DNA of 55,203 bases from Alphaproteobacteria bacterium (GTDB taxonomy: Bacteria > Pseudomonadota > Alphaproteobacteria > CAAGCB01 > CAG-977), in contig JAFVAT010000028.1 in the NCBI GenBank assembly GCA_017480385.1, positions 133,936 to 189,138 of the forward strand, read 5' to 3'. Shown here one piece after another: positions 1 to 55,203 of the stretch (within the stretch, counting starts at the first letter, position 1; each line of letters begins with the position of its first letter). Under the pieces are notes generated by a model, which saw nothing but the letters and a program-made list of their open reading frames with translations, ran no database searches and was not told where the DNA came from. The translations under genes were made by a program, and so were the position numbers.

Positions 1-277
1 CTACGCCTTGACGCAGCTGTTTCAAAGCCTGTTCTGTAATCGCGCCGTCAACCTGCGCCAAATAAGAACGAGGATGCGCAAAATGCGGATCCAATACCTT
101 TTTGATCAAAGGACCGTCATTGGTCAAAAGCAGCAATCCTTCACTGTCATGGTCCAACCGACCGGCAGCATAAACATCGGCGGGCAGATTGAATCCTTTC
201 AGACTTTTATGTCCGCCCTCTTCAGTAAATTGACTGAGCACGCCATACGGCTTATAAAAAGCAATGTATTGAAACAT
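1..277 (-). CDS. rluE: RluE-type 23S rRNA pseudouridine synthase, 3' part missing
   Basis: This is the N-terminal 92 residues of an RsuA/RluB/RluE-family pseudouridine synthase; the rest lies outside the window. The protein starts MFQYIAFYKPYGVLSQF and contains the family catalytic segment GRLDHDSEGLLLLTNDG near residues 39-55, whose Asp is the catalytic residue in this family. The short N-terminus without an S4 domain and the 'F(Y)KPYGVLSQFT' opening resemble RluE (which modifies U2457 in E. coli 23S rRNA) more than RsuA or RluB. The start codon is ATG at 277. The exact target is inferred from family resemblance only. Confidence 0.85.
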   Translation of the reverse strand, partial: MFQYIAFYKPYGVLSQFTEEGGHKSLKGFNLPADVYAAGRLDHDSEGLLLLTNDGPLIKKVLDPHFAHPRSYLAQVDGAITEQALKQLRQGV

Positions 278-356
278 GTTAATCCCCGACAAACTGCTGC
301 CGACAGATTAAAAAGTTTCGGTTTAAAAATCAATGCCGCATCTCTGTTTTTATTTT

Positions 357-740
357 TCAGGGCAGAAGCTGCTTTGGCGATTCCTGATCGTCTAAGGAAT
401 AAAGCGTCGGAATTTTTTCTTTGGGCAGCACGACATACTGACAGAACTTGCCCATAGCGCCGCAGGGTTCCGTAAAGAAAAACGTGTTTCCTTTCTCAAA
501 GCCCTGCGCTTGGATATAATATTCGGCATAGCCCAAATTCATCACATTTTGTTCGGCAATTTTCACACTGCCGCTGACACCGGAGGAACACGTAAACGGC
601 AGGCTCCATATTCCGTTATTCAGGCTCCACTGCCCGTAATTCTGCACATACAGATACGGTTCCCAGCACTTAGGCGGCTTGTCCTGCGCAAATGCCGCCG
701 ACGGCAGCAAAGCCAAAAGCACAAAAATATTTTTTCGCAT
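357..740 (-). CDS. small secreted protein of unknown function
   Basis: This 127-residue protein has a clear Sec signal peptide: MRKN, a hydrophobic stretch, then AFA-QD as the likely cleavage site near residue 19. The mature part is about 108 residues and rich in aromatic residues. It has four cysteines (in CWEPY, FTCSS, EPCGA and FCQYV contexts), which could form two disulfides in the periplasm. The start is supported by AAAGGAAA upstream of the ATG at 740. I do not recognise a family. The gene is divergent from the TatD gene and is not part of an obvious operon. Confidence 0.75.
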   Translation of the reverse strand: MRKNIFVLLALLPSAAFAQDKPPKCWEPYLYVQNYGQWSLNNGIWSLPFTCSSGVSGSVKIAEQNVMNLGYAEYYIQAQGFEKGNTFFFTEPCGAMGKFCQYVVLPKEKIPTLYSLDDQESPKQLLP

Positions 741-830
741 AACTTTTGTTTTCCTTTAAATGCTTCTATTTTAAAATAAGATGAGGATTTGACCAGCTGT
801 TTAAAAGGATAGGATCAAGGGCTGAAAAGC

Positions 831-1598
831 ATGATTGACGCACATATTCATCTGCAGGATCACCGCTTTGATGCGGATCGGGAAAAACTGATCCGGCAAG
901 CACAACAATGCGGTGTGGAAGGCTTTTTGTGCGCATCGGCGGCTCCTTCTGACTGGCAGCCGGTCTGCGATCTGGCCGGCAGACACGCAAATATACGTCC
1001 CTTTATCGGCACCCATCCTTGGCATGCGCCACAGCATGATGCCGCCCTGCTCAGGAAATTACTGACAGAACACCCTCATGCCGGTGTCGGAGAAATCGGA
1101 CTGGACGCTTTCAAAACCAATCCGGCGCAAGAAAGCGCTTTCATCGATCAGCTGATCATCGCGGCAGAGCTGAAACGTCCTTGTGTCATTCACTGCGTTA
1201 AAAGTTTTGATCAAATGGCCGCCTTTTTAAAGCGTTTAAAAGATTTGCCGCCGGCATTAATGTTTCACGGATATTCCGGCACAATCCGGCAGGCCGAATT
1301 TTTGCTTCATTTCAATGCTTATTTTTCTTTTTCCGGATCGGTTTTATCGGCGCATAAAAGAAAGCTTCAAGCTGTTCTGGCTGCCCTGCCCGAAGATCGG
1401 ATATTGGCGGAAACAGACGCTCCGGATATGAAGCCTGCACCAAATTATTGCTTTTCCGAAACAGAAAAACGCAATATTCCTGCAAATCTGCCCTTCATTA
1501 TTCAAGGAATTGCCGCGATTCGGAAAACAGATGCGAACTCATTAAAAGCCGTTCTGCGCCATAATATTGAACGGTTTTGTTCAAGCCTTAAGTCTTAG
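831..1598 (+). CDS. TatD family metal-dependent hydrolase (DNase)
   Basis: The protein is a 255-residue amidohydrolase-fold TatD-type enzyme. Members are metal-dependent nucleases or related hydrolases in the cytoplasm. Metal-ligand motifs are visible in order: DAHIHL at residues 3-8 (HxH), GEIGLD near residue 88 (Glu ligand), VIHCVK near residue 119, FHGYSG near residue 144, and ETDAPDM near residue 198 (late Asp). Length fits the family. The ATG at 831 puts the HxH motif at the N-terminus, as expected. The gene ends head-on against the reverse-strand lipoprotein, overlapping it by 4 bases. The substrate cannot be told from sequence. Confidence 0.88.
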   Translation: MIDAHIHLQDHRFDADREKLIRQAQQCGVEGFLCASAAPSDWQPVCDLAGRHANIRPFIGTHPWHAPQHDAALLRKLLTEHPHAGVGEIGLDAFKTNPAQESAFIDQLIIAAELKRPCVIHCVKSFDQMAAFLKRLKDLPPALMFHGYSGTIRQAEFLLHFNAYFSFSGSVLSAHKRKLQAVLAALPEDRILAETDAPDMKPAPNYCFSETEKRNIPANLPFIIQGIAAIRKTDANSLKAVLRHNIERFCSSLKS

Positions 1599-2374
1599 TT
1601 GATCGGACGGATCAAACGCGGCCAGATCCCGACCCAACCCGTATTATGGGAGGCGTTCGGAACAATAATCAATTCAGCCTGATCGTTATTCAAAGAATAA
1701 ACGAAACTTTCCGTTAAAGAGACCGGCACATTTTTATCTGCGCCGCCGACAAAATGCGTTTGAGGAATTTTGGCCAGCCGATCCTTATAATCTGCCGGAT
1801 TAAGCGATCCGTTTAAAGAGGAATCCTCATGATAAGCAGTCCATTCCTTATGATCCAAAACACCGGCAACCGTATAAACCTTAGAAACCTCCGGCAGTCT
1901 CAGCGCCGCCAGCAAAGCAACGGTAGCCCCACCCGAATAACCGATTAATTCAACTTTTGGCGCCTTATATTGAGCAGCCAGTCTGCGGACAGCCTCCGCT
2001 TCAGCCCCGATAACATTGGAATCAAAACGGCCATTAGTCCAATAATAAACCCGACAGGAACGCGGCATGATAAATTGACACGGTCTGGCCAAATAAACAA
2101 CATTTGCCGAAGGGTCCCGCTGCGCCATGTCCAAGACCATTAATTCAGACGGCGTCGGATCCGTTGACGGTGTATACGCATTCACCCACGCAAATCCGTC
2201 CCCTTCAATATAAATACGCAGCGGCAGTCCTTCCTGTCCTATTCGTGCCCATGAGGCCAAAGCAAAAGGCTTTGTTTGGAGCTCCTGATATAAAAACCCC
2301 TCCGGTTCGGGCAAAGAAGCACATGCGGTTAAAATAACCGTTAAAAAAAACAGAAAAAATATTCTTTGAATCAT
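1595..2374 (-). CDS. alpha/beta-hydrolase-like lipoprotein
   Basis: This 259-residue protein starts MIQRIFFLFFLTVILTACAS, a textbook lipoprotein signal with lipobox LTAC, so it is probably anchored in the membrane facing the periplasm. A nucleophile elbow GYSGG (Ser) appears near residue 155, and a late Asp (GGADKNVPV) and His (NASHNTG) complete a plausible Ser-Asp-His triad. I chose the ATG at 2374; an upstream in-frame TTG at 2398 would add eight residues ahead of the signal and is less likely. Substrate unknown. It resembles the other lipoprotein hydrolase at 12.5 kb only in general architecture. Confidence 0.82.
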   Translation of the reverse strand: MIQRIFFLFFLTVILTACASLPEPEGFLYQELQTKPFALASWARIGQEGLPLRIYIEGDGFAWVNAYTPSTDPTPSELMVLDMAQRDPSANVVYLARPCQFIMPRSCRVYYWTNGRFDSNVIGAEAEAVRRLAAQYKAPKVELIGYSGGATVALLAALRLPEVSKVYTVAGVLDHKEWTAYHEDSSLNGSLNPADYKDRLAKIPQTHFVGGADKNVPVSLTESFVYSLNNDQAELIIVPNASHNTGWVGIWPRLIRPIN

Positions 2375-2462
2375 GCTTTTTAACCGTTTATTTAGCAAAA
2401 GGATTAAATATTCTCGTATAGATCCTCTCCTTCTTTAAATGATTTCTGTCACAGGAGCAACC

Positions 2463-3149
2463 GTGAAGAACTATCTTTCTGAATTTATTGGCACTTTCGG
2501 ATTTGTACTAATCGGCTGGGGTACAGTCGTATTTGCCGCGCCGTTTGTCGGCTATTTGGGCATTTCTATGGCTTTCGGTCTGGCTTATGCGGCAGTCAGT
2601 TTCGCTTTTTGCAGCGGGCATTTCAATCCGGCTGTCACCGTCGCGGCGGCTTTATCAGGACAGTTTGCGGCCAAAAGCAAAACAAAAACCGCCTTGAAGG
2701 TAATCGGTTTTCTTCTGATGCAACTCGCCGGCGCGTGTGCCGCAGCAGCTTCCGTTTACTTTATTTATTCGGGAAAAACTGGATACGTTTATCAGGGAAT
2801 GAGCGGTGCCAATATAATCGATCGTTATACTTTGTCTTCCGCTTTTTATTTGGAAACGCTGCTCTGCTTTCTCTTTTTATGCGTTTTTCTGGGAACCTCC
2901 AAAGAAACGAAAGCCAGACCGATTGCCTGCGGTTCTTTCATTACAGCCGCTTATCTGCTTTCTTATCCCGTTACAAAAGGAGCTCTTAATCCGGTCCGTT
3001 CGACAGCCGCTGCTTTGTTCAGTACGGAGGAAGCTCTTGCCCAGCTGCCCTTATTCTGGGGGGCTGCTTTAACCGCCGCCGTCATTGCCGGATTGGTTTA
3101 TAATCCCGCTGTCAGCCGATTGTTTCAAAAACAAAACAAAATATCTTAA
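2463..3149 (+). CDS. aquaporin-family (MIP) channel with altered second NPA motif
   Basis: The protein is an inner-membrane channel of about 228 residues with six hydrophobic segments and two half-helix loops, as in AqpZ/GlpF. The first signature is intact (HFNPAVT). The second reads NPV (GALNPVRST), keeping the Arg of the selectivity filter. By alignment from memory with AqpZ, the filter His is Tyr and the filter Thr is Gly, so the pore should be wider than a pure water channel. I prefer the GTG start at 2463 because AGGAG (2453-2457) lies 5 bases upstream; an in-frame ATG at 2439 would add eight residues. It is a single gene ending at a shared terminator. Confidence 0.85.
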   Translation: MKNYLSEFIGTFGFVLIGWGTVVFAAPFVGYLGISMAFGLAYAAVSFAFCSGHFNPAVTVAAALSGQFAAKSKTKTALKVIGFLLMQLAGACAAAASVYFIYSGKTGYVYQGMSGANIIDRYTLSSAFYLETLLCFLFLCVFLGTSKETKARPIACGSFITAAYLLSYPVTKGALNPVRSTAAALFSTEEALAQLPLFWGAALTAAVIAGLVYNPAVSRLFQKQNKIS

Positions 3150-3157
3150 AAAGAAAA

Positions 3158-3192
3158 CAGCCCGCATTATCTGACGGGCTGATTTATTTTTT
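3158..3192. terminator. bidirectional intrinsic terminator
   Basis: A 7-bp perfect stem (CAGCCCG / CGGGCTG) with a 10-base loop is followed by ATTTATTTTTT on the forward strand. It is preceded by A-rich DNA that gives a T-tract on the reverse strand. It sits between the convergent aquaporin and kinase-fusion genes and probably serves both. Confidence 0.8.
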
Positions 3193-3202
3193 AGGTCCTG
3201 AT

Positions 3203-4768
3203 TTAAATTTTATCGGCCAATAATGTTCTGACACGCGTTAATGTCGCCATGCGGTCGCCGGAAGTATCAATCTGTTCCCATGTAATCGGACCGACATCAA
3301 TATCCAGCTGTTTTCTCAATTCCTCCTCCGTTTTCACATCTGACGGATTGCGTTTGCGCTGCGTTACGCGGTCTATACGAACTTCTAGCGGCGCATCAAC
3401 CCACAATCCCTTGAAATCGACATTCATTTCACGCGCCAAAGCTTCAATCGCGCGGCGCTGTTCCGGTTTATGGAACAGAGCATCTGCCATTACAGACTGC
3501 CCGGAAGACAAAATATAACGGCATTTTGCACAAACTTCCTTAAATACTTTATCTTCCATTTCCGGCGCATATTCGGCTGTATCCAGATTTTCTTCCAGTC
3601 CGGCATTCAGCATGTTTTTGCGCAACACATCGTCACGCACGATCACGGCTCCCGGCGGATTGCCGATAAAAGGCGCCGATTCACGGGCTATTCGGGACTT
3701 TCCGCTGCCAGACAAGCCGCCGCAGGCGACCAAAACCGGCTTTTGGCGTTCTAAAAACCGCTTGGCAATCACCAGCTGTTCAAAAGCCCGATTGGCCATC
3801 AGCATAGATTCATGTTTGTCCTTGATTTCCGAAGATCGCTGCGCGAACACATAAGCATTTACAGCCGCGCGGCAGGACAAAAACAGCGGCAGTACCGGCA
3901 CCCCTTCCCAATCCTGCGACAGGGCCATATAGTGATTGAACAAAATACTGGCCAAACGGCGTTGTCCCTTGCTTTCCATTTCAACCAGCAGAAAAGCGAA
4001 GTCATACATTGTATCAATTTGGGTCAAGTCATCGTAGAACTCGATCGGATTAAACGGAATAACCTGCCCGTTCCACATCGCCAGATTGCGCAAAGTCAAG
4101 TCTCCGTGACACCAACGGATTTTACCGTCAGCCTGCCGTTTCAGCAGCAGCTCCCGATAGCTTTCCAAAGCCTCCAGCTGTTCGGCTTCCAAGGCATCAA
4201 CGTCCTCTTCATCAAAAATATCCGGCACAAAGCAGCGGATCATCGCATTATTTTCATAAATACGACCACGGATAATATCAACCGGATTGCGTGACATGAT
4301 CACTTCGGCTTTTTGGTGCAGATCAAAGATTTTTTCCGCCGTATCCATCATTTCAAAGCGGTCAAGGTCTCCCCTGTCCACCATGTTTTCAAACAGCATA
4401 TTTTCTTCAAATTCCTGCATAACAAGCACGTAATCGACGACCTCCGCTTTTTCGTCGGAGCAGGCGGAGCGCAGAAAAATCCGGCCTTTTTTATCAGAGA
4501 CGACCTCTTCCACGCCAAAGCACAGTCCCGGTGCGAACCGTTCGCAGATTTCCAATTCCCGACGGCAGGCCGCCAAACGCTTTTCCGGCGTTGAATAATC
4601 GACATACGGATATTTCACGCCGCGTTTCAACTTATAGGCCTTTTCCCCAGTTAAAAACACATCGGAAATGTTCGTTTCCTTGACGATAATTTTATGCAGC
4701 GGCTTAAAACCGTAAGCGTCTTGTTCCGACAACGCGGCAATAACGGCGGATTGATCATCAATCAGCAT
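3203..4768 (-). CDS. bifunctional aminoglycoside-phosphotransferase-like / P-loop ATPase fusion
   Basis: This is a 521-residue two-domain protein. Residues about 25-330 form an APH/choline-kinase-like fold with the catalytic-loop motif HGDLTLRN at 221-228 and a following metal-binding Asp in the IDTMYDF segment. Residues about 343-515 form an AAA_33/zeta-toxin-like P-loop domain with Walker A GLSGSGKS at 351-358. This fusion is a known family in proteobacteria with no firmly established substrate; small-molecule or polynucleotide phosphorylation is conceivable. The start is well supported by AGGAG six bases before the ATG. It lies 15 bases downstream of guaC on the same strand, so it is probably cotranscribed with it. 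Confidence 0.85.
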   Translation of the reverse strand: MLIDDQSAVIAALSEQDAYGFKPLHKIIVKETNISDVFLTGEKAYKLKRGVKYPYVDYSTPEKRLAACRRELEICERFAPGLCFGVEEVVSDKKGRIFLRSACSDEKAEVVDYVLVMQEFEENMLFENMVDRGDLDRFEMMDTAEKIFDLHQKAEVIMSRNPVDIIRGRIYENNAMIRCFVPDIFDEEDVDALEAEQLEALESYRELLLKRQADGKIRWCHGDLTLRNLAMWNGQVIPFNPIEFYDDLTQIDTMYDFAFLLVEMESKGQRRLASILFNHYMALSQDWEGVPVLPLFLSCRAAVNAYVFAQRSSEIKDKHESMLMANRAFEQLVIAKRFLERQKPVLVACGGLSGSGKSRIARESAPFIGNPPGAVIVRDDVLRKNMLNAGLEENLDTAEYAPEMEDKVFKEVCAKCRYILSSGQSVMADALFHKPEQRRAIEALAREMNVDFKGLWVDAPLEVRIDRVTQRKRNPSDVKTEEELRKQLDIDVGPITWEQIDTSGDRMATLTRVRTLLADKI

Positions 4769-4783
4769 CAGATTCTCCTGTTT

Positions 4784-5875
4784 TTATTCGGGTTTATGGG
4801 ACGGATTAATATTGCGCATATTCTGCGGTTGACTGGCCAAAGAAGCATTAAATTGCTGTGTGACACGGACAAAAGTAGTGCGCTTGCTTAACTCTTTTAA
4901 CGTAACCGCTCCGACATATGTGCACGTTGAACGCACACCGCCCAGAATTTCTTTTACGGTATTCTCCAAAGCGCCCTTATATTCCACCAATACAGTGCGG
5001 CCTTCGCTGGCACGATAATCCGCAACGCCGCCGGCATATTTTTCCATAGCTGTATCCGAACTCATGCCATAGAAACGACGGTATTTCTTGCCCGTATTTT
5101 CATCAACGACCAGATCGCCGCCCGATTCGTCATGTCCGGCAAACATGCCGCCCAACATCACAAAGTCGGCACCAGCCCCAAAAGCTTTGGAAACATCGCC
5201 CGGACAGGTGCAACCGCCGTCACCGATAATCAATCCGCCCAGCCCGTGCGCCGCATCGGCACATTCAATGATAGCGGACAGCTGGGGATAGCCTACCCCC
5301 GTTTGAATGCGTGTCGTACAGACGGAGCCCGGACCAATTCCGACTTTGACGATATCCGCCCCGGACAAGATCAGTTCTTCAGTCATTTCCCCGGTCACGA
5401 CATTGCCGGCAATGATTGTCATTTCAGGAAAGCTGTCACGCACCTTGCGGACATATTCGACAAAGTGCTGAGAATATCCGTTTGCAACATCGATGCAGAT
5501 AAATTTAATCGCCGGATTGTCCCTGCAAATTCGTTGCAGTCGTTCATATTCCTTATCAGAAGTACCGGACGTAATCGCCAGATAATTATAGTCTTCAGCC
5601 GGGCACTGCTTGTTAAAAGCGCTCCATTCTTCTTTCGTATAGTGTTTTTGAATACATGTGAACATCTTATATTGCTTTAAAACATTAAAGACTTCGAAGC
5701 GTCCGACCGTATCCATATTGGCGGCCATGATCGGCACGCCCGTCCATGTTTTTTTGGAATTTCTGAATATGAAGGTCCTGTTTAAATCCACTTCTGAACG
5801 CGACCGGAGCGTACTGCGTTTTGGGCGGAACAGCACGTCTTTAAAATCCAATTTCATATCTTCTTCAATTCTCAT
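4784..5875 (-). CDS. guaC: GMP reductase
   Basis: GuaC converts GMP to IMP with NADPH in purine salvage. The 363-residue protein begins [15 protein letters not shown], close to E. coli GuaC. It carries the IMPDH/GMPR core: NVVTGEM, the catalytic-Cys loop GPGSVCTTR near residue 184, [11 protein letters not shown], and the flap region with YKGALENTV. No CBS domain is present, which separates it from IMP dehydrogenase. I set the start at 5875 because GAGGAG lies six bases upstream and the family N-terminus begins there; the upstream in-frame extension is not conserved in character. It follows the cation efflux gene by 29 bases. Confidence 0.95.
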
Positions 5876-5904
5876 TTCTTTCTCCTCAAACGAGTTGATC
5901 ACGA

Positions 5905-6819
5905 TCAAAGTTGTTCATAACACCACTGCGGGTGATGCTCATTCAATCCGGCAGGATCCTGATGAATGATTATTTCAGCGTTTGGAAACGCATTTGTCAA
6001 AAGTTTTTCCACATTATCGGCCACAGCGTGCGCTTTTGCCAGCGTAAAAAGCGGGTTCAGCTCCAAATGCAGCTGGATAAACCACTGCGTTCCGGACGAA
6101 CGCGTGCGCAAATCATGCAGTCCCAACACCTCCGGCGCATTCAAAACTATATCGGCGATCTTATGTTTTTCTTCGACGGGCAGCTCCGCATCAATTAATT
6201 GTCCCAGTGCTTTTTTTGCAACACGGCAGGCGCTGAAAACCAAATAAACGGCGATCAAAAAAGCAAAAATCGGATCGGCATACCTGAAATTGAAACGGAC
6301 GCTGACAAACAAAGAGGCCATGACGCTCAAACTCATCAAAATATCACCGGCATAGTGCGCATGATCAGCCTCAATCGCGACCGAATTTGTTTTTTTGACC
6401 ACATAGCGCTGAAACACAATCAAACACAGCGTTACGGCAACAGAAAAGGCCATGACTCCCATACCGACATTCACATTATCGATCCGACGGGGGTGAATAA
6501 TATACTGAATGCTTTGAAAAATCAGCAATATGGCAGAGCCTGCGATAAAAGCGGCCTGTCCCAAAGCGGCCAAGGGCTCGACTTTGCCATGTCCGAACCG
6601 ATGTCCGCTGTCTGCCGGCGTCAAAGATGTTCTGACCGCCCATAAATTCAACAGTGAAGCTCCGGCATCTAACGATGAATCTATCAGACTGGACAACAGC
6701 GCAACGGAATCCGTCATGACCGAAGCGACCAGTTTTGCCGCAATTAAAACAAACGCCGCACCGGTTGAAGCAGCCGCCGCGTTTTTTATTAAAACAGCCG
6801 AAGATTTTCCTTCAGACAC
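5905..6819 (-). CDS. cation diffusion facilitator (FieF-like) metal efflux transporter
   Basis: This 304-residue inner-membrane protein belongs to the CDF family, which exports Zn2+, Fe2+ or related cations by proton antiport. The TM2 motif ([11 protein letters not shown]) and TM5 motif (DHAHYAGD) supply the two Asp plus His/Asp metal site expected for FieF-type proteins. The SGHRFGHGK motif follows TM2. The C-terminal 80 residues form the cytoplasmic domain with a conserved HDLRTR segment and a late IIHQDP. The start is GTG at 6819 with AAGGG about 10 bases upstream. Which metal is carried cannot be decided from sequence. Confidence 0.9.
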
Positions 6820-6924
6820 AACAAAACTGCCCTTAGTTAAATAAATGTTAAAGACTACTCACTATAACAAACATCATTCCTTTATGGAAACATAAAAAAT
6901 TTTTAAAAAAGTCTTTTTAATAGC

Positions 6925-6953
6925 TTGCTTGTAAGGCTCCGGCACTTTATTTT
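6925..6953 (+). promoter_or_regulatory. possible promoter of the dnaJ-like gene
   Basis: TTGCTT (6925-6930) and TATTTT (6948-6953) are separated by 17 bases, ahead of the DnaJ-type gene. The match to a sigma-70 promoter is only moderate. I see no convincing heat-shock (sigma-32) box. Confidence 0.35.
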
Positions 6954-6988
6954 ATAGAACAGTTAAATCACACGAACGGCAGAATAAA

Positions 6989-7969
6989 ATGGCTAACCCA
7001 TATACTCTTTTAGGTGTTTCAAAGACGGCCTCTCAAGAAGAAATCAAACAGGCTTACCGCAAGCTGGCGCGCAAAATGCACCCTGACCTGAATCCCAACG
7101 ACCCGAAAGCCGAGGATAGATTCAAGGAAATTTCAAGCGCTTATGATATTCTTTCCGATCCGGAAAAGCGCAGACGGTTTGACAGCGGAGAAATTGATGA
7201 AGACGGCAAGGAACGTCCCGGATTCGGATATGGTTCCTACGGCGGCGGCAATCCGTTCAACGGCGCCGGCAGCGGCTTCGGCGGCTTTAATTTTGATTTC
7301 GGAGCTGCCGGACAGGCAAAATCCGGCGGCAAAAAGCGTTCCGGCTTTGATTTTTTCAGCGAAATGTTCGGCGGAGCAGCCGGCGGCGGAGCGGAAGATA
7401 TCTTTTCCAATATGAAGCGCCGTTCTTCTGCGAAAATGCAGGGGGAAAACGTTAATTACGATCTGTCCGTTTCCTTTTTGGACGCGGCTTTGGGCAAAGA
7501 AAAGGAAATCTCCCTGCCCAACGGAAAAGTTTTAAACGTCAAAATTCCTGCCGGTACAGTCGATAAAACTATTTTGCGGTTAAAGGGACAGGGAGCCCCC
7601 GGATCAGCCGGCGGAGCAAACGGCGATGCGCTGATCCATATTCTGGTTCAGCCCCACCCCTACTTCGCACGTTCCGACAATGATATCCTGCTGGACGTTC
7701 CCATTTCAATCAAAGAAGCCGTTTTGGGCAGCAAAGTGACTATCCCCACATTAGAAAGCAAGGTCGCTTTAACCGTCCCGCCTAATTCCAATTCCGGATC
7801 GGTTTTGCGGCTGCGCGGAAAAGGCATTAAAAGCGGCGGAAAGACAGGCGATCTATTGGTCAAACTGTACATCGTCCTGCCCGACAAGCCCGATAATGAA
7901 CTGACCCGATTCATGCAGGAATGGACGCCGGCGGCTTCTGATCCGCGGGCAAAGGCAGGCTTAAGCTGA
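6989..7969 (+). CDS. DnaJ-type cochaperone without zinc finger (CbpA-like)
   Basis: This 326-residue class II J-domain protein stimulates Hsp70 (DnaK). The J domain occupies residues 4-70 with the HPD motif (KMHPDLNPND) near residues 31-33. A Gly/Phe-rich linker follows (about 78-150), then two substrate-binding beta domains (C-terminal domain, about 150-310). The four CxxCxGxG repeats of canonical DnaJ are absent, which places it with CbpA/DjlA-independent DnaJ paralogues. No CbpM modulator gene lies next to it. The downstream neighbour fabI has its own ribosome-binding site 100 bases away. Confidence 0.9.
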   Translation: MANPYTLLGVSKTASQEEIKQAYRKLARKMHPDLNPNDPKAEDRFKEISSAYDILSDPEKRRRFDSGEIDEDGKERPGFGYGSYGGGNPFNGAGSGFGGFNFDFGAAGQAKSGGKKRSGFDFFSEMFGGAAGGGAEDIFSNMKRRSSAKMQGENVNYDLSVSFLDAALGKEKEISLPNGKVLNVKIPAGTVDKTILRLKGQGAPGSAGGANGDALIHILVQPHPYFARSDNDILLDVPISIKEAVLGSKVTIPTLESKVALTVPPNSNSGSVLRLRGKGIKSGGKTGDLLVKLYIVLPDKPDNELTRFMQEWTPAASDPRAKAGLS

Positions 7970-8069
7970 AAATTTTGTTCAATCGAGTGATTTAATTTCA
8001 AAAATGCTTTGAAAACTCTTCTTTTTATGTTATCCCTCTTAACGGTTCCAAACTTTTAGAGAGGTTTTT

Positions 8070-8909
8070 ATGACGACAAGTTTGATGACTGGAAAAAAGG
8101 GGCTGATTTTAGGATTGGCCAATGACCATTCGATTGCTTGGGGCATTGCTTCCGAACTGCATAATCACGGTGCGAAGCTGGCTTTTACATATCAGGGGGA
8201 CTCTTTGGAAAAACGCGTCCGTCCGCTGGCAACTTCCTTAGGAGAAAACCTGGTGCTGCCGTGCGATGTCACCAAGGAAGAAACCTTGGACGCTCTGTTT
8301 AGTACCTTGGAAAAAGAATGGGGGTCTCTTGATTTCATCGTTCATGCCGTTGCTTTTTCAGACAAAAACGAATTAAAAGGGCGCTATTGCGATACGACTC
8401 TGACGAACTTTTTAAATACAATGCATATTTCCTGCTATTCGTTCACGGACATCTGCCGGCGCGCGGCTAAAATCGCCAATCCCGGCGCCAGCTTTGTCAC
8501 GATGACCTACTACGGCGCGGAAAAAGTTTTGCCGAACTATAACGTCATGGGCGTTGCCAAGGCTGCTTTGGAAGCCTCCGTTAAATATCTGGCCAGAGAT
8601 TTGGGAGCGCAAGGGATTCGTGTCAATGCCGTCTCCGCCGGCCCGATCAAAACGCTGGCCGCTTCGGGCGTCAGCGACTTCCGCGTTATTTTGAACTGGA
8701 ACGAATGCTGCGCCCCCCTGCACCGCAATATTACGCAGGACGAGGTCGGAAAGAGCACAGTTTATCTGCTCAGCGACTTGGCCAGCGGCGTAACCGGAGA
8801 AATCCTGCATGTTGATGCCGGATACAATACAATCGGCATGATCAATCCGGACTATGCCCATGAAGCGGCGGAATTTTTGTCCGCACTTTCAAAGAAAAGC
8901 AGCGAATAA
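8070..8909 (+). CDS. fabI: enoyl-[acyl-carrier-protein] reductase (NADH)
   Basis: FabI catalyses the last reduction of each fatty-acid elongation round. The 279-residue protein is an atypical short-chain dehydrogenase: Rossmann start [18 protein letters not shown], and the FabI catalytic pair Tyr-x6-Lys in NYNVMGVAK near residues 157-164, with an upstream Tyr in TYYGAEK. The [13 protein letters not shown] segment matches the substrate-binding loop. A ribosome-binding site AGAGAGG lies 5 bases upstream of the ATG. It is followed two bases later by aroC, an arrangement known from several alphaproteobacteria. Confidence 0.95.
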
Positions 8910-8911
8910 TC

Positions 8912-9997
8912 ATGACGGGCAACGGATTCGGTGAAATTTTCAGAACAACCACTTTTGGCGAAAGTCATGGCCCGGCAATTGGCTGCGTCATAGAGGGTGT
9001 TCCGGCCCGAATCCCTTTAGAAACAGAGGAAATACAGGCGGCCCTTAACCGCAGAAGACCGGGGCAATCGGCTTTAACGACACAGCGCCAAGAATCCGAT
9101 AAAGTGCAAATATTATCCGGTATTTTTAACGGGCAAACAACCGGCACACCGATCGGACTGCTGATTTTAAATGAGGACCAACACTCGTCCGATTATGCCC
9201 CAATCGCTGATAAGTTCCGGCCCGGACACGCAGATTTGCCTTATTTTCTAAAATACGGCAACCGCGATTACCGCGGCGGAGGACGAGCTTCGGCGCGGGA
9301 AACGGCCATGCGCGTTGCTGCCGGCGTTTTGGCCCGCAAGGTATTAGGTCATTTTATTCAAACTCCATTTGAGATCACTGCCGGCCTTATTCAAGTCGGA
9401 AAAGAAAAAATTACCTCCTGGGACAGTTCGCAAATCAATAAAAACGCTTTGTTCTGCCCCGATCCGGCAGCTTTGCCCCGTTTTGAAAATGAAATCAAAA
9501 AAGCGCGGGAAAACAAAGATTCCGTCGGCGCCGTAATCGAAATACGCGCCTTAGGATTTCCCGCCGGATTGGGCGAGCCGGTTTATGACCGCTTAGACGC
9601 GGATCTGGCGAAAGCTTTAATGAGCATCAATGCCGTCAAAGGTGTTGAAATTGGCGATGGTTTTGCCGCTGCTTCATTAACGGGGCGGCAGAATGCCGAT
9701 GAATTGTTTGCCGATCCGACGGCTGAAAACGGCATCGGCTTCGGCAGCAATCATGCCGGCGGCATATTGGGCGGATTATCAACAGGGCAGCCGATTATCG
9801 CCCGTATTGCCGTCAAACCGACACCTTCCGTCGCTGCTGAATTACAAACCGTGACAACGGATCGGAAAAAGACTACAATCAGCACGACAGGCCGGCATGA
9901 TCCCTGTGTTGGCATTCGGGCCGTTCCGGTCGCCGAAGCAATGACAGCCTGTGTTTTGGCAGATCATTTGCTGCGTTTCCGTGCTCAATACGCCTGA
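8912..9997 (+). CDS. aroC: chorismate synthase
   Basis: AroC makes chorismate from EPSP with reduced FMN, the final step of the shikimate pathway; aroA, the preceding enzyme, is at 34.8 kb. Family signatures are all present in the 361-residue protein: [18 protein letters not shown] at the N-terminus, RRRPGQS near residue 48, [12 protein letters not shown] near residue 125, [18 protein letters not shown] near residue 285, and [17 protein letters not shown] near residue 328. It starts two bases after the fabI stop, so the two are probably cotranscribed. Confidence 0.97.
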
Positions 9998-10018
9998 ATT
10001 TAAGGAGGATTTTATTTT

Positions 10019-11854
10019 ATGTCTTTATTCCCGGACACTTTTCCGAATCCAGATCTCATTAACCATTCCCTGCCCAAAAAAAGAACTTTTTTTAAGCGCT
10101 TGCTTCATTCCCTTGGTTTCTTTTTTTGCCTGATCGGTATTGTGTTTTCTTTGGCAGTTGTTTTCAAAGCATATTCTTTATCAAAAAGGAATTCTCCGAC
10201 AGTGTTTGAACCGGGAACCGTCCTGCGCATGAATTTAAATCGCGCACTGGCTGAAACCAGACCGACGGACCTGATCGCTTCTATCACTTTGGGCAATCAG
10301 CCGACTGTCACCGACGTTGTCATGGGACTCCACAGCGCGGCAAACGATCCGAATATAACGACTCTTGTCGCTTACATGACAAATACCGATATTCCTTTGA
10401 CACAGGTTCAGGAAATTCGCGAGGCTGTACGGGCTTTCAGAAAAGCCGGCAAAAAAACGATCTTTTATGCGCCGACATTCGGCGAATTGGGCGGCGGCAT
10501 GGCTTTATACTATTTGGCTGCCGCTTTCGAAGAAATCCGTATGCAGCCCAGCGGAGAATTAGGACTTTCCGGTATTTCCGTTGAAACTCCCTATTTTAAA
10601 AAAGCTTTGCAGAAATTAGGGATCAAGCCGTCCTTTCAGGCCCGATATGAATATAAAACTGGTGCGGATTCTTTTAATGCTGAAAAAATGTCTGCTCCGG
10701 AACGCAGAAATCTGACTCAAATCCTGCACAGCTTTTTAGACGTTATCGCCGAAGATATCGGGGCGGATCGAGGAATTGATCCGGCGGCAATGAAAGATAT
10801 TCTGAAGAACGGTCCTTATTTCGCTGACCAGGCCTTAGAGATGAATCTGATTGATAAAATCGAATATGCCGACGCTTTGGAAAAGGAATTAAAGGAAGCT
10901 TCCAAAAACAAGGAGCTCAATCTGGTTGATTTGTTTGAGTATGCCGCGGCGACGGAACCCGAGGTAAAAGCCAAGACGCCCCTCATCGCTTATGTTCCGG
11001 CGGTGGGTATTATTCAGTTCGGCGAATCTATTTTTGCAGGTGATGCCTACCGGTCCATTTTGGGATCGTCTTCGTTCAGCGGCATGCTGCGCGAAGCGGC
11101 AGATAACGACGATGTCAAGGCCATTGTTATTCGTTTGGATTCTCCGGGGGGCGGATATACCCCTTCTGACGCCATACGACGAGAAATCGAGCATGTCCGC
11201 AAGCATACACAAAAACCGATTATATGCAGCATGGGGGCTACGGCGGCTTCAGGAGGATACTTCATTTCCTTAGGCTGTGACAAAGTCCTGGCTGATCCGG
11301 CGACTTTAACCGGCTCGATCGGTGTTTTCGGCGGCAAGCTTGTTTTCAAGGATTTGCTAGAAAAACTAGATATAACCGTCAGCTCGATCAAAATGGGCAA
11401 AAATGCCGGCATGTTTTCCATGACGCAGGATTTTACAACGGAACAAAATTTGTTTTTTAACGATGCCCTTAACCGTATCTACCAAGACTTTACCGCCAAG
11501 GTTGCCGCCAGACGCGGTTTTTCCACCGGCAAAACAAATTCTGTTGCAAGAGGCAGAGTCTTTACCGGTGCGCAAGCGGTTGAAAACGGGCTGATTGATC
11601 AAATCGGCGGGGTTTACGCATCATTCAATGCGGCTGCCGAAATGGCAGAAGTGCCCAAGCCTTTTCTTGTTGTTGAATTTCCGACGCGGCCTTCCAGACT
11701 GGAAATGCTGGTCAGCCTGTTAAATTCGGATATAGCCGTTTCTTTGCGCAAAAGTATCCTGAATTATGGGCTGCTGCCTTCTGTTAAATCATGGCTCGGT
11801 CGATTGGCGGAAGGAGATTTCCGTTTGTTTTATAACGGCATTGAGGCTTTTTAA
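10019..11854 (+). CDS. sppA: signal peptide peptidase SppA, 67-kDa type
   Basis: SppA is a membrane-bound serine protease that degrades cleaved signal peptides. The 611-residue length marks the tandem-domain type. One transmembrane segment lies at about residues 37-58. The N-terminal domain has the general-base Lys in RYEYKTGADSF (near residue 221), and the C-terminal domain has SPGGGYTPSDAI and the nucleophile Ser in ATAASGGYFISLGCD. This Lys-Ser division across two domains is as in E. coli SppA. A strong ribosome-binding site (AAGGAGG) precedes the ATG. Confidence 0.95.
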   Translation: MSLFPDTFPNPDLINHSLPKKRTFFKRLLHSLGFFFCLIGIVFSLAVVFKAYSLSKRNSPTVFEPGTVLRMNLNRALAETRPTDLIASITLGNQPTVTDVVMGLHSAANDPNITTLVAYMTNTDIPLTQVQEIREAVRAFRKAGKKTIFYAPTFGELGGGMALYYLAAAFEEIRMQPSGELGLSGISVETPYFKKALQKLGIKPSFQARYEYKTGADSFNAEKMSAPERRNLTQILHSFLDVIAEDIGADRGIDPAAMKDILKNGPYFADQALEMNLIDKIEYADALEKELKEASKNKELNLVDLFEYAAATEPEVKAKTPLIAYVPAVGIIQFGESIFAGDAYRSILGSSSFSGMLREAADNDDVKAIVIRLDSPGGGYTPSDAIRREIEHVRKHTQKPIICSMGATAASGGYFISLGCDKVLADPATLTGSIGVFGGKLVFKDLLEKLDITVSSIKMGKNAGMFSMTQDFTTEQNLFFNDALNRIYQDFTAKVAARRGFSTGKTNSVARGRVFTGAQAVENGLIDQIGGVYASFNAAAEMAEVPKPFLVVEFPTRPSRLEMLVSLLNSDIAVSLRKSILNYGLLPSVKSWLGRLAEGDFRLFYNGIEAF

Positions 11855-11926
11855 ACACAGCTGTTATTTTTTTATCCCGCTTTTTCCAACAATCAGGTAT
11901 GATAAAAGAAAGAAGGAAAGAGAGGG

Positions 11927-12505
11927 ATGATGAAGAATTCTTTTATGCTGCTTTTATTAGCTCTTTTGACGGCATGCGCTTCCGCATCACCACAAAATCA
12001 GACTGTCTCTTCTCCGGCGCCGACAGATGAAACGAATATTTCTCCTTCGGAAAATTTGCCATCCACGCCGGCGTCCTATATGACAAATCAGGAAAACGAA
12101 CTGCAGCAGGCTTTAACGGGAACTTCTTTCCGTGTTATTCGGCACAACAATATCTTGGCGATCATCTTATCCGGCGAAGGGGTATTTGCGCCGAATGAAG
12201 ATCAGCTGACGGTCGCGACAAAAGAAATCCTGAAAAAAACGGCAACAATCCTTTCCCGTTATAAAAAAACACGCATCAGCGTTATTGGCTACGCTGACAG
12301 CGGGCAACCGGCAAAAGATCATCAGACCTCTGAAAAACGGGCTGAAGCTGTTGCGGCACAGCTTAAACAAGCGGCCCCTATTGCTCCCGTCAGATTTTGG
12401 GTGGAGGGCAGCAATACAGAAACGGCAGACGCCCTGAAAGTGCAAGCTGATCTGATAAAAAACAACCATGTTGACATCATTTTAATCCCGACTTTTATTC
12501 AATGA
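11927..12505 (+). CDS. OmpA-domain lipoprotein
   Basis: The 192-residue protein has a lipoprotein signal (MMKNSFMLLLLALLTACAS, lipobox LTAC). A Ser/Pro/Thr-rich linker of about 45 residues follows, then an OmpA-like domain (about 85-190). The peptidoglycan-contact Asp (GYADSGQ) and Arg (SEKRAEAV) of the family are both visible, so it probably tethers the outer membrane to peptidoglycan, like Pal or YiaD. The domain is shorter and more divergent than Pal. Its stop codon overlaps the start of the next gene (ATGA), so the two are translationally coupled. Confidence 0.82.
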   Translation: MMKNSFMLLLLALLTACASASPQNQTVSSPAPTDETNISPSENLPSTPASYMTNQENELQQALTGTSFRVIRHNNILAIILSGEGVFAPNEDQLTVATKEILKKTATILSRYKKTRISVIGYADSGQPAKDHQTSEKRAEAVAAQLKQAAPIAPVRFWVEGSNTETADALKVQADLIKNNHVDIILIPTFIQ

Positions 12506-13344
12506 AACGGCGCCTTTTACCTTTGTTTTTAGTTTTTCTGACCGGATGTTCCAGCCTTTTGTTCCACCCGGAAAAAGAACATATTTTTACGCCTGCGCGT
12601 TTGGAGCTGCCCTATGAAGATTTAAAAATCTCCACACCTGACGGCATTCATCTGCATGCCTGGTACATTCCGGCTTATTGCTCCGGAAAGATCCCCTGCC
12701 CGTCCAAAGCAAACATTTTATATTTACACGGCAATGCCGAAAATATTTCGTCTCACACGTTCAGCGTCATTTGGCTGATCCTGCACGGCTATAATTTAAC
12801 GGCCTTGGATTACAGAGGCTTCGGTCAATCGGAAGGCAGCGTCAGCCTGTCAGGGGCGGAAACGGATATCCGGTCGGCCATAGAGTATTTGCTTGAAAAA
12901 TATCCAGACAAACCCTTATTCGTTTTCGGCCAAAGCATCGGCGCCGCTTTAACCGTCTCCGCCGTTGCAAACTACGAACATCAGGACAAATTAGCCGGTG
13001 TGATTATCGATAGCGCCTTTTCCAAAGCCCGCCGAATTGCGCGTGAAAAAGTCGGTCAGATTTGGCTGTTATGGCCGCTGCAATATCCCTTGTCTTTTTT
13101 AGTTCCGGAAAACAACGCCGAAGGAAATATTGCTAAGATTACCGTGCCGAAATTATTCTTAACCACGGAAGATGACACGATTGTTCCACCGCATCATACG
13201 CGCGATCTGTATGCTAAAGCGACAGCACCCAAAATATTGGAAATCGTAGAAACCGGCGGTCATATTCGTGCCTTGAACAATGAAAACGCCAAGAATACTT
13301 TTCTTAATTTTTTAGAAAAAAATTCTTCTCTTTCAGAGAAATAA
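12502..13344 (+). CDS. lipoprotein alpha/beta hydrolase (Bem46-like)
   Basis: This 280-residue protein has a lipoprotein signal with lipobox LTGC at residues 13-16. Its alpha/beta-hydrolase domain shows the oxyanion motif YLHGNAEN (near residue 75), DYRGFGQSEG (near 106), the nucleophile elbow FGQSIGAA (near 144), a late Asp (TEDDTIVPP) and a late His (TGGHIRALN). That is a full Ser-Asp-His set. Bem46/YfhR-type hydrolases have poorly known substrates. It overlaps the OmpA-like lipoprotein gene by four bases, so both products probably act in the same envelope compartment. Confidence 0.87.
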   Translation: MKRRLLPLFLVFLTGCSSLLFHPEKEHIFTPARLELPYEDLKISTPDGIHLHAWYIPAYCSGKIPCPSKANILYLHGNAENISSHTFSVIWLILHGYNLTALDYRGFGQSEGSVSLSGAETDIRSAIEYLLEKYPDKPLFVFGQSIGAALTVSAVANYEHQDKLAGVIIDSAFSKARRIAREKVGQIWLLWPLQYPLSFLVPENNAEGNIAKITVPKLFLTTEDDTIVPPHHTRDLYAKATAPKILEIVETGGHIRALNNENAKNTFLNFLEKNSSLSEK

Positions 13345-13440
13345 CCCTTCACCGCCAAACACCGGAATGTAAAGCGGCTTGATTTCCTGCCGATTTTAGT
13401 ATGTAATATATTTATTCCTTTATTCATATGGAGAAATACC

Positions 13441-13755
13441 ATGCCCAAAAAATTAAAAAAAGAAAAAATGCTTGATTACGATCTCGCTTCTTTTTTAAAA
13501 AAAGAAAAAATAGACAATAAAGAATTGATGACTTCTATTATTTCCATCGCAAAAAACTTCTGTCAGGACAATATTTTATCTTTATCTCCCTTGTTAAAAG
13601 AAAATAAAAACATTGATGCCGTCCAAGAACGCATTTTTTATTTTGAATTAATTTCCAACCTGTTAAACAGCATTGACAAATTAATAGCGGCAGACGTCAC
13701 TTTTATTACGCAGGAAAAGAAAAAAGCAACAAAGAAGAAAAGTAAGGAAAAATAG
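13441..13755 (+). CDS. small lysine-rich protein of unknown function
   Basis: This 104-residue protein is flanked by basic ends: KKLKKEK at the N-terminus and a K-rich tail (KKATKKKSKEK). The middle looks alpha-helical (residues about 15-90). No signal peptide or recognised motif is visible. A GGAG ribosome-binding site lies about eight bases before the ATG, and the codon pattern resembles a real gene, although the region is more AT-rich than its neighbours. It could be nucleic-acid-associated because of its charge, but that is a guess. Confidence 0.6.
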   Translation: MPKKLKKEKMLDYDLASFLKKEKIDNKELMTSIISIAKNFCQDNILSLSPLLKENKNIDAVQERIFYFELISNLLNSIDKLIAADVTFITQEKKKATKKKSKEK

Positions 13756-13811
13756 CTTTTTTCCACCTTTTCTTTCCCGCTTTTGAAAGCGCTGTTTTCA
13801 AAAATTTTCGG

Positions 13812-15257
13812 CTATTTTCGTTTTTTATGGCTTTTCTGCCCGGACCGGGCCTTGTTTTCGTACGGATTTTTTGCTTTACGCATCAAAATACGAATAGGAA
13901 TGCCTTCTATTTTCAAATCCTGTGCCAATCCTTTGATCAAATAACGCAAATAGGATTCCGGCAGTTTTTCCGGATTGCTGGAAAACAAAGCAAATGTCGG
14001 CGGACGCGTTTTGGCCTGCGTTATATACTTTAACGGAATAGGACGCTTCGTGGCGGATAAGGGCGGCGGGGTCTGCTCGGTCATTTTCGTCAGCCAGCGG
14101 TTCAGACGTCCGGTTGAAATGCGGCTGTTCCAAACGGCATATACATCAAAAACAGCCTGCATCAAACGGTCCAGGCCTTCTCCCGTCCTGGCGGAAACAG
14201 CCACTGTTTTCAAACCCTTTACCTGCGTTAAAGATGTCGCGATCCGATCATTCAAGATTTGCAGGACCTGCTTTTTATCTTTAACCATATCCCACTTGTT
14301 CACGGCAATGACCAAAGCGCGCCCTTCGTCCAAGACCTGCCGCGCAATTGTCAGGTCTTGCTTGTCCAAAATGGCATCGGCGTCCAGCACCAAAATAACG
14401 ACCTGTGCCAAAAAAGCCGCGCGTTTCGTATCAGCCGCGGACAATTTTTCCAAATCGTCCTCTATTCTGGATCTGCGGCGCAATCCTGCCGTATCCGTCA
14501 AACGCAGCAGCCTGCCTTTATACGTCCAATCAATGGAAATGGCGTCACGGGTCAATCCGGCCATCGGCCCCGTCAGCATGCGGTCTTCTCCCAACAGGCG
14601 ATTGACCAAAGTTGATTTGCCGACATTCGGTCTTCCGACAACGGCCAGATCAATCACTCGGCCAATCAGGTCCTCCTCTTTGACGGTTTCATCAGTTAAA
14701 TCGATTTCTTCCTCTTTTTTACGGACACGCTTTCTTTTTTCCTGCGGCTGTTCCGCATTTTCTTCCCCCGCATTTTCCTGAATATACGGAGACAGAGCTT
14801 CGAATAAATCGCTCATACCCAAGCCGTGTTCGGCAGAAATCAACACCGGTTCTCCGAAGCCCAGAGAATATAAATCCTGCAGAATCAGATCCCGTCCTTC
14901 GGCCTTGTTTGCAGCCAAAATAACAGGCCGACCAACTTTGCGCAAAGTTTGCGCCGTTTTTTTATCCAACGGCGTTACGCCGGCCCGAACGTCTACCATA
15001 AAAATAATCGCGGCGGAAACCTGCAGCGCTTTTTGCGTCTGCCGCCACATAGAATCGGCTAATTTCCCGCCGTTTTCCAGTCCTGCCGTATCGACAGCCG
15101 TAAAAGTACAGCCGAATAAAACGGCCTTTCCCTCGCGACGGTCGCGCGTTACGCCGGGGCGGTCATGAACCAAAGCCTTCTTCCGCCCGGTTAATCGGTT
15201 AAACAAAGTTGACTTGCCGACATTTGTCCGGCCAACCAAAGAAATTATTGCCGTCAT
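13812..15257 (-). CDS. der: ribosome-assembly GTPase Der (EngA)
   Basis: Der is a tandem GTPase needed for 50S subunit maturation. The 481-residue protein has two complete G domains: first P-loop GRTNVGKST near residues 8-16 with NKAE, and second P-loop GRPNVGKST near residue 208 with NKWD. A KH-like C-terminal domain follows from about residue 385. The linker between the G domains is long and highly charged (RKRVRKKEEEIDLTDE). The start overlaps the bamB stop by one base (TAATG), so der is coupled to bamB. The yfgM-bamB-der order is conserved in proteobacteria. Confidence 0.97.
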   Translation of the reverse strand: MTAIISLVGRTNVGKSTLFNRLTGRKKALVHDRPGVTRDRREGKAVLFGCTFTAVDTAGLENGGKLADSMWRQTQKALQVSAAIIFMVDVRAGVTPLDKKTAQTLRKVGRPVILAANKAEGRDLILQDLYSLGFGEPVLISAEHGLGMSDLFEALSPYIQENAGEENAEQPQEKRKRVRKKEEEIDLTDETVKEEDLIGRVIDLAVVGRPNVGKSTLVNRLLGEDRMLTGPMAGLTRDAISIDWTYKGRLLRLTDTAGLRRRSRIEDDLEKLSAADTKRAAFLAQVVILVLDADAILDKQDLTIARQVLDEGRALVIAVNKWDMVKDKKQVLQILNDRIATSLTQVKGLKTVAVSARTGEGLDRLMQAVFDVYAVWNSRISTGRLNRWLTKMTEQTPPPLSATKRPIPLKYITQAKTRPPTFALFSSNPEKLPESYLRYLIKGLAQDLKIEGIPIRILMRKAKNPYENKARSGQKSHKKRK

Positions 15258-16573
15258 TATTTATACGCTATCAAGTTTCCGTTTTCTGTTACAAAGAACA
15301 AAGTATTCTCCAGCACAATCGGCGGCAGAGATCCTTTATCATCAATTTCGTCCCAGCCGATAATCGTTCCGGTCTGCGGCGCCACAGCGATTGCTTTGCC
15401 GTCCGAATTGACCAAAATCAGCCGGCTGCCCGCCATAACGGGGCCCGTCCAAGTCAGACGCTTCTTTTTCTTTTCCGGATCCAGCCACTGAGAAAGCTTG
15501 TTCACCCATAAAATTTTGCCTGAAGAAGCCTCCAAAGCGGCCAGCTCTTCATAAGAAGAAAGCACATACAGCATGTCTCCGGCCAGCCAAGGCTGATTCA
15601 CGCCGCCGATTTCGCGCTCCCAAATCACGCCGCCGGTTTTCAAATCCAATGCGGACAAAAGCCCTCCGCTGGAAACGACGAATACCTTGTCTGAAGCGAT
15701 AACAGGCCGCGCCCGAATATCGTTGATATCCGCACCTGCGCTGTTCAAACGGGACGCCCCCAGCGATTCGGTCCATAAAATACTGCCGTTTTCAGGACGA
15801 AAGGCGACAACATCACCGGAAGCAAAAGCCGCAATTCCCACACCATTGTCTATCGCCGGCGCAGCTTTTCCCATTAAGGACAGGCTTTCAAAAAAGGCGT
15901 AATGCTGCCACAGCGTCCTCCCATCGTCCTGAGCCAATGCTGTCAGCTTGTTGTCTGCCGTAATAACAAAAATCCGACCGCCGTAAACCGTTGGTGCGGA
16001 CCGAATCGGAGAATGTAGATTAACCCGCCACAGCTCTGTGCCGTTATTGGCGTCCAAAGCAACGACTTCTCCGGTTCCCAAAGCGGCAAACAACCGCGTA
16101 TCATCAACCGCCAGTCCCGTTCCGATTGTGCCGACGCGGCGCGCACTGCCTTTTTCTGGCAGCAGAGCCGACCATATTTTTTTGCCTCCGCTGGCGGAAA
16201 CGGCCTGCACATATCCGGCAGAATCAATCGTATAAAGAATGCCTTTTTGTCCGACGGGCTCTGCCAACAAAACGGATTTCCTGCTGCCACCCTGCCCGAT
16301 TGAAATTCGCCATGCCTGCATGATTTTAGGTGCTATCGCCGGATTTTGCATAACATGATGAGACAGCCCGCCGGCCTGTGTCCAAGCCTGAACGCTTTCC
16401 GGTTCGGGAAGAAGATAACTCTTTTTCAAATCCGTATCCGGCATCAATTCACTGCCATACGTCAATACGGACAGCCGCCTGCCCGTCAAAGGCGCTTCAT
16501 CTGAAGAACAGGCCGCTAATCCGGTAACAATGCCCGACAATATCAAGGCTTGAAAAAATCCTCTGTGTTTCAT
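15257..16573 (-). CDS. bamB: outer-membrane assembly lipoprotein BamB
   Basis: BamB is the beta-propeller lipoprotein of the BAM complex, which inserts outer-membrane proteins. The 438-residue protein has a lipoprotein signal ending LAAC at residues 19-22, then PQQ-like propeller blades from about residue 85 to the end. Blade hallmarks recur: ALDANNGTELWRVN, ALAQDDGRTLWQH, FRPENGSILWTES, ALDLKTGGVIWERE and ALEASSGKILWVN. It lies between the yfgM-like gene and der, the standard context. It is a little longer than E. coli BamB, mostly through an N-terminal extension before the first blade. Confidence 0.93.
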   Translation of the reverse strand: MKHRGFFQALILSGIVTGLAACSSDEAPLTGRRLSVLTYGSELMPDTDLKKSYLLPEPESVQAWTQAGGLSHHVMQNPAIAPKIMQAWRISIGQGGSRKSVLLAEPVGQKGILYTIDSAGYVQAVSASGGKKIWSALLPEKGSARRVGTIGTGLAVDDTRLFAALGTGEVVALDANNGTELWRVNLHSPIRSAPTVYGGRIFVITADNKLTALAQDDGRTLWQHYAFFESLSLMGKAAPAIDNGVGIAAFASGDVVAFRPENGSILWTESLGASRLNSAGADINDIRARPVIASDKVFVVSSGGLLSALDLKTGGVIWEREIGGVNQPWLAGDMLYVLSSYEELAALEASSGKILWVNKLSQWLDPEKKKKRLTWTGPVMAGSRLILVNSDGKAIAVAPQTGTIIGWDEIDDKGSLPPIVLENTLFFVTENGNLIAYK

Positions 16574-16574
16574 T

Positions 16575-17288
16575 TTATTTTCCGGATTCAGATTTCTGGT
16601 TCCCTTCTATAAACGATATATATTCTGCTATTCTTATGCGTTTTTCTTCTGATACGCCGGACATGCCCAAGATTTTCTGCCAATACGATTTTGCCTTTTC
16701 CGTATCTCCCTGCCGCAAAGCCAGCTGCGCCGCAAATTCCAATGCCATAGGCGCCCAAGCATCACTTTTGGCCGCCAGTTTATTCAATTCGGATTCCATT
16801 TCTTCATAATTCAAACTGCCGTTTTCATTCTGCAACAGAATCCGATTGAACAAAGCCAGATTTTTAAACGGCTGCGGCGCCTTTTGATCACTGATAATCC
16901 GATCCAGAGTATGAATGGCTTCTTCGTACTTATCCTGTCCCTGACTTACCAAATAATCCGTATAATGAAAAGCTGCCAAATAGCGGTACCCCCGCGAAGA
17001 CGTTTCCGAAAGCGTTTTCAGCATTTCCGATCCCGCTGCCGCCTCGTCCGTTTCAACCAGGCTCAAAGCCGTCTGCAGCAGTTCGGATTCTTCCAAAGAA
17101 CGGCGGTTTTGATAACTTTTATAAAACTCTATTCCCCCCGTAACGACTAAAGCCAGAACGATCACTCCCGTAACGAAAGGACCGATCTTTTTCCACAGCT
17201 GCTTAAGCTGTTCTTCCTTCATTTCCTCTGCGACTTCACGCAGAATTTCGGCTTCCAAAGGCGTTTGTTCATCTTGTTGATTAGCCAC
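16575..17288 (-). CDS. YfgM-like TPR membrane protein (SecYEG ancillary)
   Basis: The 237-residue protein has a short cytoplasmic N-terminus, one transmembrane helix at about residues 36-54 (GPFVTGVIVLALVVTGGIEF), and a periplasmic helical repeat domain of the TPR_21 type. E. coli YfgM associates with SecYEG and periplasmic chaperones such as PpiD. The family assignment rests on topology, length and position directly upstream of bamB (one base between stop and start). The start ATG at 17288 gives the expected acidic N-terminus. Confidence 0.85.
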   Translation of the reverse strand: MANQQDEQTPLEAEILREVAEEMKEEQLKQLWKKIGPFVTGVIVLALVVTGGIEFYKSYQNRRSLEESELLQTALSLVETDEAAAGSEMLKTLSETSSRGYRYLAAFHYTDYLVSQGQDKYEEAIHTLDRIISDQKAPQPFKNLALFNRILLQNENGSLNYEEMESELNKLAAKSDAWAPMALEFAAQLALRQGDTEKAKSYWQKILGMSGVSEEKRIRIAEYISFIEGNQKSESGK

Positions 17289-17380
17289 GAGACATACTCC
17301 ATAAAAAACGGTAAAAACTTTTTTCTAGGCTACCTTTAAAAAATATAAAGAACAATCTCTTTTTTTCATAAGATAAGCTA

Positions 17381-17389
17381 TGTTACAAT
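17381..17389 (+). promoter_or_regulatory. extended -10 promoter element
   Basis: TGT followed by TACAAT matches an extended -10 element (TGnTATAAT) about 24 bases before the start codon of the lipoprotein gene. No good -35 box is visible, which is usual for extended -10 promoters. Confidence 0.45.
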
Positions 17390-17412
17390 AAAAAAAACAA
17401 AATGGGGACCTA

Positions 17413-17814
17413 ATGAAATATTTTATTGCAGCTCTTTTCCTTCCCTTTTTATCCGGCTGTTGGCTGACAGCGACAAATTCGTCCATGCCGTTCGGAGCGG
17501 CTCCGCTGACGGTTTGGGGCGCCGGCGAAGCGATTTCTTATCTGGCTACGGGCAAAATCATGGAAGATAACGCGGCTTCTTTCTTTACAGGAAAGGATTG
17601 TTCTTTGGGACGAAAGCTCAGCGGCGAAGGCAAATACTGTATGACAACGCTGGAGCTGGAACGCGCAAACAAACCGGCGTGGAGCGTTCAAAAAATCTAT
17701 TGCTACCAATCCTTGGCTGCTCCGACCTGTTACACACAGCCAAGCCCTTATCCGACAGATACGCTGATCGGCATTTATGATAAACCCGTTTATCCGAATC
17801 AGTCAGATCAATAA
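17413..17814 (+). CDS. small lipoprotein of unknown function
   Basis: This 133-residue protein has a lipoprotein signal, MKYFIAALFLPFLSGC, with lipobox LSGC. The mature part contains six further cysteines; the pairs KDC/KYC and YCYQ/TCYT could form disulfides, and the segment KDCSLGRKLSGEGKYC looks like a structured core. I believe similar lipoproteins occur in other alphaproteobacteria, but I cannot name a family. A GGGGACC element precedes the ATG. It ends seven bases before the convergent small gene on the other strand. Confidence 0.72.
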   Translation: MKYFIAALFLPFLSGCWLTATNSSMPFGAAPLTVWGAGEAISYLATGKIMEDNAASFFTGKDCSLGRKLSGEGKYCMTTLELERANKPAWSVQKIYCYQSLAAPTCYTQPSPYPTDTLIGIYDKPVYPNQSDQ

Positions 17815-17821
17815 CGGCTAT

Positions 17822-18007
17822 TTATTTCATTTTAATGACGCGGTACAGGCCTTGCTTCAATGACTGCTGCCGTTTGCGTTTTTCAACAGGATCCTGCACA
17901 GGCAGGTACAAAAAAGGAAGTTGGACTTGATTTGGCGATTGAATTACGTTATCACCCTGAATATCGGGCCGTTTTCGATCGGGCTTTTGAGCTTGTTCTT
18001 TTTTCAT
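17822..18007 (-). CDS. small basic protein of unknown function
   Basis: This is a 61-residue, Lys/Gln/Pro-rich protein without hydrophobic segments. The start is well supported by AAGGAG ten bases upstream of the ATG at 18007. I recognise no domain. The convergent neighbour ends only seven bases away, so nothing else can occupy the space. It is short and compositionally biased, so it could be a chance frame, but the ribosome-binding site favours a gene. Confidence 0.5.
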   Translation of the reverse strand: MKKEQAQKPDRKRPDIQGDNVIQSPNQVQLPFLYLPVQDPVEKRKRQQSLKQGLYRVIKMK

Positions 18008-18063
18008 TTTAAAAAAACTCCTTCAGACAGACCGGTTGTAACAAAGTCAGAGGTCAAATTCAA

Positions 18064-18471
18064 ATGTTAAGAAAAATAGTCAACTCTTTTTTACTTCTGC
18101 TGACCTCCGGCATTTTGCTGCACAGATGTACCCTAATCGGCATTTTATGCGGCATTTGGGTTTATTTCGGGGCGGAAGTCGAAGAAAGCGCTTTCAGACG
18201 CATGCTGACGCCGGACCTATATTTGTTTATGTCGTCCTTTCTAATCTTTTACCGCTTCCTGTTTAAAAAAATTTTGAAATCAAATGGCGAATTGGATCTG
18301 CAGGCAATGTTCATTTGTTTTCTGGGCGATCTGGCTTGGGCCGTCACCGCCATGTTCTGCACGGTCCCGTTTTTTATGATGTTCAACTATTCCGGCAGCG
18401 CGAATTACGCGCAAAACGTCCGTGCCGCCGCCGCCCCGCACTCTTTGATGCGGCAAGTGCCAAAATTATAA
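18064..18471 (+). CDS. small integral membrane protein of unknown function
   Basis: This 135-residue protein has three or four hydrophobic segments: about residues 6-20, 22-38, 50-68 and 84-110. No known motif is visible. It lies 11 bases upstream of rlmN and is likely cotranscribed with it. The C-terminal 20 residues are Ala/Asn-rich and soluble. Its function is unknown; the position next to rlmN is the only context. Confidence 0.7.
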   Translation: MLRKIVNSFLLLLTSGILLHRCTLIGILCGIWVYFGAEVEESAFRRMLTPDLYLFMSSFLIFYRFLFKKILKSNGELDLQAMFICFLGDLAWAVTAMFCTVPFFMMFNYSGSANYAQNVRAAAAPHSLMRQVPKL

Positions 18472-18482
18472 GGGAATCAGTC

Positions 18483-19541
18483 ATGAATTTAATCGGACTT
18501 ACACGCGCCGAACTGCAGGCCGAACTGGAAAAATTAGGAGAAAAGCCCTTTCGCACAAAACAATTATGGCACTGGATCTATTGGCAGGGCAAAACGAATT
18601 TTGACGATATGACTTCTTTAGGCAAGCCTTTACGCCAAAAGCTTAAAGAAAACAACTATTCCCTGCACCGTCCCAAAGTCCTGCGGGAACAAAATTCAGC
18701 CGACCGCACCCGCAAATGGCTGTTTCAATTTGACGACGGTCAGGCCGTTGAAACTGTCTATATTCCTGAAGAAGACCGCGGCGCCGTTTGTCTGTCAACG
18801 CAGATCGGCTGCCCAAACGGCTGCGTTTTCTGCCACACAGGATCGCAAAAGCTGACCCGGAATCTGACTGCGGGCGAATTTGTTGCCCAATTTATGGCCG
18901 CCCGTGACAGTTACGGCGAATGGCCCAGCCCCGCATCACAGGAAACGCGATATTTATCCAATATTGTCGTTATGGGTATGGGCGAACCTTTATTGAATTA
19001 TGAAAACGTAAAAAAAGGGCTTCAAATTATCATGGATCCCGAAGGAATCGCCATTTCCAGACGCCGGATCACTCTGTCAACAAGCGGCATCGTTCCGATG
19101 ATCCCCCGCATTGCAGAGGACTTGGGCGTCAAACTGGCCGTCAGTCTGCACGCTGCGACGAATGAAATTCGCGATAAAATCATGCCGGTCAATCGTAAAT
19201 ATCCGTTGGAAGAGTTAATTGCCGCTTGTAAAAAATTTCAAGAGATTGGAGGGACCCGCCAGTATATTACAATGGAATACGTTATGCTTGACGGAATCAA
19301 CGATTCAGATGCAGATGCCAAGGAATTGACCCGTTTAGTCAAAGGATTGGCCGTCAAGTTCAATCTGATCCCTTTTAACGAATGGCAGGGCTGTCCGTTT
19401 AAATGTTCACCGCACAAACGCATTGAACGTTTTTCCGCATTGTTGGAAGAAAAAAATTATGCGGCTCCGATTCGCCTGTCGCGGGGACAGGACATTATGG
19501 CGGCCTGCGGACAATTAAAATCCGCCGCTTTAAACGGCTAA
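18483..19541 (+). CDS. rlmN: dual-specificity 23S rRNA/tRNA adenine C2-methyltransferase
   Basis: RlmN is a radical-SAM enzyme that methylates C2 of A2503 in 23S rRNA and A37 of some tRNAs. The 352-residue protein has the radical-SAM cluster CxxxCxxC in IGCPNGCVFCHTG near residues 113-123, the GMGEPLLNYENV SAM-binding segment, and late RLSRGQDIMAACGQL, which carries the methyl-accepting Cys of the family. The ATG at 18483 gives the standard MNLIGLTRAEL N-terminus; upstream in-frame sequence overlaps the previous gene and is not part of it. Confidence 0.96.
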   Translation: MNLIGLTRAELQAELEKLGEKPFRTKQLWHWIYWQGKTNFDDMTSLGKPLRQKLKENNYSLHRPKVLREQNSADRTRKWLFQFDDGQAVETVYIPEEDRGAVCLSTQIGCPNGCVFCHTGSQKLTRNLTAGEFVAQFMAARDSYGEWPSPASQETRYLSNIVVMGMGEPLLNYENVKKGLQIIMDPEGIAISRRRITLSTSGIVPMIPRIAEDLGVKLAVSLHAATNEIRDKIMPVNRKYPLEELIAACKKFQEIGGTRQYITMEYVMLDGINDSDADAKELTRLVKGLAVKFNLIPFNEWQGCPFKCSPHKRIERFSALLEEKNYAAPIRLSRGQDIMAACGQLKSAALNG

Positions 19542-19568
19542 AACCCGCTTTATTTCAAAGCGATCTTT

Positions 19569-19577
19569 TGCTAAAAT
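19569..19577 (+). promoter_or_regulatory. possible extended -10 promoter of chvI
   Basis: TGC followed by TAAAAT fits an extended -10 element about 33 bases before the chvI start. No clear -35 is visible. It would drive the whole chvI to ankyrin-gene operon. Confidence 0.35.
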
Positions 19578-19609
19578 AGCACCGTATTCGATGCGTTAAG
19601 GAGTCTGAC

Positions 19610-20314
19610 GTGGGAAATAAAATTGCTTTAATTGACGACGATCAAAATATTCTGACCTCCGTTTCCATGCTTCTGGAAGAAGAAGGCTATGAAGTGCTGA
19701 CATACAACGACGGCTTTTCCGGATTGCAGGGCGTTCTGAAAGAACAGGTTTCTCTGGTTGTTCTGGATATAAAAATGCCGCGTATGGACGGATTAGAAAC
19801 GCTGCAGGAATTACGGAAAAAATCAAATGTTCCTGTTATTTTTCTGACCAGCAAAGAAGATGAAATCGATGAGCTGTGCGGCCTGCGCATGGGGGCTGAC
19901 GATTACATCAAAAAGCCGTTTTCGCCAAATTTGCTGATCGCCCGCATTAAAGTCCTGATCCGGCGCACGGATTCCGCTTTGACCAAAGATCCCGAAGAAC
20001 AGCAGGAAGATGTCGTTTTGAAACGCGGCGCTTTGGAAATGAACAAAACTCGCCATTTATGTTTGTGGAAAAATCAGCCTGTAGACCTGACAATCACAGA
20101 ATTTTTAATGCTTTATTCCTTAATTGAAAAAACCGGCATTGTTAAGACGCGCGATCAATTAATCGACAGCGCTTATGGCACAAACGTTTACATCGATGAC
20201 CGCACGGTAGACAGTCATATCAAACGGCTGCGCAAAAAATTCAAAGATGTGGATAAAGATTTTTCCTGTATTGAAACGCTTTACGGCGTCGGATACCGTT
20301 ATCGCGAAGGATAA
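19610..20314 (+). CDS. chvI: OmpR-family response regulator ChvI
   Basis: ChvI is the DNA-binding partner of the ChvG kinase and controls acid and envelope-stress responses in alphaproteobacteria. The 234-residue protein has a receiver domain (residues 1-120) with the acidic pocket IDDD, phospho-acceptor Asp in [12 protein letters not shown] (near residue 53), Thr in FLTSKE and Lys in KKPFSP. A winged-helix DNA-binding domain ends with the family pattern [16 protein letters not shown]. The start is GTG with TAAGGAG six bases upstream. It leads the kinase gene by six bases. Confidence 0.92.
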
Positions 20315-20320
20315 GTTCCC

Positions 20321-22084
20321 GTGTCCCACCGCCGCCGGCCTATTAAGGATTTTTTTCAGTTTCTCCGCCAGAATTGGAGCAATTTTAAGGCGCTTTCCGT
20401 CATTAAATCGCCGTTATCATGGCGGCTTTTGTTATTAAACCTGTTGGCGCCGGCGTTGCTGGCTGCAGGTCTGTTTTACATGGACCATTATCAAACGGGG
20501 CTGATTGATGCGGAAATCAAAGTTTTGAAAATTCAGGCCGAGCTTATGGCCCTTGCCGTCAGCGAAGGGGCGGTTAATTCCGAATTTACGGCTTCAATGC
20601 TGCCTTTGGAACAAGAACGTCGGGAAGAGGCCGGTTATTATGAACAAGAAGAACCTTCCCTTTCCTATTTTTCCAACTTCGGTCTGTCAGGCAATCTATT
20701 AACGCGTATGCCGCGCGAAATTTTTCGCCTGCTACCCGATGCCGCCCGACGTATTTTACTGCGCCTGCCCTCACTGGATCGCGTGCGAGTCCGTTTGTTT
20801 GACCACAACGGCGTTTTAACGGCCGACAGCCGACTAAGCGGAGAAATGTTTCCGGCCCGCATTTCAGATCAAAATGACCAATCTTTTTTATCCGGCTTGT
20901 TTGACAACCGCAATCTGCCCCGTTATGACGAACAAAAAAACCAAACGGCCTTTGACTATCAGGAAGTCGGTACAGCTTTAGGCGACGGCGTCTTTTCCTC
21001 CGAAATCCGTTTTTTAGAGGGCTATGGACGAATCCTTAGTGTCGCCGTTCCCGTCATTTTTGATGATCAAATCGTCGGCGTCATTATGGTCAACGGCGGA
21101 ATTGAAAACGTCCTCAAAAACCTGACCGCGTTTCGTTTGGCTGTTTTCAGACTGTTTGTTTTTGCCCTTTCCGTCACAATTTTGCTGTCCTATTTCATGG
21201 TACGCACAATCGTCATGCCTTTAAACCGGCTGTCCACTGCCGCCGTGAATATCCGCGTCAGCGGCGGTCGGCGACAGAGAATCCCGGACGAAACAAAGCG
21301 CAATGATGAAATCGGCGTTCTGTCCGGAGCTTTGATCAAAATGACGGATACTTTGTGGGAAAGATTGGATGCAACCGAACGCTTTGCGGCAGACGTTTCT
21401 CATGAAATCAAAAACCCTCTTTCCTCCATGCGCAGCGCAATAGAAACCATAAATTATATTTCAAATGAAGAAAAGAAAAAGCGGCTGATGTCCATTATCC
21501 ATAATGACGTCCTGCGGCTGGACCGTTTGATCACCGACATTTCCAATCTGTCCCGCCTGGACGCGGAGCTTTCAAGAGAAGTATTTGAAATCATTAATAT
21601 TTATAAACTTCTTTCTTCTATGATCGAAGTCTACAATCTGGGGGATGCCGCAACAAAACGAGGCATCAAATTCATATTGCGCTGGGACGGTCGAATTTCC
21701 AAAGATGTTATGATCTTAGGAATGGAAACCAGACTGGCACAAGTTTTTTACAATTTAATCAGCAATGCCATTTCTTTTGCGCCGGATCATTCGGAAATTT
21801 GTGTTGAAGCTCACATGAAACAAAAGCTGCTGGAACTTCGTTTTAATGATGAAGGGCCAGGAATCCCTCCGGGTGATGAAGAAAAATTATTCCAACGTTT
21901 TTATTGCGAACGTCCGACTTCCGAACAATTTGGGCATCATTCCGGATTGGGGCTGTCCATTTCCGAAAAGATAATTTCCGGATTTAACGGCAAAATGTAT
22001 GCCGAAAACAGGACAGCTTCCGACGGTCGTATTTTAGGGGCCTCTTTTGTCATTTTGCTGCCGCTGTACGAGGACGCATCATAA
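20321..22084 (+). CDS. chvG: sensor histidine kinase ChvG
   Basis: The 587-residue inner-membrane kinase begins with a basic N-terminus and TM1 (about residues 35-55). A periplasmic sensor region of about 210 residues follows, then TM2 (about 270-290), HAMP, and the His-containing dimerisation helix (SHEIKNPLSSMRSAIE, phospho-His near residue 361). The ATPase domain has N, G1 (DEGPGIP) and G2 (HSGLGLSIS) boxes. Length, topology and linkage to chvI and hprK identify it as ChvG/ExoS. The start codon is GTG. Its stop overlaps the hprK start by one base, coupling phosphorelay and PTS regulator expression. Confidence 0.92.
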   Translation: MSHRRRPIKDFFQFLRQNWSNFKALSVIKSPLSWRLLLLNLLAPALLAAGLFYMDHYQTGLIDAEIKVLKIQAELMALAVSEGAVNSEFTASMLPLEQERREEAGYYEQEEPSLSYFSNFGLSGNLLTRMPREIFRLLPDAARRILLRLPSLDRVRVRLFDHNGVLTADSRLSGEMFPARISDQNDQSFLSGLFDNRNLPRYDEQKNQTAFDYQEVGTALGDGVFSSEIRFLEGYGRILSVAVPVIFDDQIVGVIMVNGGIENVLKNLTAFRLAVFRLFVFALSVTILLSYFMVRTIVMPLNRLSTAAVNIRVSGGRRQRIPDETKRNDEIGVLSGALIKMTDTLWERLDATERFAADVSHEIKNPLSSMRSAIETINYISNEEKKKRLMSIIHNDVLRLDRLITDISNLSRLDAELSREVFEIINIYKLLSSMIEVYNLGDAATKRGIKFILRWDGRISKDVMILGMETRLAQVFYNLISNAISFAPDHSEICVEAHMKQKLLELRFNDEGPGIPPGDEEKLFQRFYCERPTSEQFGHHSGLGLSISEKIISGFNGKMYAENRTASDGRILGASFVILLPLYEDAS

Positions 22085-22518
22085 TGTCCCTGATCCATGC
22101 GTCCTGCATTGAATTTATGGAAAGCGGACTGCTGATCTGCGGCGAGCCGGGGGCTGGCAAGTCAGATTTATGCTTTCGGCTGACAGAAATGGGGGCGCGA
22201 CTGGTGGCCGACGACCAAACGCAAATCGAAAACATTCACGGTCGGCTAATAGCCTCCTGTCCTGATTCTTTACAAGGACTACTGGAAGTGCGTGGCTTGG
22301 GAATTATAGAAATGCCTTTTTTGCCCAAGACGCAGATACACCTTAAACTGAGCTTGCAGACAAGCGGAAAAATTGACAGAATGCCCGAAGCCGAAACAGA
22401 AATAATCGAAGGAGTCAAAATTCCTGTTTTCCGCTTGAACGGTTTTGAGGTTTCCACCGCATTAAAAATCAAGACTTACATACAAATTTTAAACGGGCAA
22501 AGAAAGGTAATCAGATGA
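22084..22518 (+). CDS. hprK: HPr kinase/phosphorylase, short alphaproteobacterial form
   Basis: HprK phosphorylates and dephosphorylates a serine of HPr. At 144 residues this is the truncated alphaproteobacterial version, lacking the N-terminal domain found in Firmicutes. Walker A is GEPGAGKS at residues 20-27, and the HprK signature LEVRGLGIIEMPFL is near residue 67. A regulatory Ser is present in the HPr encoded 1.3 kb downstream. It overlaps chvG by one base and rapZ by four (ATGA). Confidence 0.93.
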   Translation: MSLIHASCIEFMESGLLICGEPGAGKSDLCFRLTEMGARLVADDQTQIENIHGRLIASCPDSLQGLLEVRGLGIIEMPFLPKTQIHLKLSLQTSGKIDRMPEAETEIIEGVKIPVFRLNGFEVSTALKIKTYIQILNGQRKVIR

Positions 22519-23381
22519 AACGAATTGTCATTGTCAGCGGCTTGTCCGGTGCGGGCAAGTCCAGTGTGTTAAAAATACTGGAAGATTCGGGGTTTGAAGT
22601 CATAGACAACCTGCCGCTGTCCGTTTTGCCTCAGGTCATTGCGGATACGGCTGACAACTCCCGCGTGGCGGTAGGAATTGACGCCAGAACACGAGACTTT
22701 GACTGCGATAAATTATGCCTTCTTTGTTCCGACATCAAAAAAGACAAAAATATCGCTGAAAAAATTATCTTTTTAGAATGCGATGACGAACAGCTGCTAC
22801 GCCGCTTTACGGAAACCAGACGCTCCCACCCCTTGGCGAAGAACAAAAAACTCAGCGATGGCATCGCGTTGGAACGGACTTTAATGGCTCCTTTGCGTCA
22901 GAAGGCAGACCTGATCATTGACACAACGGAAATGAAAATTGCGCAGCTGCGGGCAATGGCAGAATCGGAAATTAATGCGGCGTCCTCAAAAGAATTGGTC
23001 GTTTCCGTCATGTCTTTTTCTTACCGCGAGGGGCTGCCGCGCGAATCCGATCTGGTTTTTGACGTGCGTTTTTTGCGCAACCCGTATTATGATCCGGAAC
23101 TGCGTCCTTTAACAGGGAAAGACAAACGGATTGGCGCTTATATCGAACAAGATCCGGATTATCCCTCTTTTTTCAATCGATTAACTGAATTCCTACGCCC
23201 TCTGCTGCCGCGTTTCCTGCAAGAAGGAAAATCCCGATTAACGATCGCCGTCGGCTGTACGGGCGGAAAACATCGCTCTGTTTATATCGCAGAGCAACTT
23301 TATAAATGGCTTTTGTCGCAAAAAACGTGTATTGTGACTCTGGCTCATCGCGAATTAGATAAAATCAAACAGGAAAAATAA
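22515..23381 (+). CDS. rapZ: RapZ/YvcJ-family RNase adapter and nucleotide-binding protein
   Basis: RapZ-family proteins bind nucleotides and, in E. coli, deliver small RNAs to RNase E; the role in alphaproteobacteria is less well established. The 288-residue protein has Walker A GLSGAGKS at residues 9-16, ETRRSHPL near residue 97, and a C-terminal domain with the conserved GCTGGKHRSVYIAE segment near residue 251. The start overlaps hprK by four bases. The EIIA gene follows after one base. Confidence 0.95.
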   Translation: MKRIVIVSGLSGAGKSSVLKILEDSGFEVIDNLPLSVLPQVIADTADNSRVAVGIDARTRDFDCDKLCLLCSDIKKDKNIAEKIIFLECDDEQLLRRFTETRRSHPLAKNKKLSDGIALERTLMAPLRQKADLIIDTTEMKIAQLRAMAESEINAASSKELVVSVMSFSYREGLPRESDLVFDVRFLRNPYYDPELRPLTGKDKRIGAYIEQDPDYPSFFNRLTEFLRPLLPRFLQEGKSRLTIAVGCTGGKHRSVYIAEQLYKWLLSQKTCIVTLAHRELDKIKQEK

Positions 23382-23382
23382 T

Positions 23383-23787
23383 ATGATTGGTTTGCTTTTA
23401 GTTTCTCACAGACATTTGGCCGAAGAAATGAAGGCCGTCATGGAACATGTTGTCGGCCCGCAAGAATTTGTTGAAACAGTCAGCATTTTTCCTTCGGACG
23501 ACATGGAACAGCGCCGAATGGAAATTCAGGAAAAAATCACGGCACTGAATACCGGCAGCGGCGTTATTGTTTTAACGGATATGTTCGGCGGCACACCGTC
23601 CAATCTGGCCATTTCCATGATGACACACGACAATATTGAAGTTTTGGCCGGCATGAATTTGCCCATGCTGATCAAACTGGCGCAGGTCCGGTCAACGCAA
23701 TCGTTAAAAGAGGCGACGCTCAGCGCGCAGGAAGCCGGCAAAAAATATATTAACGCGGCTTCTGTTTTGCTCAATCACAGCCACTGA
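23383..23787 (+). CDS. PTS mannose-type EIIA domain protein
   Basis: The 134-residue protein is a stand-alone EIIA of the mannose family. The phospho-accepting His is His9 in LLLVSHRHLAEEM; the loop DMFGGTPSNLA near residue 65 is characteristic of the family. No EIIB, EIIC or EIID gene is nearby, so it probably works as a regulatory phosphate acceptor rather than in sugar uptake, as proposed for ManX/PtsM-like proteins of other alphaproteobacteria. It is tightly linked to rapZ upstream and the HPr gene downstream. Confidence 0.93.
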   Translation: MIGLLLVSHRHLAEEMKAVMEHVVGPQEFVETVSIFPSDDMEQRRMEIQEKITALNTGSGVIVLTDMFGGTPSNLAISMMTHDNIEVLAGMNLPMLIKLAQVRSTQSLKEATLSAQEAGKKYINAASVLLNHSH

Positions 23788-23798
23788 AAGAAAGTTTA

Positions 23799-24077
23799 AT
23801 GACAGCTCGCGGCGTTTCCAAGACGTTAAAAATCATCAATGAAAAAGGGCTGCACGCCCGTGCGGCGGCGGCTTTTGTCAGGATGGCAGATTCTTTTGAG
23901 GCGGAAATTACCGTCGAAAGAAATGATCAAACCGTTTCAGGACATTCTATCATGGGATTAATGATGCTTGGCGCCGCCTGCGAATCAGAAATCAAAGTCA
24001 GCTGTTCGGGCAAAGATGCCCAAAAAGCGTTAAATGCACTGGAAAAATTGGTTAATGACAAATTCAACGAAAATTAA
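23799..24077 (+). CDS. phosphocarrier protein HPr
   Basis: This 92-residue HPr accepts phosphate from EI and passes it to EIIA. His19 lies in the active-site motif GLHARAAA, and Ser50 in SGHSIMGLMMLGA corresponds to the HprK target site. The presence of both sites agrees with the hprK gene in the same operon. An AAAGAAAG element precedes the ATG. Its 3' end overlaps the likely start of the EI gene by 23 bases. It could be called ptsH or npr/ptsO; I leave the symbol open. Confidence 0.94.
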   Translation: MTARGVSKTLKIINEKGLHARAAAAFVRMADSFEAEITVERNDQTVSGHSIMGLMMLGAACESEIKVSCSGKDAQKALNALEKLVNDKFNEN

Positions 24078-25884
24078 AACACTGCCTGAATTTTCCGAAC
24101 GCCGTAAATCCGGATTGACCGTTTGTTCCGCAGACGGACTTGAAACTGTGCGGGAGGGCACGGGAGTTTCTCCGGGAATCATTATCGGCAGAGCATTCGT
24201 TTATGACAGCCGCGAGCAATCTGTTCCTCAGTACCGTATTGATGAAAAAGACATTCCCGCCGAACAGGAACGGTTTTTGGCCGCGGTCCGCGAAACGATC
24301 GCTCAATTTGATTCCATTGTGGACCGTGCGAAAGGTGTTTTTGACGGTGATCCGCTTGATTCCCTGTTTGACGTTTACCGCTATATGCTGAAAGGCTCCC
24401 GACTGGTTCGGGGAGTATGCAGCCGCATTAAAACCAGCCAGCTGAATGCGGAAGCGGCCATACAAGGAGAAGTCGCCGCTATCGCAGATGTTTTTGCGGA
24501 AATGGACGATGTTTATATCTCGGCCAGAATAGACGATATCCGCAGCATCGGCAGCAAGCTTGTGCGGAACCTGTTGGCATCGGAAGGGGCTGAAAAGACA
24601 ATCTCTTTGCCAGAGAATGCCGTCATTATTTCCAATGACCTGAATGCTGCGGACACGGCCCTGCTCAATCTGCAAAAGATTTCCGCCTTTGTCACAACGG
24701 GCGGTTCAGCGCAAAGCCACGCCGCTTTATTAGCCCGTTCTTTAGGTTTGCCGGCAGTGGTCGGCATTCCCGATTTGATGCGTATTGCCCAAACGGGCGA
24801 CATCATCATTATCGACGGTTCCTATGGCAAGGTAATCCTGTGCCCGACACAAGAAAACATTACGCTTTACCGTAAATACCGGTCCGACTTCCTGCGCTGG
24901 AAACGTTCTCTTAAACGTCTTAAAAGCCAGCCATCCGTCACGTCGGATCAGGTATCTATTCAGTTAAAAGGCAACGTTGACCTGCCCCACGAGGTGGACT
25001 TTTTATTGCAGACCGGCGCCGACGGCATCGGATTAATGCGCAGTGAATATATGTTTTTGAACCGCCAGACGCTTCCCAGCGAAGACGAGCAATTTGAAAT
25101 TCTGCGTCAAATCGCTTCCCGGATAGAAGGAAAGCCGATTACTTTCAGAACTTTTGATGTCGGCGGCGATAAATGTCCTGATTCTCTGCACACCCCAAAA
25201 ACAGAAAATCCGGCGCTGGGGCTGCGCGGAATTCGTTATGCCTTAACGGCTTCCGATTTGCTGAAGACTCAGTTCCGTGCCGTTCTCAGGGCCTGCTGCT
25301 TCGGGGATATCCGCATTATGCTGCCTATGGTAACATCATTGGAAGAGGTCTTTCATGCCAAAGAAATGCTGCATCAATGCGCCGAGGATCTGAGAGCCGA
25401 AGGCATGGCTTTGCCTGATCGTCTGCCGTTGTTGGGCGTTATGATTGAAACGCCGGCAGCGGCTTTAGAAGCTGATGCGATAGCACGAAACTGCGATTTT
25501 CTGTCTATCGGAACAAATGATTTAATTCAATATACATTAGCCGTTGATCGGACAGACGCACTTGTCGCTTCTTTATTTAATCCTTTACACCCCTCCATTC
25601 TGAAACTAATAAAGAAAACGGCGGAAGCGGCCAATAAAGCGCAAATTCCCGTCAGCATTTGCGGAGAAATGGCTTCCAATCATCGCTATGCCGCCGTACT
25701 GATCGGCATGGGAATTCGGGAACTGTCCATGCCGGCCATTAACATACCCATGGTCAAGGAAAGAATCCGGTCTTTAAGCCTGACAGAAACAGAACATTTC
25801 GTTAACCGGCTTTTGTCATTAGAGATACCGGCTGATGTTGTCAGAACATTTAATGCTTTTGAAGAAGGAGCCAGATTCTATTAA
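24055..25884 (+). CDS. phosphoenolpyruvate-protein phosphotransferase (PTS enzyme I)
   Basis: Enzyme I takes phosphate from PEP and passes it to HPr. The protein is about 609 residues. The N-terminal phosphohistidine domain has the active-site His in TTGGSAQSHAALLARS. This reads one residue longer between GG and SH than the E. coli GGRTSH form. The C-terminal TIM-barrel has IGLMRSEYMFL, FRTFDVGGDK, LPMVTS and SIGTNDLIQY, and the catalytic Cys in PVSICGEMASN. There is no GAF domain, unlike PtsP. The start is uncertain: ATG 24055 and ATG 24034 both overlap the HPr gene; I chose the nearer one. Confidence 0.92.
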   Translation: MTNSTKIKTLPEFSERRKSGLTVCSADGLETVREGTGVSPGIIIGRAFVYDSREQSVPQYRIDEKDIPAEQERFLAAVRETIAQFDSIVDRAKGVFDGDPLDSLFDVYRYMLKGSRLVRGVCSRIKTSQLNAEAAIQGEVAAIADVFAEMDDVYISARIDDIRSIGSKLVRNLLASEGAEKTISLPENAVIISNDLNAADTALLNLQKISAFVTTGGSAQSHAALLARSLGLPAVVGIPDLMRIAQTGDIIIIDGSYGKVILCPTQENITLYRKYRSDFLRWKRSLKRLKSQPSVTSDQVSIQLKGNVDLPHEVDFLLQTGADGIGLMRSEYMFLNRQTLPSEDEQFEILRQIASRIEGKPITFRTFDVGGDKCPDSLHTPKTENPALGLRGIRYALTASDLLKTQFRAVLRACCFGDIRIMLPMVTSLEEVFHAKEMLHQCAEDLRAEGMALPDRLPLLGVMIETPAAALEADAIARNCDFLSIGTNDLIQYTLAVDRTDALVASLFNPLHPSILKLIKKTAEAANKAQIPVSICGEMASNHRYAAVLIGMGIRELSMPAINIPMVKERIRSLSLTETEHFVNRLLSLEIPADVVRTFNAFEEGARFY

Positions 25885-26789
25885 TGCAAATCGTGCAAAA
25901 TCCAAACCTAAATATCGGTTTAATTTGTATTGCCGTTTCAGTGATCCTTTTATTGATCACGGGATTTGTCGCGTTTATGCGCCGGGAGCTGCCGCCGTTT
26001 AAAACCGTTTTAATCAGCGGTTCCCCCGGCCAGGTATGGGCTTATTTAAAAGCGGGAAAAGCTGATCCGAACGCCTGTGATGAATTTGGGATTACGCCGT
26101 TAATGGTTGCGGCGGCTTACCATAAAAATCCCAAAATCACGGATATTCTTTTAAAAGCCGGCGCTTCAGTTTCGGCCAGAGATGCCGAAGGGTATACGGC
26201 CCTGTTTCACGCGATTAAAAACAATGCTCCCCGAAAAACAATGGAACTCCTGCTTAAGCGCGGGGCGGACCTTAATGACAGAACGAATGAGGGATTAACC
26301 GCTTTAACCGTGGCTTTGCAAAACAAGCCCTCTCCGGATCTGCTGATTTGGTTACAAAATCATGGCATGGACATTAACGAAAGGGACAGGAACGGATTAA
26401 CCCCGCTGATGTACGCGATTCAGGAAAACACTTCCGTTGAAGTCATCAAAACCTTGATTTTCTTAGGAGCCCGCGTTTCTGATCGGGCAGAGTTCGGCGT
26501 AACTCCGTTAATGCTGGCCGCCGGTAGAAACTTAAATCCGTATGTTATTATGACTTTATTGGAAAATAATGCCGGCATAGATGACCGCAGTGCGGAAGGG
26601 CTGACTCCATTAATGTATGCTGCCGCTTTTAACCCCAATCCGGGAATTGTCGAGCTTTTAATTGACTGCGGTGCCAAAATTCCGCTGCAGGACAAAGACG
26701 GCAATACTGCGCTGGATTATGCCAAGAAAAATTCAGCTTTATATGAAACGGAAACATACTGGCGGCTGAACAATCTGAGCTACGAATAA
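25884..26789 (+). CDS. membrane-anchored ankyrin-repeat protein
   Basis: The 301-residue protein has one N-terminal transmembrane helix (about residues 10-30), a short basic loop, then about seven ankyrin repeats with the TPLM/TALF...A..N...LL..GA pattern, recurring every 36 residues from about residue 64 to 290. The N-terminal anchor with cytoplasmic repeats suggests a protein-binding scaffold at the inner membrane. Its ATG overlaps the EI stop by one base, so it belongs to the same transcript as the PTS genes. The partner is unknown; a link to PTS or ChvG signalling is only inferred from coupling. Confidence 0.85.
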   Translation: MQIVQNPNLNIGLICIAVSVILLLITGFVAFMRRELPPFKTVLISGSPGQVWAYLKAGKADPNACDEFGITPLMVAAAYHKNPKITDILLKAGASVSARDAEGYTALFHAIKNNAPRKTMELLLKRGADLNDRTNEGLTALTVALQNKPSPDLLIWLQNHGMDINERDRNGLTPLMYAIQENTSVEVIKTLIFLGARVSDRAEFGVTPLMLAAGRNLNPYVIMTLLENNAGIDDRSAEGLTPLMYAAAFNPNPGIVELLIDCGAKIPLQDKDGNTALDYAKKNSALYETETYWRLNNLSYE

Positions 26790-26942
26790 CTACCGAACGT
26801 CCTGAGGAACACGCTGGCCTTCAAAAACGCTGCCGTATGAATCCGTGTAAACATAAATCGGAACCTCATACTGATTGCGGCAAGCTGAAAGCCCCAGAAC
26901 TAAAAGGGTAAGAACAAACCCGAACAAGACTTTTGCTTTCAT
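26790..26942 (-). CDS. 50-residue lipoprotein coupled to lnt
   Basis: A complete small ORF begins with ATG at 26942, directly after the lnt stop codon, and ends at TAG (26790-26792). It starts MKAKVLFGFVLTLLVLGLSAC, a textbook lipoprotein signal with lipobox LSAC at residues 18-21. The mature peptide is only about 30 residues (begins CRNQYEVPIYVYTDSYG, ends VPQDVR). The ribosome-binding site GAGGAG lies within the last codons of lnt, about eight bases upstream. The product is a direct substrate type for the Lnt enzyme encoded just upstream. I do not recognise a family. Confidence 0.7.
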   Translation of the reverse strand: MKAKVLFGFVLTLLVLGLSACRNQYEVPIYVYTDSYGSVFEGQRVPQDVR

Positions 26943-28481
26943 TTAATTTCTCCTCATTTTATAAGGCAGAGCCGCCGCGATTAAAAGAATCATACAAAAC
27001 AGTAAAGGAATCACATTTCCATACATTGCGTAGAATGTCGGATTTTCCGTCCGGCGCGGCAAACCGGCGTCAACGACCCCCTGAGTTCCCAATTCCAAAG
27101 ACGCCGTAATCCGGCCATAAGCATCAATCATACCGCTGATCCCCGTATTGGCGGACCGAGCTAAGGGAAGCCCCTCTTCTACGGAGCGCATTTGAGCCGC
27201 AGCGAAATGCTGGTGCGGTCCGGCGCTGATCCCGTACCAGCCGTCATTTGTCACATTTATCAGCCAATATGGCCGTGTTTTCTTATCCGCAATACGTCCC
27301 GGAAAAATCACTTCATAGCAAACCAGCATGCCGGCAGGCAAAGTTCTGGGAATGATTGTCGTTTTAATGCCAGAGCCTTTGCCAAAATCCATTTGTACCG
27401 GCGTTATTTTGCGAATGAAAGGAAAAAATTTTGCCAGCGGCACGTATTCTCCAAAGGGAACCAAGTGAGATTTATCATACTTGCCCAAAACAATCCCTAA
27501 ATCATTTAATGCGACAATACTGTTAAACAATTTGACGGGCCGACCGGCCTCATCGCGCTGCAGACGCAAAGAACCGGCCAGTAAAATCCCGCCCGGCGCC
27601 AAAGCGCTCATTACCATGCCGCGGGCAAATTTATCCTCCTGCAGGAAAAATTGTGTCGCCGTTTCAGGCCAGATTACATGCGAAATTTGTTCGGCTCCCT
27701 CCGATCGGCTGAGGTGAACAAGCTCCATTAAATGCTGTTCCGCTTCATCTTTATCCCATTTTTGCCCTTGCGGAATATTCGGCTGAACCAAACGAATTTT
27801 AATTCCGTTGATTGTATCGGATACATCGGAAACATTTCTTAAACGCAAATCCCCGTATCCGATCAAAATCAACGCAATACAAAGAGCACTCCAAACCGGT
27901 CGCAAAGATTTTTTCGGCTGGTCCTTCAGCAACCCGGGCAATCCCGCCATAAAAACGGTTATCACCCCCAAACCGAACGCTCCCCATACAGACGCGGACT
28001 GCATCATGGCAGGCCAGCGCGTCCAAACAGAAGCAAGCAAATTCCATGGAAAACCGGTGAACAGCCATGAGCGTACCCATTCCATAATTCCCCATGCCGC
28101 GCTGAAAGCGACCAAACGGCGCGCTCCTTTAGGGAAACAAACGGCAATCACGCCTGCCGCCGCCGGAAACAAACCGCCCCATAATCCGAAACCGATCGGG
28201 GGCAGAGGAACTAAAGCCTCAAATCCCATTCCTTCAATCAGGAAAGCATTGCAGACCCATGATAATCCGACGGAGAAGAACCCAAAACCGAACCAAAAGC
28301 CTAAACAGGCCGCCTGTTTTTTACTTTCCGCCCGATTCAGCAATATAATCAGTCCAGAAAAAGCTAAAAACACTCCCGGCAAAAAATAATATGGCGGCAA
28401 AGCGCTGACAGCTGCCGCTCCCAATCCCAAAGCCGGAGCATATTTTCGGACATAAGAAAGCGCTTTTTGCCTAATCGTCAT
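26943..28481 (-). CDS. lnt: apolipoprotein N-acyltransferase
   Basis: Lnt adds the third acyl chain to lipoproteins at the inner membrane. The 512-residue protein has an N-terminal block of six or seven transmembrane helices (about residues 15-215), then a nitrilase-like periplasmic domain with the catalytic triad Glu in WPETA (near residue 271), Lys in GKYDKSHLVPFGEYVP (near 340) and Cys in VCYEVIFP (near 395), and a final transmembrane helix. It overlaps ybeY by 11 bases. The CorC-type gene often found between ybeY and lnt is absent. Confidence 0.96.
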   Translation of the reverse strand: MTIRQKALSYVRKYAPALGLGAAAVSALPPYYFLPGVFLAFSGLIILLNRAESKKQAACLGFWFGFGFFSVGLSWVCNAFLIEGMGFEALVPLPPIGFGLWGGLFPAAAGVIAVCFPKGARRLVAFSAAWGIMEWVRSWLFTGFPWNLLASVWTRWPAMMQSASVWGAFGLGVITVFMAGLPGLLKDQPKKSLRPVWSALCIALILIGYGDLRLRNVSDVSDTINGIKIRLVQPNIPQGQKWDKDEAEQHLMELVHLSRSEGAEQISHVIWPETATQFFLQEDKFARGMVMSALAPGGILLAGSLRLQRDEAGRPVKLFNSIVALNDLGIVLGKYDKSHLVPFGEYVPLAKFFPFIRKITPVQMDFGKGSGIKTTIIPRTLPAGMLVCYEVIFPGRIADKKTRPYWLINVTNDGWYGISAGPHQHFAAAQMRSVEEGLPLARSANTGISGMIDAYGRITASLELGTQGVVDAGLPRRTENPTFYAMYGNVIPLLFCMILLIAAALPYKMRRN

Positions 28482-28965
28482 AAGGATTTCCTATTCCCTT
28501 ATCCGCCAGAATTTTAATCTCCAACGTTTCCATTTCGGCAGCTTCAGCCTCTTCAATATGATCATAGCCGATTAAATGCAGCATACCATGCACAATCAAA
28601 TGGAACAAATGATCCGCGAAAGAACGGCCCTGCTCTTCCGCCTCGCGCTTTGTCGTTTCAAAAGCGACAACGATATCGCCCAACAGCATCGGATCCACGA
28701 TCGGTTCATTTTCGTCATCAAGGGCCGCAAAGGATAAAACGTTTGTCGGTTTGTCCACACCACGGTACTTTTTATTCAGACGATGAACAGCCTGATCATC
28801 TGTCAGCAGGACACTGGCCTCCGCCTGTTTTACGTCAATTTTTAAAGCACCGGCATTGCCTTGCTTCCATGCTGCGGAAGCTGCCTGTTTAACGAGTTTT
28901 CCGATATCGGGCAAAGCGTCCTTCCATTGCCCGTTTTCAATACGCAGATCGATTTTAACAGCCAT
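28471..28965 (-). CDS. ybeY: endoribonuclease YbeY
   Basis: YbeY is a zinc-dependent ribonuclease involved in 16S rRNA 3' maturation and ribosome quality control. The 164-residue protein has the signature H-x3-H-x5-H zinc site in HGMLHLIGYDH near residue 129 and the upstream TNVLSF(A) motif near residue 73. Its start overlaps the phoH stop by one base (TAATG), the standard coupling in this operon. Confidence 0.95.
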   Translation of the reverse strand: MAVKIDLRIENGQWKDALPDIGKLVKQAASAAWKQGNAGALKIDVKQAEASVLLTDDQAVHRLNKKYRGVDKPTNVLSFAALDDENEPIVDPMLLGDIVVAFETTKREAEEQGRSFADHLFHLIVHGMLHLIGYDHIEEAEAAEMETLEIKILADKGIGNPYDD

Positions 28966-29963
28966 TATCCGGCTAATCCTTTACGTGACGCATAACGTTT
29001 GTCATACGCTTTGACAATCGCTGAAACCAGTCCGTGGCGAACAACGTCTTTTTCCGTAAACGTCACAATGCCGATATCCTTGACATTGCGCAAAACGTCC
29101 AGCGCGTCAGACAATCCGGACTGCACGCCGCGCGGCAGGTCGGTCTGGCTCAGGTCACCGTTAATAACCATGCGGGAATTTTCGCCCATACGGGTCAAGA
29201 ACATTTTCATCTGCATCGGCGTTGTATTCTGCGCTTCGTCCAAAATAACCATTGCATTTGTCAGCGTGCGTCCTCGCATAAAAGCCAGCGGAGCCACTTC
29301 AATTTCGCCCAACTCAAGCTTTTTATCCACAACATCGCGCGGCAACATATCGTATAAAGCATCATACAAAGGACGCAGATACGGATCGATTTTTTCTTTC
29401 AAATCACCGGGAAGAAAGCCTAAATTTTCACCGGCTTCCACGGCGGGACGGGATAAAATAATCTTATCAATCTGCCCTTCAATCATCAAAGAAACCGCTT
29501 TGGCCACAGCTAAAAATGTTTTTCCTGTACCGGCTGGTCCCAATCCGAAAACCATTTCGTAATCACGCATTGCCCGCACATATTCGGCCTGTGTCTGAGA
29601 ACGCGGCTGAATATGACGTTTGCGCGTTTTCAATGTCAGATCTTCTTCTTCATTTCCGGCTGTTACTTTTTCTTTAGCACTCATCTTATATCCTTCGCTT
29701 ACATGCAGGGCATTATCAATGTCCGAATTGTCAATATCGCCTTTTTTCTTAGCTGCCGCATAAATTTTGTCCATAGCGGCAAAAGCGTGCTCAACCGCGT
29801 CTTCCGGTCCCTGAACCGTAATCTGGTTGCCGCGGGTTTTAATATCCACGCCCAGCTTTTTTTCCAACCGTTTCAGGTTATCGTTATGCGCCCCCAAAGC
29901 GATCAGCAACACTTGGTTATCGGCATACTCCTTAACACGCTGCAGCTCTTTTTTCTTTCCCAC
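28965..29963 (-). CDS. PhoH-family ATPase (YbeZ)
   Basis: This 332-residue PhoH-like protein is the usual partner of YbeY. It has an N-terminal KH-like region (about residues 20-75), then a P-loop ATPase domain with Walker A GPAGTGKT near residue 141 and Walker B MVILDEAQN near residue 240. A charged linker separates the two. In alphaproteobacteria the gene normally follows miaB directly; here the two are separated by about 2.1 kb containing an opposite-strand gene. The ATG start has a GGA-rich stretch upstream. Confidence 0.93.
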   Translation of the reverse strand: MGKKKELQRVKEYADNQVLLIALGAHNDNLKRLEKKLGVDIKTRGNQITVQGPEDAVEHAFAAMDKIYAAAKKKGDIDNSDIDNALHVSEGYKMSAKEKVTAGNEEEDLTLKTRKRHIQPRSQTQAEYVRAMRDYEMVFGLGPAGTGKTFLAVAKAVSLMIEGQIDKIILSRPAVEAGENLGFLPGDLKEKIDPYLRPLYDALYDMLPRDVVDKKLELGEIEVAPLAFMRGRTLTNAMVILDEAQNTTPMQMKMFLTRMGENSRMVINGDLSQTDLPRGVQSGLSDALDVLRNVKDIGIVTFTEKDVVRHGLVSAIVKAYDKRYASRKGLAG

Positions 29964-30146
29964 TTAAAAAAATCCTTTCATTATCAAAATTTATTAGTCG
30001 CAATTATGACTTTTTTTATCCTTTTAGGCAAGCGGCAGAATAAAAAAAATATCTTATCCTTCGCAAGAAAGGAAAGTTGATGTTTTGTCGATTTTCCGCC
30101 AATATTTTTTGTTCAAATGTCGAAGAGAACGGGGGGATAATCAGAA

Positions 30147-30335
30147 ATGTCATACGCTGAATTTTATAATGAACAGCAAGAATACCTGAACAGAGTCTCT
30201 CCGCAAGGAACAGAGGAAAGTATTCCTCATATTCAGGAAAAATATTACGGGGACACCTACACAACAAAAGTGCTGAATAGTGATGCCATTCAGGAACAGC
30301 TGGACATTATGCGTGCCGAAGCGGAAGTACGATGA
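30147..30335 (+). CDS. 5' fragment of an interrupted gene for a putative HExxH protein
   Basis: This 62-residue ORF (MSYAEFYNEQQEYLNR... ending AEAEVR) ends at an in-frame TGA at 30333-30335. The same reading frame continues without another stop through ESFNEKKAKGILISRIAGD into the 500-residue ORF downstream, so this is best read as the N-terminus of one gene of about 600 codons broken by a nonsense codon. TGA is used as a normal stop by hprK, aroC and other genes here, so recoding is unlikely. No signal peptide is present. Confidence 0.55.
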   Translation: MSYAEFYNEQQEYLNRVSPQGTEESIPHIQEKYYGDTYTTKVLNSDAIQEQLDIMRAEAEVR

Positions 30336-30455
30336 GAGTCCTTTAATGAAAAAAAAGCAAAAGGCATTCTGATTTCGCGGATTGCAGGCGACCAAACCAA
30401 AGAAGCCAAAATAGAATATGACCGCTATATCCCCGCGGAAAATCCGGAACGGCTA

Positions 30456-31958
30456 ATGGGAAATTTATCCAGTTTTTACAGCCAGATGACCGGAAAAAAA
30501 CTGAAAGAGGAATGTCATAAACCGGAAAACGAAGAAAAAATAAAAAGGCTGCTTGGCCGCGATGACATAGAGCACCTTTCTGAAATTGAACGAGCCGCCG
30601 CATTGACCGCTGTTCAAAAAATATCTTATATGATGGAAGAAAATATCGACCTGCGCAATACAAACACTTTGGCTCAATACCATATTGTTGCCGTTGAAAA
30701 CAAAGCGGCCAATCCGTTGGGATTTCACGCTTCGCGCATCAGCTCTCTGCCCGAAGAAACTCAGGAACAAATAAGGCCGCACGCGGACAAGCTTCTGTCT
30801 GTAACCCATGACGGCGCTTTATGGCACGAAATGACACACACTTTAGGAACGGATAACGAAAGCATTTGCGAAGGCTTCCGTTTCCTGAAAACATTACAGA
30901 AATACAAAGAACCCGCTCTGCTGCTGCCTGACTTTAACGCGCGTTTATACAACAATCTGTTCACATTGAATACTATCCGCAAAGACGCTGTTGCCGGTAA
31001 CAGGACTCTTGATGGCAATTTCACCTATTTGATGCCAGGAATGATCAAATATATGATGGACAATGCCGATTCTTTAGGTAAAGAACTTGAAGGAAAATCT
31101 GATGCGGAGATCATGGCTGAAACACAGAGGATCGTTAAAGAATGCTCTTACCCCAAAGAAACGGAAAAAGCTTTCCGAAATCTTGTAAAAAACTGCGAAG
31201 ACGAAAAAGCTTTGGCTGACAAGTTGCGGACTGTCTATGAAAACGGCGCAGACAATCCGGAAACGGGCGCCGTTTATCCGTTAGTCAGCGATATGTTTGA
31301 TGTGGCTAAAAAATTAGATTCTCAGGCTACGCCCGAAACATTTTTCAAACCGGGAAACTTTGCCGCTCAGGCCCGCAATACCGGCAAAGAAGCATCAAAA
31401 GAAGAACAAAACATCAACCTTTCCGAAGAAGAAAAAAAACATTATCAGGAACTGTACGATACGCTAAGAGAACAAAATCCGGACAAGACGGGAAAAGAGT
31501 TTGACGCTTTGTTTGCGCAGGCCATTGTAACAGACGCCTGGGCTCAGAAAGCAAAAGAAGAAGCCAAACTGGACGATCAGCAACAGGCGGCTGCCATTCT
31601 GTTTGATCGGAAGAAATCCGCAGAAATGACACAAAACATCAACGCCCTTATGAATCGCGCGCGCAATGCGGCCGATATTGTCAAAAAATACGGTCTCGAA
31701 TTTAACAAAAGACATGAAAAAATGAAGGCTGCCAAATCCGCTGCGAAAGAAAGCGCCCCGTTGCAGAAAAGATTGAATACAAGTCGGAAACAGAACAGAA
31801 GAAAATCTCCAAAAGAAAGCGCTTTACCGCAGAAAAAACTAATGAATATCCTGCGGAAGCAGAAAAAATCTTTAATGACAATACTGCGGATACCGGACAG
31901 CAAGAAATCTCCAACGGCTCAAATAACTGCAAACGTCAAAAAAGGTCGGACATATTAA
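30456..31958 (+). CDS. putative zinc metallopeptidase-like protein, main fragment of an interrupted gene
   Basis: The 500-residue ORF is the larger part of the gene interrupted by TGA at 30333; without the stop the frame is open from 30147. A zinc-binding HExxH motif lies in ALWHEMTHTLGTDNE at residues 121-135; the HExxHxxGxx spacing recalls metzincins, but residue 11 of the motif is Asn rather than His or Asp. The rest is largely helical and charged. The C-terminal 70 residues are very basic and contain a near-direct repeat. No signal peptide or membrane segment is visible. It lies on the opposite strand between phoH and miaB and has its own terminator. I cannot assign a family; the 5' extent used by the cell is unknown. 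Confidence 0.6.
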   Translation: MGNLSSFYSQMTGKKLKEECHKPENEEKIKRLLGRDDIEHLSEIERAAALTAVQKISYMMEENIDLRNTNTLAQYHIVAVENKAANPLGFHASRISSLPEETQEQIRPHADKLLSVTHDGALWHEMTHTLGTDNESICEGFRFLKTLQKYKEPALLLPDFNARLYNNLFTLNTIRKDAVAGNRTLDGNFTYLMPGMIKYMMDNADSLGKELEGKSDAEIMAETQRIVKECSYPKETEKAFRNLVKNCEDEKALADKLRTVYENGADNPETGAVYPLVSDMFDVAKKLDSQATPETFFKPGNFAAQARNTGKEASKEEQNINLSEEEKKHYQELYDTLREQNPDKTGKEFDALFAQAIVTDAWAQKAKEEAKLDDQQQAAAILFDRKKSAEMTQNINALMNRARNAADIVKKYGLEFNKRHEKMKAAKSAAKESAPLQKRLNTSRKQNRRKSPKESALPQKKLMNILRKQKKSLMTILRIPDSKKSPTAQITANVKKGRTY

Positions 31959-31963
31959 AATTC

Positions 31964-31988
31964 AGGGCGGAGATTTTCCGCCCTTTTT
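31964..31988 (+). terminator. intrinsic terminator
   Basis: A 7-bp perfect stem AGGGCGG / CCGCCCT with a 7-base loop is followed by a T-run (TTTT). It begins six bases after the stop of the HExxH-protein gene, which supports the reading frame that ends at 31958. Confidence 0.8.
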
Positions 31989-32083
31989 CACACCGGCTTC
32001 AGGCCATAACGCCGGATCCGGCGTTCAATAATCAATAAAACGCATGACCCGCAGCCTGCAATCAACAGGAATATTCTGACCGG

Positions 32084-33415
32084 CTATAACAATTCACCGT
32101 CCAAAGTTGTTGCCGCCGTTTTGGCAATCCGAACACGGACGATTTGTCCCAGCATATTTTCCGGCGCTTTGACGACAACGTTTTGCATCTGCGGCGTATG
32201 CCCCAATAAATAACCGTCCTTTTTAGCTTTATCTTCCAGCAAAACCTTTGTTTCTTTGCCTAAAAATAACGCGTTATACGCCGCATGCTGTTCAATCAGC
32301 AAAGCTTGCAGCCGCTCCAGACGTTCCGTTTTGATTTCCTCCGGCACTTGATTTTTCATTGCGGCGGCAGGCGTTCCCGGTCGAGCGCTGTATTTAAATG
32401 AATATGACTGCGCAAAAGTCACTCTGCGCACCAATTCCATTGTCTGCTCAAAATCTTCGTCCGTTTCTTCGGGAAAGCCGACAATAAAATCGGAAGATAA
32501 CGCTATATCGGGACAAGCCGTCCGCAGCTTGGCAACAATTTCTTCGTATTCGGCGCATGTATAGCGACGATTCATCTTCTTCAAAATACGATCGGAACCG
32601 GATTGTATCGGCAAATGCAAATAAGGCATCACTTTGGGAATGTCACGATGCATAGCAATCATATCGTCCGTGAAATCAGACGGATAAGACGTTACATATC
32701 GAATACGTTCGATCCCGTCGATTTCCGCCACAGCCTTAACCAGACGGCTTAAGTCGCAAGGCTCTGCGTTCAAACCTTCCCCGTGCCAGGCATTCACATT
32801 CTGTCCCAAAAGCATTAAATCTTTCGTTCCGGTTGCAGCCAGCTGGCGCGCTTCCGCCACAATTTCCTTCAAAGAACGGGAATATTCCGCCCCGCGCGTA
32901 TAGGGCACAACGCAATATGAACAAAACCGGTCACACCCCTCCTGTATTGCCAGAAAAGAGGAGACACCATTCGATCTGGCTTGCGGCAGAGAATCAAATT
33001 TCGCCACCGCCGGAAATTCAACGTCGATAATCCGCTGTTTTCTTTTTTGTTCCAATCTTCTCAGCATTTCCGGCAAACGATGATAGGTTTGCGGTCCTAA
33101 AGCAATATCAACGAACTTCGCTCTGTTCATAAATTCTTCGGATTCGGCCTGAACGACACAGCCGGCGACGACTAAAATCAAGTCGCGTCCCTGTTTGCGC
33201 CGTTCCTCCTTCAGCGGTTTGAAGCGCCCTAATTCGGAAAAGATTTTTTCGGACGCCTTTTCCCGAATATGGCACGTGTTAAAAATAATCATATCGGCAT
33301 CAGCCGGATCCGTTGTTTCTTCGAATCCCAAAGCGCGCATAATATCGACCATACGCGCCGAATCATAAACATTCATCTGACAGCCGAAGGTTTTTATAAA
33401 AAGCTTTTTAGTCAC
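32084..33415 (-). CDS. miaB: tRNA-2-methylthio-N6-dimethylallyladenosine synthase
   Basis: MiaB is a radical-SAM methylthiotransferase acting on A37 of tRNAs. The 443-residue protein has the N-terminal UPF0004 domain with Cys in FGCQMNVYDS (residue 10), a second in TCHIREKAS and a third in AGCVVQAE. The radical-SAM cluster is EGCDRFCSYCVVPYTRG near residues 151-167, followed by the LLGQNVNAW segment. A C-terminal TRAM domain covers about residues 375-440. It probably once headed the phoH-ybeY-lnt operon. Confidence 0.96.
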   Translation of the reverse strand: MTKKLFIKTFGCQMNVYDSARMVDIMRALGFEETTDPADADMIIFNTCHIREKASEKIFSELGRFKPLKEERRKQGRDLILVVAGCVVQAESEEFMNRAKFVDIALGPQTYHRLPEMLRRLEQKRKQRIIDVEFPAVAKFDSLPQARSNGVSSFLAIQEGCDRFCSYCVVPYTRGAEYSRSLKEIVAEARQLAATGTKDLMLLGQNVNAWHGEGLNAEPCDLSRLVKAVAEIDGIERIRYVTSYPSDFTDDMIAMHRDIPKVMPYLHLPIQSGSDRILKKMNRRYTCAEYEEIVAKLRTACPDIALSSDFIVGFPEETDEDFEQTMELVRRVTFAQSYSFKYSARPGTPAAAMKNQVPEEIKTERLERLQALLIEQHAAYNALFLGKETKVLLEDKAKKDGYLLGHTPQMQNVVVKAPENMLGQIVRVRIAKTAATTLDGELL

Positions 33416-33431
33416 TGTTTTTCCAAATATT

Positions 33432-34238
33432 TTATTCAGCAGAAGTTTCGATTTCGTTTTTCAGCTTTTCCAATACGGGAATTTTCGAAGGAGTGAGATT
33501 CTTCGGCGTCAGCATCACCGGCTTGAACCAATCCGAAATCATCTGAAAGACGCTTTGTTTCTGATCATTGGGAAAATCCGCCGGCAATTTCGGATTAATA
33601 TCAGGCTTAAGATTATTCAAAAACAACTGCAAATCGGACTGGGAACGCTCATCTAACAATTCTTTTCCCGCCTCCAACAGCTGTTCATGCTGAAACTCAG
33701 CTATTTCCTTGTATGAAGGAGGAATGTTTTCCTGCAAAAAATCCAAAGAAAAATCGCCGACCAAAGGCAAAGAAATCGTACTTTTATCGTTTTTCAACAC
33801 GCTGTCGATTTTAGCATACATTGACGCCGCCGACGGATCCGAGGAAGGCCCGACATAATAAAACCAGCGCATATCGGCCTGTTCTTGTGCCAAATACATC
33901 CATTTATGCGCCATTTTCAGGTTTTTTTCGACTCCCTCCCCGCGCCAATACAGCAATCCCAGCTTGACCTGGGCCGGAGCATATCCGTTGCTGGCGCCGC
34001 GGGAAAAAAAGGCGGCGGCCCGCCTGAAATCCGGACGAGGCAGCCCCACGCCCTGATAGTACATTGTCCCCAGCTTATATTGCGCTTCCGGATCGTTTTC
34101 CTCTTCCGCGCAATAAATATACTGCATAAAGGCGATATTGATTTTTCCTGATTTTTCAGCCTGTTCCGCGAAAGCACAGGACGCCTCGGCCCTGCCCGAC
34201 ACAAATAATAAAATCAAAACAGCAAAACGAAACAGCAC
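33432..34238 (-). CDS. exported Sel1-repeat protein
   Basis: The 268-residue protein starts with a hydrophobic signal (MLFRFAVLILLFVSGRAEAS, likely cleaved after AEA). Two clear Sel1-like/TPR repeats follow, with the pattern A.Y.LG.MY..G.G...D...A..F..A (about residues 50-120), plus weaker helical repeats. Sel1 proteins mediate protein contacts in the periplasm or envelope. The C-terminal 110 residues have no obvious motif. The start is GTG at 34238. The gene is 16 bases upstream of miaB and may be cotranscribed with it. Confidence 0.8.
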   Translation of the reverse strand: MLFRFAVLILLFVSGRAEASCAFAEQAEKSGKINIAFMQYIYCAEEENDPEAQYKLGTMYYQGVGLPRPDFRRAAAFFSRGASNGYAPAQVKLGLLYWRGEGVEKNLKMAHKWMYLAQEQADMRWFYYVGPSSDPSAASMYAKIDSVLKNDKSTISLPLVGDFSLDFLQENIPPSYKEIAEFQHEQLLEAGKELLDERSQSDLQLFLNNLKPDINPKLPADFPNDQKQSVFQMISDWFKPVMLTPKNLTPSKIPVLEKLKNEIETSAE

Positions 34239-34334
34239 TTTAATGATCGCCCTATAAAGAAATCACTCCACCCGTTAAGGGTAGCATCTGATTTCTCTAA
34301 TTTCCAGACTTTAATCAAAAGGAAGAAGAAAAAA

Positions 34335-34667
34335 TTATTCTTCGCCCTTCTCGACGTTATCCATTACTTCGGCCATATCGTGGTGATCATCACCCAGATC
34401 GGAAGCGTCTTCTATTAATTCCAATTCGTCATCGCCAGTATCTTCAAAAACAGCATCTTCCGCCGAAATGACTTCCAATTCCTCGTGAATTTTTCCTTTT
34501 CCGCCGCGTTTGGATTTACCGGCCATCAGCGCTTGAAGGCGCAGAAATTCTTCAACAGACATCGTGTCGCCGCAATGCGGGCACTTGATCGGATCTTTTC
34601 CCAAATCGTAAAAACGTTCACCGCACTGCAGGCAAATGCGCTTTGTTCCCCATTCAGGTTTTGACAT
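34335..34667 (-). CDS. TIGR02300-family acidic zinc-ribbon protein
   Basis: The 110-residue protein begins MSKPEWGTKRICLQCGERFYDLGKD, with two CxxC knuckles (CLQC and CPHC) and the FYDL hallmark of the alphaproteobacterial 'FYDLN acid' family. A strongly acidic Asp/Glu-rich tail follows. The function of the family is unknown; a zinc ribbon plus acidic tail suggests an RNA- or transcription-linked role, but that is inference. I chose the ATG at 34667, nine bases after AAGGAG, rather than the ATG at 34676, which abuts the ribosome-binding site. Confidence 0.88.
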   Translation of the reverse strand: MSKPEWGTKRICLQCGERFYDLGKDPIKCPHCGDTMSVEEFLRLQALMAGKSKRGGKGKIHEELEVISAEDAVFEDTGDDELELIEDASDLGDDHHDMAEVMDNVEKGEE

Positions 34668-34762
34668 GTAAAACATCTCCTTGTTAAAAAAAATTTATTT
34701 ATCGGATTTGATATATTAGTGCTATCTTTGTCAAACAAAAAAAGCAGCAAAAAGTTATTTTC

Positions 34763-36088
34763 ATGATAAAAACTATTTCAACACAGACAAAAGGACTGCA
34801 CGGAACACTTTTTATCCCCGGCGACAAGTCCATTTCTCACAGGGCTTTGCTGTTCGGAGCCGCCGCACAGGGAACAACGGAAATCAAGGGACTGCTGGAA
34901 GGGGAAGATGTCTTATGTACGGCGGAAGCACTGCGCAAACTGGGAGCACGGATCGAAAAAAACACTAACGGTCTCTGGTTCGTTACAGGAACAGAGACCT
35001 TTAAGAAACCGGATTCGATTCTGGACATGGGCAATTCCGGCACCGGAGTCCGACTGTTAATGGGACTGTTATCCTCTTATCCGATTCAGGCACGCTTAAC
35101 CGGCGATTCCAGCTTGTGTTCACGGCCTATGAAACGAATCACCGATCCCTTGACCCAAACCGGAGCCGTTTTCGAAACGACTGAAGGCAAACTCCCCATT
35201 GTTATGACGGGATCGGAACAGGACAAACCGTTTGAATACACGCTTCCGGTTGCTTCGGCACAAATCAAATCGGCTGTTCTGCTGTCAGGACTGCGCCGAA
35301 AAAGCCCGACTGTTGTTCACGAACCGATCCCCTGCCGCGACCATACGGAACGAATGCTGAAAGCGTTCGGCGCAGATATTGCGGTTGAAAAGGACGCTCT
35401 GGGCGGCAATGTCATCACTCTGCACGGAGGCAAACGGCTGACAGCCTGCCCCGTTGTCGTTCCCGCGGACATTTCATCGGCCGCTTTTGCGATTGTCGCG
35501 GCTCTCATTACGCCCGATTCCGAAATCGTTTTGCCCAACATCGGGATTAATCCGCTGAGGACGGGAATTTTAGACGTCCTTTTAGAAATGGGCGCGGACA
35601 TCTCCTTTGAAAACAAGCGCGAAATCGCCGGAGAACCCGTTGCCGACCTGCGCGTGCGTTCCTCCGCTTTAAAAAGCGTCAATGTGCCCGCCGGAAAAGC
35701 CCCCTCTATGATTGACGAATATCCGATTCTGGCCGTCGCGACCGCCTTTGCCGACGGGAAAACACGCCTGAACGGCCTGACTGAACTGAAAGTCAAAGAA
35801 AGCAACCGCCTGCAAGCCATTGTCGACGGTTTGACCCGAAACGGCATCGAAGCTGAAGCTTTGCCCGACGACTCCATACGAATCAGAGGCAAAGGAAATA
35901 ATGCTTGCGGCGGCGGAACGATTGAGGCAAAACTGGATCACCGGATTGCCATGTCCTTTATGGTGATGGGAATGGCGAGCGAAAGCCCCGTCGTGATTGA
36001 CGACGTTTCTTCGGTCGCGACCAGCTTTCCGGACTTTATATCTTTGATGAACAACGCAGGAGCAAACATTTATGATTATCGCGATTGA
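34763..36088 (+). CDS. aroA: 3-phosphoshikimate 1-carboxyvinyltransferase (EPSP synthase)
   Basis: AroA joins shikimate-3-phosphate and PEP in aromatic amino-acid synthesis. The 441-residue protein has GDKSISHRALLFGA near residue 20, GNSGTGVRLLMGL near residue 92, SSLCSRPMKRITDPL near residue 113, and SAQIKSAVLLSGL near residue 165; later LKVKESNRL and KLDHRIAMSF. The SAQ-x-K and GTGVRLLMG wording resembles the alphaproteobacterial class II enzymes, of which the CP4 type is one. The C-terminus overlaps cmk by 17 bases. Confidence 0.96.
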   Translation: MIKTISTQTKGLHGTLFIPGDKSISHRALLFGAAAQGTTEIKGLLEGEDVLCTAEALRKLGARIEKNTNGLWFVTGTETFKKPDSILDMGNSGTGVRLLMGLLSSYPIQARLTGDSSLCSRPMKRITDPLTQTGAVFETTEGKLPIVMTGSEQDKPFEYTLPVASAQIKSAVLLSGLRRKSPTVVHEPIPCRDHTERMLKAFGADIAVEKDALGGNVITLHGGKRLTACPVVVPADISSAAFAIVAALITPDSEIVLPNIGINPLRTGILDVLLEMGADISFENKREIAGEPVADLRVRSSALKSVNVPAGKAPSMIDEYPILAVATAFADGKTRLNGLTELKVKESNRLQAIVDGLTRNGIEAEALPDDSIRIRGKGNNACGGGTIEAKLDHRIAMSFMVMGMASESPVVIDDVSSVATSFPDFISLMNNAGANIYDYRD

Positions 36089-36731
36089 CGGGCCCGCCGC
36101 CGCCGGGAAAGGCACTTTGGCGCAAAATCTGGCAAAGCATTTCAAATACGCCTTTTTAGACACGGGACGGCTGTATCGAGCCGTCGGCTATGCCGTTCTG
36201 CAAGCCGGAAAAGATCCGTCCGACAAAACCGAAGCGACAAAAGCCGCCAAAGCTTTCGATCCGAAAAGCATCAATCAGATTCTGTCCAATCCGGCTTTAA
36301 GAGAGGAAGCGACCGGCAATGCGGCCTCGAAAGTCGCGGTTATCCCCTCTGTCCGCGAAGTGTTGCTGCAATTACAGCGCGACTTTGCCGAACACCCGTT
36401 TTTTGAAGACGGCACGCCCGCGAAAGGCGCCGTTCTGGATGGCCGCGACATCGGCACGGTCGTTTGCCCGAAAGCCGACGTGAAGTTCTTTGTAACCGCC
36501 TCCGCCGAAGTCAGGACCGACCGCCGTTTCAAGGAACTGAAAGACGCCGGAAAACCCGCCGACTACGACGTGATTTTAAAGGACATCAAAGAACGCGACG
36601 AACGCGATTCCAAGCGCGCGACCGCCCCGCTGAAACCGGCGGAGGACGCTTACGTTCTGGACACGTCGAATATGAACGCGACCCAAGCCTATCAGGCGGC
36701 ATTGGATTTCATCGCGATCAACCACGCGTAA
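36072..36731 (+). CDS. cmk: cytidylate kinase
   Basis: Cmk phosphorylates CMP and dCMP. The 219-residue protein has P-loop GPAAAGKGT at residues 7-15, FLDTGRLYRAVGYA near residue 30, DGRDIGTVVCPKADVKFFVTAS near residue 123, and the lid region RDSKRATAPLKPAEDAYVLDTS near residue 177. It overlaps the aroA 3' end by 17 bases. In alphaproteobacteria rpsA usually follows within a short distance; here it is 4.2 kb away. The last 18 bases of the reading frame are repeated almost exactly at 37581. Confidence 0.96.
   Translation: MIIAIDGPAAAGKGTLAQNLAKHFKYAFLDTGRLYRAVGYAVLQAGKDPSDKTEATKAAKAFDPKSINQILSNPALREEATGNAASKVAVIPSVREVLLQLQRDFAEHPFFEDGTPAKGAVLDGRDIGTVVCPKADVKFFVTASAEVRTDRRFKELKDAGKPADYDVILKDIKERDERDSKRATAPLKPAEDAYVLDTSNMNATQAYQAALDFIAINHA
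36711..36728. repeat. cmk 3'-end sequence, copy 1 of an att-like duplication
   Basis: ATCGCGATCAACCACGCG encodes the last six residues of Cmk (IAINHA). It recurs with one mismatch at 37581-37598, where the same reading frame would again give FIAINHA. Elements that integrate at gene 3' ends commonly leave such pairs, but no integrase is present. Confidence 0.55.
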
Positions 36732-36749
36732 GAAAGTTTCAAACAGCGA

Positions 36750-36779
36750 AAAGCCCCGACGAAACGGGGCTTTTTTTTG
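36750..36779 (+). terminator. intrinsic terminator after cmk
   Basis: A 7-bp perfect stem AGCCCCG / CGGGGCT with a 6-base loop (ACGAAA) is followed by a run of eight T. It ends the aroA-cmk transcript, so rpsA must be transcribed from its own promoter. Confidence 0.9.
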
Positions 36780-36795
36780 TATCACATTCATTAAA

Positions 36796-37044
36796 TCAAT
36801 CTCTGCAAGCCGTTCCATTGACCAACAATTCGGAAGAGTCTATATCTATATCATCATTCCAACTGATGCCGTAACGTTCGTTTTTAACGTTTTCAAAAAG
36901 TCCTTTTATTGTTAAAAGCGGCTTAAAGGCATCAAAGCGATTCATCAACGGCATAACGTCATAAATCGTTTTTTTCCCGCTTTTAAATGAAAGTTTCAAT
37001 TTAAAATCGGCAAGAGGTTCAACTTCGTTGATAATCGGAAACAA
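36796..37044 (-). CDS. DUF2442 domain protein (possible antitoxin-like partner)
   Basis: The 82-residue protein matches the DUF2442 pattern: a beta-rich N-terminus (FKLKLSFKSGKKTIYDVMPL), then F..L....LF..V....YGISWNDDIDIDSSELL. DUF2442 genes commonly follow DUF4160 genes in two-gene modules proposed to be toxin-antitoxin systems. That order is present here, with the DUF4160 remnant just upstream. The start is TTG at 37044 with AAGGAGG about six bases upstream. The DUF4160 stop codon overlaps this ribosome-binding site region. Confidence 0.75.
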   Translation of the reverse strand: MFPIINEVEPLADFKLKLSFKSGKKTIYDVMPLMNRFDAFKPLLTIKGLFENVKNERYGISWNDDIDIDSSELLVNGTACRD

Positions 37045-37056
37045 CTCTTTACCTCC

Positions 37057-37212
37057 TTAAAGCAACGGTTCTAACGTTCTGAATTTTTGAGTTTTCCACA
37101 TTTCAAACATCTCTGCCTGATGTAAAGTCGCCCATTCTTTAACCAGCCCTTCCGCCCGCGCAGGCAAGTCGCTTTCGATAAAATCAAGCGTTAAATTAAA
37201 TATAGCATTATA
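37057..37212 (-). pseudogene. truncated DUF4160 gene (N-terminus lost)
   Basis: Reading backwards from the TAA at 37057, the frame gives about 51 residues ending LVKEWATLHQAEMFEMWK followed by TQKFRTLEPLL. This matches the C-terminal helix of DUF4160 proteins ('..VxEWxxxHxxExxxxW..'). A stop codon at 37213-37215 cuts the frame, and the conserved N-terminal half with its catalytic-looking residues is missing. No good start codon is present. It is the remnant of the usual partner of DUF2442. Confidence 0.55.
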
Positions 37213-37215
37213 TCA

Positions 37216-37762
37216 TCCCATAATAAATATGAATATACAGCGGATTATGTTCTTTTCCTAAAAAGAATATTTTAATAATCAATCTGTAAAATCTGGCGAT
37301 AACAGGTATATTTTATTCTCTTTGATTCTTATTTAAGATATCAAAAACAAGCCTTTTCATCAATATTTCTGTTATTTTCGGATATTTTCCAGTAAATCTA
37401 AAATCACATCGTATTTTAGTCGAAAACCTAAAAAAGCGGCATCGTCTTTGCAAAAAGCGATAGCGAGGAAGCAAACCAGAAAAAATGCAAGAAAAAATAA
37501 ATTTCCCTTTTCCTCCTCTCTGGATTGCCACGCCTCTAACGAAGCTCGCAAATACAATTTTGTGTTATTTTTCCCGTTTTATCGCGATCAACCATGCGCC
37601 AAGGAAAATACACGTAGCGGATTTCTGTCAAAATATAATTTGAGAAAAAGTATGCTGAGAGTGATAGAATCCCAAAAAATAAGAATTTTCTATTCTTTCA
37701 TATCTTTTTTCAATTTTTCAAGCGAACATAGAAAAACATTTCATGACAAACCCAATAGCTGC
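37216..37762. other. AT-rich stretch without a supported gene
   Basis: About 550 bases between the DUF4160 remnant and the restriction endonuclease gene carry only short overlapping frames on both strands, with no ribosome-binding sites or recognisable domains. The one informative piece is the copy of the cmk 3' end at 37581-37598. The region may contain decayed genes. Confidence 0.5.
37581..37598. repeat. cmk 3'-end sequence, copy 2 of an att-like duplication
   Basis: ATCGCGATCAACCATGCG matches 17 of 18 bases of the cmk 3' end at 36711-36728, with a further TTT matching just upstream. The frame continues past the duplicated part without the cmk stop codon, so it is not a functional gene end. 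Confidence 0.55.
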
Positions 37763-38683
37763 CTATATCTCATTGTATAGTGAATGCCGAATTGCATTGC
37801 GGTAAACATTTCCTTCCGGTAAATCCATTGCTGAAAAAGCTTCTTGTACTTTATAAACAGTTGTACAATGCTCTTCAATAATGCCCAATGGTCTACTTGT
37901 TCCGTTTGATGTTTCAACGGATAGATAATCATAGGCAATAAAATGTATAGAAGCAGGCTGCATAGGAAATTTGGGAATTTTCTGTTTTCCACCTAACCTA
38001 TTCAGAATCCGTTCATATACGGGCTTTGGACAAATAAAGAATAAACCTGAACGACATAATTCCTCTCGTTGCAAAACCTGTCCTTTATATATTAGTTGTG
38101 GAATAATACGCTTTGAAACGTTTTCCCAATTTAAACCAACTGTATCGGAAATAATTTGCCGCCCTTCTAAAAGCTGTTTCCGTGCCTCACGATAATTTCC
38201 CGTTGTATCAATTGTTTGTACCTCAATAGCAGTAAATTCTACTAATCCACCCTCCGCATCAAGACGTGCTAACACCCAATCAACAAAGTATGCGCCTTGC
38301 CCCTGTCTTTGCGGTAGTCTTAATTCCCCTCCCCAACCATGTCCGAAAACAGCAATTGCACCTCCTTCTGCCTTTGCTTTATTAACAGCTACACGCCCGG
38401 AATACAAATTAAGATTACAAGAAAAAGCTTTTAGAGATACTTCTTTTAGCATTTTATAATCTTCAGCATATATTCTAATTGGACAGCAAATTACATCCGG
38501 AGAATTTGCGGTTTTCTGTCTTATTGCACAAACGCCGGAAACAACTCTATCTCGAGCAAGCATTTTGCTGCACGTCTTAGAGACAAAAGGACAAAGTTGT
38601 TTTACAGCTGCAATATGTGCTTTATTTGAAGCATCCTCTGCTCTATATCCAAAAAATTCTGAAATATAGCCTGCCATTCTCAT
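37763..38683 (-). CDS. NotI-family type II restriction endonuclease
   Basis: The 306-residue protein resembles NotI along its length: ISEFFGYR near residue 7, four Cys positions as in the NotI iron-binding fold (LCPFVSKTC, GVCAI, CCPIR), GWGGELRLPQ, and the catalytic region VDWVLARL...FTAIEVQTIDTTGNY (residues about 132-165). In NotI the active site uses Asp, Glu and Gln in FDW...EIQ, and D, E and Q are all kept here. It cuts DNA at an unmethylated site, which I cannot predict. Its start overlaps the methyltransferase stop by four bases. Confidence 0.85.
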   Translation of the reverse strand: MRMAGYISEFFGYRAEDASNKAHIAAVKQLCPFVSKTCSKMLARDRVVSGVCAIRQKTANSPDVICCPIRIYAEDYKMLKEVSLKAFSCNLNLYSGRVAVNKAKAEGGAIAVFGHGWGGELRLPQRQGQGAYFVDWVLARLDAEGGLVEFTAIEVQTIDTTGNYREARKQLLEGRQIISDTVGLNWENVSKRIIPQLIYKGQVLQREELCRSGLFFICPKPVYERILNRLGGKQKIPKFPMQPASIHFIAYDYLSVETSNGTSRPLGIIEEHCTTVYKVQEAFSAMDLPEGNVYRNAIRHSLYNEI

Positions 38684-39870
38684 GCCCCCTCAACAAGAAT
38701 TGATCGAATTGACTTTCCTACTGCCTCAGCCAACAAGGGAGGCACAGCATTTCCAACCTGCGCAAACTGCTGTCCCTGACTTCCTGTAAAAACAAAATGA
38801 TCTGGAAAAGATTGAATTCGTGCAGCCTCTCGTACAGTAAAAGAACGATCTTGTTCATAATGAATAAAGGCTCCCCAATGCGGATCACATTTTGTTAATA
38901 TAGTTGATGCAAGTCCGTCAGCTTTAACACGCCCATATCTTTTTGTATGATCTCCCTGTTTTGCCCTTTGCATTCCTTTAGGCAAAAGTTCAAAAGGTAT
39001 ATCTGTCCAGTTTCCTCCCGGCTTGATATATTGCAGCCGCCGTAAATTAATTTTAGACAATAATGGAGCTTCATGATTAAAAACCCCTATACTTCCGATT
39101 CGTGCACGTTTTTGATAATCACAAAATGGTTCACAAGCGTATTTTCTTATTTCTTTACCTCGTTCTCCGCATCTCAGCGGCGGCAAATCTCCTATTGCCT
39201 CTTTTACCGTTATAAAACGTGCATGGTTTTCGGACAAAGGCTCTTTTATTAATGAATGTCCATCAAATATCGTTGTAAAATTGGGCTTAACAGGTGCATG
39301 GCATACAGGATCAGGAAATGCATGTTCTGGCAAGTTTTTTCCACGTAACCCCAAAATAAAGGTTCTCCAACGCATTTGAGGAACACCGTAATAAGCTGCG
39401 CCTAATATTCTTACATCTGCACCGTAACCTAATTCAGCCAACGCATCAAGAATGGCATGAAGCGTCGCTCCACGTTCAAAAGACACCAGACCGGGAACGT
39501 TTTCTATTAAAATCGCTTTAGGTGCAAAAGCATCTACAAACCGCAAATATTCTTTGAATAAATGATTACGTTCATCAAGAATGCTCCGTACAGGCGCATT
39601 GATTGAAAAACCCTGACAAGGAGGCCCTCCGGCAATTAAATCAAGTTCTTCGCGTTCTAACCCTAATTCTATACGAATTTCATTTGGAACAAGAGTTCTT
39701 ATATCTGCTGTTCGAACTATTGCTCCCTTATGATTTGTACTATATGTATTTGCATATTCGGGAACGATTTCTGTTGCGAACAAACTATGAAACCCTGCTC
39801 CTGCCAACCCTTCAGATAAACCGCCAGCCCCAGAAAAAAGGTCTATCATTTTTAAATTTGTTATACTCAC
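38680..39870 (-). CDS. DNA (cytosine-5)-methyltransferase of the NotI-type system
   Basis: The 396-residue m5C methyltransferase has motif I DLFSGAGGLSEGL (residues 10-22), motif IV GGPPCQGFS with the catalytic Cys (near residue 83), motif VI ENVPG (near 122), motif VIII QMRWRTF, a target-recognition region about 185-300, motif IX VREAARIQSFPDHF and motif X VGNAVPP. It protects host DNA from the paired nuclease. The start is GTG with AAGGGA seven bases upstream. Being first in the operon lets methylation be made before cutting. Its composition looks more AT-rich than the flanking core genes. Confidence 0.93.
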   Translation of the reverse strand: MSITNLKMIDLFSGAGGLSEGLAGAGFHSLFATEIVPEYANTYSTNHKGAIVRTADIRTLVPNEIRIELGLEREELDLIAGGPPCQGFSINAPVRSILDERNHLFKEYLRFVDAFAPKAILIENVPGLVSFERGATLHAILDALAELGYGADVRILGAAYYGVPQMRWRTFILGLRGKNLPEHAFPDPVCHAPVKPNFTTIFDGHSLIKEPLSENHARFITVKEAIGDLPPLRCGERGKEIRKYACEPFCDYQKRARIGSIGVFNHEAPLLSKINLRRLQYIKPGGNWTDIPFELLPKGMQRAKQGDHTKRYGRVKADGLASTILTKCDPHWGAFIHYEQDRSFTVREAARIQSFPDHFVFTGSQGQQFAQVGNAVPPLLAEAVGKSIRSILVEGA

Positions 39871-39939
39871 AAATTTATCCCTTAATATACAAGCACAATA
39901 CGATATTTTTTATAACATAATCACATTTGGCAAAAAAAG

Positions 39940-39995
39940 GGATAAAATATCCATTCCGTAAAAACATTATTCCGATATGATAAAATATCATTCCG
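39940..39995. promoter_or_regulatory. repeated palindromic operator-like sites
   Basis: Two copies of GATAAAATATC occur at 39941-39951 and 39979-39989, 38 bp apart. Each is flanked so that it forms a palindrome (GGATA-AAA-TATCC and ATGATA-AAA-TATCAT). ATTCCG follows both copies and also occurs at 39969. The sites lie between the divergent methyltransferase and helix-turn-helix genes, where a regulator could control both. Confidence 0.45.
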
Positions 39996-40036
39996 ATAAT
40001 CCGATATACTTTTTTTTAAAGATTTAAGGAGTATTC

Positions 40037-40192
40037 ATGTATCTCTCTGATCGGGAAATCGCTAAAAAATGGGGAATATCGGAGCGTCGTGTCCGGCTTT
40101 TATGCGCTTCGGGAAAAATTCCCGGTGTTTTGCTTTCAAGGCGAAACTGGCAAATTCCGTCAAATGCAGTCAAACCGGCAAATGCCCGTTAA
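40037..40192 (+). CDS. small helix-turn-helix DNA-binding protein
   Basis: The 51-residue ORF has a MerR/excisionase-like helix-turn-helix: REIAKKWGISERRVRLLCAS followed by GKIPGVLLSRRNWQIPS. This wing pattern is typical of 'helix-turn-helix domain' proteins that are often fused to Fic or other domains. AAGGAG lies five bases before the ATG. It ends at TAA (40190), but the same frame continues with KKRSWIYAVLLPRLVMVDLF and ends at TAA 40304-40306, so a longer ancestor of about 88 residues may have been interrupted. It is divergent from the methyltransferase and could regulate the R-M genes; that is inference. Confidence 0.55.
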   Translation: MYLSDREIAKKWGISERRVRLLCASGKIPGVLLSRRNWQIPSNAVKPANAR

Positions 40193-40310
40193 AAAAAGCG
40201 GAGCTGGATTTATGCCGTCCTCTTACCGCGGTTGGTAATGGTCGATTTGTTTGCTCGTTACCTGAATGAACGACCGAATGTTTATCTGAATATACTGAAA
40301 GAATAAAATT

Positions 40311-40802
40311 ATGCCCGTTTGTTTTCCGCCCGTCGCCGACGACAACATCAGCCGCATGATTATCGGGTCGATGCCGGGGGTAGCGTCTTTAAATGCGAAT
40401 CAATACTATGCCCACCCACGCAACACCTTTTGGAAAATCATCGCCGAGTTGTTTGATGCGCCGTATCCGTTTCCCAACTACGAAGACAAGTTATCTCTTC
40501 TGTTAAAAAACCATATCGGTCTATGGGACGTGCTTGCTTCCTGCGACCGTAAAGGCAGCTTGGATTCTGATATTCGCAATGCCGTTCCGAATGACTTTGA
40601 AACCTTTTTGAAGACTCGCCCGAATGTCAAAACGTTATATTTTAACGGCAACACGGCTTATCAGAACTTTATAAAATCTTTTAAAAGCTATGACTTTATC
40701 CGTGACTTAGCCCTACGTCCTCTGCCCTCAACTTCTCCGGCGAATGCGCGGTTGAGTTTCGCAGAAAAAATAAAGCTCTGGGAAGTGATTAAAACAGCAT
40801 AA
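40311..40802 (+). CDS. DNA-deoxyinosine glycosylase (UDG superfamily, family 6-like)
   Basis: The 163-residue protein matches the hypoxanthine-DNA glycosylase group of the uracil-DNA glycosylase fold: IIGSMPGVASLNANQYYAHP and RNTFWKI near residue 16, GLWDVLASCDRKGSLDSDI in the middle, and LPSTSPANARLSF near the C-terminus. The family removes deaminated bases such as hypoxanthine. It is not a canonical Ung. The ATG at 40311 gives the family N-terminus. It lies between the R-M island and rpsA. Confidence 0.88.
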   Translation: MPVCFPPVADDNISRMIIGSMPGVASLNANQYYAHPRNTFWKIIAELFDAPYPFPNYEDKLSLLLKNHIGLWDVLASCDRKGSLDSDIRNAVPNDFETFLKTRPNVKTLYFNGNTAYQNFIKSFKSYDFIRDLALRPLPSTSPANARLSFAEKIKLWEVIKTA

Positions 40803-40807
40803 ATTCC

Positions 40808-40836
40808 TTGCAAAAACGTCTTTTTTCATGTATATA
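40808..40836 (+). promoter_or_regulatory. rpsA promoter
   Basis: TTGCAA (40808-40813) and TATATA (40831-40836) are separated by exactly 17 bases, a good sigma-70-type match. About 100 bases of GC-rich leader with short inverted repeats follow before rpsA, leaving room for translational control. Confidence 0.65.
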
Positions 40837-40938
40837 GGCAACGGAATCGAAGGCACGGCGGTTCCGGTGTTTTGATCGTGCAGACCTCCGGAAACAACCG
40901 GACGGCCAGAATAATTTGATAAAGGAAGTAAATTTAAT

Positions 40939-42648
40939 ATGGTAACTAAAACTACAGCCGAAGAAATTCCGGCGATGAAAGAAAATTTTGCCGAACTGTT
41001 CAACGAAATGTTTGGCGAAGATCAGGGCTTGGAAGGCTCTGTTGTCAAGGGGACAATCGTTGCTTTGTCCGATGATTTTGCAACGATCGATGTCGGTCTG
41101 AAATCCGAAGGCCGCATTGCCCGCCGCGAATTCGGCTTTAATGCAGAAATGAAAGTCGGCGATCAGGTTGATGTATTCATTGACCGTTACGAAGACAAGG
41201 ACGGCATGGTCGTTCTGTCCCGTGAAAAAGCCCGCCGCGAAGAAGCTTGGAACGAATTGGAAAAAGCGCAGGCCAACGGCGAACGCGTTACTGGCGTTAT
41301 TTTCGGTCGCGTCAAGGGTGGTTTCACTGTTGACTTGTCCGGCGCAATCGCTTTCCTGCCGGGATCACAGGTTGATATCCGTCCGGTTCGCGATGTCGGT
41401 CCATTAATGGGTACGCCGCAGCCGTTCCAGATTTTGAAAATGGACCGTGCTCGTGGCAATATCGTTGTTTCCCGCCGCGCCGTTTTGGAAGAAACACGTG
41501 TCGAACAGCGTTCCGAATTAATCAAGAATTTATCCGAAGGCCAGATTTTGGACGGCGTTGTCAAGAATATCACCGATTACGGCGCATTCATTGACTTGGG
41601 CGGCGTTGACGGCTTGTTGCACGTTACGGATATCGCTTGGAAGCGCATCAATCACCCGTCCGAAGCTCTGACAATCGGTCAGCCGGTAAAAGTACAGATT
41701 ATCCGCTTCAATCCTGAAACCCAGCGCATCAGCTTGGGCATGAAGCAGTTGGAAGCCGATCCTTGGGCCGGCGTTGATCAGAAATATCCAGTTGGCGCAA
41801 AATTAACCGGTCGTGTAACGAATATCACCGATTACGGTGCATTCATTGAACTGGAACAGGGTGTTGAGGGCTTGGTCCACGTTTCCGAAATGAGCTGGAC
41901 AAAGAAGAATACGCATCCGGGCAAGATCATTTCTACGTCTCAGGAAGTCGAAGTTATGGTTCTGGACGTCGATCAGGCGAAACGCCGTATTTCTTTGGGC
42001 TTGAAGCAATGCTTGGCCAATCCTTGGGAAGCTTTTGCCGAAACGCACCCAGTCGGTTCCGAAATTGAAGGCGAAATCCGCAATATTACGGAATTTGGTC
42101 TGTTTGTCGGCCTGAACGGTGACATTGACGGTATGGTTCACTTATCCGATCTGTCTTGGGACAAGAGCGGTGAGGAAGCTGTCAAGGATTACAAGAAAGG
42201 CGATGTCATTAAAGCCAAAGTTTTGGATATTGATGTTGAAAAAGAACGCATTTCTTTGGGTGTCAAACAACTGACCTCCGATCCATTTGCCGATGCGACT
42301 TCCGATATCAAGAAAGGTGATGTTGTTACGGGTGTTGTCAGCGCAATCGCTGACAACGGTATCGAAGTAGATATCAATGGCTCCAAGGGCTTTATCCGCA
42401 AGGCAGATCTGTCGCGTGACCGTTCCGAACAGCGTCCCGAACGCTTTGCCATCGGCGACAAGGTTGATGCGAAAGTCACGCAGATTGATGCGAAGACTCG
42501 CAAGATCACTTTGTCGATCAAGGCTCGCGAAATCGCTGAAGAAAAAGAAGCTTTGTCTGAATTCGGTTCGACCGATTCCGGCGCTTCTCTGGGTGACATT
42601 CTGGGCGCCGCTATCGCCAAGAAAGAAGCCGAAAGCGAAAAGAAGTGA
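40939..42648 (+). CDS. rpsA: 30S ribosomal protein S1
   Basis: S1 binds mRNA and helps it load on the 30S subunit. The 569-residue protein has six S1 RNA-binding repeats. The third to sixth show the classic pattern, for example ITDYGAFIDLGGVDGLLHVTD near residue 210, ITDYGAFIELEQGVEGLVHVSEMSW near 297, and ITEFGLFVGLNGDIDGMVHLSDLSW near 384. The start has AAGGAAG upstream. In related genomes it follows cmk directly. Composition is typical of a highly expressed core gene. Confidence 0.97.
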   Translation: MVTKTTAEEIPAMKENFAELFNEMFGEDQGLEGSVVKGTIVALSDDFATIDVGLKSEGRIARREFGFNAEMKVGDQVDVFIDRYEDKDGMVVLSREKARREEAWNELEKAQANGERVTGVIFGRVKGGFTVDLSGAIAFLPGSQVDIRPVRDVGPLMGTPQPFQILKMDRARGNIVVSRRAVLEETRVEQRSELIKNLSEGQILDGVVKNITDYGAFIDLGGVDGLLHVTDIAWKRINHPSEALTIGQPVKVQIIRFNPETQRISLGMKQLEADPWAGVDQKYPVGAKLTGRVTNITDYGAFIELEQGVEGLVHVSEMSWTKKNTHPGKIISTSQEVEVMVLDVDQAKRRISLGLKQCLANPWEAFAETHPVGSEIEGEIRNITEFGLFVGLNGDIDGMVHLSDLSWDKSGEEAVKDYKKGDVIKAKVLDIDVEKERISLGVKQLTSDPFADATSDIKKGDVVTGVVSAIADNGIEVDINGSKGFIRKADLSRDRSEQRPERFAIGDKVDAKVTQIDAKTRKITLSIKAREIAEEKEALSEFGSTDSGASLGDILGAAIAKKEAESEKK

Positions 42649-42748
42649 ACTACCCGTTCGGGGGAAACGCCCTCCCGGCGGGGGCGGAGGCGTCACTAGC
42701 TTAACGCCCTTCGGACAAGGATTGGGTTCCGCCGATAGCTTACAAAAG

Positions 42749-42784
42749 AAGTCTCCGATTGAAAGGTCGGAGACTTTCTTTTAT
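42749..42784 (+). terminator. intrinsic terminator after rpsA
   Basis: A 10-bp perfect stem AAGTCTCCGA / TCGGAGACTT with an 8-base loop is followed by TCTTTT. It lies about 100 bases after the rpsA stop, ahead of the PEGA-type lipoprotein gene. Confidence 0.85.
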
Positions 42785-42853
42785 CCCTACCTTTACAAAT
42801 CTTTTTTTCCGGATAATAATGCCCTACTTTTTTTGACATCATCAAGGGATTGA

Positions 42854-43438
42854 ATGATGAAACTTTTTCTGTCTTTATTATCCGTTCTGGCCATATCGGC
42901 CTGCGGCACATTGTTTGTCGGACAAGATCAAAGCATTCTGATCGACAGTCTTCCCTCCGGCGTATCCATTTACCAAAACGAAAAGTTTATGGGAACCACG
43001 CCTCTGACAATCCGTGTCGAACGGACCAAAAATCCTTTAATGCTGAAGGCGGAAAAAGAAGGCTATAACACTCAAGCCATAATGCTGAACTCTTCTTTGG
43101 GATTAGGAGCCGGCCTTGACGGCGTTTTTGCTGTTCTCTCTGTGACGGGATCAACCGGATTTACAACAGATGCGTCCAATGAAACCATATGGACCTATAA
43201 TCCCGATCAGTATTTTGTGCATATGATCAAAACCGGTGAAGAAAATCTGCCGGACAATAAAATTATTATGTTCATTACGAAAAATTTCGACACTTTGCGC
43301 ATGGATGCGGCAAATAACGGAAGACAGACTTTAGATGCTTTAGCCGAATTGACGGGAAAACCGACAAGTCTGCTGATTCCCGCAATCAATGCGTCTATTT
43401 ACCCATCGGAACTGATTAACGTTCTCTTGTCAAAATAG
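42854..43438 (+). CDS. PEGA-domain-like lipoprotein
   Basis: The 194-residue protein has a lipoprotein signal (MMKLFLSLLSVLAISACG, lipobox ISAC). A PEGA-like segment follows, IDSLPSGVSIYQNEKFMGTTPLTI (residues about 30-53), typical of surface or envelope carbohydrate-binding-like repeats. The middle contains a Gly-rich hydrophobic stretch (SSLGLGAGLDGVFAVLSVTG), and the C-terminal 80 residues have no motif I recognise. The start may be either of two adjacent ATGs (42854 or 42857). Confidence 0.78.
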   Translation: MMKLFLSLLSVLAISACGTLFVGQDQSILIDSLPSGVSIYQNEKFMGTTPLTIRVERTKNPLMLKAEKEGYNTQAIMLNSSLGLGAGLDGVFAVLSVTGSTGFTTDASNETIWTYNPDQYFVHMIKTGEENLPDNKIIMFITKNFDTLRMDAANNGRQTLDALAELTGKPTSLLIPAINASIYPSELINVLLSK

Positions 43439-43465
43439 CAATTGGACTTCACAATCAAAACCGCC

Positions 43466-43693
43466 CTAAAAAACGGATCGGGAGGTTAAGAAAATCATAC
43501 AAAGCAATGCCTCTAAGGCTTTTAAACGCATCGTGTTTCCGGACATAACCAATGCCCCCCGATCCATTACAAAATGATCTGGGATTTTTTCCGTATCGCT
43601 GTCCGTCAATACGGCTGTGATGCAAGCACGCGCAAAAAAATACGAGCTTTCTCTCAGTTCCGTGCCTTTTTTAGAGCGCTTAATACAGATCAA
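43466..43693 (-). CDS. doubtful small ORF of unknown function
   Basis: A 75-residue frame fills the 300-base gap between the PEGA lipoprotein and the antiporter gene. Its middle (ARACITAVLTDSDTEKIPDHF) has a protein-like composition and faintly recalls the C-terminal strand of hotdog thioesterases, so it may be a gene remnant. There is no good ribosome-binding site. I list it mainly to say what lies in this gap. Confidence 0.22.
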   Translation of the reverse strand: MICIKRSKKGTELRESSYFFARACITAVLTDSDTEKIPDHFVMDRGALVMSGNTMRLKALEALLCMIFLTSRSVF

Positions 43694-43740
43694 AATATAT
43701 GTTCAAAAAAGAACAGCTAAAAATACCGGCTTAACCGGCT

Positions 43741-45048
43741 CTATTTTTTGGAAAAGAGTATCGAAACCATTATGGATATGCCGACCAACAATGGATAATA
43801 CATTGTTTTGATGATATCAAACGGCGTTATGTTTCCGGCCAGACTGACCGCGATCAGAATTTGCGCCCCATACGGCAGAATCCCCTGCACGACGCAAGAC
43901 GTTGCATCCAGCAGGCTGGCAACGCGCTTTGGATTCAATCCCTTTTTATTGCTGATTTCTTTAGCAACAGGACCGACAGTTAAAATCGCCACCGTATTAT
44001 TCGCTGTAAACAAGTTCGTAAAAGCAGTCAAAAGACAAATTCCCAGTTCGCAGGAACGGACTGATGTCATCATTCTGCCCGTTATTTTAATCAGATAATC
44101 CAGCCCTCCGCCGCGGCGAACGGTTTCCAGCAGACCGCCGGCCAGCATCGCGATAATGACCGTTTCCGCCATATTCAGCGTCCCTTTTCCGATTAAAGTA
44201 ACGGCCTGCGGCACGACAAACATTCCCGTTTTCAAACCGATAATGATGTTCAATCCCGTTCCGATACACAGGACAAGCAGAACGTTAACCCCTTTAATTC
44301 CCAGAAACAGCAAAAACAGATAGGGAATGATTTTAACGCAATCAATCATATTGACGGCTTCCGGCCGATACGCCTTCCCTGTCTGAGCCGCCGATAAAAA
44401 CAGATACAACAGCACGCAAAGCAGAGCTGGACCAATAACGATCTTAAAATTATAGATCGTCTTGTCTCTCATTGCGACCTTCTGCGTTCCGGTTGCGGCA
44501 ATTGTCGTATCGGAAATAACGGACAGATTGTCGCCGAACATCGAACCGCCGACAACGGCCCCTAAAACAAGTCCTATATCCAGCCCAAGCGTTTGTGCCA
44601 ACGAAACGGCAATCGGCGTCATCGCGGCAATCGTACCGCAGGAGGTTCCTATGGCCAAGGAAACCAAAGCGGAGATCACAAACAGTCCTGCCGTCATATA
44701 ATCCTGAGAAATGAAAGCACAGGCGATTCTGACAGCGGCGTTGACGGAACCGACCGCCTGCGCCGTCGCAGTGAAAGCCCCCGCCAAAATAAAAATGGCG
44801 ACCATCACCATAATATCGCGCTGCCCCATTCCTTCAGCAAAGATATTGATTTTATTCTGCAGCTTTTCCTTTCTGTTCACCGCCGCGGCCACAACAGAAG
44901 AAACAATAAACGCAACCGTCATCGGCATTTGCGCCATATCATGCGTCATCATATAAAAGCTGAAGCAAAAAAGGACAAACGATAAAAAAGGAATAATTAA
45001 AATCGATCCCATTTTCCAATTTCTGCGATAAAACGGCGGGCTAAACAT
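43741..45048 (-). CDS. NhaC-family Na+/H+ antiporter-like membrane protein
   Basis: The 435-residue inner-membrane protein has about eleven hydrophobic segments. The region AIGTSCGTIAAMTPIAV and the motif VGGSMFGDNLSVISDTTIAATGTQ (residues about 165-195) match the NhaC family, which exchanges Na+ or organic ions for protons. A late segment, FTNLFTANNTVAILTVGPVAKEI, is also characteristic. The substrate may differ from Na+, since NhaC relatives also transport amino or organic acids. The start is ATG 45048 or the in-frame ATG 45012; neither has a strong ribosome-binding site. Confidence 0.85.
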   Translation of the reverse strand: MFSPPFYRRNWKMGSILIIPFLSFVLFCFSFYMMTHDMAQMPMTVAFIVSSVVAAAVNRKEKLQNKINIFAEGMGQRDIMVMVAIFILAGAFTATAQAVGSVNAAVRIACAFISQDYMTAGLFVISALVSLAIGTSCGTIAAMTPIAVSLAQTLGLDIGLVLGAVVGGSMFGDNLSVISDTTIAATGTQKVAMRDKTIYNFKIVIGPALLCVLLYLFLSAAQTGKAYRPEAVNMIDCVKIIPYLFLLFLGIKGVNVLLVLCIGTGLNIIIGLKTGMFVVPQAVTLIGKGTLNMAETVIIAMLAGGLLETVRRGGGLDYLIKITGRMMTSVRSCELGICLLTAFTNLFTANNTVAILTVGPVAKEISNKKGLNPKRVASLLDATSCVVQGILPYGAQILIAVSLAGNITPFDIIKTMYYPLLVGISIMVSILFSKK

Positions 45049-45064
45049 GTCCGCTTTTTTTTAC

Positions 45065-45841
45065 CTAATCTTTGACCACGATATAAGACATTTGTTCTTT
45101 ATCGGCGCGCAAAATACGCAGCAGACGTCCCTCTACCGAAATCATCGTCGAATCCGCCGGATAGGCCAGCGTGTCGAAACTGCCGCTGCCGCCGTTTGTT
45201 CCCGGCACAGCATTTTTGTAAAATAAAATGATCTGGTTGTTTCTGATCCCGTCGTAAATGACCTCGAAATCCAAGAAAGGAAGTTTTTGCTGTTCCGACG
45301 TAAAAACACGTTTCATACGAACCGTTGACGGAGAAAACTTTGCCCGATCCGGAAAGATTGTCACTTTATCGCTGCCCTTCATTTCATAGAGGAATTTGGA
45401 CTGCAGTTCCCCATGCATATTGAGCAGAAAATACATATGGTTAAACTTCGGCAAAACATAAAAGGTTTCATTTCCCTGCTCAAATATTCCGAAAATCGGA
45501 TATTTCTTTGCAGGCAAAGTCATTTCCGTTGAATACACCGTTGCCGTTACGGGCTTTTCCAGAACAAATTCCCGCGAAACAAAGTTGTCTTTCTTAAAAG
45601 CCTGAACCCTTAAGACAGCTTCGCCGACTCTGGCAAGCATTGTTTCATTCAACACATAGTTATTTTGATAAACCGTCTCGCTTCCCGTAAAAATCGTTTC
45701 TGCCGGCGGGGGCAAAATCGAATAAGAGGCTGCAGACTGGTGAATATCTCTAAATCCCTGCGAATCCTCGTACCATTCGTTCGGCATCAAAGAGCAGGAC
45801 ATTAAAAACGGTAAAATCAAAATAGATAAAGCCTGTCGCAT
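45065..45841 (-). CDS. lipoprotein of unknown function
   Basis: The 258-residue protein starts MRQALSILILPFLMSCSLM, with lipobox LMSC at residues 13-16. The mature part is predicted mostly beta (alternating hydrophobic strands such as TVYSTEMTLPAKKYPIFGIF and FDTLAYPADSTMISVEGRLLRIL). No family recognised. I set the start at 45841 because AAGGAG is six bases upstream and the signal begins there; the open frame extends about 87 codons further upstream but that part covers the rpmJ promoter region and is not coding. The antiporter gene follows after 16 bases. Confidence 0.78.
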   Translation of the reverse strand: MRQALSILILPFLMSCSLMPNEWYEDSQGFRDIHQSAASYSILPPPAETIFTGSETVYQNNYVLNETMLARVGEAVLRVQAFKKDNFVSREFVLEKPVTATVYSTEMTLPAKKYPIFGIFEQGNETFYVLPKFNHMYFLLNMHGELQSKFLYEMKGSDKVTIFPDRAKFSPSTVRMKRVFTSEQQKLPFLDFEVIYDGIRNNQIILFYKNAVPGTNGGSGSFDTLAYPADSTMISVEGRLLRILRADKEQMSYIVVKD

Positions 45842-45892
45842 AAAAAACTCCTTTTTGACGATAAAATATCTGACAAATCGTCCCTTTAGTGA

Positions 45893-45923
45893 TTGACAAT
45901 ACCCGACAATCTTTGTATTGTCA
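45893..45923 (+). promoter_or_regulatory. rpmJ promoter with embedded perfect inverted repeat
   Basis: TTGACA (45893-45898), 17-base spacer, TATTGT (45916-45921) form a strong sigma-70-type promoter. TGACAATAC (45894-45902) and GTATTGTCA (45915-45923) are perfect inverted arms 12 bases apart that span both boxes, as an operator would. Confidence 0.7.
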
Positions 45924-45964
45924 CCTATCTTCATTAGAAGAAAGTTAAGTTTGAGGATTGTGTT

Positions 45965-46090
45965 ATGAAAGTTCGTAATTCCCTGAAGTCCGCTAAACTG
46001 CGTGATAAAGACTGCAAAATCGTTCGCAGAAAGGGACGCGTTTATATTATTAATAAGAAAAATCCGCGTATGAAGGCTCGTCAGGGCTAA
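45965..46090 (+). CDS. rpmJ: 50S ribosomal protein L36
   Basis: The 41-residue protein reads [20 protein letters not shown] then [21 protein letters not shown], clearly ribosomal protein L36. It has a single Cys and lacks the CxxC...C...H zinc site of the other L36 type, so it is the zinc-independent form common in alphaproteobacteria. A TTGAGGATTGTGTT leader precedes the ATG. A terminator follows after 29 bases, so it is a one-gene transcript. Confidence 0.97.
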
Positions 46091-46119
46091 GAATCGCGGC
46101 ATTTTCGCAAAACAAAAAA

Positions 46120-46142
46120 AAGCCTGCTGATGCGGGCTTTTC
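46120..46142. terminator. intrinsic terminator of rpmJ (probably bidirectional)
   Basis: An 8-bp stem AAGCCTGC / GCGGGCTT (one G-T pair) with a 4-base loop is followed by TTT on the forward strand and preceded by an A-run, which serves the reverse-strand RluD-family gene. Confidence 0.8.
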
Positions 46143-46154
46143 GTGTATGTTTTT

Positions 46155-47126
46155 TTATTTAAACGAATCGATTATACGTTGCATATCCGCCGGCAAAGGA
46201 ATTTCGAATCGCATTGTTTCGTGTGTTATCGGGTGTTCAAAGCGAATCCGGTAAGAATGCAGTGCTTGCCTGGGAAATTCCGCCGCTGCTTTTAACAACG
46301 CAGACCGCTGAGCTGTTTTCGGCGTTCTGCCATATACTTTATCACCGATCAAAGGGTGTCCCAACGCCGTCATATGGACTCGAACCTGATGAGTCCGTCC
46401 CGTTTTCAATGAACAATGGACCAAGCTCAAAGCTCCCGCCGCATATGATTCGATCAAACGGTAATGCGTTTCAGCCCTTTTGCCGCCGGAAGAAACGACG
46501 GCCATTTTTTTGCGATTCGCCGGACTGCGCCCGATCTGTGTTTCGATAACGCCCGTTGTCGGAGAAACCATTCCCCAAACCAAAGCCAAATAGCATCGTT
46601 CCAAACTGTGCACGGCAAATTGCGCCGACAGTCCCTGGTGTGCCGCATCATTCTTGGCGACAACCATCAAACCGCTTGTTTCTTTATCCAGCCGGTGAAC
46701 GATTCCGGGACGGACCACGCCGCCGATTCCGGACAAAGAATTCCTGCAATGCGCCAATAATGCATTGACCAAAGTGCCTTCATAGTTCCCCGCCGCGGGG
46801 TGAACAACCATTCCCGCCGACTTGTTTAAAACCAGCAGATCTTTGTCTTCATAAAGAATTTCCAAAGGAATTTCCTGCGCTTGAGGCATGGCATCGACCG
46901 GCGGCGGCAAAATAATATGATAGATTTCACCCGCAGCTGTTTTCCGGTCCTGATCCGTTACAGGTGCTTCCTTCAAAAAAACAGCCCCTTGTTCAATCAG
47001 AGCCGACACTCGGCTGCGGGACAGTTCCGTTGCTGATGCCAGCCACTTGTCCAGCCGCATTTTCGCCTGTTCCGCCCCTACCGGTCCGGCAACGATTTCT
47101 CTGTCGTTCCGCGTCTTATTATTCAT
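46155..47126 (-). CDS. rluD: RluD/RluA-family pseudouridine synthase
   Basis: The protein (about 323 residues) has an N-terminal S4 RNA-binding domain (MRLDKWLASATELSRSRVSAL) and a catalytic domain with GIVHRLDKETSGLMVVAKND, where the Asp is catalytic. Overall it matches RluD, which modifies helix 69 of 23S rRNA. The start is uncertain: I chose ATG 47126 (MNNKTRNDREIV), with a TTG at 47183 as an alternative that has AAAGGA upstream and adds 19 residues. The exact target within the RluA family cannot be proved from sequence. Confidence 0.9.
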   Translation of the reverse strand: MNNKTRNDREIVAGPVGAEQAKMRLDKWLASATELSRSRVSALIEQGAVFLKEAPVTDQDRKTAAGEIYHIILPPPVDAMPQAQEIPLEILYEDKDLLVLNKSAGMVVHPAAGNYEGTLVNALLAHCRNSLSGIGGVVRPGIVHRLDKETSGLMVVAKNDAAHQGLSAQFAVHSLERCYLALVWGMVSPTTGVIETQIGRSPANRKKMAVVSSGGKRAETHYRLIESYAAGALSLVHCSLKTGRTHQVRVHMTALGHPLIGDKVYGRTPKTAQRSALLKAAAEFPRQALHSYRIRFEHPITHETMRFEIPLPADMQRIIDSFK

Positions 47127-47250
47127 GCCTTGAACCTTATCACATTCCCCCGCCAGCAGAGCATTTTTTTCCCGCCGCGTCAAAACATTCCTTTTGAACG
47201 CCTGATTTTTCAGATATAAAAGAGATTAAATTATTGATGAGGCTCTTCTT

Positions 47251-47604
47251 ATGAACAAAATCGTTTTTTTAAAACTCCTGATTGCCGTTATTACTTTTTT
47301 GATTTTCCTGACATTGGGCGGCATTGTATACGGCTTAGTTAATTACAAAACGACGCCTAAACTGCTCAGCCGAAAAAGAGCGCCCATTGTTCAAACGGTC
47401 AAACAGACGGATCCGCAGCAGGTCCCTTTGACATACCTAGGTCTGAAAAAGGGCGAATATATCAAAGACAGTCATGCCTGCGGCGATATGCTTTGTCTGC
47501 GGATTCAATCGGATTTTGAAGGAAACAAAATTATCCTGTTTGACCCAGCTTCCCTGCAGATCAGGGCCGTTTTAATCGCTGCAGAAAAGCCTGCCGCGGA
47601 ATAA
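47251..47604 (+). CDS. small single-pass membrane protein (DUF6476-like)
   Basis: The 117-residue protein has a transmembrane helix at about residues 5-30, a basic linker (KTTPKLLSRKRAP), then a small beta-like periplasmic part with the pair CGDMLC and the ending GNKIILFDPASLQIRAVLIA. Small proteins of this form occur divergent from rluD in many alphaproteobacteria (I recall the name DUF6476, not verified). Function unknown. Confidence 0.7.
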   Translation: MNKIVFLKLLIAVITFLIFLTLGGIVYGLVNYKTTPKLLSRKRAPIVQTVKQTDPQQVPLTYLGLKKGEYIKDSHACGDMLCLRIQSDFEGNKIILFDPASLQIRAVLIAAEKPAAE

Positions 47605-47747
47605 CAAGGCTCATAAAAAGAGGAAACGAATCAGCCGATTCAGCCCGAAAGCGTCCTGTTTTACATAAAATAAAACATAAAAGAACGAAAACAAATCAAC
47701 AGGTTCGGTCTGAAAAAAAATCCGGCAGCGTGAAGATAAACATAAAA

Positions 47748-47776
47748 AAGGACGGGAAATACGCTCCCCCGTCCTT
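47748..47776 (-). terminator. intrinsic terminator of tRNA-Thr
   Basis: A 9-bp perfect stem AAGGACGGG / CCCGTCCTT, loop of 11 bases, is followed on the reverse strand by TTTT. It lies just past the CCA end of the reverse-strand tRNA-Thr. Confidence 0.8.
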
Positions 47777-47781
47777 ATTTA

Positions 47782-47857
47782 TGGTGCCGGCTGAGGGATT
47801 TGAACCCCCGACCTGATGATTACAAATCAACTGCGCTACCAACTGTGCCAAGCCGGC
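47782..47857 (-). tRNA. tRNA-Thr (anticodon TGT)
   Basis: A 76-nt cloverleaf on the reverse strand: acceptor stem GCCGGCT / (A)GCCGGC, D arm with AGTTGGTAGCGC, anticodon loop TTTGTAA (TGT, reads ACA), T arm GGGGGTTCAAATCCC, encoded CCA. The anticodon stem GTTGA / TCATC has a U-U mismatch at the second pair (28-42). All other stems are well paired. Confidence 0.95.
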
Positions 47858-48027
47858 TCCGAAAGGTTATATATAAGTTCTTTCCAATAAATTCAAGCAT
47901 TATTTTCAGCCGGATCTCTTTTTTTCCGAATTATCGCCTTAAAAATAAAAAAGCGCATTTAATTTGTTTGTCGTTTTTTATTTTTATGCTATAGACTTCA
48001 ACAAGCGTATTTTGGCAATGCAAAAAT

Positions 48028-48112
<85 letters not shown>

Positions 48113-48161
48113 TGTTTGCATTGCTTGGCTTGAAGGTATTTTAATTTTTAGGAAAAATGAT

Positions 48162-49616
48162 ATGCAGGTAACTGAAACAAAGGCTGAAGGTCTGAAACAC
48201 GGTTTTAAAGTGGTTGTACCCGCGGAAACGATTGCTTCCAAGGTCACGGACAAAATCAAATCAATCGGCGAAAACGCAACAATTCCGGGATTCCGCAAGG
48301 GGAAAGCTCCGGAAAGCTTCCTGCGCCAGCGTTATGAAAAGGCGGTTATGGGTGAAGTGTTGGACGAATTGATCCAATCTGAAACAAATAAAACTTTATC
48401 TGAGCGCTCTTTACGTCCCGCCATGCGTCCTAAAATTGAAATCGTCGCGTTTGATGAAGGCAAAGATTTGGAATTTACGCTGGACGTCGAAGTTGTTCCT
48501 GAAATCGTTCCTGTTGACTTTGGCACAATTTCTTTGGATAAGCTGATTGCCGAAATTTCCGATGAGGAAGTGGAAAAGGCATTAGAACGCCTGGCTGCCG
48601 GTCGCAGCGAATCCGAACCGGTCAAAGAAGACCGCGCCGCTGAAAAAGGCGATATTACGGTAATTGACTTCGTCGGTTCCATTGACGGAGTCGAATTCCC
48701 CGGCGGAAAAGGCGACAACTATCACTTGGAACTGGGCTCAGGTTCTTTCATTCCGGGCTTTGAAGATCAGCTGGTCGGCAAAAAAGTCGGCGAAAAAGTC
48801 GATGTAAAAGTGCCCTTCCCCGCAGATTATCATGCAAAAGATTTGGCCGGCAAAGATGCTGTTTTTGCCGTCACGGTCAAGGAACTGCGCGCGAAGAAAG
48901 AACCCGAAATCAATGATGATTTTGCCAAACTGTTCGGCAAAAAATCCGTTGATGAACTGCGCGACATGATCCGTCTGGAATTATCCCGCGAATATGAAGG
49001 CGTGTCTTTGAGCAATCTGAAGCGCGTTTTATTGGACGCATTGGCCGATGCGCACGACTTCCCGGTACCGGAGGGCATGCTTGATCTGGAATTTGACGCA
49101 ATCTGGAAACAGGTTCAGGCCGCTAAGGAAAAGAACCAGCTGGACGAAGATGATGCCGGCAAGTCCGATGATGAATTAAAAGAAGAATACCGCGCGATTG
49201 CCGAACGCCGCGTTCGTCTAGGTTTGCTGCTGGCCGAAATCGGCATGAAGAACAAGATTTCCGTCACCGATGCGGATCTGAACCGTGCGATCATGATGGA
49301 AGCCCGTCAGTTCCCCGGACAGGAAAAGGCAGTTTTTGAATTTTACAACAAGCACCCGGAAATGCTGGACAGGCTGCGCGCGCCGCTGTTTGAAGAAAAA
49401 GTCATCGACTTTATCTTAAAAGGCGTCAAGCTGAACGAAGTAAAGGTTTCACCGGAAGAATTGTATAAAGCCGAAGCGGAAGACGCAAAGAAGCCGGCTA
49501 AAAAAGCCAAAAAAACGGCTAAGAAGACCGCTAAGACCAAGGAAGAAACCACAGAAGAAAAAAGCGAAGAAAAGAAGCCGGCCAAAAAAAACGCTAAGAA
49601 AAAAACGGAAGAATAA
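48162..49616 (+). CDS. tig: trigger factor with lysine-rich C-terminal tail
   Basis: Trigger factor is the ribosome-bound chaperone at the peptide exit. The 484-residue protein has the N-terminal ribosome-binding domain (signature GFRKGKAPESFL near residue 43), a central FKBP-type peptidyl-prolyl isomerase domain (about 150-245), and a helical C-terminal chaperone domain (to about 440). The last 43 residues form an unusual Lys/Ala/Glu tail with KKAKKTAKKTAK-type repeats. The start is ATG 48162 with AGGA upstream; upstream frame runs through the tRNA gene. It begins the proteostasis block with clpP, clpX and lon. Confidence 0.96.
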   Translation: MQVTETKAEGLKHGFKVVVPAETIASKVTDKIKSIGENATIPGFRKGKAPESFLRQRYEKAVMGEVLDELIQSETNKTLSERSLRPAMRPKIEIVAFDEGKDLEFTLDVEVVPEIVPVDFGTISLDKLIAEISDEEVEKALERLAAGRSESEPVKEDRAAEKGDITVIDFVGSIDGVEFPGGKGDNYHLELGSGSFIPGFEDQLVGKKVGEKVDVKVPFPADYHAKDLAGKDAVFAVTVKELRAKKEPEINDDFAKLFGKKSVDELRDMIRLELSREYEGVSLSNLKRVLLDALADAHDFPVPEGMLDLEFDAIWKQVQAAKEKNQLDEDDAGKSDDELKEEYRAIAERRVRLGLLLAEIGMKNKISVTDADLNRAIMMEARQFPGQEKAVFEFYNKHPEMLDRLRAPLFEEKVIDFILKGVKLNEVKVSPEELYKAEAEDAKKPAKKAKKTAKKTAKTKEETTEEKSEEKKPAKKNAKKKTEE

Positions 49617-49713
49617 CGTTTTTGAAACTTTTCTTTGATTGAACTATAAAGGGAATCGCGGGAATTGTACCGGCGGTTCCCTTTAATCGGAAAAAGAAGC
49701 AGGAGAAAAAAAT

Positions 49714-50343
49714 ATGTACGAACGCGATCCCATGGACGTTTATATGAACACTTTAGTGCCGATGGTGATAGAACAAACCAGCCGCGGAGAACGTTCTTTC
49801 GACATCTATTCCAGATTGTTAAAAGAAAGAATCGTTTTTTTAACCGGCGAAGTGCATGACGAAGTCGCCAGTTTGATCTGCGCTCAACTGCTGTTTTTAG
49901 AATCTGAAAATCCGAATAAGGATATTGCGTTCTATATCAATTCTCCGGGCGGTGTTGTCACCTCCGGCATGGCAATTTTCGACACCATGAACTATATTCG
50001 CTGCGATGTGTCCACACTGTGCATCGGCCAGGCGGCGTCTATGGGGTCTCTGCTGCTGTGCGCCGGACAGAAGGGCAAACGTTTCTGCCTGCCAAATGCC
50101 CGCGTGATGATCCACCAGCCTTCCGGCGGCTTTAAGGGTCAGGCCAGCGACATCGAAATTCATGCGCGTGAAATTTTGGCTTTGCGCGCCCGTTTGAATA
50201 ACATATATGTGGAAAAAACGGGACAAACTTTAGAAACAATCGAAAAAGCAATGGAACGTGACAACTTTATGAGCGCGGAAGAAGCCAAAGCTTTTGGATT
50301 AGTTGACGAAGTTATTTCCTCCCGCCCGAAACCAGAAGAATAA
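49714..50343 (+). CDS. clpP: ATP-dependent Clp protease proteolytic subunit
   Basis: ClpP forms the tetradecameric protease chamber used by ClpX. The 209-residue protein has the catalytic Ser in [14 protein letters not shown] (near residue 110), His in [12 protein letters not shown] (near residue 135), and Asp in the [12 protein letters not shown] region and beyond. AGCAGGAG precedes the ATG at 49714. The gene lies between tig and clpX as in most proteobacteria. Confidence 0.97.
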
Positions 50344-50425
50344 AGATCGGCTGACTTAATATGATATTGCCTTTGCTTTCCCTCCCCTGTACCATGACAA
50401 AGAAGAATAAAGGATTTTGACTGCC

Positions 50426-51682
50426 ATGACAGATACGCCCTCCAAAGACAAAAAAGAAACGCTTTACTGCTCTTTTTGCGGGAAAAGCCAGCATGAGGTC
50501 AAAAAGCTGATTGCCGGTCCGAATGCTTTCATCTGTGATGAATGCGTCGGTCTTTGCACGGACATCATTACAGAAGAGCATCTGAAAAATGAGATTAAAG
50601 AATCGGACAGCATGCCCTCGCCTAAAAAAATTAAAGAGGTTCTGGACGATTACGTGATTGGTCAGGAATTGGCAAAGAAGGTGCTTTCCGTCAGCGTCTA
50701 CAATCACTATAAGCGTTTGACATCAAAAGCGGATAAACAATCCGATGTCGAAATTTCGAAATCCAATATTCTGCTGATCGGTCCGACAGGATCGGGCAAG
50801 ACATTATTGGCCCAAACATTGGCACGCATCTTGGACGTGCCGTTCAGCATGGCTGATGCGACGACGCTGACCGAAGCGGGATATGTCGGCGAAGATGTTG
50901 AAAACATTATTTTAAAGCTGCTTCAGGCGGCGAATTATGATGTGGAAAAGGCTCAGCGCGGGATTATTTATATTGATGAAATCGATAAGATTTCTAAAAA
51001 ATCGGATAATCCTTCCATTACGCGCGATGTTTCCGGAGAAGGCGTTCAGCAGGCTTTGCTGAAAATCATTGAAGGCACGATCGCTTCCGTTCCGCCGCAG
51101 GGGGGACGCAAACACCCGCAGCAGGAATTTGTTCAGGTTGATACGACGAATATTTTGTTTATTTGCGGCGGTGCCTTTGCCGGTTTGGAAAAGGTCATAG
51201 CTCAAAGAACAAACAAATCCTCGATCGGTTTCGGCGCGAACGTATCTGCTCCCGATGATCGTAAAACCGGCGATATCTTGCATGATATCGAACCGGAGGA
51301 TTTGCTGAAATTCGGGCTGATCCCTGAATTTATCGGACGCGTGCCGGTTATCACGACTTTGGAAGATTTGGACGAAGACGCCTTAATTGCTATTTTAACG
51401 CAGCCGAAAAATGCTTTGGTCAAACAGTATCAGGCTTTGTTTGCAATGGAAAACGTCCAGCTGACCTTTACGCCGCAGGCACTGAAGGCCATTGCTCAAA
51501 AAGCGGTTGAGCGCAAAACAGGCGCCAGAGGATTGCGCGCCATTATTGAACGGCTGCTTTTAGAAACAATGTTTGAACTGCCTTCAATGGAAAACGTTTG
51601 CGAAATTGTTGTTGATGAATCTGTCGTATCAGGGGAAAAACAGCCTTTGCGGATATATAACCAAGAGGCGACAAGCGCATAA
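50426..51682 (+). CDS. clpX: ATP-dependent Clp protease ATP-binding subunit ClpX
   Basis: ClpX unfolds substrates for ClpP. The 418-residue protein has an N-terminal C4 zinc finger ([11 protein letters not shown] and FICDECV, residues about 12-42), Walker A GPTGSGKT near residue 120, Walker [11 protein letters not shown] near residue 184, the pore loop within GYVGEDVEN, and sensor 2 in KTGARGLR. I chose ATG 50426, twelve bases after AAAGGA, over the in-frame TTG at 50417, which sits too close to the ribosome-binding site. Confidence 0.97.
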
Positions 51683-51771
51683 GTTTTTTGATTTTGCTCT
51701 TGTGCTTTTTCAGCTTTGACCTTATCTATTAACCAATTTCAACAGATCAGTTATTTAAAGAGGTGATTATC

Positions 51772-54183
51772 ATGGACGCTTCTGTTCAAGAAAAAGTATA
51801 TCCCTTACTGCCCTTGCGGGATATTGTCATCTTTCCGCACATGATCGTACCGTTGTTTGTCGGACGTGAAAAATCCGTCAAAGCATTGGATATGGCCATG
51901 AACGATGACAGACAAATTGTTCTGTTAACACAAAAAGACCCGACTTTGGACAATCCTGAGGCAAACGATATGTATACGGTCGGCACAATGGGCTCCGTTG
52001 TTCAGCTGCTGCGTTTGCCGGATGGAACAGTCAAAGCTTTGGTAGAGGGTGTCAAACGCGTTAAAATTAAACAATTTACAGATACGGGAACGTGTTTTGA
52101 AGCTCAAACAGAGGATTTGACCGATAAGATCAGCACAAAAGACGATATCAATGCCTTTATGCGTTCTTTAATGGCGCAATTTGAAGAATATGTCCGGCTG
52201 AACAAAAAAATTCCGCCGGAAATTTTGCTGTCTATTGGACAGATTGAAGACCCGTCCAAGCTGGCCGACGTGGTGGCGTCCCATTTATCGTTAAAGCTGG
52301 CGGACAGACAAAACCTGCTTGAAACGCAGAATGTCTTTACCCGTCTGGAATTGCTGTTCGGTTATATTGAATCCGAAATGGGCGTTCTTCAGGTGGAAAA
52401 GAAAATCCGCCGCCGCGTCAAAAAGCAAATGGAAAAGTCTCAGCGCGACTATTATCTGAACGAACAGATGAAGGCGATTCAGAAAGAGCTGGGGGACGAA
52501 GACGGATCGGCCGAATTGGACGAGCTGGAAGCTAAAATTAAAAAGACGAAAATGTCGGCTGAGGCGAAAAACAAGGCTCATTCCGAACTGAAAAAACTGC
52601 GTCATATGAGCCCGATGTCTTCTGAAGCAACCGTTATTCGGAATTATCTGGATTGGCTGTTGGATTTGCCGTGGGGAAAAAAGACGCCTATCCAGACGGA
52701 CTTAAAGAAAGCTGAGGAAATCTTGGACGAAGACCACTACGGATTAGAAAAGGTCAAAGAACGCATTTTGGAATATTTGGCCGTTCAAAAGAAAACAAAA
52801 TCTGTCAATGGCCCGATTTTGTGTTTGGTCGGCCCTCCCGGCGTAGGAAAAACGTCTTTGGGAGAATCTATCGCACGCGCAACGGGACGCAAGTTTGTCC
52901 GCGCTTCTTTAGGCGGTATGCGTGACGAAGCGGAAATCCGCGGTCATCGCAGGACCTATGTCGGTTCCATGCCCGGTAAAATTATTCAAAGCATCAAAAA
53001 AGTTAAAACGCGCAACCCGTTGTTTTTGCTTGATGAAATTGACAAATTAGGCGCGGATTGGCGCGGCGATCCCTCTTCTGCTTTGCTGGAAGTCTTGGAT
53101 CCGGCGCAAAATTCGACTTTCAATGATCACTACTTGGAAATCGATTACGATTTGTCTGATGTCATGTTTATCACGACGGCAAATTCCTTAAAGATGCCTC
53201 GTCCCTTGCTGGACCGTATGGAAATTATCCGGATCGCCGGCTATACCGAAGATGAAAAAGTCGAAATAGCCAAGCGCCATTTGATCAAAAAGCAGCGTAA
53301 GGCCGCCGGCTTGACAGAAAAAGAATGGACAATCAGCGAAGAAGCTCTGCGTTCTTTGGTGCGTTTATACACGCGGGAATCCGGCGTGCGCAACTTGGAC
53401 CGCGCTTTGGCGGGATTAGCGCGCAAAGCGGCAAAAGAACTGATGACGACAAAGAAAAAATCCGTCAATGTGACAGAACGCAACTTGAAAAAGTATGCCG
53501 GAGTGCCCGTATATACTTACGGCGTTGCGGAAAAGCAGGACCAAGTCGGCGTCACCACCGGTTTGGCGTGGACGGAAGTCGGCGGAGAAATCCTGTCGAT
53601 AGAAGCAGTCATGATGCCGGGTCATGGCCGTGTCACGCAAACAGGGCAGCTGGGGGATGTCATGAAAGAATCCATTGCCGCAGCCCGGTCGTTTGTTCGT
53701 TCTCATGCTGTTGCTTTTGGAATCCGTCCGGATTTGTTTGATAAACGCGATATCCATATTCATGTTCCGGAAGGCGCTACGCCGAAAGACGGTCCGTCAG
53801 CCGGTATTGCCATGTGCACTTCTCTTGTATCGGCGATGACAGGCATTCCTGTTTCCAAGGATATCGCGATGACCGGAGAAATCACTTTATTAGGCAAAGT
53901 TCTCCCGATCGGCGGACTGAAGGAAAAGCTGCTGGCAGCTCTACGCGCAGGCATAAAAACGGTTTTGATCCCGCAGGACAATAAGAAAGATCTGGAAGAA
54001 ATTCCTGACAATGTCAAGGAAGGACTGACGATTATTCCCGTTTCCACAGCAGAAGAAGTGTTAAAGCGAGCTTTAATTCGTCCATTAGTGCCGATTGAAT
54101 GGAATGAAGAGGAAGAAAATAAATCCAAGCCAAACCTTTTAGAACAGGAAGAAGAAACTGAAGAAAAGATTCGCTGTCATTAA
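51772..54183 (+). CDS. lon: ATP-dependent protease La (Lon)
   Basis: Lon degrades misfolded and regulatory proteins. The 803-residue protein has the LonN substrate domain (residues about 8-200), coiled-coil region with KMEKSQRDYYLNEQMKAI wording near residue 230, AAA+ domain with Walker A GPPGVGKTS near residue 355, and the protease domain with catalytic Ser in PKDGPSAGIAM (near residue 676) and Lys in LGKVLPIGGLKEK. I chose ATG 51772 because GAGGTGAT, a near-perfect ribosome-binding site, ends four bases upstream; the GTG at 51763 lies inside it. Confidence 0.97.
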   Translation: MDASVQEKVYPLLPLRDIVIFPHMIVPLFVGREKSVKALDMAMNDDRQIVLLTQKDPTLDNPEANDMYTVGTMGSVVQLLRLPDGTVKALVEGVKRVKIKQFTDTGTCFEAQTEDLTDKISTKDDINAFMRSLMAQFEEYVRLNKKIPPEILLSIGQIEDPSKLADVVASHLSLKLADRQNLLETQNVFTRLELLFGYIESEMGVLQVEKKIRRRVKKQMEKSQRDYYLNEQMKAIQKELGDEDGSAELDELEAKIKKTKMSAEAKNKAHSELKKLRHMSPMSSEATVIRNYLDWLLDLPWGKKTPIQTDLKKAEEILDEDHYGLEKVKERILEYLAVQKKTKSVNGPILCLVGPPGVGKTSLGESIARATGRKFVRASLGGMRDEAEIRGHRRTYVGSMPGKIIQSIKKVKTRNPLFLLDEIDKLGADWRGDPSSALLEVLDPAQNSTFNDHYLEIDYDLSDVMFITTANSLKMPRPLLDRMEIIRIAGYTEDEKVEIAKRHLIKKQRKAAGLTEKEWTISEEALRSLVRLYTRESGVRNLDRALAGLARKAAKELMTTKKKSVNVTERNLKKYAGVPVYTYGVAEKQDQVGVTTGLAWTEVGGEILSIEAVMMPGHGRVTQTGQLGDVMKESIAAARSFVRSHAVAFGIRPDLFDKRDIHIHVPEGATPKDGPSAGIAMCTSLVSAMTGIPVSKDIAMTGEITLLGKVLPIGGLKEKLLAALRAGIKTVLIPQDNKKDLEEIPDNVKEGLTIIPVSTAEEVLKRALIRPLVPIEWNEEEENKSKPNLLEQEEETEEKIRCH

Positions 54184-54219
54184 AGTAATTGCTTCAGTTA
54201 AAACTTAAAAATTTCAGAT

Positions 54220-54249
54220 AAAAGCTCTCTGCAAAAAGGGGGCTTTTAT
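54220..54249 (+). terminator. intrinsic terminator after lon
   Basis: AAAAGCTCT pairs with GGGGCTTTT (two G-T pairs) around a loop of about nine bases, followed by ATTTGTTT. It begins 36 bases after the lon stop. The rest of the 338-base gap to hupB is AT-rich and holds only the hupB promoter region. Confidence 0.7.
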
Positions 54250-54428
54250 TTGTTTGAAATTACTTTTTTTCAGCGATTCGAAATAGATAAGTCACTTTAT
54301 ATATTTAAAACCGCCCTATTTTCTCCAAATAATAGATATTGCTTTATATTTACACGCATTCATATATATTTCTTTTTTCATTTTTTCTAAAAAAGGAGCA
54401 AAAAAGGGAAAAAAAGCTTATTCTTCTA

Positions 54429-54457
54429 TTGACTGAATAAAGATCGGCGTTTTAAAC
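54429..54457 (+). promoter_or_regulatory. possible hupB promoter
   Basis: TTGACT (54429-54434) and TTAAAC (54452-54457) are separated by 17 bases, about 65 bases before the hupB start. The -35 is good but the -10 is weak. Confidence 0.42.
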
Positions 54458-54521
54458 TTTCCTTTAGATTCGTTGTTGAATCTGAGTTTTGTCTTTTAAT
54501 TTTAATAGAGGGAGCCCTCAC

Positions 54522-54794
54522 GTGAATAAGAACGATCTCGTAGCTGAAGTTGCTAAAAATACCGGTTTATCTAAAACGGACGCCAGCAAGTCTGTTGACG
54601 CGTTGTTGAATGCTGTTACCGGCGCTTTGAAAAAAGGTGACGAAGTCCGTTTGGTTGGCTTTGGTACCTTCAGCATTGCTCAGCGTGCTGCGACCGAAGG
54701 CCGCAATCCTCGCACCGGTGCGAAAATCAACATTCCGGCTTCTAAACAGCCGAAATTCAAAGCCGGCAAAGGTTTAAAGGACGCTGTAAATTAA
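54522..54794 (+). CDS. hupB: DNA-binding protein HU
   Basis: HU is the main small nucleoid protein. The 90-residue protein reads (M)NKNDLVAEVAKNTGLSKTDA at the start, with the HU arm signature VGFGTFSIAQRAATEGRNPRTGAKINIPASK and the ending KFKAGKGLKDAVN. The start is GTG at 54522, with AGAGGGAG seven bases upstream; the in-frame extension upstream is not conserved HU sequence. It follows lon, as in many alpha- and gammaproteobacteria. Confidence 0.97.
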   Translation: MNKNDLVAEVAKNTGLSKTDASKSVDALLNAVTGALKKGDEVRLVGFGTFSIAQRAATEGRNPRTGAKINIPASKQPKFKAGKGLKDAVN

Positions 54795-54817
54795 TAGCGA
54801 ACCTTGGTTCTTAAAGA

Positions 54818-54852
54818 CAGGCGGTGTGCAATTTGCAGCCGCTTGTTTTTTT
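54818..54852 (+). terminator. intrinsic terminator after hupB
   Basis: CAGGCGG pairs with CCGCTTG (one G-T pair), with an inner TGCAA / TTGCA helix, followed by seven T. It starts 24 bases after the hupB stop. Confidence 0.85.
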
Positions 54853-54895
54853 GCTTGTTATTCGAAAATAAATCTTGTATAAGATTTTTCGTTAT

Positions 54896-54972
54896 GGGCG
54901 ACTAGCTCAGCTGGTTAGAGCATCTCGTTTACACCGAGAGGGTCTGCGGTTCGAATCCGTAGTCGCCTACCA
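54896..54972 (+). tRNA. tRNA-Val (anticodon TAC)
   Basis: A 77-nt cloverleaf: acceptor GGGCGAC / GTCGCCT (one G-U pair), D arm TAGCTCAGCTGGTTAGAGC, anticodon stem TCTCG / CGAGA around TTTACAC (TAC, reads GUA), T arm CTGCGGTTCGAATCCGTAG, encoded CCA. Its 3' half is partly copied in inverted orientation in the repeats downstream. Confidence 0.96.
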
Positions 54973-55007
54973 ATAAAAAACACCCCGTCTGGGGTGTTTT
55001 TTATTGG
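54970..55007 (+). terminator. intrinsic terminator of tRNA-Val
   Basis: A 17-bp perfect stem runs from the CCA end of the tRNA (CCAATAAAAAACACCCC) through a 4-base GTCT loop to GGGGTGTTTTTTATTGG, with an internal T-run. The stem includes two bases of the encoded CCA. Confidence 0.88.
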
Positions 55008-55014
55008 TTAGAAG

Positions 55015-55203
55015 ACTTGGATTTGAACCGCAAGCGGTTCGGTGAGCGCAGCGAACGTCGCGCAGGACGTAGTCCGAGCGACCGGCCTGACCGGTGAGCA
55101 ACGCGAGCAATCGTAGTCGCCTTTTTTATTCTTAAATACTTGGATTTGAACCGCAGACCCTCTCGGTGAGCGCAGCGAACGTCGCACAGGACGTAGTCCG
55201 AGC
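55015..55203. repeat. tRNA-Val-derived tandem repeat, continuing past the window
   Basis: Two copies of a roughly 66-base unit begin at 55015 and 55138. Each starts ACTTGGATTTGAACCGCA, then GGTGAGCGCAGCGAACGTCG, and ends GGACGTAGTCCGAGC. In the second copy the segment from ATTTGAACCG to CTCGGTG is the reverse complement of the tRNA-Val T arm, variable loop and anticodon stem, with a single mismatch in the T loop. Between the copies, TCGTAGTCGCC resembles the tRNA 3' end. No protein gene is visible here. The second copy is cut by the window edge. Confidence 0.65.

What the first reader, a model, noticed from the sequence alone, without database searches (positions are those of the whole stretch)
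30147..31958. Putative HExxH protein gene, broken by one in-frame TGA, inserted between phoH and miaB
A single frame is open from 30147 to 31958 except for TGA at 30333-30335, giving a protein of about 600 codons with HEMTHTLGTDN. The motif fits HExxHxxGxx but has Asn where metzincins have His or Asp. It lies on the opposite strand and separates miaB from phoH-ybeY-lnt, which are usually adjacent. I recognise no family. Either it is a recent pseudogene, or the downstream part is made from an internal start, or the stop is read through. No signal peptide is visible, so an intracellular or effector-type role is conceivable.
Basis: partly seen in the sequence, partly recalled or inferred. Interest (0 to 1): 0.6.

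Follow-up and report, generated by a model that had tools for sequence, protein, structure and literature searches.

The report
Freshly broken gut-bacterial HExxH gene
Between two housekeeping genes of an uncultured alphaproteobacterium sits a newly broken copy of an accessory gene for a probable zinc-dependent enzyme; intact relatives in related gut bacteria form a small family without a name, so the broken copy is ordinary and the family only mildly interesting.

Summary
One frame is open from 30147 to 31958 except for TGA at 30333-30335; it encodes HEMTHTLGTDN and lies on the opposite strand between phoH and miaB. A sister species in the same genus has an intact 564-residue copy (55% identical) at the same site, and its alignment runs straight across the stop. 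Intact homologues occur at 14 loci in 13 genomes, all alphaproteobacterial (or 'proteobacterium') MAGs, several from animal gut. They share HExxH-x2/3-GTxDExxCDxFxxLK and match no Pfam, NCBIfam, PHROG, PADLOC or PDB sequence family. A confident AlphaFold model (pLDDT 90) has its best, weak, fold matches among helical HExxH enzymes.

The window copy is best read as a very recent pseudogene. It also replaces three residues conserved throughout the family beside the active site, including the Asp at the possible third metal-ligand position (Asn here). In five related species the slot shows an intact gene, a nonsense copy, a deleted remnant, an empty site and an unrelated gene, so the gene is being lost. 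Recoding is unlikely (no tRNA-Sec found; TGA ends aroA). An assembly error cannot be excluded without reads. Function is inferred: a zincin-like hydrolase, possibly exported.

The parts
30147..30332 (+). 5' piece of the broken gene (62 codons), N-terminal part of the HExxH domain
   Evidence: 65% identical to the N terminus of the intact sister protein L004; the family profile A5 matches from the gene start across the stop
30333..30335 (+). in-frame TGA stop (codon 63)
   Evidence: read directly; the genome search reports '1 TGA' inside the match; aligned with a sense codon in the intact sister
30336..31958 (+). rest of the frame (540 codons plus TAA): HExxH domain and C-terminal extension
   Evidence: 54% identical to L004, E 8.9e-166; open without further stops
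30825..30869 (+). HEMTHTLGTDNESIC motif; family form HExxH-x2/3-GTxDExxC. Asn at 30855-30857 stands where the family has Asp; Glu at 30858-30860 is invariant
   Evidence: alignment A4; breaks of conserved columns
30456..30458 (+). first possible restart codon after the TGA (ATG); not conserved in the sister
31964..31984 (.). hairpin AGGGCGGA..TCCGCCCT after the gene, terminator-like; a similar stretch ends the remnant in G005 (90% over 40 bp)
28965..29963 (-). phoH, left border of the insertion slot
32084..33415 (-). miaB, right border of the insertion slot

Best explanation
The window holds a very recently inactivated copy of an accessory gene that encodes a zincin-like (HExxH) metalloenzyme, most likely a soluble peptidase. 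Shown: the gene is orthologous to an intact gene at the same site in a sister species, its frame is cut once inside the conserved domain, and the same slot shows other losses in close relatives. Inferred: in intact members the two His of HExxH plus the Asp or Glu of GTxDE hold one metal ion, and the Glu of HExxH activates water to cut a peptide bond; the C-terminal extension would be a targeting or interaction tail. In the window lineage the product would stop after 62 residues, so no active enzyme is expected.
For: An intact 564-aa orthologue lies between phoH and miaB in G004. The alignment crosses the TGA. The slot has an internally deleted remnant in G005 and an unrelated 416-aa ORF in G003, and is empty in G006 (gap about 96 bp). 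In the miaB+phoH tree these five species group together, though some nodes are weakly supported, which implies a gene present in their ancestor and lost repeatedly. The window copy alone breaks family-conserved D236, K239 and E251 (L004 numbering) around the active site, whereas L004 alone breaks one, A256S. No tRNA-Sec: the three best Rfam matches are tRNA-Ser. aroA ends in TGA, and none of the eight neighbouring genes checked has a TGA inside. The family is coherent, with HExxH, T, E and C conserved across loci. AlphaFold model pLDDT 89.6, pTM 0.85; DPP III and PolE head the structural matches, and ACE, ACE2, M61 and M3 chains follow, all HExxH or HExxxH enzymes.
Against: The 540 codons after the stop carry no further stop or frameshift, which is also what an assembly or base error would give. 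Overall divergence from L004 still shows constraint (pN/pS 0.26 before and 0.43 after the stop, against 0.07-0.09 for phoH and miaB; synonymous sites saturated). Structural Z of 6.8 is within what unrelated helical proteins reach, and Foldseek itself gave no match at E <= 0.001. No catalytic activity is known for any member.
Confidence: 0.65

Rival explanations
1. The TGA is an assembly or base-calling error, or a minority strain variant, and the gene is intact in the organism.
For: The genome is a fragmented draft of 40 contigs. Only one lesion in 603 codons; the frame and the terminator-like hairpin are otherwise kept.
Against: The window copy also lost three family-conserved residues near the active site, against one in the sister, and related species show decay at this site. 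A true stop younger than roughly 0.05 substitutions per site would leave no second stop with P of 7% or more, so a single lesion is compatible with a real event.
Confidence: 0.25
2. Translation restarts after the stop (ATG 30456) and makes a 500-residue protein with the HExxH motif, which is the functional product.
For: The ORF 30456-31958 contains the whole motif region.
Against: The intact sister starts upstream and has no Met at this place. Family members carry the N-terminal region, which is modelled with high confidence as part of the same protein core (helices 3-15, 18-32, 64-77, strand 59-63).
Confidence: 0.05
3. The TGA is read through or recoded (selenocysteine, or UGA as tryptophan).
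For: The frame stays open on both sides and is conserved in sequence.
Against: The only tRNA-Sec match over the cut-off is a tRNA-Ser by ARAGORN, as are the next two. TGA is a normal stop in aroA and none lies inside the neighbouring genes checked. The aligned position in the sister is neither Cys nor Trp.
Confidence: 0.03
4. Function of the intact family: an effector exported by a type IV secretion system into a eukaryotic host cell or protist, where it cleaves a protein.
For: No signal peptide seen, sparse presence (10 of 152 genomes in one family), single genes in gaps between housekeeping genes, a positively charged C-terminal tail (mean net charge 3.3 over 25 residues against 0.13 in 97 other ORFs; members are homologous, so not independent), kept behind an inserted S41 peptidase domain in L045. 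VirB4 is present in 21 of 24 genomes tested.
Against: VirB4 occurs equally in genomes without the gene and is not found in two drafts with it. No recognised effector signature or eukaryote-like domain; no translocation data.
Confidence: 0.3
5. The HExxH protein is not a peptidase but an iron-dependent oxidase or another enzyme with a zincin-like fold, like PolE (DUF6421).
For: PolE (9j3g) is among the best structural matches (Z 4.4), and PolE is an HExxH Fe/pterin oxidase with structural homology to DPP III (PMC12614342).
Against: PolE's third ligand is spaced HE/DxxH-x21-23-E (PMC12614342), here x5-7. Peptidases outnumber it among the matches.
Confidence: 0.15

Closest known systems
Asp-zincins and mini-zincins (MEROPS subclan MA(D); PF06262, Acel_2062, motif HEXXHXXGXXD; PMC3890501)
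   Same: The sister copy (HEMTHALGTDD) and the G176 member (HETMHCLGTSD) fit HExxHxxGxxD letter for letter; presumably intracellular, no signal peptide, function unproven.
   Different: No Pfam match to PF06262 or to the M35 family; most members have one residue more before the Gly, one has Pro instead of it; the protein is about 340-600 aa and mostly helical, whereas Acel_2062 ends just after the motif; the window copy has Asn for the Asp.
Helical Glu-zincins: dipeptidyl peptidase III (M49), ACE (M2), oligoendopeptidase F (M3), M61
   Same: HExxH in a long helix followed by a helix with an acid (DExxCD; compare EECRAE of DPP III); best VIA-align matches, Z 6.8 to DPP III over 191-208 residues at 4.8-5.1 A.
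   Different: No sequence match; the acid is only 5-7 residues after the second His instead of about twenty or more; Z is in the range of chance for helical proteins.
PolE / DUF6421 (Fe and pterin-dependent oxidase, structural homologue of DPP III; PMC12614342)
   Same: HExxH plus a downstream Glu; structural match Z 4.4.
   Different: Spacing x21-23 to the Glu; mainly actinobacterial; no sequence match.

Membership tests
Unnamed alphaproteobacterial HExxH-GTxDExxC family (defined here) | Full-length match to the family profile | tested here: met
   A5 profile positions 5-403 of 404 match the window gene, E 1.4e-114; the window's own downstream piece is one of the 12 rows
Unnamed alphaproteobacterial HExxH-GTxDExxC family (defined here) | HExxH, T, D, E, C of the motif | tested here: inconclusive
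   HExxH, G, T, E, C present; D replaced by N in the window copy only
Unnamed alphaproteobacterial HExxH-GTxDExxC family (defined here) | Uninterrupted reading frame | tested here: not met
   TGA at 30333-30335
Asp-zincin / PF06262 mini-zincin or M35 | Sequence match to the Pfam family | tested here: not met
   No match for window pieces, sister or the 12 members of A5 up to E 10
Asp-zincin / PF06262 mini-zincin or M35 | HEXXHXXGXXD with Asp as third ligand | tested here: inconclusive
   Exact in the sister and G176; window has Asn; other members one residue longer; which acid binds metal is unknown
Metzincin | HEXXHXXGXXH/D and Met-turn | tested here: inconclusive
   Third residue is Asn here; a Y-x-M-P stretch is conserved downstream but was not shown to lie under the metal
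DPP III (M49) | HELLGH (HExxxH) and EECRAE motifs | tested here: not met
   HExxH and DExxCD with short spacing instead
DPP III (M49) | Fold | tested here: inconclusive
   Z 6.8, rmsd 4.8-5.1, 191-208 residues
Metallopeptidase | Zinc binding and peptide hydrolysis | not testable with these tools
   needs purified intact protein
Type IV secretion effector | Translocation into a target cell | not testable with these tools
   VirB4 present in the genome, export not shown
Selenoprotein / recoded UGA | tRNA-Sec in the genome | tested here: not met
   The three top Rfam matches are tRNA-Ser by ARAGORN; genome is 95% complete

The most novel reading that the evidence does not exclude
The intact family is a new class of short-linker zincin, with HExxH and the acidic ligand only 5-7 residues apart inside a helical DPP III-like fold, exported by a conserved VirB system of gut Alphaproteobacteria as an effector; its rapid gain and loss at the miaB-phoH slot reflects changing hosts.
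Probability: 0.15. Interest if true: 0.6.

Novelty: new member of a known kind. Interest (0 to 1): 0.27.

Why it matters
The broken copy itself is ordinary gene decay. The family it belongs to has no entry in the libraries searched and is limited, as far as searched, to little-studied alphaproteobacterial MAGs, several of them from animal gut. If it proves to be a secreted peptidase, it would be a handle on how these uncultured bacteria act on their hosts or on protists.

Tried and rejected
Pfam, NCBIfam, PHROG and PADLOC scans of the window pieces, the sister or other members gave nothing credible. PDB sequence searches: nothing credible. First AlphaFold job on a 2-row alignment was useless (pLDDT 38). 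Foldseek against PDB and viral models: no match at E <= 0.001. Plasmid and phage records: no homologue. Viral contigs: no full relative; one small protein with a similar motif, on two contigs. First whole-collection scan with the window piece alone found nothing; the alignment-based scan found the family. A 398-genome sample drawn from the phylum gave only the window genome. A 23-bp match elsewhere in the genome is chance, in a protein that looks like a chemotaxis receptor. A C-terminal frameshift was suspected because the tail is very basic, but the sister and other members also have basic tails, and codon-position composition gives no clear break before the last 150 bases.

Full report
OBSERVATION. 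The frame 30147-31958 on the + strand holds one internal stop, TGA at 30333-30335, and ends in TAA. The other two forward frames of the same stretch hold 35 and 32 stops, so a 540-codon open stretch is not chance. HEMTHTLGTDNESIC is encoded at 30825-30869. The gene stands between phoH (28965-29963, -) and miaB (32084-33415, -).

NEIGHBOURS IN SISTER GENOMES. The window lies in a 2.03-Mb draft genome, 95% complete, of a genus with six other held species. phoH and miaB lie 69-194 bp apart in G001, G002, G006, G009, G010 and G011, but 1390 bp in G005, 1400 bp in G003 and 1894 bp in G004; here the gap is 2124 bp. In G004 the gap holds an intact homologue, 564 aa, 55% identical, without stops. In G005 it holds an internally deleted remnant (matches to residues 57-75 and 410-453 of the sister, frame broken) and another ORF of 242 aa on the other strand. 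In G003 it holds an unrelated ORF of 416 aa with an M16-like HLIEH. A miaB+phoH tree groups G004+G003 (support 95) and G000+(G005,G006) (93), with 65 for the five together. The simplest history is one gene in their common ancestor, then inactivation, deletion, clean loss and replacement in different lineages. Replacement in G003 and clean loss in G006 are inferred from the tree; separate gains in G004 and in G000/G005 are less simple but not excluded.

THE STOP. The sister protein and the family profile align straight across the stop. The stop falls in the N-terminal part of the modelled domain. A restart at 30456 would remove residues that the model places inside that domain. Recoding is unlikely: the three best Rfam tRNA-Sec matches are tRNA-Ser genes by ARAGORN, aroA ends in TGA, and no neighbouring gene checked contains an internal TGA. 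About 3.3% of random substitutions in the downstream part would make a stop. With 0.05 neutral substitutions per site one expects 2.6 further stops; none is seen (P 0.07). So the inactivation is recent, or the stop is an error. The window copy breaks three columns that are invariant in the other members and kept in the sister (D236N, K239I, E251K), the sister alone breaks one (A256S); at a looser threshold 8 against 2. This leans towards relaxed constraint in the window lineage, but the numbers are small. pN/pS against the sister is 0.26 before the stop and 0.43 after it, against 0.07 and 0.09 for phoH and miaB; synonymous sites are saturated, so these are rough.

THE FAMILY. A whole-collection scan with the alignment of window, sister and G001 protein found 11 loci (two of them the G004 and G001 copies already held), and genome searches three more (G176, a second copy in G399, and G414): 14 intact loci in 13 genomes, all titled Alphaproteobacteria or proteobacterium where a title is shown, several from deer colon or rectum. 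In the family around G398, 10 of 152 genomes carry it. The members share HExxH-x2/3-GTxDExxCDxFxxLK; the Gly is Pro in G414. They sit as single genes beside housekeeping genes: beside ftsH in L049, L053 and L066, beside a gyrA-like gene in L044 and L045 (names by my reading of the sequences). No library names the family.

FOLD. With 12 rows AlphaFold gives a confident model of L053 (pLDDT 89.6, pTM 0.85). HExxH (194-198) lies near the end of helix 180-202; Asp205 and Glu206 stand at the start of the next helix. Foldseek finds nothing at E <= 0.001. VIA-align ranks DPP III first (Z 6.8, 191-208 residues, 4.8-5.1 A), then PolE, and further down ACE, ACE2, M61 and M3 enzymes. Each match alone is weak, and unrelated rows are mixed in, but the list is rich in HExxH enzymes. 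The spacing from the second His to the acid (x5 to the Asp/Asn or x6 to the Glu in the window and sister, one more in most others) is far shorter than in PolE (x21-23; PMC12614342) and closer to Asp-zincins HEXXHXXGXXD, whose mini-zincin member Acel_2062 also lacks a signal peptide (PMC3890501). A small protein on two viral contigs carries the same arrangement, HEIAHNVLDTLDERKCDLFA, 28 residues at 50% identity. The third ligand could be the Asp, lost in the window copy, or the invariant Glu; I cannot decide.

FUNCTION. The likeliest mechanism for intact members is a single-metal hydrolase, most probably a peptidase: inferred from motif and fold list, not shown. Effector-like traits: sparse occurrence, lone genes, no signal peptide, a basic C-terminal tail that is kept behind an inserted S41 peptidase domain in L045, and a VirB4 in 21 of 24 genomes. 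None is decisive, and VirB4 does not track the gene.

VERDICT. A confirmed observation; most likely a recent pseudogene of an unnamed zincin-like family that is being lost from this genus. Modest interest, mainly for the family.

Noticed in passing
L033:1157-2407 (G003, between phoH and miaB): A 416-aa ORF stands in the same slot; HLIEH and a downstream Glu resemble M16 peptidases (Pfam M16_C E 0.033, PDB zinc peptidase E 0.42, both weak). A second metallopeptidase-like gene in the same slot may be coincidence.
   Followed up: partly
L034 (G005, between miaB and phoH): Besides the remnant, a 242-aa ORF on the other strand with a Gly/Ala-rich stretch (GAFGELASGAAGCVPGLGTLASAG), function unknown.
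   Followed up: no
L045:1083-3734: The family member carries a Peptidase_S41 domain (E 4e-16) inserted before its C-terminal tail; the tail after the insert is nearly identical to that of L044, which lacks the insert.
   Followed up: partly
L083 and L084:4638-5111 (viral contigs): A 157-aa protein with HEIAHNVLDTLDERKCDLFA, the same HExxH-x7-E-RKCD arrangement as the family; no Pfam or PHROG match.
   Followed up: partly
L071 (G000:C6:17000-36900): VirB4-like gene followed by genes without Pfam names, next to ATP synthase genes atpH-atpA; a VirB4 is found in 21 of 24 related genomes.
   Followed up: partly
window 25884-26789 and 33432-34238: An ankyrin-repeat protein and a Sel1-repeat protein close to the finding, both of types often met among secreted or host-interacting proteins.
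   Followed up: partly
L046:7031-8108 and L048:2456-2965: Small proteins beginning MKLYHY or MKLYCY near the HExxH gene in two species, two in tandem in L046; no Pfam match to the copies searched.
   Followed up: partly
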